Assembly (NCBI GenBank): GCA_039028635.1
Contig: JBCCHV010000050.1
Location: forward strand, 1-49,245
Length of the DNA: 49,245 nt
Source of the DNA: Acidobacteriota bacterium
Lineage (GTDB): Bacteria; Acidobacteriota; Thermoanaerobaculia; Multivoradales; JBCCEF01
Direction of reading: 5' to 3'
The position numbers and the translations under genes were made by a program. The first letter of the stretch is position 1. Each line of letters starts with the position of its first letter. Below, piece after piece: positions 1-49,245 of this stretch. The notes beneath the pieces were generated by a model. It saw nothing but the letters and a program-made list of their open reading frames with translations. It was not told where the DNA came from and made no database searches.

Positions 1-34
1 CGGGCCCGACGGTCCAACTTGGGATGAGGCCGCA

Positions 35-165
35 CGACATGGGCGCGCTGGCGGGCCGCGCAGGCCCGAGGGGGGAGCCTCTAGCCACTGCTGGCCGGGC
101 CCCCCTGAAAGAGACAGCAGGCTCTGAACAAGTCGCGAAGCGGACTATTTCACCCGCCTGCTAGC
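35..165. repeat. Composite palindromic repeat, copy A
   Basis: This degenerate copy starts with CGACATGGGCGCGC. A G-rich/C-rich hairpin follows (GGGGGGAGCC near 71 to GGGCCCCCC near 97-105), then GAAA, then a second hairpin at about 116-165. In that second hairpin AGCAGGC-CTGAACAAGTC pairs imperfectly with GACTATTTCA-CGCCTGCT around the loop GCGAAGCG, and it closes with CTAG. The same order of parts recurs at 271-370 and 29946-30085. No coding potential is visible. The family is not one I can name. Confidence 0.7.
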
Positions 166-204
166 TGGCTGCTTAAATAGTTCTGGTGCGTGGACTCCCG
201 GCCC

Positions 205-249
205 GGGGGGCCCCCCGCGCCCAGCGGGCGTGGCGGCGCCTTTGGCGCC
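205..249. repeat. Strong GC palindromes between repeat copies
   Basis: A perfect GGGGGG/CCCCCC palindrome lies at 205-216, and a GGCGCC-TTT-GGCGCC hairpin lies at 235-249. They sit in the spacer between repeat copies A and B and add to an unusually hairpin-dense left margin. No gene is visible in 1-366. Confidence 0.6.
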
Positions 250-270
250 GAGGACGGGGGTGAAGGCGCG

Positions 271-370
271 CGACATGCGCGCGCGCCTGAGGGGGGCGCC
301 TTTTAGCCCCCCTGAAACAAACAGCAGGTGCTGAATAAGCCGCCACGCGGCTTTTTCAGCAACCTGCTAG
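271..370. repeat. Composite palindromic repeat, copy B (carries the GNAT stop codon)
   Basis: This copy is CGACATGCGCGCGC, a GGGGGGCGCC/AGCCCCCC hairpin (about 291-312), GAAA, then a near-perfect hairpin at 323-368 in which AGCAGGTGCTGAATAAGCC pairs with GGCTTTTTCAGCAACCTGCT. The terminal CTAG (367-370) provides the TAG stop of the minus-strand acetyltransferase, so the gene ends inside the repeat. On the minus strand the hairpin has only a short A-rich tail, so terminator action is possible but unproven. Confidence 0.75.
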
Positions 371-903
371 AGCGCGAGGACCATCTTGGTCATGTCGTGC
401 GCCTGACCGTCCGGGTCGGTACCGTAGCCGGGGAACTCGGTCGGCTTGAAGCCGAGGCCCTTGAGCACCTTGACGGCGTCGTCCTCGAGGTCCGAGATCA
501 ACATGCAGGTGAGGTGACGCAGGCCGTTGGCCCGGGCGATGTCGATGAAGTGGTTGACCAGCAGGGAACCCAGTCCCATCTTGCGATAGTCCGGATCGAT
601 CAGCCACTTGATGCGGCCGACGAGACGCAGCGGTCCACCGGCACGGCGGTGCAGGGTGGCATCGGCGACGACGTTGCCGCCGTCGATGACGAGCAGCGGA
701 AAGGCCTTGCCGTAGTCGAGGTTCCGCCCCCAGGCTTCGACCAAGCCACGATCATCGATACGGTCCCAGGCGAACCGGCGGGTGTCCTCCGGCAGGGTGC
801 GGAAAAACTCGTAGAGGGCATCCGTGTCCTTCTCCGTGAAGGGTCGGAGCAGGACACGGCGGCCATCCCTCAGAGCCGCCTCCTGTGGATATCGGCTGAG
901 CAT
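367..903 (-). CDS. GNAT family N-acetyltransferase
   Basis: The 178-residue protein has the GNAT fold pattern. The acetyl-CoA pyrophosphate-binding motif A is visible as RKMGLGSLL at residues 107-115 (R/Q-x-x-G-x-G), preceded by the beta strand GRIKWLIDPDY and followed by an amphipathic helix. Members transfer acetyl groups from acetyl-CoA to amines; the substrate cannot be read from sequence. The ATG at 903 has a strong ribosome site (GAGGAGGA) just upstream. It is the last of three co-directional genes (ALDH, DUF899, GNAT). Its TAG stop is formed by the CTAG end of the palindromic repeat copy B, which suggests the insertion trimmed or replaced the original 3' end. Family confident; specific role unknown. 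Confidence 0.85.
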   Translation of the reverse strand: MLSRYPQEAALRDGRRVLLRPFTEKDTDALYEFFRTLPEDTRRFAWDRIDDRGLVEAWGRNLDYGKAFPLLVIDGGNVVADATLHRRAGGPLRLVGRIKWLIDPDYRKMGLGSLLVNHFIDIARANGLRHLTCMLISDLEDDAVKVLKGLGFKPTEFPGYGTDPDGQAHDMTKMVLAL

Positions 904-987
904 GCTTCCTCCTCGAACTGAGTGTCATGACCGGCACCGAAGTCGGCGACGCCCACCCGCGGGGCGCCCCTGCGACCGGAGCCTCGG

Positions 988-1572
988 TCAATATTTCATC
1001 TTCGGCTCCCAGCCGGCGACGCCGTCCGGAAGCAATTCGAACAAATGCCATGGACTGCAAAAATCGTCCCCGGGACCGAAGGAAGTCCAACCGGTTCGTT
1101 CGATGCCGGCCTCGCCACGGCGGAAGAAGGAAGCGCCCGGCAACCAGGCGCCCTCTTCCCCGAAGCCCATCTCCTGGGTGAATTCCGAATCGCGGGTCGA
1201 GACCATGGGGAATCGCCAACCGCGCGCCGTCGCCAAGGCGGACTGCTCTGCCGGCGAATCCGGCGACGCGACCACGAAGGGCGCCCGGTTCTCGAGGTGA
1301 TCGAAGACGCCGTTGAACCCGTCGGCCCACAGCGTGCAGTAGCTGCAGCCGCGCCCCATGTTGTGCACCACCACCAGCTCGGAGTGCGTACCGAAGAGCT
1401 CCGACAGGCGCACCGATCCACCCTCCGAGGTCACCAACTCGTAATCTCGGACCGGCGTGGGTGGGCGCTCGCGGCGCAGCTCCGCGAGGCGCTTCTTGAG
1501 TTCCAGGATCTGGTGTTCGAGACGTTCGATCTCGCGATCCATCATCTCCTCGTGTCGTCTTTGCGCACCCAC
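988..1572 (-). CDS. DUF899 family thioredoxin-like protein
   Basis: The protein is 194 residues from a GTG at 1572. A short coiled N-terminus (about residues 10-35, rich in E, R and L) precedes a thioredoxin-like DUF899 domain. Family marks are VVVHNMGRGCSYCTLW (a GCxYC pair at the redox-motif position), the ADGFNG segment, and a C-terminal EFTQEMGF/PGASFF/FSPWH-like stretch. DUF899 proteins are predicted thiol-disulfide proteins of unknown substrate, probably cytosolic because no signal peptide is seen. A tandem ATG at 1545/1542 directly after GAGGAG is an alternative start that would shorten the protein by 9-10 residues. It lies 46 bases downstream of the aldehyde dehydrogenase stop and probably shares its transcript. 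Confidence 0.8.
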   Translation of the reverse strand: MGAQRRHEEMMDREIERLEHQILELKKRLAELRRERPPTPVRDYELVTSEGGSVRLSELFGTHSELVVVHNMGRGCSYCTLWADGFNGVFDHLENRAPFVVASPDSPAEQSALATARGWRFPMVSTRDSEFTQEMGFGEEGAWLPGASFFRRGEAGIERTGWTSFGPGDDFCSPWHLFELLPDGVAGWEPKMKY

Positions 1573-1618
1573 GATACCTCAAGACCGGGCTGCGGTCGAA
1601 CTCTCGTCAGGGCGCCGC

Positions 1619-3172
1619 CTACTCGGCAACGCCGGCGAGGGCCTCGACCTGCTGCCGACTGCCCTGCAGGGCGACGCGCTGGAGATAGATGCCGAGGCCC
1701 ACCTCGCCGCCCAGCTCCTCTCCCCCACCGGCCCGGCCAGGGCCGCCATGGAGGGTCTGGGGCAAGGCCACGCCGGAGCCCGGCGCCTCCTCCGCCGCCG
1801 CCTGGGAGCCGAGATAGACCCGACCGGTGGTGCAAGCCCCGTCGGCGAGGAACTCCGCCACCCACTGGCGATCGTCGCCATAGACGGAGGTCACCAAGGT
1901 GCCGCCGCCAAGGGCCACCAGGGCGGCCGCCGAAGCCGCCCGGCCGTCATAGGGAATCACCGTCGCCACCGGGGCGAAGACTTCGCGCTGATGCACCGCT
2001 ATCGCCGCCGCCGAGGCCTGTAGCAGGGTCGGCGCGAAAAAGAAGCCGCGGCCGGCCGGCGCACCTTCACCGTCGACGCGCCGGCCGCTGCCGAAGAGAA
2101 CTTCGGCGCCGGCCGCGACCAGCTCCGCTACCCCCTCCTCGGCGTCGGCGAGCTGACTCGCCGTCGCCAACGGCCCCATCCTCACGCCGTCTGCCGCGGG
2201 GTCCCCGGTGACCACCTTCGAGAGGCGCTCCGCGAGGGCTTCCCGAACCGTCTCCAGCTCTGCCTCGGGAACCATGATGCGGCGCACGGCGGTGCACTTC
2301 TGCCCCGCCTTCTGGGTCATCTCACGAGTTGTGTCCTTGATGAACAGACGAAAGGTCTCGGCCTCGAAGTCGGGCGCCAGCACGGCGGCGTTGAGGCTGT
2401 CCGCTTCGACGTTGATGCGGGTGTTGGTACGGCGCAGATTGTCGCGATCGCGCAGCGCCAAGGCGGTGTCGGCGGAGCCCGTGAAGGCCAGCACATCCTG
2501 CGCCCCCAAGCGATCGAGCAGATCGCCGGTGCGACCGCAGATGAGCTGCAGGGAGCCCTCCGGCAGCAGATCCGCGGCGATGATCAGCTCGACCATGCGA
2601 GCCGCCACCAGGGACGTCGCCGTCGCCGGCTTGGTGATCACGGGCATGCCCGCGAGGAGCGCGCAGGCGGCCTTCTCGGCCAATCCCCAGGCCGGAAAGT
2701 TGAAGGCATTGATGTGCACCGCCACACCGTGCCGCGGCACCAGGACGTGCTGGCCCCAGAAGCCCTCGCCGCGGGAGAGCTGGATGCCATCGCCCTCCGC
2801 CAGGAAGCGACGCGGCCCGAGCTTCTTGCCGACGAAGGCGTAGTAGGCGAGGGTACCGCCGGCCCCGTCGACGTCGAAGGATCCGTCACCGCCGGTGGTG
2901 CCGTTGCACTGCCGGGAAAGATCGAGGAGCTCGTCCCGGTGCTCACGCAGCAGCTTCGAAATCGCCTTGAGCAGGGCTCCTCGCTCGGCGAAGGTCAAGG
3001 CGCGCAGGGCAGGCCCGCCGACATCGCGAGCGTGGTCCAGCACCCGGGCGAAGTCGACTCCGTCACTCGAGGCGCGAGCGATCACTTCCTCGGTCGAAGG
3101 ATCGACGAGCGAAGCGAAGCCCGACTCGGCCTCGTGCCAGGCCCCGTAGACATAGCTCTTGAGGGTCTTCAT
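1619..3172 (-). CDS. Aldehyde dehydrogenase, PaaZ-N/BoxD type
   Basis: This 517-residue NAD(P)-dependent aldehyde dehydrogenase most resembles the ALDH half of PaaZ and the BoxD group, which oxidise CoA-linked semialdehydes in phenylacetate or benzoate ring-cleavage pathways. Visible landmarks are HINAFNFPAWGLAEK (153-167), the cofactor KP at 181, FTGSADTA (230), the general-base Glu in NVEADS (about 256) and catalytic Cys293 in QKAGQKCTAVRR. The MaoC hydratase domain of full PaaZ is absent. The open frame continues upstream, but ATG 3172 is chosen because GGAGGCAGGAGAG precedes it and the upstream translation has no family similarity. It heads a minus-strand run with DUF899 and GNAT, and is divergent from the toxin-antitoxin operon. 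No other ring-degradation genes are in the window, so the exact substrate is inference. Confidence 0.85.
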   Translation of the reverse strand: MKTLKSYVYGAWHEAESGFASLVDPSTEEVIARASSDGVDFARVLDHARDVGGPALRALTFAERGALLKAISKLLREHRDELLDLSRQCNGTTGGDGSFDVDGAGGTLAYYAFVGKKLGPRRFLAEGDGIQLSRGEGFWGQHVLVPRHGVAVHINAFNFPAWGLAEKAACALLAGMPVITKPATATSLVAARMVELIIAADLLPEGSLQLICGRTGDLLDRLGAQDVLAFTGSADTALALRDRDNLRRTNTRINVEADSLNAAVLAPDFEAETFRLFIKDTTREMTQKAGQKCTAVRRIMVPEAELETVREALAERLSKVVTGDPAADGVRMGPLATASQLADAEEGVAELVAAGAEVLFGSGRRVDGEGAPAGRGFFFAPTLLQASAAAIAVHQREVFAPVATVIPYDGRAASAAALVALGGGTLVTSVYGDDRQWVAEFLADGACTTGRVYLGSQAAAEEAPGSGVALPQTLHGGPGRAGGGEELGGEVGLGIYLQRVALQGSRQQVEALAGVAE

Positions 3173-3245
3173 TGGGTCTCTCCTGCCTCCTTGGAAGATG
3201 ACGACGGAACCGCCGCACCTGGCGAAGAGTACACCAATTCGGGCT

Positions 3246-3305
3246 CCTTGACCACGCTCCGGAAGGCCCCCCTTGACAACCTTGCACTTGACGACCTTGA
3301 CAAGG
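3246..3305 (+). promoter_or_regulatory. Repeated CCTTGAC operator-like sites
   Basis: CCTTGACC at 3246, CCTTGACAACC at 3271 and the palindrome CCTTGACAAGG at 3295-3305 are spaced 25 and 24 bases apart, and another TTGAC lies at 3288. The last overlaps the -35 of the antitoxin promoter. Antitoxins of this class commonly repress their own operon, so these are plausible binding sites. The repeats are seen directly; binding is inference. Confidence 0.45.
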
Positions 3306-3325
3306 CTTTGGACAGGCTCTATCCT
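3297..3325 (+). promoter_or_regulatory. Sigma70-type promoter of the toxin-antitoxin operon, probably leaderless
   Basis: TTGACA (3297-3302), a 17-base spacer, and TATCCT (3320-3325). The expected start of transcription falls at about 3331-3333, on the ATG at 3332. No ribosome-binding site is seen, so the mRNA is predicted to be leaderless. Confidence 0.65.
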
Positions 3326-3331
3326 GCCTCC

Positions 3332-3877
3332 ATGGCCGGCCCGAACCCCACCCCTGCTCGTCACTATCTGGAGCGCCTGACCCATTACCTGCGGGAGGGT
3401 CTCGAAGAGCGTCTGGCGGCCTACGACCGCAGCGGTCACTCCCTGCACGAGATCGGCCCGGCGGAGGACATTGCCCGGCGCATGCTGCAGTCGGTGCCGG
3501 AGCCCTCGCGCTGGGACGATCTGCTGGGCCCCTTCTACACCACCCGCCAGATCTCCGAGCTGTTCGGCGGCATCAGCCGACAGGCGGTCGCCGACCGCCG
3601 TCAGCGGCGCACCCTCCTCGGCCTGCGCACGGCCGACGGAGTGGTCGTCTTCCCGACCTTTCAGCTCGACGACGAGCAGCGCGTTCTCGAGGGTCTGCCG
3701 GCGGTGCTGCGCTGCTTTCCGGCGGATCTCGTCGACGAGTGGACCCTGGCCGGATGGCTGGTAGCGCCGCAGCACAGCCTCGGTCGCCGGTCGCCGATCG
3801 ACTGGCTGCGCCGGGGAGAGGATCCCGAGCCGGTGATCGCCCTGGCCCGCGACACGGCGCGCCGCTTCGCCCAGTAG
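3332..3877 (+). CDS. Xre/MbcA/ParS-type antitoxin
   Basis: The 181-residue protein has a helical N-terminus, a helix-turn-helix-like stretch (TTRQISELFGGISRQAVADR, about residues 70-89) and a C-terminal toxin-binding region of the Xre-MbcA-ParS class (VVFPTFQL, then a tryptophan-rich stretch ending in SPIDWLRRGEDPEPVIALA). This C-terminal pattern is a hallmark of antitoxins paired with RES toxins. The next gene, 28 bases downstream, is a RES protein, which supports the call. ATG 3332 is preferred over the longer open frame because a consensus promoter lies immediately upstream. The protein is expected to neutralise the toxin and bind its own promoter. Confidence 0.8.
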   Translation: MAGPNPTPARHYLERLTHYLREGLEERLAAYDRSGHSLHEIGPAEDIARRMLQSVPEPSRWDDLLGPFYTTRQISELFGGISRQAVADRRQRRTLLGLRTADGVVVFPTFQLDDEQRVLEGLPAVLRCFPADLVDEWTLAGWLVAPQHSLGRRSPIDWLRRGEDPEPVIALARDTARRFAQ

Positions 3878-3905
3878 CTTTCCCCGATCAACTTCCCCTG
3901 CCTTC

Positions 3906-4556
3906 ATGTCGCGCCGTCGCCGACGCCCGACCCTCGCGTCGCCACCGCGAGCCGAACGCCTGCAGGCTTTTCCGGCCCGCTCCCTCGGCCTCGAGCGTCA
4001 GCTCTTTCGGGTCGTCCGGCGAGGCCGAGGCCCGTGGTGGTTCGGCAGCTCCATGGCAGGGCGGTTCGATCTCCCCAAACCCCACGGGACCTGCTACCTG
4101 GCGAGTGACGAGATCGCGGCGCTGCTCGAGGTCATCGGCCCCAATCGTCTCGGCGGCGGTGTCTGCCGCGAGTTCTTCGACGCCCGCCGGCTACGCCGCC
4201 TCAGGCTGCCTGCCAAACGCCGCCTGGCGGACCTCGTCGCCCGCCGCGCCGCCGCCTTCGGGATCACCGGAGAGATCGGCAGCCTGGTGCCCTACGACCT
4301 GCCGCAGCGCTGGGCCCGACGTCTCCATCGAGCGACCTTCGAGGGCGTCATCTTTCATCTGCGTCACGATCCCAGTGCCGCCGAGGGCTTGGCCCTGTTC
4401 GGCCCCACCGGCGAGCGCAAGGCCTGGCGCCGCGGCCGCGAAGAGCCCCTCGACGATGAATTGCTGGGCCGCCTGGAGCGCGATTGCGGCCTCGAGATTC
4501 TCGATCGGCCGCGCGCCTCGCAGCTGCGTTTCGCCGACCTCCCCCGCCCCTCTTGA
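3906..4556 (+). CDS. RES domain toxin (NAD+-degrading family)
   Basis: This is a 216-residue protein. After a basic N-terminus the RES domain is recognisable: LFRVV (Arg35), WWFGSSMAGRFD (Arg53), GTCYLA (Tyr64), then EIAALLEV with an acidic residue. A later segment GVIFHLRHD followed by LALFGPTG is also typical. Characterised RES toxins (MbcT, ParT, Res) act on NAD+ or use it to modify targets, arresting growth. Here activity is inferred from family and from the antitoxin immediately upstream. Length is normal for the family and no key Arg/Tyr is obviously lost. It is probably translated from the antitoxin mRNA; no strong ribosome site precedes the ATG. Confidence 0.82.
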   Translation: MSRRRRRPTLASPPRAERLQAFPARSLGLERQLFRVVRRGRGPWWFGSSMAGRFDLPKPHGTCYLASDEIAALLEVIGPNRLGGGVCREFFDARRLRRLRLPAKRRLADLVARRAAAFGITGEIGSLVPYDLPQRWARRLHRATFEGVIFHLRHDPSAAEGLALFGPTGERKAWRRGREEPLDDELLGRLERDCGLEILDRPRASQLRFADLPRPS

Positions 4557-4663
4557 GGCCACCCGGGCTGCTATCCTCGAGCTCTCGAAACACGCGCCCC
4601 GACCTTCTCAGCAAGCCCACCGGCGCCGATTGATCCAGCGCACCACCCGAGGAGCAACGAACC

Positions 4664-4993
4664 GTGACCGACCTGGCCTCCAAGAACTGTGTCCCCTGCC
4701 GCGGCGGAGTGCCGCCGCTGGCCGGCGAAGAGCTCGCCGATCTCCATCGACGCCTGGGCGCCGACTGGCACCTGGTGGATGAGCACCACCTCGAGAAGGA
4801 GTTTCGCTTCCCCGACTTCCGTGGCGCCCTCGACTTCACCAACCGCATCGGCGAGCTCGCCGAGGAGCAGGATCACCATCCCGAGATACTGCTCACCTGG
4901 GGGCGGGTGAAGATCACTATCTGGACCCACAAGATCGACGGTCTGACGGAAAGCGACTTCGTGTGGGCCGCCAAGGCTGAACAGCTCGCCTGA
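4664..4993 (+). CDS. phhB: 4a-hydroxytetrahydrobiopterin dehydratase (pterin-4a-carbinolamine dehydratase)
   Basis: The protein is 109 residues, the usual family size. It contains the signature DHHPEILLTWGRVKITIWTH (active-site His-His-Pro) followed by GLTESDF. The enzyme dehydrates 4a-hydroxytetrahydropterin and so recycles the cofactor of aromatic amino acid hydroxylases; in some bacteria it also acts with molybdopterin-type metabolism. No phenylalanine hydroxylase is in the window. The start is GTG at 4664, with CGAGGAG eight bases upstream. A CVPC motif near the N-terminus, as in many bacterial members, is present. The next gene (5022) follows after 28 bases. Confidence 0.9.
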   Translation: MTDLASKNCVPCRGGVPPLAGEELADLHRRLGADWHLVDEHHLEKEFRFPDFRGALDFTNRIGELAEEQDHHPEILLTWGRVKITIWTHKIDGLTESDFVWAAKAEQLA

Positions 4994-5021
4994 CCACGGT
5001 TCGACAACCGGCTCCCCGGCG

Positions 5022-6137
5022 ATGGAATCCGCGATCAATCTCTTCGACCTCGAGGCGGCGGCCCGCGAGGCCCTCGACCGGATGGCCTACGACTACTACG
5101 CCAGCGGCGCCAACGACGAGCTCACCCTGCGCGCCAATCACCGCGCCTACGAGAAGCTCTCCCTCGCCTACCGGGTGCTGGTGGACGTGTCGCGGCGGGA
5201 CCCCGCCACCACCCTCCTCGGGGAGCCCGTCGCGATGCCCATCGCGGTCGCTCCGACGGCCTTCCACGGCCTCGCCCATCCGGAGGCCGAGCGCGCCACC
5301 GCCCGCGCCGCCGGCGAGGCCGGCACGGTGATGATCCTCAGCACCCTGTCGAACTCGCCGGTCGAAGAGGTGGTCGCCGCCAGCCGCGGACCGGTCTGGT
5401 TCCAGCTCTACGTCTACAAGGACCGCGGCGCCACCGAGGCGCTGCTGGAGCGGGTCCAGGACGCCGGCTGCCGCGCCATCGTGCTGACCGTCGACGCGCC
5501 GGTTCTCGGGCGCCGCGAGCGCGACGTGCGCAATCGCTTCCGGCTGCCGCCGGGCCTCGCCGTCAGCAACCTCTCGGCCGCCGGTTACGGCGAGGTCGCG
5601 GCGAGTGCCGACGACTCGGGCCTGGCCGCCTACGTCGCCGACCTGCACGACCCCTCGCTGTCCTGGGAAGACCTCGACTGGCTGCGCTCGGTGACCGACC
5701 TGCCGCTCCTGATCAAGGGCATCGTGCGCCCCGACGACGCCCTGCGCGCCGCCCGCGCCGGCGTCGCGGGCATCGTGGTGTCGAACCATGGTGGACGTCA
5801 GCTCGACACCGCGCCGGCCCCCATCGAGGTGCTGCCGGAAATCGTCGACGGCGTCGCGACCGACCACCCGGAGGTGGAAGTCCTGATCGATGGCGGCGTC
5901 CGCCGCGGTACCGACGTGCTCAAGGCCATCGCCCTCGGAGCCCGCGCTGTCCTGGTGGGACGGCCAGTGCTGTGGGGACTGGCGACGGGCGGCTCGCCAG
6001 GAGTTGCCGCGGTTCTCGCCTTGCTGCGCCAGGAGCTCGACGTGGCGATGGCCCTGTGCGGCTGTCGCGAGGTCGCCGAGATCACTCGCGACCTGATCTG
6101 GCAGCCGACCTCCCATCAGCTCGGAGACCGACCATGA
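5022..6137 (+). CDS. FMN-dependent alpha-hydroxyacid oxidase/dehydrogenase
   Basis: A 371-residue TIM-barrel flavoenzyme of the glycolate oxidase/L-lactate oxidase family. FMN and substrate marks are YYASGANDE (25-33), PTAFHGLAHP (78-87), WFQLYVYKD (126-134), Lys232 in LLIKGI, catalytic His256 in SNHGGRQLD, and DGGVRRGTDVLKA followed by GARAVLVGRP. It oxidises a short 2-hydroxyacid such as glycolate or lactate to the 2-oxoacid; which one cannot be read. Its near neighbour (6810-7976) is an alanine-glyoxylate-type aminotransferase, which makes glycolate-to-glyoxylate a reasonable guess. Its stop overlaps the ATG of the cyclophilin gene by four bases (ATGA). Confidence 0.9.
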   Translation: MESAINLFDLEAAAREALDRMAYDYYASGANDELTLRANHRAYEKLSLAYRVLVDVSRRDPATTLLGEPVAMPIAVAPTAFHGLAHPEAERATARAAGEAGTVMILSTLSNSPVEEVVAASRGPVWFQLYVYKDRGATEALLERVQDAGCRAIVLTVDAPVLGRRERDVRNRFRLPPGLAVSNLSAAGYGEVAASADDSGLAAYVADLHDPSLSWEDLDWLRSVTDLPLLIKGIVRPDDALRAARAGVAGIVVSNHGGRQLDTAPAPIEVLPEIVDGVATDHPEVEVLIDGGVRRGTDVLKAIALGARAVLVGRPVLWGLATGGSPGVAAVLALLRQELDVAMALCGCREVAEITRDLIWQPTSHQLGDRP

Positions 6138-6805
6138 CCCTCGACCCCTACACCGGCGCCCCCCGTCCCGGCGCCCCCTGTCCCGCCGACCCCCGCCCCG
6201 CAGCGACCGCACCCCGGCACCGGCTCACCGGCCTCGTCCTGGCGCTGGCCCTCGCCCTCGGCTGCGCGACGGCAGCTCCCGAGGCCGACCTGCCGCGGGT
6301 CCGTTTCGAGACCTCCTTGGGAACCATCGACGTCGAGATCGACCTCGCCGCGGCACCGGTGACCGCCGGCAATTTCCTGCGCTACGTCGACGAAGGGCGT
6401 TTCGCCGACGCCCACTTCTATCGCGTCGTGACCCCCGACAATCAGCCCAACAACGACATCCGCATCGAGGTGGTGCAGGGCGGATTGGGATTCGATCCCC
6501 ACCCCAGCAGCCTGCCGGCAATCGCCCACGAGACCACCGAGGCGACCGGCCTCCGCCATCTCGATGGCACCCTCTCGATGGCTCGCAACGAGCCCGGCAG
6601 CGCCTCTTCGGAGTTCTTCTTCTGCCTCGGTGATCAGCCGGAGCTCGACTTCGCAGGCCGGCGCAACCCCGACGGCCAGGGCTTTGCGGCCTTCGGCCAA
6701 GTGGTTTCCGGCCTCGCCGTGCTGCGCACCATCCAGCAACGGCCGGCCCGCCAGCAGATGCTCGACGAAAAGGTCGCGATCCGGCGAATCCGGCGCCTGC
6801 CCTGA
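6134..6805 (+). CDS. Cyclophilin-type peptidyl-prolyl isomerase, predicted lipoprotein
   Basis: The protein is 223 residues from ATG 6134, which overlaps the preceding stop. The N-terminus is proline-rich for about 30 residues and is followed by a hydrophobic stretch and a lipobox-like LALALGC, so it is probably an outer-envelope lipoprotein with an unusually long n-region; ATG 6134 may not be the true start. The cyclophilin domain follows: VRFETSLGTIDVEID, APVTAGNFLRYVDEG, HFYRVV, LDGTLSMAR, SASSEFFFCLGD and FAAFGQVVSGLAVL. The FFFCLGD segment replaces the usual FFI. It would isomerise prolyl bonds of envelope proteins. It ends 4 bases from the convergent aminotransferase stop. Confidence 0.85.
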   Translation: MTLDPYTGAPRPGAPCPADPRPAATAPRHRLTGLVLALALALGCATAAPEADLPRVRFETSLGTIDVEIDLAAAPVTAGNFLRYVDEGRFADAHFYRVVTPDNQPNNDIRIEVVQGGLGFDPHPSSLPAIAHETTEATGLRHLDGTLSMARNEPGSASSEFFFCLGDQPELDFAGRRNPDGQGFAAFGQVVSGLAVLRTIQQRPARQQMLDEKVAIRRIRRLP

Positions 6806-6809
6806 GGGT

Positions 6810-7976
6810 CTATCCGATCTCGCGGCTCAAGGCCGCGACGGCGGCCTCCGGATCGCCCTCGTGGCCGAGGTCGGCGAGAGCCTCCCCCACCGCCCGGACC
6901 GTGCGTTCGAGCCACTCCCCTTGTCCGACACAGTGGCCGAGGTGGCCGACCCGGAAGTAGCTCTGGCGAATCGCCGGATGGAGGCCTCCGGCCACCACCA
7001 CTCCGCGCTCGGCGATGGCGGCGATCAGCTTGCCATCGACGCCGGACGGAAAACGCAGGGCGCTCAGGGTGTTGGCGGCGAGCTCGGGACGCACCGGAAT
7101 CGCCTCCAGGGCGAGCTCGGCCCAGGCCGCCCGCATCCCTTCGGCGACCTGCCGGTGGCGGTCCACGGTCTCGTCGAGCCCACGCTCGAGAATTTCGCCG
7201 AGGGCGGCGTCGAGGGCCAAGACCAGGTTGGTGGCGGGGGTCGAGAAGTAACTCGGCCGCCCCTCCTCATAGGCCTTCATGATCGGCAGCCAGGCATCCC
7301 AGTCGAGACTCAAGGGCGGCGGTCCGGGCAGTCGCCGACGGGCCTCCAGGGCTCGGTCACTGACCACCATCAGGGCCAGGCCGGCGGGCACAGCCAGAGC
7401 CTTTTGAGAACCGGTGAGATAGACGTCGACACCCCACCCTTGCATGTCGAACTCCTCGCCGGCGGTGGCGCAAACGCCATCGAAGACGGACAGGATCCGG
7501 CGCTCGCGGGCCAGGCGGGCGATCGGCGCCGGATCGAGCCGCACGCCGGTGGAAGTATCGACATGGGTGGCGAAGACGGCTCGCACGCCGCCATACAGGC
7601 CGAGGGCCTGGCGCACCTTCTCGGGATCCGGAGCATCGCCGATCTCGGCTTCGACCTCGACCAGGTCGGCCCCCAGGCGGCGCAGCATCTCCGCCATGCG
7701 GTCGGAAAAGTAGCCGGTCTTCAGAACCAGCACCCGGTCTCCCGCCGCCACCAGGTTGGCGGCCGCCATCTCCATCGCCAGGGTGCCGCTGCCGGCAACG
7801 ATGAAGGGTTGACCGGCGGGTGCCTTCCAGACCGCCCGCATGCGCTCGAGGGCGGAGCCGAAGGCCGCGATCAGATCGGGCGCGGTGTGACTCGGCGGAG
7901 GCACCGAAAAGGCCGCCTGCACCGCCGGCGAGATCTCCACGGGACCGGGAATCATCAACAGGGATTCGTCACTCAT
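6810..7976 (-). CDS. Class V aminotransferase, alanine-glyoxylate transaminase type
   Basis: The 388-residue PLP enzyme starts with the typical MIPGPVEISP. It has GSGTLAME (62-69), the ATHVDTSTG loop (136-144), Asp166 in VFDGVCA and the PLP lysine Lys192 in TGSQKALAVPAGL; a C-terminal YFRVGHLG loop is also present. Family members move an amino group from alanine or serine to glyoxylate, forming glycine. The neighbouring 2-hydroxyacid oxidase could supply glyoxylate. The ATG at 7976 follows GGAGAAGA, and a candidate promoter lies at 7998-8025. Confidence 0.88.
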   Translation of the reverse strand: MSDESLLMIPGPVEISPAVQAAFSVPPPSHTAPDLIAAFGSALERMRAVWKAPAGQPFIVAGSGTLAMEMAAANLVAAGDRVLVLKTGYFSDRMAEMLRRLGADLVEVEAEIGDAPDPEKVRQALGLYGGVRAVFATHVDTSTGVRLDPAPIARLARERRILSVFDGVCATAGEEFDMQGWGVDVYLTGSQKALAVPAGLALMVVSDRALEARRRLPGPPPLSLDWDAWLPIMKAYEEGRPSYFSTPATNLVLALDAALGEILERGLDETVDRHRQVAEGMRAAWAELALEAIPVRPELAANTLSALRFPSGVDGKLIAAIAERGVVVAGGLHPAIRQSYFRVGHLGHCVGQGEWLERTVRAVGEALADLGHEGDPEAAVAALSREIG

Positions 7977-7997
7977 GATCTTCTCCAGAACCGCGAC

Positions 7998-8025
7998 ATT
8001 TTATGCTCAGGCTGTAACATCGCAA
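7998..8025 (-). promoter_or_regulatory. Candidate promoter of the aminotransferase
   Basis: Reading the minus strand, TTGCGA (8025-8020), a 16-base spacer, and TAAAAT (8003-7998) lie just upstream of the ATG at 7976. It lies in the divergent gap between the aminotransferase and the FG-GAP gene. Fit is moderate. Confidence 0.4.
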
Positions 8026-8119
8026 GGTGGGAAGCGTGTCTTCCCGCGGGAGAGCCGACAGGCTCCACCCAGCGATCACGAAACATGACGGCAGGACGAC
8101 CTGACGAGGCAAAGCTGCG

Positions 8120-9718
8120 ATGCCCAAGGTAGCCGTGTTTCTTCTCACCCTGTGCCTGCTGGGAGCGACTCCCGGCAGCGCCACCAAGCTCCGACTCCAG
8201 CCCACCCGCATCGACCTTCCAGGACCACCGGTGGCGATGGTGGCCAGCGACCTCGACGGCGACGGCTGGCAAGACCTCGCCATCCTGGTGGCCTCCACCC
8301 GCTGGGACCGCATCGGAATCTCCGAATCGGTCGAGCTCGACGAGGTCGACGGCCTGGTCGAGGTCATGACGGTGGTTCCGGCGCTGCTCGACCAGCGCGC
8401 CCTGTGGATTTTCCGCGGTGCCCCGACGGGTCGCTACGAGGCCGCCGCCGAGCCCCTCGATCTGCCGCCGGAGGTGCTCACCCTGGCCGCCGGCCCGGAC
8501 GCCACGCCGCTGCTCGCGCTGACCGACGAAGGCGTTTCCGAGATCACCATCGAGGGCGACGCGATCGTGCTCACGGCGGTCATCGCCGAACCGCCGGTGA
8601 TCGCCGGAACCGGAGCCTTCCTGCCGGACCTCGAGCTGCTGTGGGATCTCGACGGCAACTCTCAGAAGGACCTCATCCTGCCGACGGCGGCCGGCTTCGC
8701 CATCTACCTCGCGGACGACCAGGGCCAGCTTCCGCCGCAACCTTCCCAGCGCGCCCCGCTGCCGGCCTGGGATCGCGACCACGAGGCTCTGCTCCAGCAC
8801 CATTTTCCGCTCCCCAAGGTCGAGGATCTGACCGGCGACGGCGCCCCGGACCTGCTTCTGCTGGCGCCGGAAAAACCCTGGAAACGCCTGTTCGTGCTCC
8901 CCAACCGTGGCGATGGCACCTTCGCCGCCGCCCTCGGCCCCTTCGAGTCCACCGGCGAGGAAAAAGCGACGGTCTTCTTCGGCGACATCGACGGCGACGG
9001 TCGAGCCGAGTACATCACCGAAGAGAACCTCGCCGAAGAGGATGCCGGCATGCGTCAGGAGATGCGTGACGCCAAGCGCCCTCCGATCTTGGTTCGCCTG
9101 CACCGCAGCAACGACGGCCTGGCGCGTCGACCGCAGCCCTACCTCGAGCTCGCCGCTGAGGGCTACGCCTTCGGCAACGACGACGACTTCCCCCTCCCCG
9201 GCGGCTTCCAGGACATCGACGGCGACGGCCGGCGCGATCTGATCACCCTCACCATCGACTTCTCGATGCTGCAGGTGGTGCGCATCCTGGCCACCAAGAG
9301 CCTCTCCGTCGGGATGGATTTTCACCTCTGGTGCCAGCGGGAGAACGGCTCCTTCGAGCGCGTCGAGGGTCTCGACCTGTCGGGCAAGTTCCGCCTCGAC
9401 CTCAACGATTTGCGGCTCGGTCGCCTTTCCCAGTTCGCCGGTGACTTCGACGGCGACGGCCGTGCCGACTTCGTCCAGATGGGGCGCGGGCGCAATGTCA
9501 GCATCCACCTCGGCCAGGACGGCTGTCGCTACCCGACTCGCCCGGATCTCACCCTGCGCCTCGCCGAGGCGCCCAAGAACCTTCGCCTGGTGCGCATCCT
9601 CGACCTCGATGGCGACCAGCGCTCGGACCTCGCCGTGATGCACCCCGGGAAGGCGGCCGAGGCCGGAGTGACACCACCGATTCGCCTCGATCTCTACCTC
9701 AGCCGGGGGCAGCGATGA
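8120..9718 (+). CDS. Secreted FG-GAP/VCBS repeat protein
   Basis: The 532-residue protein has a signal peptide (MPKVAVFLLTLCLLGATPGSA) and at least six Asp-rich calcium-binding loops of the FG-GAP/VCBS type spread along the chain: DLDGDGWQD, DLTGDGAPD, DIDGDGRAE, DIDGDGRRD, DFDGDGRAD and DLDGDQRSD. These usually form a beta-propeller that is exported and calcium-stabilised. No catalytic domain is seen. It overlaps the next gene by four bases (ATGA), and that gene codes a second, more divergent propeller-like secreted protein, so the two are probably made together and may act as a pair. Confidence 0.8.
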   Translation: MPKVAVFLLTLCLLGATPGSATKLRLQPTRIDLPGPPVAMVASDLDGDGWQDLAILVASTRWDRIGISESVELDEVDGLVEVMTVVPALLDQRALWIFRGAPTGRYEAAAEPLDLPPEVLTLAAGPDATPLLALTDEGVSEITIEGDAIVLTAVIAEPPVIAGTGAFLPDLELLWDLDGNSQKDLILPTAAGFAIYLADDQGQLPPQPSQRAPLPAWDRDHEALLQHHFPLPKVEDLTGDGAPDLLLLAPEKPWKRLFVLPNRGDGTFAAALGPFESTGEEKATVFFGDIDGDGRAEYITEENLAEEDAGMRQEMRDAKRPPILVRLHRSNDGLARRPQPYLELAAEGYAFGNDDDFPLPGGFQDIDGDGRRDLITLTIDFSMLQVVRILATKSLSVGMDFHLWCQRENGSFERVEGLDLSGKFRLDLNDLRLGRLSQFAGDFDGDGRADFVQMGRGRNVSIHLGQDGCRYPTRPDLTLRLAEAPKNLRLVRILDLDGDQRSDLAVMHPGKAAEAGVTPPIRLDLYLSRGQR

Positions 9719-11118
9719 GGCGCCGCCTACCATTGCTGGCGATCCTCCTGGCCCTGGCGGCACCGCTGGCGCAGGCCACGGAGATCGCCGTCGAAGAGGT
9801 CACGAAGCCCGGCTTGCGAGTGCTCAAGGCAGCGCTTCCGGGCGAGATTCGCGCCTCCCTCGCCGAGGCTTCGAGCTGGCTCCTGCTGGTCCATCGGCCG
9901 GACGCGCCGACCACCCAACTGGTGCGTTTCGAGCCGGCGAGGGCCGGTCTCGAGGTCCTGCGGGAAGACCTGCCTGAGGAGAGCGATTCCCTCGCCCTCA
10001 AGGATCTCGACGGTGACGGCGAGCTCGAGCTGTTGCTCGGTTCCACCGGCGGCATCGTGTCCCTGGGCCCATGGCGACGGCCCGACCGCCAGCCCGAGAG
10101 CTGGCTGGCGAGCCCGGGTCTCAGCCTGCGCAACCTGCGGGCCCGCGACCTCCTCGGATCGCCGGGCGATGATCTCTCACTCGCCCTCCCCAGCAGTGGT
10201 CGTCTCGAGTTCCGCTCTGCCGCCGGCCGTCGCGTCGTGCCGCTGCCGACCAAGGTGCGCCGCACCCCTTCGGGCCTCACCATCACCTCACCCCCGGTGC
10301 ATCGTCTCGACGGCTACGGCTGGGTCGCCGGACCGGAGACCCACGGCACCACCCGCTTGCGAAGCCGCCTGATCTCGCAGACCGGCGGCGAGCCGGTCGA
10401 CGCCTGGTCGCGATTTCCCACCGCAACCGCTATCGAAACAGCGAGCTACGACTTGCTCGATGGGCAGCCGATGCTGTTGGTGACCTCCTATCGCGGCGAC
10501 AAGTTCGGCATTTTCGACCAGCAGAAGGTCAGCGTCTTCACCCTCGGCGAGGATCGCACCCGCGCCGGTCAGGGCCCGCGCTTCGAAATCGAGACCAAGA
10601 GCCACCGCTGGCAGCCCTGCGAGGCACGCCTGATCGATCTCGACGGCGACGAGCGCCGCGACCTGATGCTCTTTCACCTCAAAGGGCTCGACGGCGACGA
10701 GTTGCTGGTCGATGGTCATCCGGGCCGGGGCGGCGGACGCTTCGCGCCTCGGCGTCAGCGCTCGAGCTTCGACATCACGGCCCTCGCCTGGTCCTACGAA
10801 CGCGACTACACGGCGGACGGCGAGCTCGACCTGGTGGTCCTGGGGAGCGATCGAGTCGATCTCTACGCCGGCGTGCGGCCGGGCCCGAAGGGTAAGCGGC
10901 TGTTCGAGCGCGAGGCGACCTGGAGCTACCCCCTGGGAGAGGCCCTCGAGGAGATCGAGGCCAGCGTCACGGTGGGCTCCGACGGCGCCGACGGTGAGAT
11001 CTCGGCGGCCGGAACCCTCGCCCTCTCGGCGGAGACCGGCAGCGGACCGCCGGGCCTGCTGATCGGCCTCGAAGGCTCGAGCCGGCTGATCTACCTCGAG
11101 CCGGAAGGATCGAGGTAG
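9715..11118 (+). CDS. Secreted protein with degenerate FG-GAP-like repeats
   Basis: The 467-residue protein begins with a signal peptide ending in PLAQA (cleavage near residue 22). It carries only a few recognisable Asp-rich loops (DLDGDGELE, DLDGDERRD and GDGELD-like TADGELD), so the propeller is more divergent than in the partner at 8120. The start ATG overlaps the stop of that partner. Its 3' end overlaps the stop-side of the convergent HPt gene by 28 bases (11091-11118). Function unknown. Confidence 0.75.
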   Translation: MRRRLPLLAILLALAAPLAQATEIAVEEVTKPGLRVLKAALPGEIRASLAEASSWLLLVHRPDAPTTQLVRFEPARAGLEVLREDLPEESDSLALKDLDGDGELELLLGSTGGIVSLGPWRRPDRQPESWLASPGLSLRNLRARDLLGSPGDDLSLALPSSGRLEFRSAAGRRVVPLPTKVRRTPSGLTITSPPVHRLDGYGWVAGPETHGTTRLRSRLISQTGGEPVDAWSRFPTATAIETASYDLLDGQPMLLVTSYRGDKFGIFDQQKVSVFTLGEDRTRAGQGPRFEIETKSHRWQPCEARLIDLDGDERRDLMLFHLKGLDGDELLVDGHPGRGGGRFAPRRQRSSFDITALAWSYERDYTADGELDLVVLGSDRVDLYAGVRPGPKGKRLFEREATWSYPLGEALEEIEASVTVGSDGADGEISAAGTLALSAETGSGPPGLLIGLEGSSRLIYLEPEGSR

Positions 11119-11459
11119 AAGGCCAGATGCGGCAACAGGGCCTCGACCTGGGGAGTGAGATCGGTCACTAGAATCTCCAGGTAGGGGCCTCCCGCCTGGG
11201 CCGAACGCTCGATCGCCGCGCAATGGGCGGCGAGCGCTTCGGCCCCGAGATTCGCGCTCGCCCCTTTGAGACCGTGGGCGAGGCGTCGCAGCTCGCCTCC
11301 GTCGCCCGCCCGCCAGGCCGCGGCCATGGCCGTCGGCAGACGGTCGAGATCGCTCCGGTACTCGAACAGCACCTCCTCGAGGAGCTCCTCACCGCCGGCG
11401 TCGCGAATCTCCTCGAGCCGGTCGCGACTGAGAATCTTCGACTGTTCGCCTTGCTGCAT
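11091..11459 (-). CDS. Histidine phosphotransfer (HPt) domain protein
   Basis: The 122-residue protein is a single HPt domain with the phospho-accepting His62 in LAHGLKGASANLGA. ATG 11459 is chosen because AAGGAG lies five bases upstream; the open frame runs further, but over the next gene. Stand-alone HPt proteins relay phosphoryl groups between a hybrid kinase and a response regulator. The divergent neighbour is a response regulator-phosphatase whose ATG is 55 bases away, and this pairing suggests a phosphorelay, though no hybrid kinase is in the window. The 3' end overlaps the FG-GAP gene on the other strand by 28 bases. Confidence 0.82.
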   Translation of the reverse strand: MQQGEQSKILSRDRLEEIRDAGGEELLEEVLFEYRSDLDRLPTAMAAAWRAGDGGELRRLAHGLKGASANLGAEALAAHCAAIERSAQAGGPYLEILVTDLTPQVEALLPHLAFYLDPSGSR

Positions 11460-11514
11460 CCCTACTCCTTCATTTACGATCTCAAGAGATGATACAAGAC
11501 TTTCCACCGCCATC

Positions 11515-12711
11515 ATGAGCCCACCCGCAGCAGGCCGCGTCCTGATCGCCGAGGACGTCTCGGTGAATCGCCGCCTGCTGCGCGGCTTCCTGGTGCGAGC
11601 CGGTTTCGAGGTCATCGAAGCGGCCGATGGCGCCGCCGCGTTGAGCCTGGCCCGCGAGCTGCAGCCGGATCTCGTCCTCCTCGACATCATGATGCCCGGA
11701 GTGGACGGCTACGAGGTCTGCCGCAGTCTCAAGGCGGCACCGGCGACCCGCCACACGCCGGTCATCTTTCTCACCGCCATCGACGAGCTCGACAGCAAGG
11801 TGCTGGGCTTCGAGCTCGGTGCCGCCGACTACATCACCAAGCCCTTCAACAACGCCGAAGTGGTGGCGCGAGTGCGCACCCACGTCGAGCTGCGCCGGGT
11901 CACCGGAGCGCTGGAGCGGGCCAATTCCGAGCTGCACGCCAAACAGCAGCTCTTGGAGGAAGACCTCGAGGCCGCCGGTACAATTCTGCAGAGTCTGCTG
12001 CCGGAGAAGAGCCTGCAGCTCCCGAGCCTGGAGGTGGCCTGGCGATTCCGACCCAGCGAACGCATCGGCGGCGACCTGCTCAATGTCCTGCCCCTCGACG
12101 ATTCGCGGGTGGCCCTCTACGTCGCCGACGTCAGCGGTCACGGCGTGCCGGCGGCTCTGGTCGCCTTCTCGATTGACCAGAGCCTCGCCCGCGGCCCCGG
12201 CGAAAGTGGACGGCGCCTGCCCCTCGCGCAGCCAGCCGACCTGTTGCGCGCCCTCGACCACGACTACCCCCTCGAGCGCTTCGACAAACACTTCACCATC
12301 AGCTACCTGGTGCTCGACACCACCACCGGCAACCTCACCTACAGCAGCGCCGGCCATCCGGCCCCCTTGATCCAGCGCCGCGACGGTCGGCTCGAGTTGC
12401 TCGAGGCCGGGGGTCCCTTCATCGGCCTCGGCGAGTTCCTCGACTTCGACGAGGGCAGCAGCTCCCTGGCTCCGGGCGACCGCATCGTCCTCTACACCGA
12501 CGGGCTGATCGAGCGCTCGGCGCCGGACGGCCAGCTATTCGGCAACGACCGCCTGCAGCAGCTAGTCCGCGATCAGCAAAGGGAGCCCCTCGACACGCTC
12601 TGTGAATCGATCCTCTCGGAAGTCGATCGCTTCGCCGCCGGTCAGCCGGCCCGCGACGATCTGACCCTGCTGGCGGTCGAGCGACGCAGCGCCCAGGAGC
12701 CCGCTCCATGA
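11515..12711 (+). CDS. Response regulator with PP2C (SpoIIE/RsbU-type) phosphatase domain
   Basis: The 398-residue protein has a receiver domain (residues 7-125) with the acidic pair in IAEDVS, phospho-acceptor Asp57 in PDLVLLDIMMPG, and Lys109 in ITKPF. A short coiled linker (about 130-160) leads to a PP2C/SpoIIE domain with FRPSERIGGDLLNVL, ADVSGHGVPAAL, SAGHPAPL, VLYTDGLIE and DDLTLLAV, the metal-binding pattern of this family. Such proteins dephosphorylate a STAS anti-anti-sigma factor when the receiver is phosphorylated. Its stop overlaps the HATPase gene by four bases. No STAS gene is adjacent, so the target must lie elsewhere. Confidence 0.88.
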   Translation: MSPPAAGRVLIAEDVSVNRRLLRGFLVRAGFEVIEAADGAAALSLARELQPDLVLLDIMMPGVDGYEVCRSLKAAPATRHTPVIFLTAIDELDSKVLGFELGAADYITKPFNNAEVVARVRTHVELRRVTGALERANSELHAKQQLLEEDLEAAGTILQSLLPEKSLQLPSLEVAWRFRPSERIGGDLLNVLPLDDSRVALYVADVSGHGVPAALVAFSIDQSLARGPGESGRRLPLAQPADLLRALDHDYPLERFDKHFTISYLVLDTTTGNLTYSSAGHPAPLIQRRDGRLELLEAGGPFIGLGEFLDFDEGSSSLAPGDRIVLYTDGLIERSAPDGQLFGNDRLQQLVRDQQREPLDTLCESILSEVDRFAAGQPARDDLTLLAVERRSAQEPAP

Positions 12712-13178
12712 GCCCGCCGCTGCGCCGCATCGAGCTCTTGATCGAAAGCCAGCTCGACAACATTCCGCTCCTCGCAGCGTCCGTCAACCACATTTGCAAC
12801 TATGTCGGCATGAACGAGATGCAGCGCTTCGAGGTCGAGTTGTGCACTGTCGAAGCGGTGACCAACGCGGTCGTCCACGCCTACGGCGGTGAGGCCGGTC
12901 ACCGGGTCTGTGTCGATGTCGAGGCCGGCCCGGAAGAGCTGCGCATCTGCATTCGCGATCGCGGTCGCCCGATGCCGGCGGAAGCCCGGCAGGTTCCCCA
13001 GGAGCTCGAGGTCGATCCCGAAGACATCGAGAATCTGCCGGAGCGCGGCCGCGGCCTCTTCCTGATCCACCGCTTGATGGACGAGGTCGAGGTTTCCAGC
13101 GATGCCACCGGCAACCAGCTCGTGCTCGTCAAGAGGCTCCGTCGAGTCGAGCCCGCCGGCACAGATATTTCGCGATAA
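12708..13178 (+). CDS. RsbW/SpoIIAB-type ATPase (serine kinase/anti-sigma)
   Basis: The 156-residue protein has a HATPase_c_2 domain: the N-box VELCTVEAVTNAVVHAYG (about residues 45-62), the G1 box RDRGRPMP and the G2 box ERGRGLFLIHRLMD. Proteins of this size and pattern are anti-sigma factors or kinases of STAS domains in partner-switching systems. Here the gene overlaps the response regulator-phosphatase stop by four bases, so the opposing phosphatase and kinase are translationally coupled. A sigma partner or STAS substrate is not visible. Confidence 0.85.
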   Translation: MSPPLRRIELLIESQLDNIPLLAASVNHICNYVGMNEMQRFEVELCTVEAVTNAVVHAYGGEAGHRVCVDVEAGPEELRICIRDRGRPMPAEARQVPQELEVDPEDIENLPERGRGLFLIHRLMDEVEVSSDATGNQLVLVKRLRRVEPAGTDISR

Positions 13179-13273
13179 CTTTAATCATATCTAGCCTTTA
13201 GCGCAGACCCACCAGTCGCCGTCGCGGCCCGAATCTGACAAGATAGGGCGGACGAAGGAACCCCTCCTCCCCC

Positions 13274-14038
13274 GTGACCGATTCCCTCTCGACCCGCGAC
13301 TTCTACGACCGGCTGGCGTCCCACTACCACCTCGTCTACGGTGACTGGGAGGGCAGTCTCGAACGCCAGGGACAGGCCCTGCAGCGCATCCTGAGAGCCA
13401 AATGGGGAGACCGCATCACCAGCGTGCTGGACGCCGCCTGCGGTATTGGCACCCAGTCCCTTGCCCTCGCCAAGGCCGGCTACCGGGTCACCGCGTCGGA
13501 CCTCTCCCCACAGGCCGTCGAGCGGGCTCGCCAGGAGGCCCAGGAACGCCTCCTCGAGATCGACTTCGCGGTCGCCGACATGCGCCACCTGGCGGACACC
13601 CATCGGCAGCCCCACGACCTGGTGATGGCTTGCGACAACGCCGTCACCCACCTGCTCGACGAGGCCGAGATCGGCCGTACTTTCGAGCAGTTCTACCGCT
13701 GCGCCAATCCCGGTGGCGGCTGCCTGATCTCGGTGCGCGACTACGCCCAGCTTCCCACCGAGGGCATTCACTTCGAGCCTCACGGCGTCCGCGAAGTCGA
13801 CGGCAAGCGGCAAGTCCTGTTCCAGATCTGGAAGTTCGATGGCGCGATCTACGAGATGAGCCTCTACCGGGTGGAGGACGCCGGCGGCCGAGACTGCCAG
13901 ACCATCGTCGGTCGAGCGCGCTATCACGCCATCACCATTCCCCGGCTGATGGCGCTGATGGAGGGCGCCGGCTTCGAGGGCATCGAGCGGGTCGACGGAG
14001 CCTTCTTTCAACCGGTGCTGATCGGCCACCGCCGCTGA
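13274..14038 (+). CDS. Class I SAM-dependent methyltransferase
   Basis: The 254-residue protein has a Rossmann methyltransferase fold. An N-terminal FYDRLASHYHLVY precedes motif I (VLDAACGIGTQSLALA), the ribose-binding acidic residue in VTASDLSP, the DMRHL motif and CDNAVTHLL. The overall pattern resembles the small-molecule glycine/sarcosine N-methyltransferase-like group, but the substrate is not readable. The start is GTG at 13274. It lies ten bases upstream of the GNAT gene and is probably co-transcribed with it. Confidence 0.82.
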   Translation: MTDSLSTRDFYDRLASHYHLVYGDWEGSLERQGQALQRILRAKWGDRITSVLDAACGIGTQSLALAKAGYRVTASDLSPQAVERARQEAQERLLEIDFAVADMRHLADTHRQPHDLVMACDNAVTHLLDEAEIGRTFEQFYRCANPGGGCLISVRDYAQLPTEGIHFEPHGVREVDGKRQVLFQIWKFDGAIYEMSLYRVEDAGGRDCQTIVGRARYHAITIPRLMALMEGAGFEGIERVDGAFFQPVLIGHRR

Positions 14039-14047
14039 GGTCGACGG

Positions 14048-14587
14048 GTGGAGATCGCCGCCGAGCCTGGCCTGCTCCGCCGCTGGCGCCGTGGCGACGA
14101 AGCGTCCCTGGTGCGCTACGCCAACAACCGTCGCATCTGGCGCCATCTCCTCGACCGCTTCCCCAACCCCTACGGTCCCGCCGAGGCCAAGGCCTGGATC
14201 GACAGCCAGCAAGGCATCGAGCGGCCGACCAACCTCGCCATCGAGTACCGGGGTGAAGCCGTCGGCAGCGTCGGGCTCGAGCCCTTCACCGACGTCTATC
14301 GGCGTACCGCCGAGGTCGGCTACTGGATCGCCGAGGCTCACTGGGGTCGCGGCCTGGCGACGGCGGCCGTCGTCGCCTTCACCGACTATGCCTTCGCCAA
14401 CTTCGATTTCGAGCGCCTCCAGGCCACCGTCTTTGCCACCAACCCGGCCTCCGGTCGGGTGCTCGAGAAGGCCGGCTATCACCTCGAAGGCCGTCTCCGG
14501 CGCGCCATCTTCAAAGACGGCGAAGTCCTCGACGCCGTCCTCTGGGCCCGCATCCGAACCCCCGAGGACGGCGGCGCCGTGGAGTGA
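14048..14587 (+). CDS. GNAT acetyltransferase, RimJ/RimL type
   Basis: The 179-residue protein has the RimJ-like layout: GLLRRWRRGDEASLVRYANN at the start, YGPAEAKAWID, VGYWIAEAHWGRGLATAAV (acetyl-CoA motif with GRGLAT) and NPASGRVLEKAGYHLEGRLR. Members of this group acetylate protein N-termini (ribosomal proteins) or small molecules. GTG 14048 is the start; it follows the methyltransferase stop by nine bases. It is convergent with the dehalogenase-like gene, with only 26 bases between stops. Confidence 0.85.
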   Translation: MEIAAEPGLLRRWRRGDEASLVRYANNRRIWRHLLDRFPNPYGPAEAKAWIDSQQGIERPTNLAIEYRGEAVGSVGLEPFTDVYRRTAEVGYWIAEAHWGRGLATAAVVAFTDYAFANFDFERLQATVFATNPASGRVLEKAGYHLEGRLRRAIFKDGEVLDAVLWARIRTPEDGGAVE

Positions 14588-14613
14588 GGCTCGGAAGTCG
14601 CGCAGCGACCTGC

Positions 14614-15510
14614 TCAGGAGCCCGCAGCGAAGTCGATCACCATCTGGGCGAGCTCTTCACCGCAGTCTTCCTGAATGAAGTGGCCGCCGCCGGCGAGGCG
14701 GCGATGGGCCTGGCCGTGGGCGCCCGGTACTTTGGTCTCGAAGATGCGCTCGCCGCCAGAGAAGATCGGGTCGCTGTCGCCAAAGGCGGTCAGTAGCGGC
14801 TTTTCCCAAGCGGTCAGCTGGTGCCATGCGGCGAGATTGGCGAGGGCTTCGGGCTCTTCGTCCTGTAGTGGCACCAGCATCGGGAACTGGCGCGCTCCGG
14901 CCTTGAAGCTCTCGTCCGGAAAGGGAGCATCGTAGGCCGCCACGACCTCCGGCGGCAGCTCCTGGACCGTCGCTCCCTGGATGATTCGGCCGGCCGGAAA
15001 GACCGGTACTTCCTGCGAATAGCGCTGCCAGGCATCGAAGGCTTCGTTGCGGGTCTTGCTGCCGATCGGCAAGCCGGTGTTCGAGACCACCACGCGGGCG
15101 AAGCGCTCCCCCGCCTCGGCCACCAGCCGGAGCCCGAGGAGACCGCCCCAGTCCTGGCAAAACAGAGTGATCGCCGACAGATCGAGGCTCTCGAAGAGCA
15201 GCTCGCGCAGCCAGGCGAGATGGCTCTGATAGGTGTAGTCGGAGCGCTCCGTCGGCTTGTCCGAGCGCCCGAACCCGATCAAATCCGGCGCCACCACCCG
15301 ATGCCCCGCGGCCGCCAAGGGCGGCACCATCTTGCGATAGAGGTAGCTCCAGGACGGCTCGCCATGGAGCAGCAGTACGGGAGCAGCATCCGCCGGCCCC
15401 TCGTCGACATAGTGCATGCGGAGGCCCGAGCCGAGCTCCGCATAGTGGGGCGCGAACGAGTAACCCGGTAGGTTCTCGAAGCGTTCGTCAGGGGTTCTCA
15501 ACGCCTTCAT
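14614..15510 (-). CDS. Alpha/beta hydrolase, haloalkane dehalogenase type
   Basis: The 298-residue protein matches haloalkane dehalogenases. It has the oxyanion motif HGEPSWSYLYRKM, the nucleophile Asp in FCQDWGG, an acidic residue in FGDSDPIF and the catalytic His in GGHFIQED. The Asp nucleophile (not Ser) with a Trp beside it argues for dehalogenase rather than esterase. Substrates cannot be inferred. ATG 15510 follows AGGAGG; the frame is open further upstream, but the added sequence has no family similarity. A divergent AT-rich strip (15540-15590) is likely to carry its promoter. Confidence 0.83.
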   Translation of the reverse strand: MKALRTPDERFENLPGYSFAPHYAELGSGLRMHYVDEGPADAAPVLLLHGEPSWSYLYRKMVPPLAAAGHRVVAPDLIGFGRSDKPTERSDYTYQSHLAWLRELLFESLDLSAITLFCQDWGGLLGLRLVAEAGERFARVVVSNTGLPIGSKTRNEAFDAWQRYSQEVPVFPAGRIIQGATVQELPPEVVAAYDAPFPDESFKAGARQFPMLVPLQDEEPEALANLAAWHQLTAWEKPLLTAFGDSDPIFSGGERIFETKVPGAHGQAHRRLAGGGHFIQEDCGEELAQMVIDFAAGS

Positions 15511-15588
15511 CAAGCCTCCTCTCGAAGGCCAGGATGGTAGCAGCTCGGAATCTCTATGATATAAATAAATAGACATTACAGAATAATA

Positions 15589-15759
15589 ATGAAGATCTTA
15601 TTGCTGACCCTCGTCGCTTTGCTTCTGGCGTACTCGCTGGTCAGCGCCTCTCTGCCGGCTCCGGTTCCGGAGCCGGCCATCGAGGTCGAGCCCGCGGTCG
15701 ATCCGCCACCCCGCCTCGGCGAGGTCTTTCGCCACCCGCAGCGGCGCCATATGCGCTGA
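15589..15759 (+). CDS. Small predicted membrane or secreted peptide
   Basis: A 56-residue frame: ATG 15589, a hydrophobic N-terminus (MKILLLTLVALLLAYSLVSA), a proline- and acid-rich middle (PAPVPEPAIEVEPAVDPPPR) and a basic end (HPQRRHMR). It is the size and shape of a short exported peptide or anchor. Upstream is AT-rich DNA with TATGAT and TATAAAT but no clear ribosome-binding site. It is divergent from the dehalogenase gene and convergent with DUF445. No family recognised. Confidence 0.45.
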   Translation: MKILLLTLVALLLAYSLVSASLPAPVPEPAIEVEPAVDPPPRLGEVFRHPQRRHMR

Positions 15760-15783
15760 GCTCTGGCCGCCGCAGAACCACCG

Positions 15784-17019
15784 TCAGAGGCCAGCACCAC
15801 CGAAGACCAGGAAGAGCTGCGCCACACCGGCGAGCAGGCCCAGGACCGCACCGGTAAGGATGAGCTTGAACTCATCCTCCTGAAAACAGGGGCGGAGCAG
15901 GTCCTGGAACTCCTCCGAGGGCAGGGACTCCATGCGCTGGCGGAGCATCTCCTCCACCACCACCGCGCGCTCTTCGATGAAGCCCCAGTGATCAAAGGGC
16001 TCACCGGAGACCTCGACCGCCTTGTCCCCGATGGCGCGCCGAATCTCGGCGTAGCCCTCCGGCCCGACGGTGACCTGGGCCGCCGGGAGCAGCGCCCCGA
16101 GGGTGGCGTCGGCGAGGGGCTTCATGTGCTTCTGGATCAAAACCCGGGCTCGCGCCGAACGCGGTCCCCGCAGGATGGCGCGAATGATGCGGCGGACGGT
16201 GACGATCTCGCGGGTCACCAGGTGGCACCACACCGCCGCCACCTCCTGCTGACGGCGCAGAAAGAGACCGTGGAGGGTCCAGGGCCCGAAGCGCCGCGGA
16301 TGCAGCGGCCGGAAGATCAAGTTGAGAGCGATCCAGTTGGTCGCCCAGCCGACGATCAAGCCGAAAACCGGCAGCACCCACCACTCGCGGTAGAAGATCC
16401 AGACCAGGAGCTGCACCAGCCCAAAGGCGAACCCGAAGTAGAAACCGGAGCGCACCAGAAAGCGAAACTCCTTGTGGCCGGACTCGATGAACAGGCGATT
16501 GAGCAGCTCCTTGTCACCGCTCAGCCGTTCGACCAACATGTGCTTGAAGTCGATCAGATCTTCGATATTGCGGCCGACATCGGTCACCAGATTCTCGACC
16601 AGAGGCGGCATCTCTTCGCGCGCCCGCAGGTAAATCTGCTCCTTGACGACGGCCGGCACCATGCGCCAGGTCGCGCCATGACCGCTCCAGTACATGACCT
16701 CGTCGGTCCAGGCGGGAAGATGACGATCGACGGAGCGGGCGACGTGGCGGGAGATGCGCTCCGGCTCCATCTGCTCGAACAGCTCGGACAGGGTGCCGAG
16801 CCGGAACATGGTCTTTTCGGCGAAGGTCGCGGCCATCTTCGCGGCCTTCGAGGGGATGATGCCCTGCCAGCCGAAGATCGGCCGAATGCCGCGGAACTCG
16901 AGGGGTACGAAGGTCAGCTTGATGGCCAGCCAGTTGGTCGCCCAACCGACCACGCCAGCCACCAAGGGAATGCTCGCGAACTTCCAGAATTCGGGCTGGC
17001 TGAGGAGCTCCGGGAGCAT
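15784..17019 (-). CDS. DUF445 family membrane protein
   Basis: The 411-residue protein has the DUF445 arrangement. An N-terminal membrane segment is followed by VGWATNWLAIKLTF; a central membrane pair contains a second copy of that motif (VGWATNWIALNLIF), and a C-terminal hydrophobic segment (FKLILTGAVLGLLAGVAQLFLVFGG) closes the protein. The duplicated GWATNW motif suggests an internal repeat. The YheB-like family is found at the cell surface and septum in other bacteria; its biochemical role is not settled. ATG 17019 has GAGGCGGC upstream. Confidence 0.85.
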   Translation of the reverse strand: MLPELLSQPEFWKFASIPLVAGVVGWATNWLAIKLTFVPLEFRGIRPIFGWQGIIPSKAAKMAATFAEKTMFRLGTLSELFEQMEPERISRHVARSVDRHLPAWTDEVMYWSGHGATWRMVPAVVKEQIYLRAREEMPPLVENLVTDVGRNIEDLIDFKHMLVERLSGDKELLNRLFIESGHKEFRFLVRSGFYFGFAFGLVQLLVWIFYREWWVLPVFGLIVGWATNWIALNLIFRPLHPRRFGPWTLHGLFLRRQQEVAAVWCHLVTREIVTVRRIIRAILRGPRSARARVLIQKHMKPLADATLGALLPAAQVTVGPEGYAEIRRAIGDKAVEVSGEPFDHWGFIEERAVVVEEMLRQRMESLPSEEFQDLLRPCFQEDEFKLILTGAVLGLLAGVAQLFLVFGGAGL

Positions 17020-17080
17020 GCCGCCTCACCGTAGCACAGGCCGGCGGCAGGCTCACCGGGGGGAAGCGCTCAGGCCTTCG

Positions 17081-17371
17081 TCAGTGCTGGTGCTGGCGGA
17101 ACCATTCGCATTCGGAGACGGTGGCGTGTGAGTTCTCGATCACCGAGGGACTGACACAACAGATCAAGCCGCTGTCGCTTTCGACGAACTCTCCCATCAC
17201 GTCCCACTCGGCACAGACCAGCCCCGCTGTGCAGTCGTTCTGAGGACTCTTGGTCCACGCCCCGGCCTCTTCCTGGCTGCCATTGATGGTGGCCCCGACG
17301 ACGGCGAGCAGCAACACCGACAGGATTCCGGACCACACGACGATTCGGAAAATGCGCGCACTTCGACCCAT
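17081..17371 (-). CDS. Small membrane-anchored protein, function unknown
   Basis: The 96-residue protein starts at ATG 17371, with AAGGAGG eight bases upstream. It has a single hydrophobic segment (about residues 10-28, VVWSGILSVLLLAVVGATING) and then a Cys-containing outside part (CTAGLVCAEWD, LICCVSPS, ECEWF). Six cysteines suggest disulfides or metal binding outside the membrane. The open frame extends further upstream, but without a ribosome site. I do not recognise the family. Confidence 0.6.
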   Translation of the reverse strand: MGRSARIFRIVVWSGILSVLLLAVVGATINGSQEEAGAWTKSPQNDCTAGLVCAEWDVMGEFVESDSGLICCVSPSVIENSHATVSECEWFRQHQH

Positions 17372-17682
17372 GACGAATGCCTCCTTGCAGAATTCGTCGA
17401 AGCCCTCGGAGGTTCGCTTCGGCTCCGGGGCTCCACATCCAACGAGTTGCGGATACAGATCTACTTTTCTACGCGCAAACAACGGCATGATCCAATCACC
17501 GGGGGAGAAATTTATCGGCTCACCGGCCCAGAAATGGCCGGCGGTCGGCTGAGAACAGGCTCGAAACGAGGGTCTTCCCATCGCGGCGATCGGAGGCCAT
17601 CACCTGCTGCCGGAAGGCAGAGAGGCCCTGCAGGAAGCGCAGACAGGCTGATGAGAAGGTCAGCTCTGGAACGAGTCGCCGC
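17372..17682. other. 311-base gap, no gene seen
   Basis: This gap lies between the small Cys-rich protein and the kinase stop. Reading the minus strand it contains an AT-richer strip (about 17455-17520) that may hold the promoter of the small protein; TTGGAT followed by GTAGAA with 17 bases between is the best but weak candidate. I see no convincing coding frame. Confidence 0.4.
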
Positions 17683-20154
17683 TCAGTCCTCGGGCTTCCA
17701 ACGCTCGACTTCGGCCGGTCGACCGACCCGCTCGTAGAAGCGGCGCAAGCGGTCGTAGGCATCGCGGGTGCGCTGGTTGTCCGGCCCCTGGGCCTCGGCG
17801 ATCGCCCGGTAGCTGGTACCGAGCAGGGCCTCGGCTCGCTCGAGGCGTCCTTGGGCAGCGAGGGACCAGCCGAGGGCCCCCTCGGCATAGGCGATCATCC
17901 AGCTACCGTCGAGCCGCTCCCTCCAGCTCGGTAGGCCGGCCAACAACAGCGTTTCCGCTTCCTCGGGCCGCCCCGCCTCGGTCAGGGTCAAGGCCAACCC
18001 GGTCGAGACCACCAAGGCACCGTAGTGGCTCTTCCCCAGGCTGCGCTCGACCTTGCCGAGAGACGAGCGGTAGGACGCCTCGGCCTCCTCGAGGAGCCCA
18101 CGGCGGCGCAACAAGGTGGCGAGGTTGTTCTCGGTGAGGGCAACGTTGGGGTTGTCCTCGCCGTAGAGACGCCCTTGAGTGGACAGAGTCTGACGGTACA
18201 TCTCCTCCGCTTCGGCCAGCCGGTCTTGCTGCTTGAGGGCCAGGGCGAGGTTGTTGAGCAGCTCCGCCACCTCCGGATGGAGGTCGCCGACCGCCTGACG
18301 GCGCCGTTCGAGGGCTTCCCGATAGAGGTCGGTGGCCGCCGCGAAGTCGCCGCCACGGTTCTCCAGAAAGGCCCGATTCGACAGCGCCCGCGCCACCTCC
18401 GCTTGCTCCGGGGCTTGCCGGCGGGCTTCCTCCAGGGCCTGGAGCGAGAGCGGCTCGGCGGTGGCGTAGTCCCCTTCCCAGCAAAGCACCGTCACGAAAT
18501 CGTTGAGAGTCTTGACGCGCAGAGGATGGGCCTCGCCGAGGTCCGCGAGCACTTGCTCCGACGCCAGGCGAGCGGCCTCGCGTCCGGCCTCGAACTCCCC
18601 CAGACGAGCCAACGCCACCGCCAGCGTACCCCGGCTCTCGGCAACCTCCGGACTGGCGTCGCCGTAGAGCGAGCGGCGCGCTTCGACCGCCTTCTCGAGC
18701 TGCCCCCTGGCTTGTTGCAATGCCCCCAGATTGAGGTAGATGGTGCCCGTGGTGTCGAGCAAGGTGGCGCGAATCTCGGGCTGATCCGACAATCCCCGAT
18801 CCATCGCCGCCAGACTGCGGTCGACGGCTTGGCGGACGGTCAACTCTTCGCCCTCGCCGGCGACCTGGAAGGCTTGCTTGACGAAGGCGATAGCGGCGCG
18901 GGCTTGGTCCCGCTCCCGGGTCACCCGCAGGGACTGGAAGATCAGGCCGACGGTGCTCCCGGCCAGGGTCAACACCACCGCCGCCACGGAGGCGGCCGGC
19001 ACCCAGTGGCGACGCAGGAACTTGGCGGCCCGGTACCCCAAGGTGTCGGGCCGCGCCCGCACCGGGTAACCCTCTTGATGCCGCCGCAGATCGTCGGCGA
19101 AGTCCGCCGCCGAGCCGTAACGGCGCTGCGGTGCCGGCTGCAGGGCCTTCAGGACGATGGTGTCGAGATCTCCCGAGAGGCGGCGGTCGAGGCGCTCCAC
19201 CGGCGGCATTTCGGCCCCCGGCGTGGTGCGCACAGAGGTGCTCGGTTTGGTGATCCGGCCATCGGTGACGATCTTCTCCACCTCGCGTAGAGAACGCCCA
19301 TCGAGGTCGTACGGGTAGCGCCCGGTGAGCAGGCGATAGAGCAGCACGCCGAGGGAGTAGACGTCGCTGGCGGTGGTCACCATCGAACCGCGAATCTGCT
19401 CCGGACTGGCGAAGTGCGGCGTCATCCAGCGCATCCAGGCGGCGGTGGCCTCGAAGTCGCCGCCGGCAATCTCCGGATCGAGCAGCTTGGCGATTCCGAA
19501 GTCGAGGAGCTTGGGCTCGCCGTCGGCTCCGACCAAGATATTCGAGGGTTTGAGATCGCGGTGGACGATCAGCTTTTGATGGGCGTAGTGCACCGCCGAG
19601 CAGACCTTGCGGAAGAGGAGCAGCCGCTCGTCGACGGAGAGCCGCTGCAGCTGGCAGTACTCGTCGATGGCGAGACCGTCGATGTGCTCCATCACGAAAT
19701 AGGGCAGGCCGTCCTCGGTCATCCCACCGTCGAACAGGCGGGCGATGTTGGGGTGATCGAGGCCGGCGAGGATCTGCCGCTCGATGCGCAGGCGGCGGGC
19801 CGTCTCCACCGACTCCATCCCCCGCCGCACGACCTTGAGCACCACCTGACGCCGGAACTGCTCGTCGTCTCGGCGCGCCAGGAAGACCGTGCTCATGCCA
19901 CCCTCGCCGATCTTGCGCAGCAAGCGATAGGCCCCGATCCGACGTTCCTCGCCGTTCGGAAGACCGCCCTCGAGGGCCGGCCGCTCGAGGAACCCGGCGG
20001 CTTCCGTTTCGGCCAGCAGAAGCTCCTCGACGGCCCGCACCAAGTCTTCGTCGTCGGCGGCCCGGGCCGCCAGGAAGGCACGACGTTCCGCCCGCGGCAG
20101 AGCCGCTGCCCCCTCGAACAACTCTTCGATGCGACGCCAGCGTTCAGAGGTCAT
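17683..20154 (-). CDS. Ser/Thr protein kinase with transmembrane segment and TPR repeats
   Basis: The 823-residue protein opens with a helical region of about 65 residues typical of Acidobacteria-type kinases (RWRRIEELFEGA). A PASTA-less Hanks kinase domain follows: GEGGMSTVFLA glycine loop, VVLKVV lysine, HRDLKPSNILV catalytic loop, DFGIAK and SPEQIRG. A membrane segment (about 385-410, WVPAASVAAVVLTLAGSTVGLI) leads to a long TPR series (about 430-800) on the other side. It probably senses through the TPR part and phosphorylates cytosolic targets. It overlaps the sigma factor gene by 11 bases, and the two are usually found together in this group of bacteria. Confidence 0.88.
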   Translation of the reverse strand: MTSERWRRIEELFEGAAALPRAERRAFLAARAADDEDLVRAVEELLLAETEAAGFLERPALEGGLPNGEERRIGAYRLLRKIGEGGMSTVFLARRDDEQFRRQVVLKVVRRGMESVETARRLRIERQILAGLDHPNIARLFDGGMTEDGLPYFVMEHIDGLAIDEYCQLQRLSVDERLLLFRKVCSAVHYAHQKLIVHRDLKPSNILVGADGEPKLLDFGIAKLLDPEIAGGDFEATAAWMRWMTPHFASPEQIRGSMVTTASDVYSLGVLLYRLLTGRYPYDLDGRSLREVEKIVTDGRITKPSTSVRTTPGAEMPPVERLDRRLSGDLDTIVLKALQPAPQRRYGSAADFADDLRRHQEGYPVRARPDTLGYRAAKFLRRHWVPAASVAAVVLTLAGSTVGLIFQSLRVTRERDQARAAIAFVKQAFQVAGEGEELTVRQAVDRSLAAMDRGLSDQPEIRATLLDTTGTIYLNLGALQQARGQLEKAVEARRSLYGDASPEVAESRGTLAVALARLGEFEAGREAARLASEQVLADLGEAHPLRVKTLNDFVTVLCWEGDYATAEPLSLQALEEARRQAPEQAEVARALSNRAFLENRGGDFAAATDLYREALERRRQAVGDLHPEVAELLNNLALALKQQDRLAEAEEMYRQTLSTQGRLYGEDNPNVALTENNLATLLRRRGLLEEAEASYRSSLGKVERSLGKSHYGALVVSTGLALTLTEAGRPEEAETLLLAGLPSWRERLDGSWMIAYAEGALGWSLAAQGRLERAEALLGTSYRAIAEAQGPDNQRTRDAYDRLRRFYERVGRPAEVERWKPED

Positions 20155-20719
20155 CGGTCTCTCCTTGCACCAGGAAGCGGTAAAGCCAGGCGCGGGTGGT
20201 GCGCCACCGTCGAATCACGGTCGCCGTCGAGATCCCCATCACCGCCGAGATCTCCTCCTGGGTCAGGCCGCCGAAGTAGCGCAGCTCGACCACCCGCGCT
20301 CCTTCCGGATGGGTTTCCGCCAAGGTGTTGAGGGCGTCGTCGAGGGCCACCAGGTCCGGCGCCTTCTCCACCGGAATCGGATCGCTGTCGCTCAAGGACA
20401 CACGATCGAAGGCAGCGCCGCGCTTCGCCGAACCGTGGCGGCGCGCATGGTCGACCAGAATGCGGCGCATCATCTGGCTGGCGATGGCGAAGAAATGGGC
20501 CCGGTCGCGCCAGCGCACGCGATCCTGATCGATCAGCCGGAGGAAGGCCTCGTTGACCAGACCGGGAGCTTCCAGGGTGTGGTTCGAGCGCTCCTTGCGC
20601 AGGTAGCGGTCGGCCATGCCCTGCAGGCGGTCATAGACCAGGGGCATGAGCTCTTCGAGGGCCTTGCGGTCACCATCGCTCCATTCGATCAGTAGCTGGG
20701 TGAGCTTTCCTTGCGCCAT
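20144..20719 (-). CDS. ECF-type RNA polymerase sigma factor (TIGR02999-like)
   Basis: A 191-residue sigma70-like factor. Region 2 is seen as LMPLVYDRLQGMADRYLR with TLEAPGLVNEAFLRLI and FFAIASQMMRRILVDHAR (the ARRHGSAKRG stretch is a family mark). Region 4 is VVELRYFGGLTQEEISAVMGISTATVIRRWRTTRAWL. Family TIGR02999 is common in Acidobacteria and Planctomycetes and is usually beside Ser/Thr kinases, as here. ATG 20719 follows AAGGAGAGC. The 260-base upstream gap contains a TTACGCGTAA palindrome at 20920-20929 but no promoter I can assign with confidence. Confidence 0.88.
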   Translation of the reverse strand: MAQGKLTQLLIEWSDGDRKALEELMPLVYDRLQGMADRYLRKERSNHTLEAPGLVNEAFLRLIDQDRVRWRDRAHFFAIASQMMRRILVDHARRHGSAKRGAAFDRVSLSDSDPIPVEKAPDLVALDDALNTLAETHPEGARVVELRYFGGLTQEEISAVMGISTATVIRRWRTTRAWLYRFLVQGETDDL

Positions 20720-20979
20720 GGCAGCTCTCCTTGCGGAAGGGGACCTCGGACTCGCGACTCACGCCGCTCGGAAGGCACCGGGCCGAGCCGCCGGGAGCCC
20801 GTCCGGCGCCGACTCCGTACCGTTGCAGCGCGCTCCAAAAGACGTCCTTTCGGGCTAGCTTAACGCTGCCGATGGAAAAGCGAAGAACTTCCTTCGGACT
20901 GCCAGTTTCCGGGTGCTTTTTACGCGTAAGAGGGTATCTGCTGTGCCCGCAGGCAGCCGACCGGGGCGACGATCGCTCG

Positions 20980-21555
20980 CTACGGCGGCCGATGATCGAG
21001 GTCGTCGAGGGCCCGCGGATCGCCGATATCGCAGCGCCCGACGCGATCCGGAAATCGTCGCACCAACTGGCGTCCCCCGACATCGCCGACCAGGGCCGCC
21101 AGGTCGGCGAACTGGGAGCGATCAAAGATCGCCGGGGCACCGCTGCGTTCGCCGGCGGCGGCGACGACGATGGGCTCATCGCCGGAGCGAAAACGGACCA
21201 GTAAACGGCTGAGGGTCTCGGCACTCAGCCACGGTTGGTCGCAGGGCATGAAGAGGACGCCGTCGACCACCGCCGAAACCGCGTCCAGACCGGCCCGGAC
21301 GGAGGTGCTCTGACCCTCCCGGTAGCGTGGGTTGAGAACGACCCGCAATGGCAGATCGGCAATCGCCGCCTGCACCCGCGGGGCGTGGTGGCCGACGACC
21401 ACGATGACCTCCGCCAGGTCCACCTCGAGGACCCTGAGGGCGGCCCGGCGCACCATCGGCACGCCCTCGACCTCGAAGAGCTGCTTCGGGAGGGGGCCGC
21501 CGAAGCGACGGGAACGACCAGCCGCCAGCAGGACTCCGGCGATCGCCGTCCTCAG
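20980..21555 (-). CDS. mocA: MocA/MobA-like nucleotidyltransferase
   Basis: The protein carries the NTP-transferase signature VLLAAGRSRRFG followed by PLPKQLFEVEG at its start, then VIVVVGHH, LNPRYREGQSTSVRAG and MPCDQPWL. This matches molybdenum cofactor cytidylyltransferase (MocA), which makes the dinucleotide form of the cofactor for hydroxylases such as xanthine or CO dehydrogenase. The first in-frame ATG (21462) lies downstream of the signature loop, so the true start must be upstream. The best candidate is CTG at 21555, overlapping the XdhC TGA as CTGA; GGGAGG lies 14 bases before it. An ATC at 21561, eight bases from GGGAGG, is an alternative. From CTG the protein is 191 residues, normal for the family. 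Confidence 0.8.
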   Translation of the reverse strand: MRTAIAGVLLAAGRSRRFGGPLPKQLFEVEGVPMVRRAALRVLEVDLAEVIVVVGHHAPRVQAAIADLPLRVVLNPRYREGQSTSVRAGLDAVSAVVDGVLFMPCDQPWLSAETLSRLLVRFRSGDEPIVVAAAGERSGAPAIFDRSQFADLAALVGDVGGRQLVRRFPDRVGRCDIGDPRALDDLDHRPP

Positions 21556-22592
21556 CGCGATGGCGTCAGCCTCCCGTGGCTCGCCGCCACCATCTCGGCG
21601 AGAATCGCGACGGCGATCTCTTCCGGCCGGCGGCCCCCGAGATCGAGCCCAATGGGAGCGCGGATGGTCGCCGTTTCCTCGCTTCCGAAGCCCTTCTCCG
21701 CCAACGCCGCCAGGCGCTTGCGATGGGTCTTGCGGGACCCTAGAGCCCCCAGATAGCGCAGCTCGCCGCGCAGCGCGACCGCGAGCGCCGGAAGATCGAT
21801 CTTGGGGTCGTGACTGAGCACGGCGAGATAGGTGCCAGGGCCCAGCCGACGGTCGACCAGAGCGCGCCCCGGCGGCGCCACCACCAGCTCATCGGCGTGG
21901 CCGAAGCGCTCCGCCGTCGCGAAGGCGGAGCGGGGGTCGATCACGACGGTGCGAAAGCCCAGGGCCTTGGCGAAGGCCACCAGGTGGACCGCGACATGCA
22001 CCGCTCCCACCAAGATGAGCTCGGGCCGCGGGGGATGGACATCGACGAACAGCAGGCGATCGCCGCAGGCCCCCCGCTGGCTGTCGAAGGTCGCGAACGC
22101 TCGCCGCGCCAGGACCCCGGCTTCGGCCTCGGCAGGACCGTCGTCCAACCCGCCGGCCAGCGGACCTGCCCCATCGAGGACCAGCTTCCGGCCGACACCG
22201 GGACCGGACAGGACCGTCGCCTCGGCCACCAGGCGATCTTCGGCCAGGGCCGCGGACAGCTGGCGGTCGATCTCGTCCTCGGCGGCGATCGCTTCGACGA
22301 AGACTTCGATTCGGCCACCGCAGCTCAAGCCGACGGCCCAGGCATCCTCGTCGGCGACTCCGAACTCGAGCAGCCGCGGCGGCCCTCCGGCAAGCACTTC
22401 GTGGGCCGCTTCGACCACCGCCCCTTCAACGCAGCCGCCGCTCACCGAGCCCGCCAAGGCACCGCTCGGCGCCACCACCATCTTGCCGCCCGGCGGGCGC
22501 GGTGCCGAGCCCCACACTGAAGTCACCATCGCCCGCGCCAGGCGGCCTTCGGCGGCCAGCCAGCGGTCCATTTCCGGTCTGACGTCGCGCAT
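21552..22592 (-). CDS. XdhC/CoxI family molybdenum-enzyme maturation protein
   Basis: The 346-residue protein has the N-terminal XdhC/CoxI motif (AMVTSVWGSAPRPPG, GSVSGGCVEGAVVE, VGLSCGGRIEVFVE) and a C-terminal Rossmann part (LILVGAVHVAVHL, FRTVVIDPRSAFA, LSHDPKIDLPAL, YLGALGSRKTH, IGLDLGGRRPEEIAVAIL). XdhC proteins bind the cofactor and help insert it, with its terminal sulfido ligand, into xanthine-dehydrogenase-type enzymes. ATG 22592 follows GGGGAGAC; the longer open frame upstream has no family match. Its stop overlaps the likely start of the MocA-like gene. Confidence 0.88.
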   Translation of the reverse strand: MRDVRPEMDRWLAAEGRLARAMVTSVWGSAPRPPGGKMVVAPSGALAGSVSGGCVEGAVVEAAHEVLAGGPPRLLEFGVADEDAWAVGLSCGGRIEVFVEAIAAEDEIDRQLSAALAEDRLVAEATVLSGPGVGRKLVLDGAGPLAGGLDDGPAEAEAGVLARRAFATFDSQRGACGDRLLFVDVHPPRPELILVGAVHVAVHLVAFAKALGFRTVVIDPRSAFATAERFGHADELVVAPPGRALVDRRLGPGTYLAVLSHDPKIDLPALAVALRGELRYLGALGSRKTHRKRLAALAEKGFGSEETATIRAPIGLDLGGRRPEEIAVAILAEMVAASHGRLTPSR

Positions 22593-22644
22593 GTCTCCCC
22601 TTCCGATGCCGATTCCCGACGGCGCGAGAATTCTATGCCGCCAC

Positions 22645-23541
22645 TCAGCGCTTCCAGCGCCGATGCAGCCAGAGCCAGAGAGCCGGGTGGCGCCTGACCT
22701 CGTCCTCGACGATGGCCGCATAGCGGGTCGTCAGCTCGGCCACCAGGGTCTCGCTCGGGGCTTCCTGCGGCGGGAACAACGGCTCCTTGAACTCCAGGCG
22801 ATAGCGATCCGGCGCCACCGGATGGCAGAACAGCGGCAGCACCGCAGCCCCGGTGCGCAACGAGAGGTGAGCCAACGCCGGGCTGGTCCAGGCATCGTGG
22901 CCGAAGAAAGGCACCAGGATGCCATCCTTCGAGGGCACCCTCTGGTCGATCAAAAAGCCCACCGCTCGCCCTCGCCGGATCGCCTTCATCATGCCGAAGG
23001 CGGCGCCTCGCTTCAGGATGGTGCGACAGTCGGAGCGTTCCCGCATGCGCTGAACGTCGGCGGCAATCCAGGGATTGTCCGGCGGCCGGGCGACGAAATC
23101 GATACCTCCGAAGCGTAGGCCGAGGAGGTGGGTGGCGAGCTCCCAGGGACCGAAATGGCCGGTCATCAGGAAGAGGCCGCGACCCACATCACGACCGGCG
23201 GCGAGGGCCGCTTCGGCATGCGCCCAACCGACCACCTCGAAGCGTTCCTCGATCTCTTCGAGACTCCAGCGATCGGCCGCCAGGGATTCGCAGAGCCCCG
23301 CCCCGAGGTGCCGAAAACACTCCGCCGAGAGCTCTCGCCGGCGCTCCTCCGCCAGCTCGGGAAAAGCCAGCGCCAGATTGCCCTCGGCAAGGCGGCGGCG
23401 CGACCGCAGGAGCCGCGCCGCAAAGCTTCCCAAGCGCCGACCGAAGGCTCGCACCCGCCGCGGTGGCAAACCGCCGAGGAAGGCCTTGACGCCGCGATAG
23501 ACAAAGCTCTCGAGGCGATGGCGAACGGGGGCGTTTTTCAC
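22645..23541 (-). CDS. LpxL/HtrB-like lysophospholipid acyltransferase
   Basis: The 298-residue protein has the HxxxxE/D catalytic motif at His129-Glu134 (TGHFGPWEL), an N-terminal hydrophobic and basic helix, and the conserved ARPPDNPWI, GFLIDQRVPSKDG and LWLWLHRRWK segments. This is the layout of lauroyl/myristoyl transferases of lipid A and of related acyltransferases. It follows an acyl carrier protein gene by 67 bases, so the ACP is a likely acyl donor; the acceptor is unknown. The start is GTG at 23541. Confidence 0.85.
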   Translation of the reverse strand: MKNAPVRHRLESFVYRGVKAFLGGLPPRRVRAFGRRLGSFAARLLRSRRRLAEGNLALAFPELAEERRRELSAECFRHLGAGLCESLAADRWSLEEIEERFEVVGWAHAEAALAAGRDVGRGLFLMTGHFGPWELATHLLGLRFGGIDFVARPPDNPWIAADVQRMRERSDCRTILKRGAAFGMMKAIRRGRAVGFLIDQRVPSKDGILVPFFGHDAWTSPALAHLSLRTGAAVLPLFCHPVAPDRYRLEFKEPLFPPQEAPSETLVAELTTRYAAIVEDEVRRHPALWLWLHRRWKR

Positions 23542-23608
23542 GGCTGCCGCCGGTCCAAAGGACGACGGGCCAAGCGTCGAGGGAACCGCATCGAAACCAC
23601 AGCCCGGC

Positions 23609-23839
23609 CTAGTCTTCGAGGAAGCTCAGGATTTCGCCGACGCTGTTCAGGCCAGCGGCCTGCTCGTCGCTGATCTCGATGTCGAGACGTTCCTCGAGGG
23701 TCATCAGCAGCTGCAGCGCCTTCGGGGAATCGAGCCCGAGGTGGGCCACCAGATCGTCCTCGGGCCGCAGCTCCGCCACCGGCTTGCCGCTGATCTCGGC
23801 GAGAATCTGGAGAGCGATGGTCTTCTTGTCCTGATTCAA
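23609..23839 (-). CDS. Acyl carrier protein
   Basis: A 76-residue acidic four-helix carrier with the phosphopantetheine serine Ser38 in HLGLDSPKALQLL. The rest matches stand-alone ACPs (ILAEISGKPVAELRPEDDLV, LEERLDIEISDEQ). The start is TTG at 23839, with GGAGG eight bases upstream. It lies between a fatty acyl-AMP ligase and an acyltransferase and is the likely shuttle between them. It is probably a dedicated carrier, distinct from the housekeeping one. Confidence 0.88.
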   Translation of the reverse strand: MNQDKKTIALQILAEISGKPVAELRPEDDLVAHLGLDSPKALQLLMTLEERLDIEISDEQAAGLNSVGEILSFLED

Positions 23840-23891
23840 GGTGATGTCCTCCTGCCCAGGGCGTTCTCGCCCTGGTCGGCCCCGGGCGAGC

Positions 23892-25583
23892 TCAGCTCGA
23901 GTCGCGACCGAGGCTTTCCAACTGCGTCGACAGATAGCGCGCCCGTAGCTCCCGACGCTGAACTTTACCGCTGGTGGTCTTGGGGATCTTGCCGCGACGG
24001 ACGAAAACCACGTCGGCCAGCGGCAACGACAGCCGGCGCCCGATCGCGAGTCGAATCTCGTCCTCGAGGGCGGCGAGGGCCGCCGGCTCGCGCAGCTCCG
24101 TCTCCTGAACGATCACCGGCTGCTCGCCGGCGGCGCCGCGGTCGACGGCGAAGGCACCGCTGCGCAAGACACCGCCACCGCCGGCCAGCTCCTCGGCCAC
24201 CCACTCCAGCTCGTGGGGCATGATGTTCTGCCCCCGGATGATCAGCAGATCCTTGAGGCGACCGGTGAGATAGAGCTCGCCGCCTTCGAGGAAGCCGAGA
24301 TCTCCGGTCGCCAGCCAACCATCGCGCAAGGCTTCGGCGGTGGCTTCGGGATCGCGATGGTAGCCCTTGAAGACTCCCGGCCCGCGCACCAGGATCTCAC
24401 CGATGTCGCCTTCTCCGAGCCGCTCTCCGGACGCCGCCACCACCGCCAGCTCGGTGTCGGCGATCGCTTCGCCGACGCACACCACCCGCTGATCGCCATC
24501 GGCGGCCGGGCTCGGTCGGCTCCTCACCCCCTCGCCGAGGAGATCGAAGGTCACCGCCAGGGTGGCTTCCGCCAGGCCGTAGCAAGGCCGCAGAGTGGCT
24601 GCCGAAAGGCCTTGCGGGCCGAAGGTCTCGAGGAAGCCATCCATGGTCTCGGGGCGGATCATCTCGGCACCGATCATGGCCGCTCCCCAGCGCGACAGAT
24701 CGAGGCCCTCGAGCTCGTCGACAGCCAGGCGGTCGAGGCATAGCTGGTAGCCGAAGTTGGGCGCCGGAGCGATGGTCGTGCCGCGACGGCCGAGCTGGTC
24801 GAGCCACAGCCGCGGGCGGGCGAGGAAGCTGCGCGACGGCAGCAGCCAGAGATCGAAGCCGGCGACCATCGACAGCAGCATACAGCCCACCAAGCCCATG
24901 TCGTGGTAGAGCGGTAGCCAGGAGACCATCGCCTGCGCCCAATGGCGGGTGGCCTCGCCCCGCGGCACCCCCATCGCCTCGTCGCTGGCGCAGACATTGT
25001 GAATCGCCGCCCGGTGGGTGACCTCGACGGCACGCGGCAGACCGGTCGAGCCGCTGGTGAGCTGCAGGTAGGCGAGCGCGTCGGCGTCGGGATCGACCGC
25101 TCGCCAGGGAGCCGCCGTGAGCTCCGCCAGCTCCGCCGGCGTGCAGGTGCGCTCGGCGGTCGCCCGGGCCGCCAGCGCCTGGGCGTCCCGCCGCAGGCTG
25201 TCGGCCGCCACCAGCAAGCGCAGGTCGAGGCGCTCGGCGATCGCTTCGATGCGGCGTATCGAGGCTTCCGCCGATCCCATCGGGCCACCGGGCGCCAACG
25301 CCAGCGGGTGCGCCCCGAGCAGGAGAGCTCCCAACCAGTGATCGAACCAAGGCCAGGAGGTCGGCAAACAGACCCCGACGGCGTCACCGGCCGAAACCCC
25401 GGCGGCGGTCAGGCGACCGGCGGCGCTCTTCGCCGCCGCCTCGACCTCGCTCCAGGAGCGCCGCTCGCTGACCCGGCCGCGGCGATCGAACAGGCCGATG
25501 CCGCGGTGCGGGAACTCGGACGCAGCCCGTTCGAGGGCGCGGGGCAAACTCCGCACCGGCAAGTCCATGGTTCCAGAGATCAT
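23892..25583 (-). CDS. Fatty acyl-AMP ligase (FAAL-like)
   Basis: The 563-residue adenylate-forming enzyme shows LQLTSGSTGLPRAVEVTH (ATP loop), MVSWLPLYHDMGLVG, RPCYGLAEATLAV, GWLATGDLG, GRLKDLLIIRGQNIMPHELE and the C-terminal Lys in KIPKTTSGKVQRRELR. The SWLPLYHDMGL and NIMPHELE forms are typical of FAALs, which activate fatty acids as acyl-AMP and load them on an ACP rather than CoA. The ACP is the next gene. ATG 25583 overlaps the stop of a 51-residue ORF (ATGA), which supports this start despite lack of a ribosome site. Confidence 0.86.
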   Translation of the reverse strand: MISGTMDLPVRSLPRALERAASEFPHRGIGLFDRRGRVSERRSWSEVEAAAKSAAGRLTAAGVSAGDAVGVCLPTSWPWFDHWLGALLLGAHPLALAPGGPMGSAEASIRRIEAIAERLDLRLLVAADSLRRDAQALAARATAERTCTPAELAELTAAPWRAVDPDADALAYLQLTSGSTGLPRAVEVTHRAAIHNVCASDEAMGVPRGEATRHWAQAMVSWLPLYHDMGLVGCMLLSMVAGFDLWLLPSRSFLARPRLWLDQLGRRGTTIAPAPNFGYQLCLDRLAVDELEGLDLSRWGAAMIGAEMIRPETMDGFLETFGPQGLSAATLRPCYGLAEATLAVTFDLLGEGVRSRPSPAADGDQRVVCVGEAIADTELAVVAASGERLGEGDIGEILVRGPGVFKGYHRDPEATAEALRDGWLATGDLGFLEGGELYLTGRLKDLLIIRGQNIMPHELEWVAEELAGGGGVLRSGAFAVDRGAAGEQPVIVQETELREPAALAALEDEIRLAIGRRLSLPLADVVFVRRGKIPKTTSGKVQRRELRARYLSTQLESLGRDSS

Positions 25584-25735
25584 CCGAAGGTCGGCTCCAG
25601 CTCGCCCTTGGCAGCGGCGAGGTACTCACGGGCGGTGGCGGCCCCCCGAGGAACGCGCTCGCCGCGTCGGATCGAGGTCTCGAAGCGGCGCCGCCACTGG
25701 GTAGACATCAGAGGCCCGATATTCTCACGATCCAT
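25580..25735 (-). CDS. Short ORF coupled to the FAAL gene
   Basis: A 51-residue frame (MDRENIGPLMSTQWRRRFET...) whose TGA overlaps the FAAL ATG as ATGA. ACGAGG lies about five bases before ATG 25735. The sequence is basic with a helical middle and has no recognised domain. The overlap and the missing ribosome site for FAAL suggest it may be a real, coupled leader gene. It could equally be chance. Confidence 0.4.
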   Translation of the reverse strand: MDRENIGPLMSTQWRRRFETSIRRGERVPRGAATAREYLAAAKGELEPTFG

Positions 25736-25893
25736 GCCGGCCTCGTCCACCTCCGTCGCCAGATCGCGAGCCCTCGGCGGCACCTTCGCCGGCAGCGCGC
25801 CGCGACACCGCCGTCCTCGACGGGGAGCGGAGAATCGCGCATCCGCTGGAGGCTTAGAGGGCCGGGCGGCCGAGAGCCGGCGAGAAGAACGGA

Positions 25894-27039
25894 CTAGCCC
25901 TGCCGCAAAAGCTCGGCGAGGTCCTCGAGGCTGGCCAGATCGTGGGCCGGCAGAAAGCGATCGCAAAGCGGCAGAATCTCGCGCAGCCCGCGAGTGAGAG
26001 GTTGGTAGCCGGGAGTCCCGAGGAGCGGAGTGAGCCACCAGAGGCGATGGCAACGCCGCTTCAGCCGCGCCACCTCGCGGCGCAGGACCTCCGGTGAGCC
26101 ACGGTCCCAGCCATCGCTCACCACCAGGACGAGGGCCCCCCGGCCCAAGACCCGCGCCGACCAGCGGCGGTTGAACTCGCCGAGGATCTCACCGATCCGG
26201 GTGCCGCCACTCCAGTCCGGGACGCGACCGGCAGCGCGCGCCAGCGCTTCGTCCGGGTGGGCTCGCCGCAGGTCCCGGGTGACGTGGGTCAAACGGGTCG
26301 CGAAGACGAACGACTCGACGCGCGCCATGGTCCGTCGGCGCGGGCCACCGCCGAGGGCGTAGAGGAAACACAGCAGGAGGCGCGAGTAGACCGCCATCGA
26401 TCCGCTGACATCGACCAGGGCGACCACCGGTCGGGGTCGTGCGCGGCGCCGGCGGCGAGCCAGCGCCAGCACCTCGCCGGCGGTGCGGCGACTGCGCCGC
26501 AAGGACTCTCGAAGATCGACCTGGGATCCCCTCGGCCAAGACTCCAGTCGCCGGCTGCGACGCGGTGCGATGGTGATCGGCAGCTCGCTGAGCCAGCGTC
26601 GGACCGCCGCCGCCTCGGACTCCGTCAGGCTGGCGAAGTCCCGCCGTCGCAGCGCCTCCCGACGACTCGCCGATGGCATCGCGGCGGCGACTTCGGGAGC
26701 TTCCGACGGTGATTTCTCGCCACCGGCAACGGCCAACTCCCAGCGCCTCGCCCGCCGCAACCGGAGCTCCAGCCGGCCGAGGTCCGGGAGCAGCGCCGGG
26801 CTCCAGAAGAGGTCGAAAGCGCGCTCGAAGAGCTCGATCTCCTCGGCGCGCCCCACCAGGACCGCCCGGGCCGCCGTCCGCACTCGCGAACGCCGAGCCA
26901 GCCCGACCAGCGGCAGGGCCTCGAGCACACTGCCGACGGCCTCCGGCCCCACTTCCATGCCGAGCTGACGCAGCAGGCGGCCGAAGGCCAGCCAGTTGGC
27001 CGGCAGGGCACTCGGCGACGGCGAGCCGGGATTCTCCAT
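25894..27039 (-). CDS. VWA domain protein, CoxE-like
   Basis: The 381-residue protein has an N-terminal helical part and a C-terminal von Willebrand A domain with the metal site DVSGSMAVYS and later threonine/aspartate positions (TRIGEILGEFN, VLVVSDGWDRG). Its pairing with a MoxR ATPase next door is the CoxD-CoxE pattern, which in CO dehydrogenase gene clusters helps build the metal-sulfur active site. The ATG at 27039 follows GGAG with six bases spacing. A TTG at 27066, overlapping the ATPase stop, is an alternative start that adds nine residues. Confidence 0.82.
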   Translation of the reverse strand: MENPGSPSPSALPANWLAFGRLLRQLGMEVGPEAVGSVLEALPLVGLARRSRVRTAARAVLVGRAEEIELFERAFDLFWSPALLPDLGRLELRLRRARRWELAVAGGEKSPSEAPEVAAAMPSASRREALRRRDFASLTESEAAAVRRWLSELPITIAPRRSRRLESWPRGSQVDLRESLRRSRRTAGEVLALARRRRRARPRPVVALVDVSGSMAVYSRLLLCFLYALGGGPRRRTMARVESFVFATRLTHVTRDLRRAHPDEALARAAGRVPDWSGGTRIGEILGEFNRRWSARVLGRGALVLVVSDGWDRGSPEVLRREVARLKRRCHRLWWLTPLLGTPGYQPLTRGLREILPLCDRFLPAHDLASLEDLAELLRQG

Positions 27040-27062
27040 CGAGGACTCCGAGGGACGCCTCG

Positions 27063-27953
27063 TCAACGCGCCGCCGCGATCATCCGCTCGAGCCCCTGCT
27101 GCCGCACCGTCGCCTGATCTTCGCGGTACTTGAGGAGCGAGCCGAGGGTGCGATCGAAGGTCTCGACCGTGACTCGCCGTTGGTCGAGGGCCACCAGGGC
27201 GCTCGCCCAGTCGAGGGTCTCGGCCACCCCCGGACGCTTGACGAGGTCCCTCTGACGCAGCTCCTGGACGACCGCCACCACCTGAGTCGCCAGAGCCGTG
27301 GCGGCGTCCGGAACCCGGTGCTCGACGATGCGGAGCTCACGCTCGAAGTCGGGGTAGTCGAGCCACTGAAACAGACACCGGCGCCGCAGGGCATCGGCGA
27401 GATCGCGGCTGCGATTCGAGGTCAGAACGACCGCCGGCGGCTGCGCCGCGCGCACCGTCCCGAGCTCTGGGATCGTCACCTGATGCTCCGCCAGCACCTC
27501 GAGGAGAAAGGCCTCGAACTCCTCGTCGGCGCGGTCGAGCTCGTCGATCAGCAGGATCGGTGCAACCCCCGACGGTGGATCGATGGCCTCGAGCAGAGGT
27601 CGGCGAAGGAGGAACTCGGGGGCGAAGATCTCCCGCCGCAGCCCCTCTCGATCGCCCTCACCGGCGGCTTCGGCGAGGCGGATGTGAAGCAACTGTCGAG
27701 CGTAGTCCCACTCGTAGAGGGCCGAGGCGAGATCGAGCCCTTCGTAGCACTGCAGGCGCAGAAGAGGTCGCTCGAGAACCTCCGACAAAACCTTCGCCAC
27801 CGCCGTCTTGCCCACTCCCGGCTCGCCTTCGAGCAACACCGGTCGTGCCAGCCGCAGGCCCAAGAACAGGCTGGTGGCGAGATCGTCATCGGCGAAGTAG
27901 CCGGCGTCGGCGAGACTCTCCCTGAGCTCCCCGATGGAGCCCGGCGCGCTCAT
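27063..27953 (-). CDS. MoxR family AAA ATPase, CoxD-like
   Basis: A 296-residue AAA+ ATPase with Walker A LLEGEPGVGKTAVAK, Walker B PILLIDELDRADEEFEAF, sensor SNRSRDLADALRRRCL and the MoxR-type YFADDDLATSLFLGL start. MoxR/CoxD proteins use ATP to remodel partner proteins; with the VWA partner next door and XdhC/MocA in the same run, maturation of a molybdenum hydroxylase is the likely job. It is the first gene of the seven- to eight-gene minus-strand array. Confidence 0.86.
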   Translation of the reverse strand: MSAPGSIGELRESLADAGYFADDDLATSLFLGLRLARPVLLEGEPGVGKTAVAKVLSEVLERPLLRLQCYEGLDLASALYEWDYARQLLHIRLAEAAGEGDREGLRREIFAPEFLLRRPLLEAIDPPSGVAPILLIDELDRADEEFEAFLLEVLAEHQVTIPELGTVRAAQPPAVVLTSNRSRDLADALRRRCLFQWLDYPDFERELRIVEHRVPDAATALATQVVAVVQELRQRDLVKRPGVAETLDWASALVALDQRRVTVETFDRTLGSLLKYREDQATVRQQGLERMIAAAR

Positions 27954-28136
27954 GGCGCGCCGAGACCGATGACGAAGACGTCATGGCCGCGCCTCTCGGT
28001 GCTGCCGACTGCTTGCCTCGGAAGGGCGCACATGGCTTCGGTTTTACCACAGCGTTTCTCTCCACCGGCGTGCCCGCCGGGCCGTCCCCGAGCTGCTCTC
28101 GGAGGTCGGTCATCCACCTGCCCCGGCGACCAGCCG

Positions 28137-28142
28137 TATAAT
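28137..28142 (+). promoter_or_regulatory. Candidate -10 element (TATAAT)
   Basis: A consensus TATAAT lies 34 bases before the TTG start at 28177, in the divergent gap with the CoxD-like gene. No good -35 is visible at the expected distance, so the call is tentative. Confidence 0.4.
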
Positions 28143-28176
28143 TCGCCTTCACCCGCAGGATGCCGGAGGATTCGCT

Positions 28177-29931
28177 TTGGCCAAGACGCCGTCGAACCAG
28201 CCCCACAGCGTGGTTCCTTTTCCGGAACCCGTCGCCGCCAGCGGGTTGCCACAGCGCTATGAGCTGCGGCAGGGGGAAGAGCAGCGCTACCTGCGCTGCC
28301 GCGATGCCCCCAACCTCGAGGTCACCGTCGATCGCGCCCTGGCCTTCAACGAGACCGAGGCCCGCCGCCTCGGCGAGCGCGTCATCCTGCTCGACGGCGT
28401 CGGCCAGTTCCCTCCCCTGGTCGATCCCGATCGTCAGCTCTACAACCTCGACCACCACGAAGGCTGCGTCCGCGCCTTCACCCTCGCCACCTGCGAGCAA
28501 GCCCTGGTTCTGGTGGTCCAGGGACTCGAGCTCGAACGTGGCGTCTGGAAGATCTACGCCAACGAGCCGGACCTCGACACGGTGTTCGCCCTCTGGGTGC
28601 TGCTCAACCATCGTCGTCTGGTCACCATGGATGCTGCCGCCCGCGACCGCATCGCCCCCCTGCTGCGGCTGGAAGGCGCCATCGACGCCAACGGCCGGCG
28701 AACCGCCGACTTCTGCGGCCTGCAACAGGACACCCTGAGATCGGCGAAGCGCAGCCTCGACGAGCTGCAGGCCTACGAGAAAAGCCACAAGGACCTCGAT
28801 GGCGATCCCCTCGGCTACACCCTCGGCGCCCTCGCCGCCATCGACCGCAAGGTCTATCGCCCCGGCGACTTCGATGAAGTCCCGATGGTCGCCAAGGAAT
28901 ACGGCCACTACGACATCGGTGGCGACCGGGTGGCGGTGGTCTGCCGGGACGACGAGGGCATCTACGAAGTCGAAGAGCGCCTCAAAGCCCAGTGGGGCGA
29001 TCGCCTCGGCCTGGTCGCCCTCGAGAAGGAGCCGGGGCACTTCACGCTGCGCCGCAGCGCGGCCCTGGCGGGAATCCAGCTCAGCACCGCCTACGCCCGT
29101 CTCAACCTCGAGGATCCCGCCGTCGACGGCCGACCGCGCAACAAGAAATGGGGCGGCTCGGAAGAAATCGGCGGCTCGCCACGCCCCCATGGCAGCGGCC
29201 TCGAGCCAACCCGCATCGGCGCCATCCTGCGCCGCGCCTTCTACCGGCCGACGCCCGGCGACCGCCTGACCGCTCTGGGCCTCGCCGCCACCACCCTGCC
29301 CCTGTTCTTGCTCTCCCTGGTGGCCGCCAAGGAAGTGCCGTGGGGCTTCCCGGCGGAGTGGGCCCTGGCCGCGCTCTTCGCCTTGGCCCTCGCCGCAGTG
29401 GCCGGGCGACACTACAGCGGGCGCCGCCTCTGGCTCTTCGGAGTCCGCCTGCCGAGCCTCGACCTGCCCAGCTTCGGCCTCGCCCTGGTCGGCGCCGTGG
29501 CGGTTCTGCCGATGCGCTGGCTGGGAGCAGCCGACGGCGCCTCGATGCCGGCGACCCTCGCCGCCCTCGGTCTGCTCGCGATCGCCGCCGAGGGCGCCTT
29601 CCGCGGCGTCGCCCACGGCATCCCCATGCTGCACTTCGGAGGCCACTGGCCGCTGTTGCCGCGGCGCCTCTCGCCGGCCGTTTGGTGGACATCGGTGCTG
29701 TGGACGGGCACCCTCCTCGCCGCCTGGGCCCTCGGCCTACTCGGCGGCTGGACCGGCCCGGCCGGTGCCCTCGGAGAAGGCATCTCCCTGGGCGTCAGCG
29801 GATTGCTTTCTGGGCTCTTCCTGGGACTGCTGAGGGAACGCACCGGCAGCCTGTGGCCCGGTGCCCTGGCCCTCGCCGCCGGCTGGATCACGGCCTACTT
29901 GGTCGACCTTCCGGCGCTCCTCGGCCTCTGA
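28177..29931 (+). CDS. DHH-like / CPBP-like membrane fusion protein
   Basis: The 584-residue protein starts at TTG 28177 after GGAGG. The soluble N-terminal half (about 1-330) contains LYNLDHHEGC (DHH at 92-94), VILLDGVG and EPDLDTVFALWVLLNH, which recall metal-dependent phosphoesterases of the DHH/MYG1 kind. The C-terminal part (about 360-584) has seven to eight hydrophobic segments with the CPBP-like motif IAAEGAFRGV and a later RERTGSLWPGALALAAGW, where CPBP proteases usually have a His near GSLWP; here that residue is Ala. I know of no family with this exact order. Function unknown. Confidence 0.6.
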   Translation: MAKTPSNQPHSVVPFPEPVAASGLPQRYELRQGEEQRYLRCRDAPNLEVTVDRALAFNETEARRLGERVILLDGVGQFPPLVDPDRQLYNLDHHEGCVRAFTLATCEQALVLVVQGLELERGVWKIYANEPDLDTVFALWVLLNHRRLVTMDAAARDRIAPLLRLEGAIDANGRRTADFCGLQQDTLRSAKRSLDELQAYEKSHKDLDGDPLGYTLGALAAIDRKVYRPGDFDEVPMVAKEYGHYDIGGDRVAVVCRDDEGIYEVEERLKAQWGDRLGLVALEKEPGHFTLRRSAALAGIQLSTAYARLNLEDPAVDGRPRNKKWGGSEEIGGSPRPHGSGLEPTRIGAILRRAFYRPTPGDRLTALGLAATTLPLFLLSLVAAKEVPWGFPAEWALAALFALALAAVAGRHYSGRRLWLFGVRLPSLDLPSFGLALVGAVAVLPMRWLGAADGASMPATLAALGLLAIAAEGAFRGVAHGIPMLHFGGHWPLLPRRLSPAVWWTSVLWTGTLLAAWALGLLGGWTGPAGALGEGISLGVSGLLSGLFLGLLRERTGSLWPGALALAAGWITAYLVDLPALLGL

Positions 29932-29945
29932 CCGAACAAGTCGAG

Positions 29946-30085
29946 CTAGCAGGCAGCTGAAAAAGTCATCGGCGACCTGCGACCGAGCCCGGGACGCGCA
30001 GTCAGGGGCGCGTAGCCCCTCTCGGAAAAAACGGCTAGCAGAGCTGGAAAAGGACGCGGAGCGGACTTTTTCAGCAACCTGCTAG
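29946..30085. repeat. Composite palindromic repeat, copy C (ends the PDZ gene)
   Basis: This copy begins with a half-site CTAGCAGGCAGCTGAAAAAGTC (29946-29967). After a spacer it repeats the composite order: AGGGGCGCGTAGCCCCT hairpin (about 30003-30020), GGAAAAAAC, then CTAGCAGAGCTGGAAAAGG paired with GACTTTTTCAGCAACCTGCTAG around GCGGAGCG. The terminal CTAG (30082-30085) forms the TAG stop of the minus-strand PDZ gene, just as copy B does for the GNAT gene. It separates the convergent fusion protein and PDZ genes. Confidence 0.75.
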
Positions 30086-30819
30086 TACGCGCGCTTGCGG
30101 TCGACGGGGGCCTCGGCGAGCTCGAGGTCGAGCTCGAAGAGGGTGCCGTGGCTACTCACTTCGAGCAACATGATGTTGCCGACGCCGGCGGTGCGGATCA
30201 GCGACACCAGGGTGCCGACACTGCCCACCTCGTAGCCATCCATGCGCAGGATCATGTCGCCCGGCACCAGGCCCGAGAACTCCGCCGGGCTACCGGGCTC
30301 GATCTCGCCCACCAACACACCCTGGCCTTCACCACCGCCCCAGAACTCACGTAGCTGCAGGGGTAGATCGATGGCCTTGAGGCCGGACCAGGCGCGCTTG
30401 TAGGAGAGCCGCCCCTCGGGGGCTTCCTCGAGATCGAGGTCGACGTAGAAGAACTCACCGCGGCGCAGCAGATCGACGGAAACACTGTCCCCCGGCTCGT
30501 AGCTGCGGATCATGCTCGAGAAATCGCGCGAGGAAGAAACCGCCTCGCCGTCGATGCGGTAGATGATGTCGCCCGAGCGCAGGCCCGCGTGATCCGCCGG
30601 ACCGTCCTTGGCGACCTTGCCGATCATCGCCCCTCGACCACCGAGCTCGGCGAGGGCCTCGGCGAAGTCAGGGCGCGGCAGATTCGACGGCACCGCTTTG
30701 ACGGTGACTCCCGCCCAGCCTGGAATCTGTTCATCCTCCTGTCCCGCCGCGAAAAGCGCGAACACCAGGAAGGAGAGCAGCGTCGAGAAGACGATGATCG
30801 TGGCGGAATACCGTTTCAT
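30082..30819 (-). CDS. Double-PDZ domain envelope protein
   Basis: The 245-residue protein has an N-terminal signal or anchor (residues 5-26, SATIIVFSTLLSFLVFALFA) and two PDZ domains, one with KDGPADHAGLRSGDIIYRIDGE and one with EPGSPAEFSGLVPGDMILRMDGY. No protease domain is present, so it is probably a scaffold or regulator in the periplasm. ATG 30819 is chosen for the signal peptide; the longer open frame upstream has none. Its stop comes from repeat copy C. Confidence 0.82.
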   Translation of the reverse strand: MKRYSATIIVFSTLLSFLVFALFAAGQEDEQIPGWAGVTVKAVPSNLPRPDFAEALAELGGRGAMIGKVAKDGPADHAGLRSGDIIYRIDGEAVSSSRDFSSMIRSYEPGDSVSVDLLRRGEFFYVDLDLEEAPEGRLSYKRAWSGLKAIDLPLQLREFWGGGEGQGVLVGEIEPGSPAEFSGLVPGDMILRMDGYEVGSVGTLVSLIRTAGVGNIMLLEVSSHGTLFELDLELAEAPVDRKRAY

Positions 30820-31106
30820 CAGCAATCGTTCTTCACTGTCCAAGGCGCCACCATCGAGAGATCGCGCGAGGCAATCCGAGGCACCACCACAAGAATGCGC
30901 AAGGGAGTACTTGAGGTCTGCTCCCATTTTGCTAGATCAATGCTCCTATGAGCACCGATTTCCTCCCAATACGCCCTCGAAGGCCGAATGGTTGAGGTCG
31001 CGTCTCTCCAAATGATGGCTCGCCGAGGCTGTGCGCGACTGCTAGGATTCGATTTCGCCGACCCAGAAACCGTGGGCAGCCCGACGCCCGAGACTTCACG
31101 CCAGCG

Positions 31107-32843
31107 ATGCATACGATGACCCGCCTTCTCACCAGATCGCCGGCTGCGAGCCTTCTCGCGATCGCCTGGATCTGCCTCGCGACCGCGACCACCCCAGCCA
31201 ACGGCCAGGTTTTCGAAGACGCCACCACCGCTGCGGGACTGAGCTTCGAGCATTTCAACGGCATGACCGGTGAGTTGTATTTTCCCGAGATCGCCGGTTC
31301 CGGCGCGGCCCTCCTCGACTACGACGGCGATGGTGACCTCGACCTCTACCTGGTTCAGGGAAGCTTCCTCGACCCTGCCAAGAAGGCCGAGGACGCTCTG
31401 CTTCAGCCACCCGCCAAAGGCGGCGACCGGTTGTTTCGCAATGACCTCGGCAAAGATGGCAAGGTCCGTTTCCGGGACGTCACGGCGACCGCCGGCCTGC
31501 GCGCCGACGGCTACGGCATGGGGGTCGCCGCCGGCGACTACGACAACGATGGCCACGTCGACCTCTATGTCGCCAATTACGGCTCCAACCAGCTATGGCG
31601 CAACCGCGGCGACGGCACCTTCGAAGACGTCACCGCCAAGAGCGGCACGGACGATGAACGCTGGTCCGTCGCCGCCACCTTCAGCGACTACGACGGCGAC
31701 GGTCGCCTCGACCTCTTCATCCTCAACTATGTGCAGTTCGACCGCGCCAACAAGGTCCGCTGCTACGAGTCGAGTAGCCGACGCGACTACTGCGGTCCTT
31801 CGTCTTTCCCGCCGGAACCGGACCGTCTGCTGCGCAACCGTGGCGATGGCACCTTCGAAGACGTCTCCCTGAAAAGTGGCATCGGCCGCCAGAAGGGTGC
31901 CGGCCTCGGTGTCCTGGCCGCCGACTTCAACGGCGACCGCCGAACCGACTTCTACGTCGCCAACGACGGCATGCTGAACTTCCTGTGGATCAACCGCGGC
32001 GACGGCACCTTCCAGGAGGACGGTCTGTTCACCGGCACCGCCGTCAACCGCAACGGCAAGGCCGAAGCCAGCATGGGGGTGGACGCCGCCGACTTCGATG
32101 GTGACGGCGACCTCGATCTCTTCATGACCCACCTGGCGGGCGAGACCAACACCCTCTACATCAACGACGGTAGCGCCCTGTTCGAGGACCGCACCCTCGA
32201 CCGTGCCCTGGCCGAGAGCAGCCTGCCCTTCACCTCCTTCGGCACCGCCTGGCTGGACTACGACCACGACGGCCGCCTCGACCTGGTGGTGGTCAACGGC
32301 GCGGTCACCTTCGACGATCGCCGCTCCACCCCGGCGGACCCCTACCCCCTCGGCCAGAGCAACCAGCTCTTCCGGCAGCTCGCCGACGGTCGTTTCGCCG
32401 AAGTCGGCAAGGCAGCCGGGGCGGCCTTCGCCCTGTCCGAGGTCAGTCGCGGCCTGGCCTGCGGCGACCTCGACAACGACGGTGACCAGGACCTCGTTCA
32501 GATCAACAACAGCGGCCCGGCCCGGTTGCTTCTCAACCGCGCCGGAAGCACCGCTCGCTGGATCGGCTTCGAAGTCCGCGACGGCACGGGCCACGCCCTG
32601 GGGGCGAGGGTCGAGCTGCGCGACAAGGCGGGCAAGAGCCGCTGGAGCCGAGTTCGCCGGGACGGCAGCTATGCCTCTTCGCACGACCCCCGGGTGGTCT
32701 TCGGCCTCGGCGACGGTTTCGCCGTCGCGGCGGTGCGAGTCCACTGGCCCGATGGTGAAGTCGAGACCTGGCCGGCTCCCGAAAACGGCCGCTACACGCG
32801 CCTGATACGAGGTGCGGCCCCGTCCGAGGAGAAGAAACCGTGA
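31107..32843 (+). CDS. CRTAC1 family secreted protein (FG-GAP + ASPIC/UnbV)
   Basis: The 578-residue protein has a signal peptide (ending in PANGQ near residue 35). It has at least seven FG-GAP/VCBS loops: DYDGDGDLD, DYDNDGHVD, DYDGDGRLD, DFNGDRRTD, DFDGDGDLD, DYDHDGRLD and DLDNDGDQD. A C-terminal ASPIC/UnbV domain follows (IGFEVRD, NAIGARVELR-like HALGARVELR, VHWPDGEVE). Members are exported calcium-binding propeller proteins of unknown exact function and are frequent in Acidobacteria and Planctomycetes. The stop overlaps the next gene as GTGA. Confidence 0.87.
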   Translation: MHTMTRLLTRSPAASLLAIAWICLATATTPANGQVFEDATTAAGLSFEHFNGMTGELYFPEIAGSGAALLDYDGDGDLDLYLVQGSFLDPAKKAEDALLQPPAKGGDRLFRNDLGKDGKVRFRDVTATAGLRADGYGMGVAAGDYDNDGHVDLYVANYGSNQLWRNRGDGTFEDVTAKSGTDDERWSVAATFSDYDGDGRLDLFILNYVQFDRANKVRCYESSSRRDYCGPSSFPPEPDRLLRNRGDGTFEDVSLKSGIGRQKGAGLGVLAADFNGDRRTDFYVANDGMLNFLWINRGDGTFQEDGLFTGTAVNRNGKAEASMGVDAADFDGDGDLDLFMTHLAGETNTLYINDGSALFEDRTLDRALAESSLPFTSFGTAWLDYDHDGRLDLVVVNGAVTFDDRRSTPADPYPLGQSNQLFRQLADGRFAEVGKAAGAAFALSEVSRGLACGDLDNDGDQDLVQINNSGPARLLLNRAGSTARWIGFEVRDGTGHALGARVELRDKAGKSRWSRVRRDGSYASSHDPRVVFGLGDGFAVAAVRVHWPDGEVETWPAPENGRYTRLIRGAAPSEEKKP

Positions 32844-34423
32844 TCGCGACCCGTGTCTTTATCCTGCTCACCTGTCTTGGCCTCGGCAGCGTGGCGGCCC
32901 TGGTCGGCCAGAGCGCAGCGCCCACGGCCGGCTCCGACGACCGCCCCCCCAATCTCCTGATGGTGCCCTCCTTCGACATCGACGCCCTGGAAGACGAGGT
33001 CGCCGAGCAGATCCGCGTCCAGCGGGTGGATCTCCAGTCCACTTTGCGCCGCGCCGACTCCAGCCGCGCCGCCAAGGGCGCTGCCTTTGGCGAAATGGGG
33101 CGGGTCTTCCACGCCTACGGCCTGCGCCGTCAAGCAGAGGTCTGCTACCGCAACGCCCTTCTCTTCCACACCGAGGACTTTCGCTGGCACTATCTCCTCG
33201 CCTTTCTGCGCCAGCGAGAGGGCAACCTCGAAGGCGCCGAAGCGAGCTATCGGGATTCTCTCGAGCATCTGCCGGAGAGCGTGTCCGCCCGCGTCCACCT
33301 GGGCGAGATCTATCTCGAGCAGAGTCGCCTCGAAGACGCCGAACGGATGTTCAGCGAAGCTCGCGACCTGGGGCTCCAGAACGGCGCCGCCGAAGCCGGC
33401 CTCGGGCAGGTCGCGCTGTCGCGGAAGGACTACCAGCGCGCTGTCGACGAGCTCAGCCGCGCTCTCGAGCTCGCTCCCCTGGCGCGCCGCCTCCACTACC
33501 CCTTGGGCCTCGCCTACCGTGGCCTCGGCAACGATGAAAAGGCGCGCTGGCACCTCGCCCGTCGCGGCGACGTCGGGGTGCGGCCACCGGACCCGCTGAT
33601 CGACGATCTCGAGTCTCTGAAGAGCGGCGAGCGAGTGCACCTGCAGCGTGGCCGCCAGGCTTTCCGCGCCGGCGACTACGGCGCCGCCGTCGAGAGCTAC
33701 GAGAAGGCCGTTGCGGCGCAACCGGAAAGCGCCCGGGCGCGCGTCAACCTGGCAGCCGCCCTTTCCGCCCTCGGCCGCACCGACGAGGCCGAAGAGGAGC
33801 TCGAGGCCGCCTTGCTGATCTCCCCCAACAACCCGACGGCACGCTTCAATCTCGGCACCCTGCTGGCGAGCCGCAAGGCTTACGCCCTTGCCCTCGAGCA
33901 CCTCGACAAGGCCGCCCGCCTGGCACCCAAGGACGTCGGCATTCGACTCGAGCTGGCCCGCGCCCTCGAGTCCTCCGGGCGGCAAGGCGAAGCCCTCACG
34001 GAGTACCAGAAGTGTCGCCAGCTCGATCCCGTGCAGGAATCGGCCTGGCTCGGCGAGGCGCGGGTGCTGACCGCTCGCGACGACTGGCCGGCCGCCAGGC
34101 AAGTCCTCGCCGAGGCTCACCGGACGCTTCCCGAGGCCGGCCTGATCGCCCACGCCCTCGCCCGGTTGCTCGCCGGCGCTCCGGACGAAGCGGTGCGCAA
34201 CGGCGCGGTGGCCGTCGACCTGGCGAAGCGGGTCTGGGACGCGCTGCCGGATCCGGAGCACGCCGCCACCCTCGCCCTCGCCCTCGCCGAATCGGGCCAG
34301 TGCCAAGAGGCCGCCAAGCTGCTGGCGCAGAATCTCGGCGACTCGCCGACTCCGGAGACTCACGCCGCCTTGGCCCGCTACGCCGCCGGCCCGCCCTGCC
34401 GTCCGCCCGTCGGCTCGCCCTGA
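32840..34423 (+). CDS. Secreted TPR-repeat protein
   Basis: The 527-residue protein starts at GTG 32840, overlapping the CRTAC1 stop. A signal peptide (IATRVFILLTCLGLGSVAALVGQ) is followed by about ten TPR units, for example LHYPLGLAYRGLGNDEKARWH, ARVNLAAALSALGRTDEAEE and ARFNLGTLLASRKAYALALEH. TPR solenoids bind other proteins. The tight coupling with CRTAC1 suggests they form a complex outside the cytosol; such CRTAC1-TPR pairs recur in related genomes (general knowledge, not checked). Confidence 0.82.
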   Translation: MIATRVFILLTCLGLGSVAALVGQSAAPTAGSDDRPPNLLMVPSFDIDALEDEVAEQIRVQRVDLQSTLRRADSSRAAKGAAFGEMGRVFHAYGLRRQAEVCYRNALLFHTEDFRWHYLLAFLRQREGNLEGAEASYRDSLEHLPESVSARVHLGEIYLEQSRLEDAERMFSEARDLGLQNGAAEAGLGQVALSRKDYQRAVDELSRALELAPLARRLHYPLGLAYRGLGNDEKARWHLARRGDVGVRPPDPLIDDLESLKSGERVHLQRGRQAFRAGDYGAAVESYEKAVAAQPESARARVNLAAALSALGRTDEAEEELEAALLISPNNPTARFNLGTLLASRKAYALALEHLDKAARLAPKDVGIRLELARALESSGRQGEALTEYQKCRQLDPVQESAWLGEARVLTARDDWPAARQVLAEAHRTLPEAGLIAHALARLLAGAPDEAVRNGAVAVDLAKRVWDALPDPEHAATLALALAESGQCQEAAKLLAQNLGDSPTPETHAALARYAAGPPCRPPVGSP

Positions 34424-34744
34424 TTCGGCCCTCCGCCGTCCCTGCGGCCCCTCCCGCCGAACGCTGAAACGTTTCTCGGTCTGCCGACACCCCGGGTGTG
34501 CAGCCATTGAAAACGCACCAACGTCCCGGAATATGGGAAGATACACCCTGCAACGGCTTGGCCGGAGCCCATATTTTCGGCAATTGAGATTGGAAAAATT
34601 TTCGTGAGACGTTTTTCCGATTTCCTGCGCCTTGTTGGATAGACCTTCCTAGAAAGAAGGAATCGACCTGCGGCGGCCCCCCGATCGATCGCCAGTTGCG
34701 ATTCAGGCCCCGCAGGGAGGGACACTCGAGAGGAGCTAAAGAAA
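34424..34744 (+). promoter_or_regulatory. Long leader of the surface protein gene
   Basis: This 321-base gap is AT-richer than its surroundings. It contains GAAACGTTTC (34466-34475), a candidate promoter TTGAAA (34507) with 17 bases to AATATG, and a small CCTTC-GAAGG hairpin (34644-34660). AGGAG lies before ATG 34745. No gene seen. Confidence 0.4.
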
Positions 34745-36382
34745 ATGAAGTCCTATAAGAACGCTTTCTGCATCGCCCTGATCCTTAGTCTGACCTTCGC
34801 CGGCTCGGCCTTCGGCGCCAGCAAGCTGGCTGAAACCTACACCGGCGACTCCGCCGTCCAGTTCAACCCCAACATCGCCTACGAGAGCCTCACCCTGACC
34901 GTGTCGGGCCCGGACGGTTCCGAGCGCTACGTCTTCGATTCCGCCGAGGTGCCCTTCGTCAGCGTCTTCGACGACTTTGGCAACCTGCGTGCCGATGGCC
35001 AGTACACCTGGGAGCTGCGCATCGCTCCGGTGCTCAGCAGCGACGTCAAGGACGCCCTCGCCGACGCCCGCCAGCGCGGTGACGACGACGTCGTCGCCAA
35101 GCAGCTCGCCAAGTCCGGCCTTCTGCCGGACGAGGGCCTGCGCACCCAGAGCGGCTCCTTCCGCATCGTCAACGGTCTCATCCCGAATGCCAATCTCGCC
35201 GAGGAGCGCGCCCAGAGCCCGGTGAGCCTCGAGGCTCCCGCCCTCGACGGCCCGACCTCGATGTCCGCCGCCGCCCAGACCTTCGCCACCGACCTGATCG
35301 TCCAGGGTTCCGCCTGCATCGGTTTCGACTGCGTCAGCAGCGAGAGCTTCGGCTTCGACACCCTGCGCCTGAAGGAGAACAACCTCCGCATCCACTTCAA
35401 CGACACCAGCGCGAGCGCCAGCTTCCCGTCCAACGACTGGCGTCTGGGCGCCAACGAGACGACCAACGGCGGCGCCAACAAGTTCTTCGTCGAGGACTCG
35501 ACCGCCGGCCGCAACCCCTTCACCATCGAGGCCGGTGCTCAGGTCAACACCCTCTACGTCGAGGCCGATGGTGACGTCGGCATCAAGACTTCGGAGCCGG
35601 TGGTCGACCTCCACATCGTCGAGGGCAACACCCCGACGCTGCGCCTCGAGCAGGACGGTTCCGACGGCTTCGCGTCGCAGACCTGGGACCTCGCCGGTAA
35701 CGAGGCCAACTTCTTCATCCGCGACGTCACCAACGGCTCGAAGCTCTCCTTCCGCATCAAGCCGGGTGCGCCGGAAGACAGCATCTACCTCGACAGTGAC
35801 AACCAGGTCGGTCTGGGTACGGATAATCCGGCCGCCGCGGTGCACGTCCGCCGCACCGATGGCACCGCTCAGCTCCTGGTCGAAGACACGCTGTCGCCGG
35901 CCGCCGCGATCACTCGCCTGATCGAGGTCAAGGCCCCGGGCCGCGCCGAGATCGCGCTCAACAACACCAGCGTCAGCTCCATCTGGGGCTTCTCGGCCGA
36001 CAACGGTGGCAGCTTCGTGGTCACCAAGGCTGGCTCCGGTGTCAACGAGATGGTCCTCAGCGGCACCACCGGCGATGTCGTCTTCCAAGGCACCGTGAGC
36101 GCCAACGCCGGTGCCAACACCCTGCCGGACTTCGTCTTCGAGCCGACCTACAACCTGATGCCGCTGGACGAGCTCAAGTCCTTCATCGAGACCGAGCGCC
36201 ACCTGCCGCGCATTCCTTCGGTCGACGAGGTCGAGGCCAACGGTGGCACCATCGACATGTCCACCATGCAGCTTCGTCTGCTCGAGAAGGTCGAGGAGCT
36301 GACCCTCTACACCCTGCAGCAGCAGGACACCATCCGCCAGCTCCAGGAGCGCCTGGACGGCATGGAGTCGGCCCAGCAGTAA
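34745..36382 (+). CDS. Abundant-type secreted surface protein with C-terminal coiled coil
   Basis: The 545-residue protein has a signal peptide (cleavage near FGASK, residue 25). A beta-rich body follows with repeating fiber-like units such as GIKTSEPVVDLHI and VGLGTDNPAAAVHVRR, which recall tail-fibre/adhesin stalks. The C-terminal region LMPLDELKSFIETERHLPRIPS leads to a short coiled coil (EKVEELTLYTLQQQDTIRQLQERLDGME). This end resembles trimerising ends of surface proteins in Bacteroidetes and others. Codon choice is strongly biased to GTC/CTG/ATC/AAG, as in highly expressed genes. It stands alone between a long leader and a perfect terminator. Confidence 0.75.
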   Translation: MKSYKNAFCIALILSLTFAGSAFGASKLAETYTGDSAVQFNPNIAYESLTLTVSGPDGSERYVFDSAEVPFVSVFDDFGNLRADGQYTWELRIAPVLSSDVKDALADARQRGDDDVVAKQLAKSGLLPDEGLRTQSGSFRIVNGLIPNANLAEERAQSPVSLEAPALDGPTSMSAAAQTFATDLIVQGSACIGFDCVSSESFGFDTLRLKENNLRIHFNDTSASASFPSNDWRLGANETTNGGANKFFVEDSTAGRNPFTIEAGAQVNTLYVEADGDVGIKTSEPVVDLHIVEGNTPTLRLEQDGSDGFASQTWDLAGNEANFFIRDVTNGSKLSFRIKPGAPEDSIYLDSDNQVGLGTDNPAAAVHVRRTDGTAQLLVEDTLSPAAAITRLIEVKAPGRAEIALNNTSVSSIWGFSADNGGSFVVTKAGSGVNEMVLSGTTGDVVFQGTVSANAGANTLPDFVFEPTYNLMPLDELKSFIETERHLPRIPSVDEVEANGGTIDMSTMQLRLLEKVEELTLYTLQQQDTIRQLQERLDGMESAQQ

Positions 36383-36409
36383 GCCTCCTCCACGCGTGAA
36401 GTGACCTGC

Positions 36410-36450
36410 GGGCGGTCGTCCGGCTTCGGCCAGAACGACCGCCCTTTTTG
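36410..36450 (+). terminator. Rho-independent terminator
   Basis: A 10-bp perfect stem, GGGCGGTCGT (36410-36419) and ACGACCGCCC (36435-36444), is followed by TTTTTGCG. It closes the surface protein transcription unit. Confidence 0.85.
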
Positions 36451-36503
36451 CGTTTCCGGAACGGACTCGGCCCAGCGACGCCCGAACCGTCGCCCCGAAG
36501 CAA

Positions 36504-36509
36504 TAGAAT
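36504..36509 (+). promoter_or_regulatory. -10 element placing the start of transcription on the ATG
   Basis: TAGAAT at 36504-36509 ends seven bases before ATG 36517, and no ribosome-binding site is seen. A -35 is not clear. A leaderless mRNA is likely. Confidence 0.4.
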
Positions 36510-36516
36510 CTCCCCC

Positions 36517-38355
36517 ATGGCAAATCCCCATTCCCAGGCCGACGACGCCGAGCGCCGCCGTCTCGAGCAAGAGATCGCCCGCTACCGCGACTGCGTGGAC
36601 GTCCACGACCTTCCCGCCATCTACCATTTCTGGAGCCACCGCTGGGTCTTGCCGAAGCTCCAGGCCTGTGGCTATGAAGGCGTCGACCATTTCTTCAGCT
36701 CGCACATCGCCGCCCAATGCCAGAGTGGGGGCCGCGGCAAGACCCATCAGGTGGTCAGCATCGGAGCCGGCAACTGCGACCTCGAGGTACGCCTCGCCGA
36801 GCAGCTCCGCGCCGACGGCGTCACCAACTTCCGCTTTCGCTGCCTCGAGCTCAATCCCTTCATGATCGAGCGCGGCCAAGAGCTGGCGAAGCAGGCGAAA
36901 GTCGACGAGCACTTCCGCTTCGACGTCCTCGACATCGACGATTGGCAACCCGAGGAGCCGGTGTCGGTGTGCCTCGCCAACCACTCCCTGCACCACATCG
37001 TCGACCTCGAGAGCCTGTTCGCCAAGATCCACCGCGCCATCGGCCAGGAGGGCGTGTTCCTCACCAACGACATGATCGGGCGCAACGGTCACATGCGCTG
37101 GCCCGAAGCTCTCGCCCTGGTGAACGAGATCTGGTTGGAAATGCCGCAGCGCTACAAGTACAACCACCAGCTCTCGCGCTGGGAAGAGGAGTACGAGAAC
37201 TGGGACTGCTCCGTCGAAGGCAACGAGGGGATTCGAGCCCAGGACATCATGCCGCTGCTCCTCGAGACCTTCGCCTTCGAGAGCTGCGTCGCCTTCGGCA
37301 ACCTGGTCGACATCTTCGTCGACCGTTCCTTCGGCCACAACTTCGACCCCGAGAAGGCTGAAGACCTGGCCTTCATCGAGCGCGTCGCCGAGCTCGACGA
37401 GGCCAAGATCGACGGCGGCGAGCTCAAGCCGACCCACTTGCTGGCGGCGATGCGCGCCCGGCCGGTGGCGGCGACCCGGGCCTACCGCCACTGGACGCCG
37501 GACTTCTGTGTCCGCTGGCCGGACCGGGCTCCCGAGCCGCGGCCAGGGGTGGTGCCGGCCGAGGCTCCGCCCCAGGTGGCGGCGACCCGCGCCCCATCGG
37601 ACGACGAACAGGCGATTCTGGCGCGCGAGTGGTTCTACGAGTTCACCCTGCCGAGCGGTCGCCGCACCCGCAGCTATGCACCGGCCAAGGTGCGCGAGAT
37701 CCATCGCAGCCGCGAGACGATGCTGTTCGCCGAGCTCGAGCGCCGGCTGGGGTCTTCCGCCTGGCCGCGGCTACGCTGTCTCGATCTCGCCTGCCATCAG
37801 GGCTACTTCGCCGCCGCCCTGGCGCAGCACGGAGCGCAACATGTGCTGGGCGTCGATGGCCGCCGCCGCCACGTCGAGGACGCCCGCCAGATGTCGCGCG
37901 CTCTGGGCCTCGGCAACGCCTCGTTTCTGACCGCCGATCTGCAGCAGATCCGGCCCGAGGCACTCGGCCGCTACGACCTCACCTTGCTCTTCGGTGTGCT
38001 CTACCACCTCGAGGATCTGATCAGCGTGCTGCGGCTGGCGCGCGCCGTCAGCCGCGATCTCTGTGTGATCGAGACCCAGGTCGGTCCCGACCTCTCCGGC
38101 AGCATCGAGTGGGGCTCCGTCGACTACCGACAGCCGATCGTCGGCGCCCTCTCCCTGGTCGATGAGCGCCGCGACAGCGAGCGCCCGGAGCACGGCGAGT
38201 CGAGTCTGCAGGGCCTCTCGGTGGTGCCCTCTCTCAACGGCTTGTCGTGGCTGCTGCGCGCCGTCGGTTTTTCCGAGGTCGAGGTCCTCGAGCCGCCGCC
38301 GGACGCCTATGAGCAGATCGCTCGCGGTCAGCGGGTGATGGTCGTGGCGTCATGA
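36517..38355 (+). CDS. Double SAM-dependent methyltransferase
   Basis: The 612-residue protein joins two methyltransferase domains. The first (about 65-250) has VVSIGAGNCDLEVRLA, LELNPFMIERG and CLANHSLHHIVDL. The second (about 400-610) has RCLDLACHQGYFAAALA, VLGVDGRRRHVEDAR and LTLLFGVLYHLEDL. The two differ in sequence, so this is a fusion rather than a simple duplication. It lies just upstream of a glycan-type region and may methylate sugars or lipid carriers; substrates unknown. ATG 36517 is used; the frame is open further upstream, but without family similarity. Confidence 0.78.
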   Translation: MANPHSQADDAERRRLEQEIARYRDCVDVHDLPAIYHFWSHRWVLPKLQACGYEGVDHFFSSHIAAQCQSGGRGKTHQVVSIGAGNCDLEVRLAEQLRADGVTNFRFRCLELNPFMIERGQELAKQAKVDEHFRFDVLDIDDWQPEEPVSVCLANHSLHHIVDLESLFAKIHRAIGQEGVFLTNDMIGRNGHMRWPEALALVNEIWLEMPQRYKYNHQLSRWEEEYENWDCSVEGNEGIRAQDIMPLLLETFAFESCVAFGNLVDIFVDRSFGHNFDPEKAEDLAFIERVAELDEAKIDGGELKPTHLLAAMRARPVAATRAYRHWTPDFCVRWPDRAPEPRPGVVPAEAPPQVAATRAPSDDEQAILAREWFYEFTLPSGRRTRSYAPAKVREIHRSRETMLFAELERRLGSSAWPRLRCLDLACHQGYFAAALAQHGAQHVLGVDGRRRHVEDARQMSRALGLGNASFLTADLQQIRPEALGRYDLTLLFGVLYHLEDLISVLRLARAVSRDLCVIETQVGPDLSGSIEWGSVDYRQPIVGALSLVDERRDSERPEHGESSLQGLSVVPSLNGLSWLLRAVGFSEVEVLEPPPDAYEQIARGQRVMVVAS

Positions 38356-38362
38356 GCCGAGG

Positions 38363-38381
38363 GCGCCCGCCCGCCGGGCGC
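38363..38381. terminator. GC hairpin between convergent genes
   Basis: GCGCCCG (38363-38369) pairs with CGGGCGC (38375-38381) in the 29-base gap between the convergent stops of the methyltransferase and sulfatase genes. There is no T-run, so a terminator role is tentative. Confidence 0.35.
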
Positions 38382-38384
38382 TGT

Positions 38385-40262
38385 TCAGTCGTAGAGGCCG
38401 ATCGACTCGATCACGGCGCAGAGGAACCGGCGGTCGCCGCCGGGAGGGGCGAAATCGTTGTCGCACTCGATGTCGACACGCACCCGGTCGCGGCCGAGAA
38501 CCCACGGCGGCAAGCCGCCTTCGAGATGAAACCATCCCGATTCGCTCACCGTGCGGACTTCCCCACCCTCGCCGTCGAACTGCAGGGTGAGGGTGAGCTC
38601 GTCCTGACCATGGGCGGCGAGATCGACCCACCCCTTGATCCGCCACTGTCGTTCGGTGACCCGCCCCAGCAGCGCCGACGACCGACCGGCCATCCACCGG
38701 CGTCCGTTCTCGGGAGCGTAGTAGCCCTCGAGAACCTGATCGCCGGGATGATCCTCGCGGGTGAAGTCGAGCACCGGCAGCGGTTGTTCGGGGCCCGCCG
38801 CGGAGGGTCGGCGAGGCCGCCCTTCGACGCGCCCGTCGGCCCCCAGGTAACCCAACGCCTGCAACCCTTTCCGGGTCTCGTCGTCGAGCTCGTCGAGGCC
38901 GATTCGACCGCTGCCGATGACGTCTTCCTGGAGCTCCTTGGCGAGGCCGCCGAGCAGCCGCGCCAGCTCCGAGCGCTCGCGGTTGCGCCGCCGATTGAGG
39001 TTGGTGCGCTCGCTGGGGTCCTGCTCGAGATCGTAGAGCTCGAGGGCGTCGACCTTCGCCACTCGGCCGCGGTTGCGGATCAGCTTGAGGGAGCGCCGCC
39101 GCAGCGTTTCGTAGTTGCGGCCGTCGAGCTCGACCTCGGAGTAGACCAGCTCCTGGCGCCGGCTGCGGTCGTCCACCGCCAGCAGGTCGGCACCGCGAAA
39201 GTCTCCCGGCGATGGCAGGCCGACGACGCGCAACACGGTTGGCGCAATGTCGATCAGGCTGACCGGCTGGCTCACCCGCGCCCGTGGCGGTGGACCGGCG
39301 GCCGTCGGAGCCTTGAGAATCAAGGGCACCTGGATCATCTCTTCGTAGAGGTCGTAGCCGTGCCCGCGAAGTCCGTGATCCCACAATCCCTCGCCATGAT
39401 CCGAAGTCACCAGCCACAGCACCTTGTCGTCGAGGCCACGCTCCGCCAGCCCTTCGCGCAACTTTCCGACCCAGTGATCGCAGTACTTCACCTCGCCGGC
39501 ATAGAGGTGACGAATGCGGGCGACATCGTCGGCGGTGCGCTCGCCCGCGGGCAGGCGATCGAGGCGCCGCAGATCGGCCCGCGAGCCGTTGAAGCGCCCC
39601 GGCGGCTCGGGCTCCGTCAGCAGCCCCGGGTGGGGCAAGTAGGGGTCATGGGGATCGACATAGTGCAGGAAGAGAAAAAACGGCTGGCCGGGTCGCAGCT
39701 CGTCGACCATCTGCAGGGCCTTGAGAGTCACTCCTTCGGCGGTGTAGATCTCATAGTCCCCGGGATATCCGGCATAGAGATCGGGCACCTCGAAGCGGTC
39801 GAACCCCTGGGCGAAGCCGAAGGGCCGGCCAGCGTTCTTGTTGGTGCTGACGGCGATGGTCTGGAAGCCGCCCCGATCGCGCAGAGCCTCGGCCAGGGTG
39901 ACCGCCTCCGGCGCGATGGCGTCCTCTCGCCCGAAGACTCCGATCGAGGATGGGTATCGCGAGGTGAACATCGCAGCCACCGACGAGCGCGTCCAGGCGG
40001 ACGGAGCGATCGCGTTCTCGAACACGATCCCTTCCTCGGCCAGGCGATCGAGCTGGGGCGTCAGTTGGCGCGTCGAGCCGTAGACGCCGACGTGGTCGGC
40101 GCGCAGCGTGTCGATCAGCACCAGGACGACGCCCGGGATCTCACCGAAGGGCTTCTCCACCGGCGCTGGCGGCGCAAGTTCGGCCGACGGCGCACACCCG
40201 GCGAGGCAGATCATCAGCCATCCCAGGGCGGCCCAACGTACTCTCGTGCTCGGTTTTCCCAT
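38385..40262 (-). CDS. Sulfatase-family lipoprotein with Thr in the nucleophile position
   Basis: The 625-residue protein has a lipobox (MICLAGC, Cys near 22) and an alkaline-phosphatase/sulfatase fold: VVLVLIDTLRADHVGVYG (metal Asp), YVDPHDPY, and TSDHGEGLWDHG (metal Asp-His). The formylglycine motif C/S-x-P-S-R is not present. The aligned segment is AWTRSSVAAMFTSRYP, with Thr where Cys or Ser should be, as in phosphoethanolamine-type transferases. It is therefore more likely a phospho- or sulfo-ester hydrolase/transferase with a Thr nucleophile than a formylglycine sulfatase. C-terminal beta domain (about 480-625) unknown. ATG 40262. Confidence 0.78.
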   Translation of the reverse strand: MGKPSTRVRWAALGWLMICLAGCAPSAELAPPAPVEKPFGEIPGVVLVLIDTLRADHVGVYGSTRQLTPQLDRLAEEGIVFENAIAPSAWTRSSVAAMFTSRYPSSIGVFGREDAIAPEAVTLAEALRDRGGFQTIAVSTNKNAGRPFGFAQGFDRFEVPDLYAGYPGDYEIYTAEGVTLKALQMVDELRPGQPFFLFLHYVDPHDPYLPHPGLLTEPEPPGRFNGSRADLRRLDRLPAGERTADDVARIRHLYAGEVKYCDHWVGKLREGLAERGLDDKVLWLVTSDHGEGLWDHGLRGHGYDLYEEMIQVPLILKAPTAAGPPPRARVSQPVSLIDIAPTVLRVVGLPSPGDFRGADLLAVDDRSRRQELVYSEVELDGRNYETLRRRSLKLIRNRGRVAKVDALELYDLEQDPSERTNLNRRRNRERSELARLLGGLAKELQEDVIGSGRIGLDELDDETRKGLQALGYLGADGRVEGRPRRPSAAGPEQPLPVLDFTREDHPGDQVLEGYYAPENGRRWMAGRSSALLGRVTERQWRIKGWVDLAAHGQDELTLTLQFDGEGGEVRTVSESGWFHLEGGLPPWVLGRDRVRVDIECDNDFAPPGGDRRFLCAVIESIGLYD

Positions 40263-40322
40263 AGTGCTTACAACAGCGACGGCGAGAGGCTACCACGGCC
40301 CCTTCAGAATTGCGCTAAATCA

Positions 40323-40351
40323 TTGACTCTAGAGCCTATTGCAGAAATAAT
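40323..40351 (+). promoter_or_regulatory. Promoter of the fusion glycan gene
   Basis: TTGACT (40323-40328), 17 bases, AATAAT (40346-40351). It drives a leader of about 90 bases before ATG 40450. Confidence 0.6.
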
Positions 40352-40390
40352 TGCAACATTCTCTCCAAGCCTCAAAGGGATCCCTCGAGG

Positions 40391-40431
40391 GGCCGTTCCG
40401 GCCGCTCCTTCGGATCTCTCCGGGAACGGCC
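40391..40431 (+). promoter_or_regulatory. Leader hairpin just before the ribosome site
   Basis: GGCCGTTCC (40391-40399) pairs perfectly with GGAACGGCC (40423-40431); the ribosome site GGGAGGAGCGGAG begins four bases later. Such a placement could control translation or stability. No ligand or protein is suggested by the sequence. Confidence 0.45.
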
Positions 40432-40449
40432 TTCGGGAGGAGCGGAGTT

Positions 40450-43400
40450 ATGTTCGATCTTGAATTCACGGGCGAGCGCATGGTCCCCGGCAAGGTGGAG
40501 CCGGAACTGCAACTCGAACACGCTTCACGGTACCACTTCGCCGGCCAGCTAGCGCGCGGTCGGCGGGTGCTCGACTTCGGCTGTGGCGCCGGCTACGGCG
40601 CCGCCATCTTGCAGAAGGCCGGGGCCCGATCGACCCTCGGCTGCGACCTGGCAGCGGACGCCATCGCCTTCGCCCGCAGCCGCTATCGCCTCCCGGACCT
40701 GCAGTTCTTCGTCACCGACTGCGAGCAAGCCGCCCTGCCGGACGGCGCCTTCGATCTGATCGTCGCCTTCGAGATCATCGAGCACCTGCGCTCCTACCGC
40801 AGCTTCCTCGCCGAGGTCCGTCGGCTCCTGGCACCGCAAGGGCTGTTCATCCTGTCGACGCCCAACAAGGAGACCTACCGCAGCGAGCCGGGGGCGGCAC
40901 CGAACCCGTTCCACGTTCACGAGTTCGAGCTCGGCGAGCTGCTCGATGAGCTCGAGCCGCTCTTTCCCACCGTCCAGGTTCTCGGCCAAAGCCACACCGA
41001 AGGGGTGTTCTTTTCGCCGGCTTCTCATCAGGGGGCGCCGGAAGCCCGCCTGCAGCGGCCGCGACGGCAGCGCCGCGAGCCCCAGGCCGACTACCTGATC
41101 GCGGTCTGCAGCGATGCCGAGCTGGCACCCTCGGCGAGCTACTTTCACATCGCCGAGAGCAACGCCCTGCGCAACCGCACGGAACGCGTCCTGGAGCTCC
41201 AAGGGGAGCTCGAAGAGCGCACCCGTTGGGCCAAAGGACTGGAGGACGAGTCGGCGCGCCGGGGCCAGCGAATTCTCGAGCTGCAGGACGAGCTCGAAGA
41301 GCGCACCCGCTGGGCCAAAGGCCTGCAGGAAGAGTCGGAAGGGCGGGCGCGACGCATTCTCGAGCTGCAGGCGGAGCTCGAAGAGCGCATGCGCTGGGCA
41401 ACCCAGATCGAGAAGGAGCGCGAAGAGAGCGGACGCCGGGTCCTCGAGCTGCAGCGCGAGCTCGAGATCGTCGGCCAGTCGGTGCAGCGCCTCGCCGGCC
41501 TCGAAGACAAGGTCGCCGAGCGGCTGCAGGCCATCGAAGCCTCGGTCAGTGACCGTCTTGCCCCCTTCGAGGGCACCGAAGAGCGCTTGATCCAGCGGCT
41601 GGCCACCCTCGAAGCCCGTTTCGAGCACGGCGAGAGCGAGCTCGAGCAAGCCCTGCGCTGGCACCACGAGAGCCTGCTGCGCCAGCGCCAAGAGCTCGAG
41701 AGCCAGCGCGATGAGCTGTCTCGCGGTACCCGCCAGGCGCGCGACGCGACTCGCCGGGTGGCCCGCCACGAGATCGAGCTGCAAACCCTCACCCGCCGGG
41801 CGCGGGAGGTCGAGACCGCCGCCAAGACCGCCCAGCAACTGATCGACGTGCTGTGGGGTAGCCGCTCCTGGAAAGTGTTCGCGGCCCTGCGTCGCTCCCT
41901 TTCCCTCGGCGGCCGGCGCAAGCCCCCGGCGGGCGCGCCGAGCCGTCTCCCGGAGGCGCCGCGCGCCCTCCAGGAGCCCTCGCCGGCGCCCGCCCTGGCG
42001 GGCCTGCCGGAGGTCACCCAGGCCACCGAGGCAACCCTCGAGGTCGTGGTCCACGTTCCCGAATCGAGTCCCCTCGCCTGCCTCCCGGCGGTCGCCGAAG
42101 CATCCCGCCAGCACCCCTTGCGGGCTCACGTCGCCGGACCCGGCGCCGAGGTGGTGGCCGCCCTCGGCAATCTCAGCCCGATCGCTGCCGAGGAGCCGAT
42201 CTCAGCCCTGCTGGCGGCGGCCCGCAGCGCCAGCGCTCCCTTCGTGGTTCTGGTGTCGGGCGACGTCGCCCTCGAGACGGACGCCTTCGATCGCCTGCTC
42301 GAGACCTTCGAGGCGGAACCGCAAGCAGGTCTGCTGAGCGGCAAGATCCTCGACCCCCAGGGGAAGGTCGCGGAAGCCGGCTCGGTCCTCTGGCGAGACG
42401 GCTCGAGCACACCCTATGGTGCCGGCCTCGAGAGCGATGCCGCAGAGATCTCGTTTCCTCGCTGGGTCGACTTCGGTCGCTCCCAGTTCCTCGCCCTGCG
42501 CACCGCCGACGCCGCCGAGCTCGAGGTCTCGTCGCGGGACGAGGAGGCCACCATCGAGCTCGCTCTGGAGCTTCGGCGCCGCGCCCTGGGATGCCTCTAT
42601 CAGCCGGCCATCACGGTGCGCTCGGCGCGCTCCCTGGCGGCGAGTCCGGCGGCGCCACGCCCCGAGCTTCGTCAACGCTGGAGCGAGTCCCTCAGCCGCC
42701 AAGGGGCGGTCAGCGAGGACCTCGACCGCCATCGCGAGCCCAGCCGCCGCCGGCGCGCCTTGATCATCGATCATCGCGTGCCGACACCGGACCAGGATGC
42801 CGGCTCGGTGCGCATGACGGCCCTCGTCGAGGCCCTCCGGGAGACCGATTTCCAGGTCACCTTCCTGCCCGAGAACCTCTACGAGATGGCCCCCTATGGC
42901 CAGGCCTTGAGGCAGCAGAAGGCAGAGCTCATCGTCACCCCTCAGTACACGTCCCTCGAGTCCTATCTCGAGCGCCACGGCGAGGCCTTCGACCTCGTGC
43001 TGGTGTCGCGCTTCCATATCGCTTCCGGCTGTCTCGATCTGGTGCGCCGGCTCTGTACCCACGCTCGCCTGGTGTTCGACACCGTCGACCTGCAGTTCCT
43101 CCGGCTCGAGCGCCGGGCGGCCCTCGAGCAAGACGCCGATCTCGAGGAAGAAGCCCATCGCCTGCGGGAGTCGGAGCTCCAGCTCGCTCGCAAGGCCGAC
43201 GCCACCCTGGTGGTGAGCCGCAGCGAGGCCGAGATCCTGGGGCGCGAGGCGCCCGACCTCGACGTCCGCCTCCTGTCTCTGATCCACTCGACCACGGCCC
43301 CGGCGCAGGGCTTCGAGGAGCGCCGAGACTTCTACTTCGTGGGCGGCTACGAGCACCCTCCGAACATCGACGCCGCGCGCTGGTTCGTGGGCGAAATCCT

Positions 43401-43875
43401 GCCCAGGGTGCGGCAGGAGCTTCCGACGGTCCGCTTCCTGCTGATCGGCAGCAAGGCTCCCGCCGAGCTGCGCGCCCTCGCCGACGAGCACACCGAGATC
43501 GTGGGCTTCGTTCAGGACATGGATCCCTACCTCGACGGCTGCCGGCTCTCGGTGGCACCGCTGCGCTACGGTGCCGGCATCAAGGGCAAGGTCACCCAGA
43601 GCCTGAGCCATGGCCTGCCCTGCGTGATGACCTCGGTGGCCGCCGAAGGCATCGGTCTGAGCCACGGCGAGGACGCCATGATCGCCGACGACGCCGACTC
43701 CTTCGCCCGCGCCGTCATCGAGGTCTACCGCGACGCCTCCCTCTGGCAGAGCCTGTCGCGGGCCGGCCTGCAGCGCATCACCGAAGACTTCTCGCCCCGG
43801 GCCGCTCGACGCGCCATCGAGTCCCTGTGCCACGATTTCGGACTGACCGCCGGAGCTCCTCGAGATGAACGCTGA
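40450..43875 (+). CDS. Methyltransferase / coiled-coil / glycosyltransferase fusion
   Basis: The 1141-residue protein has four parts. Residues 1-190 form a SAM methyltransferase (VLDFGCGAGYGAAIL, LIVAFEIIEHL). Residues 243-354 are four exact-length 28-residue coiled-coil units, each with a core like RILELQxELEERTRWAKG, and a further coiled coil runs to about 490. Residues 560-760 resemble a degenerate GT-A domain (SAPFVVLVSGDVALETDAFDRLL). Residues 775-1130 are a GT-B glycosyltransferase (DHRVPTPDQDAGSVRMTAL, FYFVGGYEHPPNIDAARW, VAPLRYGAGIKGKV). The layout recalls chain-length-controlling enzymes such as WbdD, in which a methyltransferase and a coiled-coil ruler cap a growing polysaccharide. 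ATG 40450 follows GGAGGAGCGGAG. Confidence 0.8.
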   Translation: MFDLEFTGERMVPGKVEPELQLEHASRYHFAGQLARGRRVLDFGCGAGYGAAILQKAGARSTLGCDLAADAIAFARSRYRLPDLQFFVTDCEQAALPDGAFDLIVAFEIIEHLRSYRSFLAEVRRLLAPQGLFILSTPNKETYRSEPGAAPNPFHVHEFELGELLDELEPLFPTVQVLGQSHTEGVFFSPASHQGAPEARLQRPRRQRREPQADYLIAVCSDAELAPSASYFHIAESNALRNRTERVLELQGELEERTRWAKGLEDESARRGQRILELQDELEERTRWAKGLQEESEGRARRILELQAELEERMRWATQIEKEREESGRRVLELQRELEIVGQSVQRLAGLEDKVAERLQAIEASVSDRLAPFEGTEERLIQRLATLEARFEHGESELEQALRWHHESLLRQRQELESQRDELSRGTRQARDATRRVARHEIELQTLTRRAREVETAAKTAQQLIDVLWGSRSWKVFAALRRSLSLGGRRKPPAGAPSRLPEAPRALQEPSPAPALAGLPEVTQATEATLEVVVHVPESSPLACLPAVAEASRQHPLRAHVAGPGAEVVAALGNLSPIAAEEPISALLAAARSASAPFVVLVSGDVALETDAFDRLLETFEAEPQAGLLSGKILDPQGKVAEAGSVLWRDGSSTPYGAGLESDAAEISFPRWVDFGRSQFLALRTADAAELEVSSRDEEATIELALELRRRALGCLYQPAITVRSARSLAASPAAPRPELRQRWSESLSRQGAVSEDLDRHREPSRRRRALIIDHRVPTPDQDAGSVRMTALVEALRETDFQVTFLPENLYEMAPYGQALRQQKAELIVTPQYTSLESYLERHGEAFDLVLVSRFHIASGCLDLVRRLCTHARLVFDTVDLQFLRLERRAALEQDADLEEEAHRLRESELQLARKADATLVVSRSEAEILGREAPDLDVRLLSLIHSTTAPAQGFEERRDFYFVGGYEHPPNIDAARWFVGEILPRVRQELPTVRFLLIGSKAPAELRALADEHTEIVGFVQDMDPYLDGCRLSVAPLRYGAGIKGKVTQSLSHGLPCVMTSVAAEGIGLSHGEDAMIADDADSFARAVIEVYRDASLWQSLSRAGLQRITEDFSPRAARRAIESLCHDFGLTAGAPRDER
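41176..41511 (+). repeat. Four in-frame 84-base repeats coding 28-residue coiled-coil units
   Basis: Four consecutive units of exactly 84 bases start at 41176. Each codes a variant of the LELQ-ELEERTRWA heptad pattern (four heptads per unit). The last unit is the most divergent. Equal lengths imply recent unequal exchange or selection on coil length. Confidence 0.75.
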
Positions 43876-45241
43876 AGGCTGTCGACTGGCAGTCGTTTTC
43901 GCCCAGCACGATCGCGACAAGTACCCGCGCTCCCTGCTCCGGCTGCTCGGAGTCCTGGGCGAGATCCCGACCCTCGAGACCACCATTGTGGTGGTCGACA
44001 ACCTGAACGCCGGCGACTGGAGCCACGCCGTCTCGAACAATCTGTTCCACATCGGCGGAGACAACAGTGCCTGGGAGTTCTCCGCCTTCGAGCGCGGCCT
44101 CGAGTGGCTCGACGGACAGAACAACCGGGCCGATGTCTACCTCTTCGCGACCGACGCCCTGCTCGCCTACGGCGAGGACTTCCTCGCCCTGGTGGATGGC
44201 GAGGTGCTGGAGGCCAGCCATCAGCTCGGCGCCTGCATCGGCTGGATCGACAGCTTCATGGAGCCCTGCCGGATCCTCGACTTCTCCTACGACTCCTGGA
44301 TTCGCACCAGCCTGGTGTTCGTCCCTCAGCCGGTGTTGCACAAGGTGCGCCCGCTGGCCTGGCCGCTGCGCCACGAACAGTTCTTCGGCAGCGGGTTCTC
44401 CCAGCCCTTTCTGCCCGATGCGCCGATCTCGGCCAACCTGCAGAAGCTCCTGCTCGAATGGCTGACCCACAACGTGATCGAAGAGAGCCAGCTCGAGGAG
44501 ACCTGGCACTCGCGCTTCGATCTCGCCCCGGAGACCTTCCATCGCTTCCGCGACAAGGTGATGGCAATCCTGCGCGAGCACCTGCTGTCGGCCCGCCTGC
44601 ACGCCCTCGGGGTGCCCTGCTTCGACTACCGGGCCGTGCGCAAAGCCGGCGGCATCGAGGCCTGTGATCTCCTCGGGAGCAGCGCGGGACGGGCCTGGCA
44701 ATGGCTCGGCTGGATGCAGATGGACTCGGCCACGCCGCGGCGGCCGCTGGGCGCCGTCGGATCCCGCGTCGAAGCCCCGACCTTCGTTCTGATGATCGGT
44801 GCGGAAGACGGCGAGCTGGCTCGCGGACTCTGCGAGGAAGTCCTGCCCCTGGTTCTGCAGCGCCACAGTCGCTCGCGCTTCTTGGTCTTCGGCCAGTCGA
44901 TTCCGGGGCGCGTGCGTGAGCTCCATTGCCAGGGCAACGTGCTCGTCGCCGAGGACGGCGAAGCGCCCCAGGAGCGACTCGACCACGCCACCGCGCTGCT
45001 CGCCCTACCCTCCGCGGGCGGCGTGACCGAGGCCATCGAGCGCGGCGTGCCGATCATCTCGGCCGACCTCGCCCTCGGCGACCGACGCGGGGAGCCCGGT
45101 ATCCACTATCTCTCGGCCAGCAATCGCTGGCAGGTGGCCACCGCCTGCTGCCGTCTGATCGAGGAGTCGGAGCTGCGCCCGGCCCTCGCCGAAGCCGCCC
45201 GAGAGCTGCTCGCCAAGCCTGCCCTCGCCCCCGGCGCCTAG
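43865..45241 (+). CDS. Glycosyltransferase-like protein
   Basis: The 458-residue protein starts at ATG 43865, overlapping the fusion gene by 11 bases. Its N-terminal part (about 1-290) has ETTIVVVDNLN, GDNSAWEFSAFERGLEWL and DVYLFATDALL, similar to small GT-A-like proteins that act in rhamnan/capsule loci. The C-terminal part (about 300-450) resembles the back half of a GT-B enzyme (ATALLALPSAGGVTEAIERGVPIISAD). Probably works with the fusion protein on the same glycan. Substrates unknown. Confidence 0.65.
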   Translation: MNAEGCRLAVVFAQHDRDKYPRSLLRLLGVLGEIPTLETTIVVVDNLNAGDWSHAVSNNLFHIGGDNSAWEFSAFERGLEWLDGQNNRADVYLFATDALLAYGEDFLALVDGEVLEASHQLGACIGWIDSFMEPCRILDFSYDSWIRTSLVFVPQPVLHKVRPLAWPLRHEQFFGSGFSQPFLPDAPISANLQKLLLEWLTHNVIEESQLEETWHSRFDLAPETFHRFRDKVMAILREHLLSARLHALGVPCFDYRAVRKAGGIEACDLLGSSAGRAWQWLGWMQMDSATPRRPLGAVGSRVEAPTFVLMIGAEDGELARGLCEEVLPLVLQRHSRSRFLVFGQSIPGRVRELHCQGNVLVAEDGEAPQERLDHATALLALPSAGGVTEAIERGVPIISADLALGDRRGEPGIHYLSASNRWQVATACCRLIEESELRPALAEAARELLAKPALAPGA

Positions 45242-45308
45242 CGGTCGGCAAGGGCCTCACGCAGGTCCCCGAGGGCCTCCGAGGCGCTCCTACATCCTTG
45301 CTGGCTGG

Positions 45309-45314
45309 TATCCT
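45309..45314 (+). promoter_or_regulatory. -10 element at the pilB-like gene (possible leaderless start)
   Basis: TATCCT at 45309-45314 ends six bases before ATG 45321. The stretch TATCCTGAGCCCATG closely matches TATCCTGCCTCCATG at the antitoxin gene. No ribosome site or clear -35 is seen. Confidence 0.4.
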
Positions 45315-45320
45315 GAGCCC

Positions 45321-47081
45321 ATGAGCCTGACGCCCGATCTGGTCGCCGATATCCTGGTCCGCCAGGGTTCCATCACCGAAAAGCAGGGCCAGCAGATCAA
45401 GGCCGAAGCCAAGATCCTTCCCAACCGGCTGCGCTCGGCCAAGAGCTACGCGCAAAAGGCCTTGGCCTACGACATCGTTCAGCAGCTCCGACTGCGGGAC
45501 CAGCGCCAGGGCGTGGCGCTGACGGAGAACGAGATCGCCGAGGCGATCGCCGCCGATGCCGGCCTCGACCACGTCCGGATCGATGCCCTGAGTCTCGACG
45601 CCGACCTCATCGAGACCAAGATGTCGCGGCCCTTCGCCAAGCGTCATCGCATGCTGCCGCTGGCGATGACCAACGGCCGTCTGCGCCTCGCCTGCGCCAA
45701 CCCCTACGACATCGAGGGTATCGACTCCTTCCGGCGCCTCGCCGGCCGCGACATCGAGCTGGTGGTGGCGAGCGAGCCGGACATCCTGAAGGCGATCACC
45801 GAGTTCTATGGCCTGCGCCACTCGGTAAAGCGAGCCGAGCGGGACCTGCGCGGCGGCATCGATCTCGGCAATCTCGAGCAGCTCGTCCGGATGAAGAGCG
45901 AGAGCGAGATCGAGTCGAGCGATCAGCACGTCGTCAACGCCGTCGAGTTCATGCTGCAGCACGCCTTCGACTCGCGGGCGAGCGACATCCACGTCGAGCC
46001 AAAGCGCGACGAGAGCCTGATTCGCTTCCGCATCGACGGGGTGCTGCACGACATTCAGAAGATGCCGAAGGTGGTGCACAAGGCGGTGGTCAGCCGCATC
46101 AAGACCATGTCCCGCCTCGACATCGCCGAGAAGCGTCGACCCCAGGACGGCCGGGTCAAGACGCTGCGCAACGGTCGCGAGGTCGAGCTGCGCGTTTCGA
46201 CCCTGCCGGTGGCCTTCGGCGAGAAAGCGGTGATGCGGATCTTCGATCCCGAGGTCCTCACCCAGGAGCTCGTCGGGCTGGGCTTCTACTCCGAAGAGCA
46301 GGTCCTCTTCGAAGACTTCATCAGCCGCCCCCACGGCATCATCCTGGTCACCGGGCCCACCGGTTCCGGCAAGACCACCACCCTCTACTCGGCCCTCAGC
46401 CAGATCGGCAACGCCGAGATCAACGTCACGACCATCGAAGACCCCATCGAGATGGTCCACGAGGCCTTCAACCAGACGGCCGTGCAGCCCAAGGCGGGGG
46501 TCACCTTCTCCGCCGCCCTGCGCCACATCCTGCGCCAAGACCCGGACGTCATCATGGTGGGCGAGATCCGCGACGCGGAAACCGCCGGCTACGCCATCCA
46601 GGCCGCCCTCACCGGCCATCTGGTGCTGTCGACCCTGCACACCAACGATGCCGCCTCCTCGATCTCCCGTCTCGCCGACCTCGGCGTCGAGCGCTTCCTG
46701 ATCAGCTCCACCCTGATCGGTGCCATGGCCCAGCGGCTGGTGCGCAAGATCTGCCCCCACTGCACCACCGACCGCCACCTGACCCAAGACGAAGTCGCCA
46801 GCCTGCGGCTGACCGTCCCCGAAAAGCACCGAGTCAAGGTCAAAGAGGGTGCCGGCTGCTTCGAATGCCGCAGCACCGGCTACCTCGGGCGCTCCGGAAT
46901 CTTCGAGATCCTTCCCCTCGACGAAAAACTTCAGGAGCTCACCATCGCCGGCGCCGACGCCGCCGAAATCAAGCGCGAAGCCATCGGGCGCGGCATGAAG
47001 ACCCTGCGCCAGTCCGCCCTGAGAAAACTCGCCGAAGGCGTCACGACGGTCGAAGAAGTCATCCGCGTCACGGGAATCTAG
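45321..47081 (+). CDS. PilB/GspE-type secretion ATPase
   Basis: The 586-residue ATPase has an N-terminal MshEN-like region (about 60-160, with FAKRHRMLPLAMTNGRLRLACANP), the Asp box SDIHVEP, Walker A GPTGSGKTTT (344-353), the Walker B RQDPDVIMVGEIRD, the His box LVLSTLHTNDA and a zinc-binding tetracysteine (CPHC about 478, CFEC about 512). It powers assembly of type IV pili or a type II secretion pseudopilus. The MshEN region may bind c-di-GMP (inference). No other pilus gene is in the window. Length and motifs are normal. Confidence 0.92.
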   Translation: MSLTPDLVADILVRQGSITEKQGQQIKAEAKILPNRLRSAKSYAQKALAYDIVQQLRLRDQRQGVALTENEIAEAIAADAGLDHVRIDALSLDADLIETKMSRPFAKRHRMLPLAMTNGRLRLACANPYDIEGIDSFRRLAGRDIELVVASEPDILKAITEFYGLRHSVKRAERDLRGGIDLGNLEQLVRMKSESEIESSDQHVVNAVEFMLQHAFDSRASDIHVEPKRDESLIRFRIDGVLHDIQKMPKVVHKAVVSRIKTMSRLDIAEKRRPQDGRVKTLRNGREVELRVSTLPVAFGEKAVMRIFDPEVLTQELVGLGFYSEEQVLFEDFISRPHGIILVTGPTGSGKTTTLYSALSQIGNAEINVTTIEDPIEMVHEAFNQTAVQPKAGVTFSAALRHILRQDPDVIMVGEIRDAETAGYAIQAALTGHLVLSTLHTNDAASSISRLADLGVERFLISSTLIGAMAQRLVRKICPHCTTDRHLTQDEVASLRLTVPEKHRVKVKEGAGCFECRSTGYLGRSGIFEILPLDEKLQELTIAGADAAEIKREAIGRGMKTLRQSALRKLAEGVTTVEEVIRVTGI

Positions 47082-47137
47082 CGGTTCTTACTGACCGATC
47101 CAAGTCCGACAACACCTGAATAGTCCTCGCGCGAGAA

Positions 47138-47525
47138 GGGTTGGGTTCGGCGGGTCTCTGCGCTCCGCTGGACCGCCCGCGAGAAGGAGTGTCAGCCTCC
47201 GAATCGGCCCGTTCCGGACCAAGCCTACCTTTCTCGCCAGCCTCCTGCTGCGCGGTTGTGAGTTACCGCATCTCCGGCGTCTTGCGACCTCTTCGCGTCC
47301 TCGACGTACTGAAAGTACGCCTGTGGCGCTCCGAAGCCGCACTCCTTGGATCTGCAGCAACTCACAGCCGCTCGCGACGGAGTTGGCGAGAAAGTGCAGG
47401 CTCAGCACAACTCGCCTTCGGCTCAAACAGATGCCTCCGTTCCTCCTCCACGGGCCGAGTCTCGGACTTCCAAGAACCTTGCCCGCGGGCTCACGCTCCG
47501 CTCCAAGACCCACCGAACCCAACCC
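47138..47525. repeat. Giant imperfect inverted repeat (~390 bp)
   Basis: The arms are centred on GTACT-GAA-AGTAC at 47306-47318. Paired blocks symmetrical about 47311.5 include CTTTCTCGCCA (47229-47239) with TGGCGAGAAAG (47384-47394), and GCGGTTGTGAGTT (47252-47264) with AACTCACAGCCGC (47359-47371). Outer blocks are GGGTTGGGTTCGG (47138-47150) with CCGAACCCAACCC (47513-47525). On transcription it would fold into a long hairpin. No coding frame is convincing. It may be a large REP/MITE-like element or a structured RNA. Confidence 0.7.
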
Positions 47526-47585
47526 ACGGACCGGTAGAGCGCCTGCGACCACCCACTACACCGATCTCTGAGATTTGAGCCCCCG

Positions 47586-48240
47586 AGCCACCTCCAACGG
47601 AGTCTTCCGGGGCCTGGTGAGCGAGCACGGAGCGCAGGTGTTTGAGCGCCACTGACGAATCCGAAGCAAAAAAACCGTCAAAGGAGCACCCCCTCCTCGA
47701 AGCCACTACCAGACGCGCGAGTTCCGAGCACCGCGCGCAGCCACCAGGACACGGACGACGGCCCAGCAAGATCCACCTCCCCCTCCCCACCTTCGGAGCC
47801 CGCCGCGCCCCCGCAAGCCCAAACCCCCAGCCACCTCCATCGGAGTCGTCCGGGGCCTGGTGAGCGAGCACGGAGCGCAGATGTCTGAGCTCCACCTACG
47901 AATCCGAAGCCGAAACCCTCAAAAGAGCAACGCTTCATCGAAGCCACCAACAGAAGCGCGAGTTCCGAGCACCGAGCGCAGCCACCAGGACACGGAAGAC
48001 GGCACAGCAAGCTCCACACCCCCCTTCAACCCTTCGGAGCCCGCCGCGCCCCCGCAAGCCCAAACCCCCAGCCACCTCCATCGGAGTCGTCCGGGGCCTG
48101 GTGAGCGAGCACGAAGCGCAGATGTTCGAGCTCCACTTACGAATCCGAAGCCGAAGCCCAACGCTTCATCGAAGCCACCAGCAGACGCGCGAGTTCCGAG
48201 CACCGAGCGCAGCCACCAGGCCCTGGACGACGGCCCAACA
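47586..48240. repeat. Tandem array of ~242-base units (2.7 copies)
   Basis: Units begin with AGCCACCTCC at 47586, 47829 and 48070 (periods 243 and 241); the last is cut at about 48240. Each unit contains two near-identical GAGCACxGAGCGCAG words, and a CCTGGTG...CACCAGG inverted pair. The units differ by small changes, not by frame-keeping ones, which argues against coding. Purpose unknown. Confidence 0.75.
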
Positions 48241-48260
48241 AAGAAAAAGCGGCCATAAGA

Positions 48261-48292
48261 AAACGGCGGGCCCCCGAAGGAACCCGCCGTTT
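48261..48292. terminator. Bidirectional-type terminator
   Basis: AAACGGCGGG (48261-48270) pairs perfectly with CCCGCCGTTT (48283-48292). On the minus strand the stem is followed by TCTT, fitting termination of the secreted-protein gene that ends at 48336. Confidence 0.75.
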
Positions 48293-48335
48293 CATCCCTG
48301 CCCAACGAGGTGGGAACAGGCCTCTGAATCAGCTC

Positions 48336-49245
48336 CTACGGACGCACGATCCAGAGGTCATAGGCCCCGCTCCCAGAGTAAGAGGAAACCCTCCAGTAGT
48401 AGTAGCCGGCACTACCGTCGTAACTGATCGACTCCGACGAGCTGTAGGTCCAGGCGCCCTCGACCCGTTGCCAACCCGAGCCGTTCCAGCGGTAGAGCTC
48501 GAGATCGAAGTCGGTCCCGGAAGCGCCCTCGAGGTTGCCCTCGTGGCGTCCAGCCTCGGAGTAGTAGTAGGTGCCGTTCGGCTCTACCGCGGAACCACCG
48601 TGTTGCAGATGACCGCTGTAGTGCTCACCGCTCGTCGTCGGCTCCTCGCAAGACCAGGTGATCTTGACGAAGCGCAGGCAGAAGAACTCGTGCTGCCCGC
48701 CGTACTTGTTCGACACCCGGAAGCGCACCTGAGTCTCGCTCGAGATGAAGGCCGAGATATCGAAGCTCCGGCTCTCCTCCACCGTGCCGCTGATCCCGGT
48801 GATCACCTCCAGCACCGTCCAGGTCGCGCCGCCGTCGTTCGAGACCTCCACCGTCACCGCATCGCTCGGGTCGACGCCGTAGCCGGTGTCGAAAGCGAAC
48901 TCGAGGGTCGCCGAGTTGGCCCCGGACATGTCGACCTCGCGCGCCGCGCTCGGCTCCGTGCCGGTGTTCGGATAGTCGTCGAGGAACATGAACCCATCGT
49001 TGATCCGCACCCGGCCAGCCTGCGGACCCGGCGACGACACGTCGTCCTCGATCCAGTCACCAGCCCAGTCGTCCGGACCATCGTTGTTGCCGAAGGACAC
49101 CTGGTTGAAGGAGTCCTTCACCTGGCCGCCGCTGATGCAGATACCGCCCTCGCAGTCGAACACCAGGCCCGCCACCGCACCACTGCCGGTGAAGCGAACC
49201 TCGAGCTGCGAGACGCCGTTGGCGCCCAACACCAGCGTCTGCACG
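48336..49245 (-). CDS. Secreted protein with PPC-like C-terminus (partial, 5' end outside window)
   Basis: The visible 302-residue C-terminal part is open to the window edge; the GTG at 49244 is probably internal. A beta-sandwich region (about 60-200: WIEDDVSSPGPQAG, VEVSNDGGATWTVLE, TQVRFRVSNKY) resembles a jelly-roll or immunoglobulin-like adhesive domain. The last ~100 residues (HYSGHLQHGGSA, DFDLELYRWNGSGWQRV, SYDGSAGYYYWRVSSYSGSG) are of the bacterial pre-peptidase C-terminal type found on exported hydrolases. The missing N-terminal part may hold a peptidase; that cannot be told here. A perfect hairpin terminator follows. Confidence 0.78.
   Translation of the reverse strand, partial: VQTLVLGANGVSQLEVRFTGSGAVAGLVFDCEGGICISGGQVKDSFNQVSFGNNDGPDDWAGDWIEDDVSSPGPQAGRVRINDGFMFLDDYPNTGTEPSAAREVDMSGANSATLEFAFDTGYGVDPSDAVTVEVSNDGGATWTVLEVITGISGTVEESRSFDISAFISSETQVRFRVSNKYGGQHEFFCLRFVKITWSCEEPTTSGEHYSGHLQHGGSAVEPNGTYYYSEAGRHEGNLEGASGTDFDLELYRWNGSGWQRVEGAWTYSSSESISYDGSAGYYYWRVSSYSGSGAYDLWIVRP

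Follow-up and report, generated by a model that had tools for sequence, protein, structure and literature searches.

A putative IS5-type MITE family flanked by CTAG coincides with gene stop codons in an Acidobacteriota genome

The window, i.e., the whole stretch of 49,245 nucleotides that was analyzed, is contig C50 of G000, a 6.28-Mb draft genome of an Acidobacteriota bacterium in 117 contigs. It contains three copies (A, B and C) of a repeat and two genes whose stop codons lie within four bases that flank copies B and C:

1..164 (+): copy A, the right part of an element whose other end is cut off by the contig start; it ends TATTTCACCCGCCTG-CTAG (CTAG at 161-164)
161..370 (+): copy B, with left end CTAG-CTGGCTGCTTAAATA and right end TTTTTCAGCAACCTG-CTAG
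367..370: putative target site CTAG; its CTA, read on the minus strand, is the TAG stop of the GNAT gene
367..903 (-): GNAT gene, 178 aa, Pfam PF13302/PF00583, stop within the target site
29946..30085 (+): copy C, complete, 140 bp, CTAG-CAGGCAGCTGAAAAA ... TTTTTCAGCAACCTG-CTAG
30082..30085: putative target site CTAG, with the stop (TAG) of the PDZ gene inside it
30082..30927 (-): PDZ gene, 281 aa, PF13180, stop within the target site

The CTAG at 161-164 is common to copies A and B, no gene adjoins copy A, and the left end of copy B is degenerate by a by-eye count. Copy C has the layout CTAG, 132 bp, CTAG, with an inner deletion compared to the longer members of the family. The original prediction, made from the letters of the window, was that the terminal CTAG of the repeat is the TAG stop of the minus-strand GNAT (367-370) and PDZ (30082-30085) genes, and this was confirmed. 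The three-copy repeat family that it described is real, although the units were drawn too short: copy B spans 161-370, and copy A is truncated by the contig start. The proposed fixed order of a G-rich hairpin, GAAA and a hairpin ending in CTGCTAG holds in copies A and B, whereas copy C has the linker GGAAAAAAC. The observation is, therefore, partly confirmed, and its interpretation, a target-specific mobile or regulatory element similar to REP/REPIN systems with a built-in stop, is partly supported. Other repeats of the window are a tandem repeat of about 241 bp (47581-48241, up to three copies, 88-90% identity) between genes ending at 47081 and 48336, and 84-bp in-frame repeats (41191-41465) in the long ORF 40351-43875, with units of 28 residues that perhaps form a coiled coil.

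The genome-wide search that the original prediction called for showed the repeat to be abundant. With up to two mismatches, the end motif TTTTTCAGCAACCTGCTAG occurs at 252 sites in G000 (133 forward, 119 reverse), compared to none for the reversed pattern; the repeat is thus not due to chance. Many of the listed end sites are near contig ends, as expected because repeats break an assembly. The part of G000 that was read amounts to 1.22 Mb (eight contigs, some of them partial, the window included; GC 67%) and contains 56 ends with up to three mismatches (control, 0), of which 41 are in 19 clusters with partners and 15 are single, several of them at contig starts or ends. The complete unit has the form CTAG-CAGGYTGCTGAAAAA ... 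TTTTTCAGCARCCTG-CTAG, with inverted ends. We counted 31 elements in the 1.22 Mb, 18 of them two-ended; four of 53 end-like sites, with a flank more than one base off CTAG, were dropped from this count. The family is mostly 125-260 bases long, and the two-ended elements range from 125 to 412 bp, those of about 400 bp having, by eye, the appearance of two fused elements. Alignment of 14 of the 18 two-ended elements revealed one common plan, in which a left hairpin, a GC-rich hairpin and a variable middle are followed by a G-rich hairpin, a GAAA-like linker and a right hairpin ending in CTGCTAG. The repeat is, as a MITE should be, short, transposase-free and dispersed in many copies (31 elements, 252 end sites). 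A minimal unit of 40 bp, CTAG-hairpin-CTAG, is located at a gene stop at C6:99485-99524; at this locus the ortholog in the sister genome G001 lacks the unit and is closed by a TGA one residue further on.

The same ends are found far beyond this genome. With no more than one mismatch, the motif TTTTTCAGCARCCTGCTAG was detected in 11 of 148 genomes of the class, G000 and G001 among them, and an exact scan of bacterial and archaeal species genomes returned at least 118 stretches with the end motif. The phyla among the matches listed are Proteobacteria, Acidobacteria, Nitrospirota, Nitrospinota, Chloroflexota, Planctomycetes, Methylomirabilota and others. It should be noted that several of the listed loci come from one genome (e.g., L137, L148 and L176, isolate AA50), and the loci are therefore not independent. 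The 22 short elements among these matches that were compared by eye share the ends and have mostly unrelated inner sequences. At three loci, the family ends surround a gene for a transposase:

L156, Hainich bacterium: family ends around an IS5-family transposase, flanks CTAG/CTAG
L170, Gemmatimonadales: family ends around an IS5-family transposase, flanks CTAG/CTAG
L171, Terriglobia: family ends around an IS5-family transposase, flanks CTAG/CTAA

These elements are 1.28-1.36 kb long, have the 15-bp family end with at most one mismatch per end, and encode proteins of 367-371 aa. The proteins score 212-277 bits against the NCBIfam model NF033581 (IS5-family transposase; cut-off 140), also match Pfam PF05598, PF01609 and PF13751, and reach 192-216 bits, below the cut-off of 270, against the IS1182 model NF033551. 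The end motif also adjoins an NF033581 match, in each case below the curated cut-off, in three further genomes of the class: on contig C70 of G009 (motif at 559, match at 720; weak, 20.9 bits), on C173 of G027 (377 and 2-253) and on C51 of G036 (15718 and 15046-15543). Inverted repeats common with an autonomous IS5-family element were thus found in other organisms and not in this genus. A profile search with NF033581 and PF05598 gave no match in G000 or G001, with the controls detected; these are draft assemblies, in which a collapsed transposase copy could be missing. The missing resident source is not strictly defining, as MITEs can persist after their source is lost. An IS5-type MITE is indicated by the 15-bp ends, by flanks of 4 bp and by the shared transposase, and the repeat is probably a MITE family for which no source transposase was found in G000. 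The only PF01609 domain of G000 is at C54:33030-33647, in a 386-codon open frame; among perfect element ends, the nearest on that contig is about 33 kb away.

The four bases flanking the 18 two-ended elements in G000 are CTAG/CTAG in 14 cases and CTGG/CTGG in one (C1:86225), and differ by one base in three. Among the matches listed from other phyla, 24 of 52 two-ended elements have CTAG/CTAG, and the remaining 28 pairs comprise two identical ones (TTAG/TTAG in L192, CTAC/CTAC in L173) and 26 unequal ones; these counts lean towards CTAG, because the scan pattern contains it. A 4-bp YTAR-like duplication is, then, seen in G000 and is uneven elsewhere. At the GNAT site, six relatives have a CTAG that no element end adjoins. 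CTAG is best read not as part of the element but as a duplicated target, as IS5-type duplication predicts, and identical flanks other than CTAG are present in three elements. Because only two of the 28 pairs other than CTAG/CTAG are identical, the duplication is not established for each individual copy; the unequal flanks would be accounted for if they had decayed once the element was in place.

Stop codons were mapped with genes called by a custom codon-usage script (885 genes) and not by a standard gene finder. On this basis, a gene stop falls exactly within the four bases that flank 24 of the 31 elements in G000; 23 of the stops are TAG in CTAG and one is TAA in TTAG; two elements, located between convergent genes, have stops on both sides. 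CTAG is rare in G000, with 556 occurrences compared to 1631 expected from trinucleotides. The 481 CTAGs outside elements include 173 inside genes, 205 in intergenic regions and 103 that are gene stops; hence, the background is 103 of 308 non-genic CTAGs. The excess over this background is significant (binomial P = 7e-7 for 24 of 31, and 4e-6 for the 23), in agreement with the predicted target-specific mobile repeat at gene ends. Convergent spaces are favoured, with 13 of 26 elements located there vs. 55 of 306 CTAGs (P = 2e-4), and in divergent spaces elements are seemingly less common (3 of 26 vs. 68 of 306, P = 0.14). When each orientation class is compared with its own background, 19 of 26 elements are at stops compared to 11.6 expected (P = 0.001), and 18 of 26 when CTAG flanks only are counted (P = 0.005); five of the 31 elements, at contig edges, were dropped from these tests. 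Gene orientation accounts for much of the stop excess, and a modest remainder is left. The base outside CTAG, read outwards, is C in 35 of 49 flanks. That an extended target, GCTAGC, produces the stop excess was considered and rejected, since background CTAGs so flanked are not richer in stops.

In the 1.2 Mb of G001 that were read, 10 of 20 elements are at stops vs. 132 of 425 CTAGs, which is a weak excess (P = 0.06). For the other phyla, we used two-ended elements and open frames of at least 100 codons closed by TAG, instead of called genes. In the first 80 of the at least 118 loci, 20 of 28 elements coincide with stops vs. 18 of 85 other CTAGs (P = 2e-6; 6 of 34 elements dropped near locus ends). 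The remaining 38 listed loci, taken alone, are not significant (7 of 15 vs. 15 of 46, P = 0.25; 3 of 18 dropped), and the matches listed combined give 27 of 43 vs. 33 of 131 (P = 1e-5). The stop coincidence is strong in G000 and is uneven, though real, elsewhere.

Does the element supply the stop? Close homologues of the GNAT gene within the taxonomic order can be aligned over almost their full length, and all 11 homologues that were read have their stop after the same codon. The GNAT gene of G001 (89% identical) and those of L318, L320, L321, L322 and L324 end in CTC-TAG without an element end, and the latter five genomes contain no end motif at up to one mismatch. The G001 site has a G-rich hairpin resembling the inner part of the family; it may hold a decayed relative of the element and, for this reason, is not a clean empty site. 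The built-in stop envisaged by the original prediction is mostly wrong, as the GNAT homologues in repeat-free species stop at the same codon, an outcome that had been named beforehand as speaking against it. It survives in a different form in three genes of G000 (C1:11506, C1:86225 and C3:127396), which enter the element in another frame and stop, four codons in, at the TGA of the element end (GCTGA). Some insertions therefore change the protein. The repeat rarely supplies the stop, a statement for which one locus, GNAT, is well testable; for the PDZ gene, no ortholog was found for comparison of the ends.

Creation of the stop by truncation was also considered and rejected. There are 26 abutting genes, ten of which have a match in the part of G001 that was read, and for eight of these ten the alignment stops no more than 15 residues short of the C-terminus, with an identity that in several is just 28-45%. 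In six of these eight testable genes, the end is no more than six residues from that of the G001 homologue (offsets of the G001 stop: -2, 0, 0, 1, 2, 6, 37 and 78 residues). For other genes compared between G000 and G001, 76% of stops are within five residues (n = 189). The offset of +78 is a partial match with 34% identity. The offset of +37 belongs to C5:3065-4057, whose G001 ortholog runs through what is, by eye, an apparent decayed element; this putative copy (G001 C3, about 59300-59650) now is the 37-residue C-terminal tail of the gene. The apparent decayed element at the same place in G001 suggests that the element at C5:4054-4178 was inserted before the split of G000 and G001.

We consider it probable that the repeat is a non-autonomous IS5-type MITE family, for which an IS5-family DDE transposase acting in trans produced insertion at CTAG and duplication of this target, and that selection left the excess at stops. 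The transposase, supplied in trans in the past, would recognize the 15-bp end CAGGYTGCTGAAAAA. Insertion would occur at CTAG, more rarely at other YTAR-like sites, through a 4-bp staggered cut, so that a copy of CTAG would flank the element on either side. The genome is GC-rich and has few CTAGs, and one in three of the non-genic ones is a C|TAG stop; insertion at such a stop would leave TAG in frame to the left and right of the element and would not alter the protein or, between convergent genes, either of the two proteins. Insertions in genes and promoters would be lost by selection, and an excess at stops would result. The starting points of this scheme, namely the ends, the usual CTAG flanks, the stop coincidence and the element-free CTAG stop at GNAT, were observed directly.

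Three alternatives have to be weighed. The first, which we regard as unlikely, is that the transposition machinery itself prefers the 3' ends of genes (owing to DNA structure, transcription or terminators), beyond the effects of CTAG and selection. The 19 of 26 elements at stops compared to 11.6 expected in the same orientation classes (P = 0.001) are consistent with such a preference, as is the outer C of 35 of 49 flanks, although the stop excess is not explained by this base, and, in the accessible part of one account, the tetranucleotide alone does not suffice for IS5, which is said to need structural features as well (PMC5493358). However, purifying selection on 5' and untranslated regions yields the same pattern, and the counts are small, with G001 marginal and the set of 38 loci not significant. 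A broader version, in which one IS5-type lineage with a near-invariant 15-bp end extends through many phyla, with stops as landing sites and a machinery that favours 3' ends, so that its MITEs collect in stop codons at almost no cost, is improbable to the same extent.

It is somewhat less likely still that the hairpins act as terminators or stabilize mRNA 3' ends, so that the element is kept at gene ends. The 24 of 31 elements at stops, the residual excess after orientation stratification and several strong hairpins would agree with such a domesticated function. Conversely, 4 of 52 consensus pairs are changed on both sides (covariation term 0.54), which is weak, and one weak terminator-like site is present at copy C. 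In addition, both end types adjoin stops (18 of 28 vs. 7 of 18, P = 0.13; three ends of neither type excluded), and the inner sequences vary between the organisms compared by eye. A search of the window for RNA elements at the Rfam gathering thresholds returned no matches. An orientation bias of the end types at stops was rejected on the same counts (18 of 28 vs. 7 of 18, P = 0.13).

The REP/REPIN explanation, according to which CTAG is the GTAG-like tag of a palindrome mobilized by a RAYT (Y1 HUH transposase) and the element itself gives the stop, is very improbable: the ends are indeed palindromic hairpins in inverted pairs, G000 has two Y1_Tnp genes (PF01797), many flank pairs outside G000 are unequal, and GTAG REPs are reported, in the accessible part of the source, often to give the TAG stop of flanking ORFs (PMC3733652), but CTAG is a direct repeat on both outer sides in 14 of the 18 two-ended elements and not a one-sided tag owned by the element, DDE elements of the IS5 family bear the same ends, homologous GNAT genes share the stop codon without the repeat, and the two Y1 loci of G000 (3.2 kb) contain, apart from one chance-like match with up to three mismatches to the 14-bp core, no element end. 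The RAYT link suggested originally thus failed, as neither Y1 gene is flanked by the repeat and the same ends bound IS5-family elements. One Y1 transposase gene is at 1381-2307 of L031 (contig C84 of G000); numerous short palindromes similar to GGTGGCACCTGTGTGCC follow it at about 2500-2950. They constitute a separate, REP-like repeat family and may be what the RAYT of this genome is actually partnered with.

If the IS5-type MITE interpretation is correct, duplication of CTAG regenerates TAG on both strands, and an insertion in a stop codon would cost little. A target that is rare except at stops, combined with a duplication that rebuilds the stop, would be a simple route of persistence in a compact genome, and it yields a countable prediction for other elements that target CTAG or YTAR. 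The presence of the end motif in many phyla makes the stop test widely repeatable. A caution also follows: a repeat that ends in TAG at the end of a gene is not necessarily regulatory or REP-like.

Among known systems, GTAG REPs and REPINs are similar in being abundant, palindromic and mostly 3' of genes, with a terminal TAG that often is the stop (PMC3733652, accessible part). They differ in depending on a Y1 HUH transposase and in having, at one end, a GTAG tag that belongs to the element, whereas the G000 family is bounded by CTAG left and right, shares its ends with DDE-type elements and has no linked RAYT. The insertion sequences ISLxc2 and ISLxx4 (IS481 family, Leifsonia xyli) duplicate NCTAGN with a stop inside the duplicated target; as far as the available portion of that report goes, the stop is that of their own transposase and not of a host gene, and the transposase family is another (PMC2516522). 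The elements with an NF033581 transposase resemble the repeat in having the same ends in three genomes, and differ in that a transposase is absent from the window elements and the search of G000 yielded no NF033581 gene. The original paper on the Chunjie MITE of Geobacter uraniireducens, to judge by its title, reportedly tells of a MITE that entered an operon and left the operon structure undisturbed. In the accessible part of a review, this MITE is 178-235 bp long, exists in dozens of copies and disrupts one operon copy; it is likened to our repeat by description and not by ends or target (PMC10969869).

Closer is MITEPsy1 of Pseudomonas syringae pv. phaseolicola, an IS5-type MITE that transposes and is ascribed to ISPsy2 (PMC3189936). 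In the available portion of that account, it is short and non-coding, its ends have CTGAAAAAGCC and closely resemble those of the present family, and it makes a 4-nt duplication of CTAG or YTAA, as in the G000 family. Unlike that family, it measures 100 nt, has six copies in strain 1448A and was observed to transpose; its outer end bases are GGAAGGT vs. CAGGYTG in G000, and the same portion mentions no association with stop codons (PMC3189936). IS5 itself is similar in its target YTAR, which it is described to duplicate and which is mostly CTAG (15 of 24 listed; PMC5493358, accessible part). In the open-licence literature, we found no paper on CTAG-flanked or CTAG-duplicating MITEs that regenerate host stop codons; already known, as far as the accessible parts of these sources go, are CTAG-duplicating MITEs, TAG stops provided by GTAG REPs (PMC3733652) and an IS481-family element's own stop in NCTAGN (PMC2516522).
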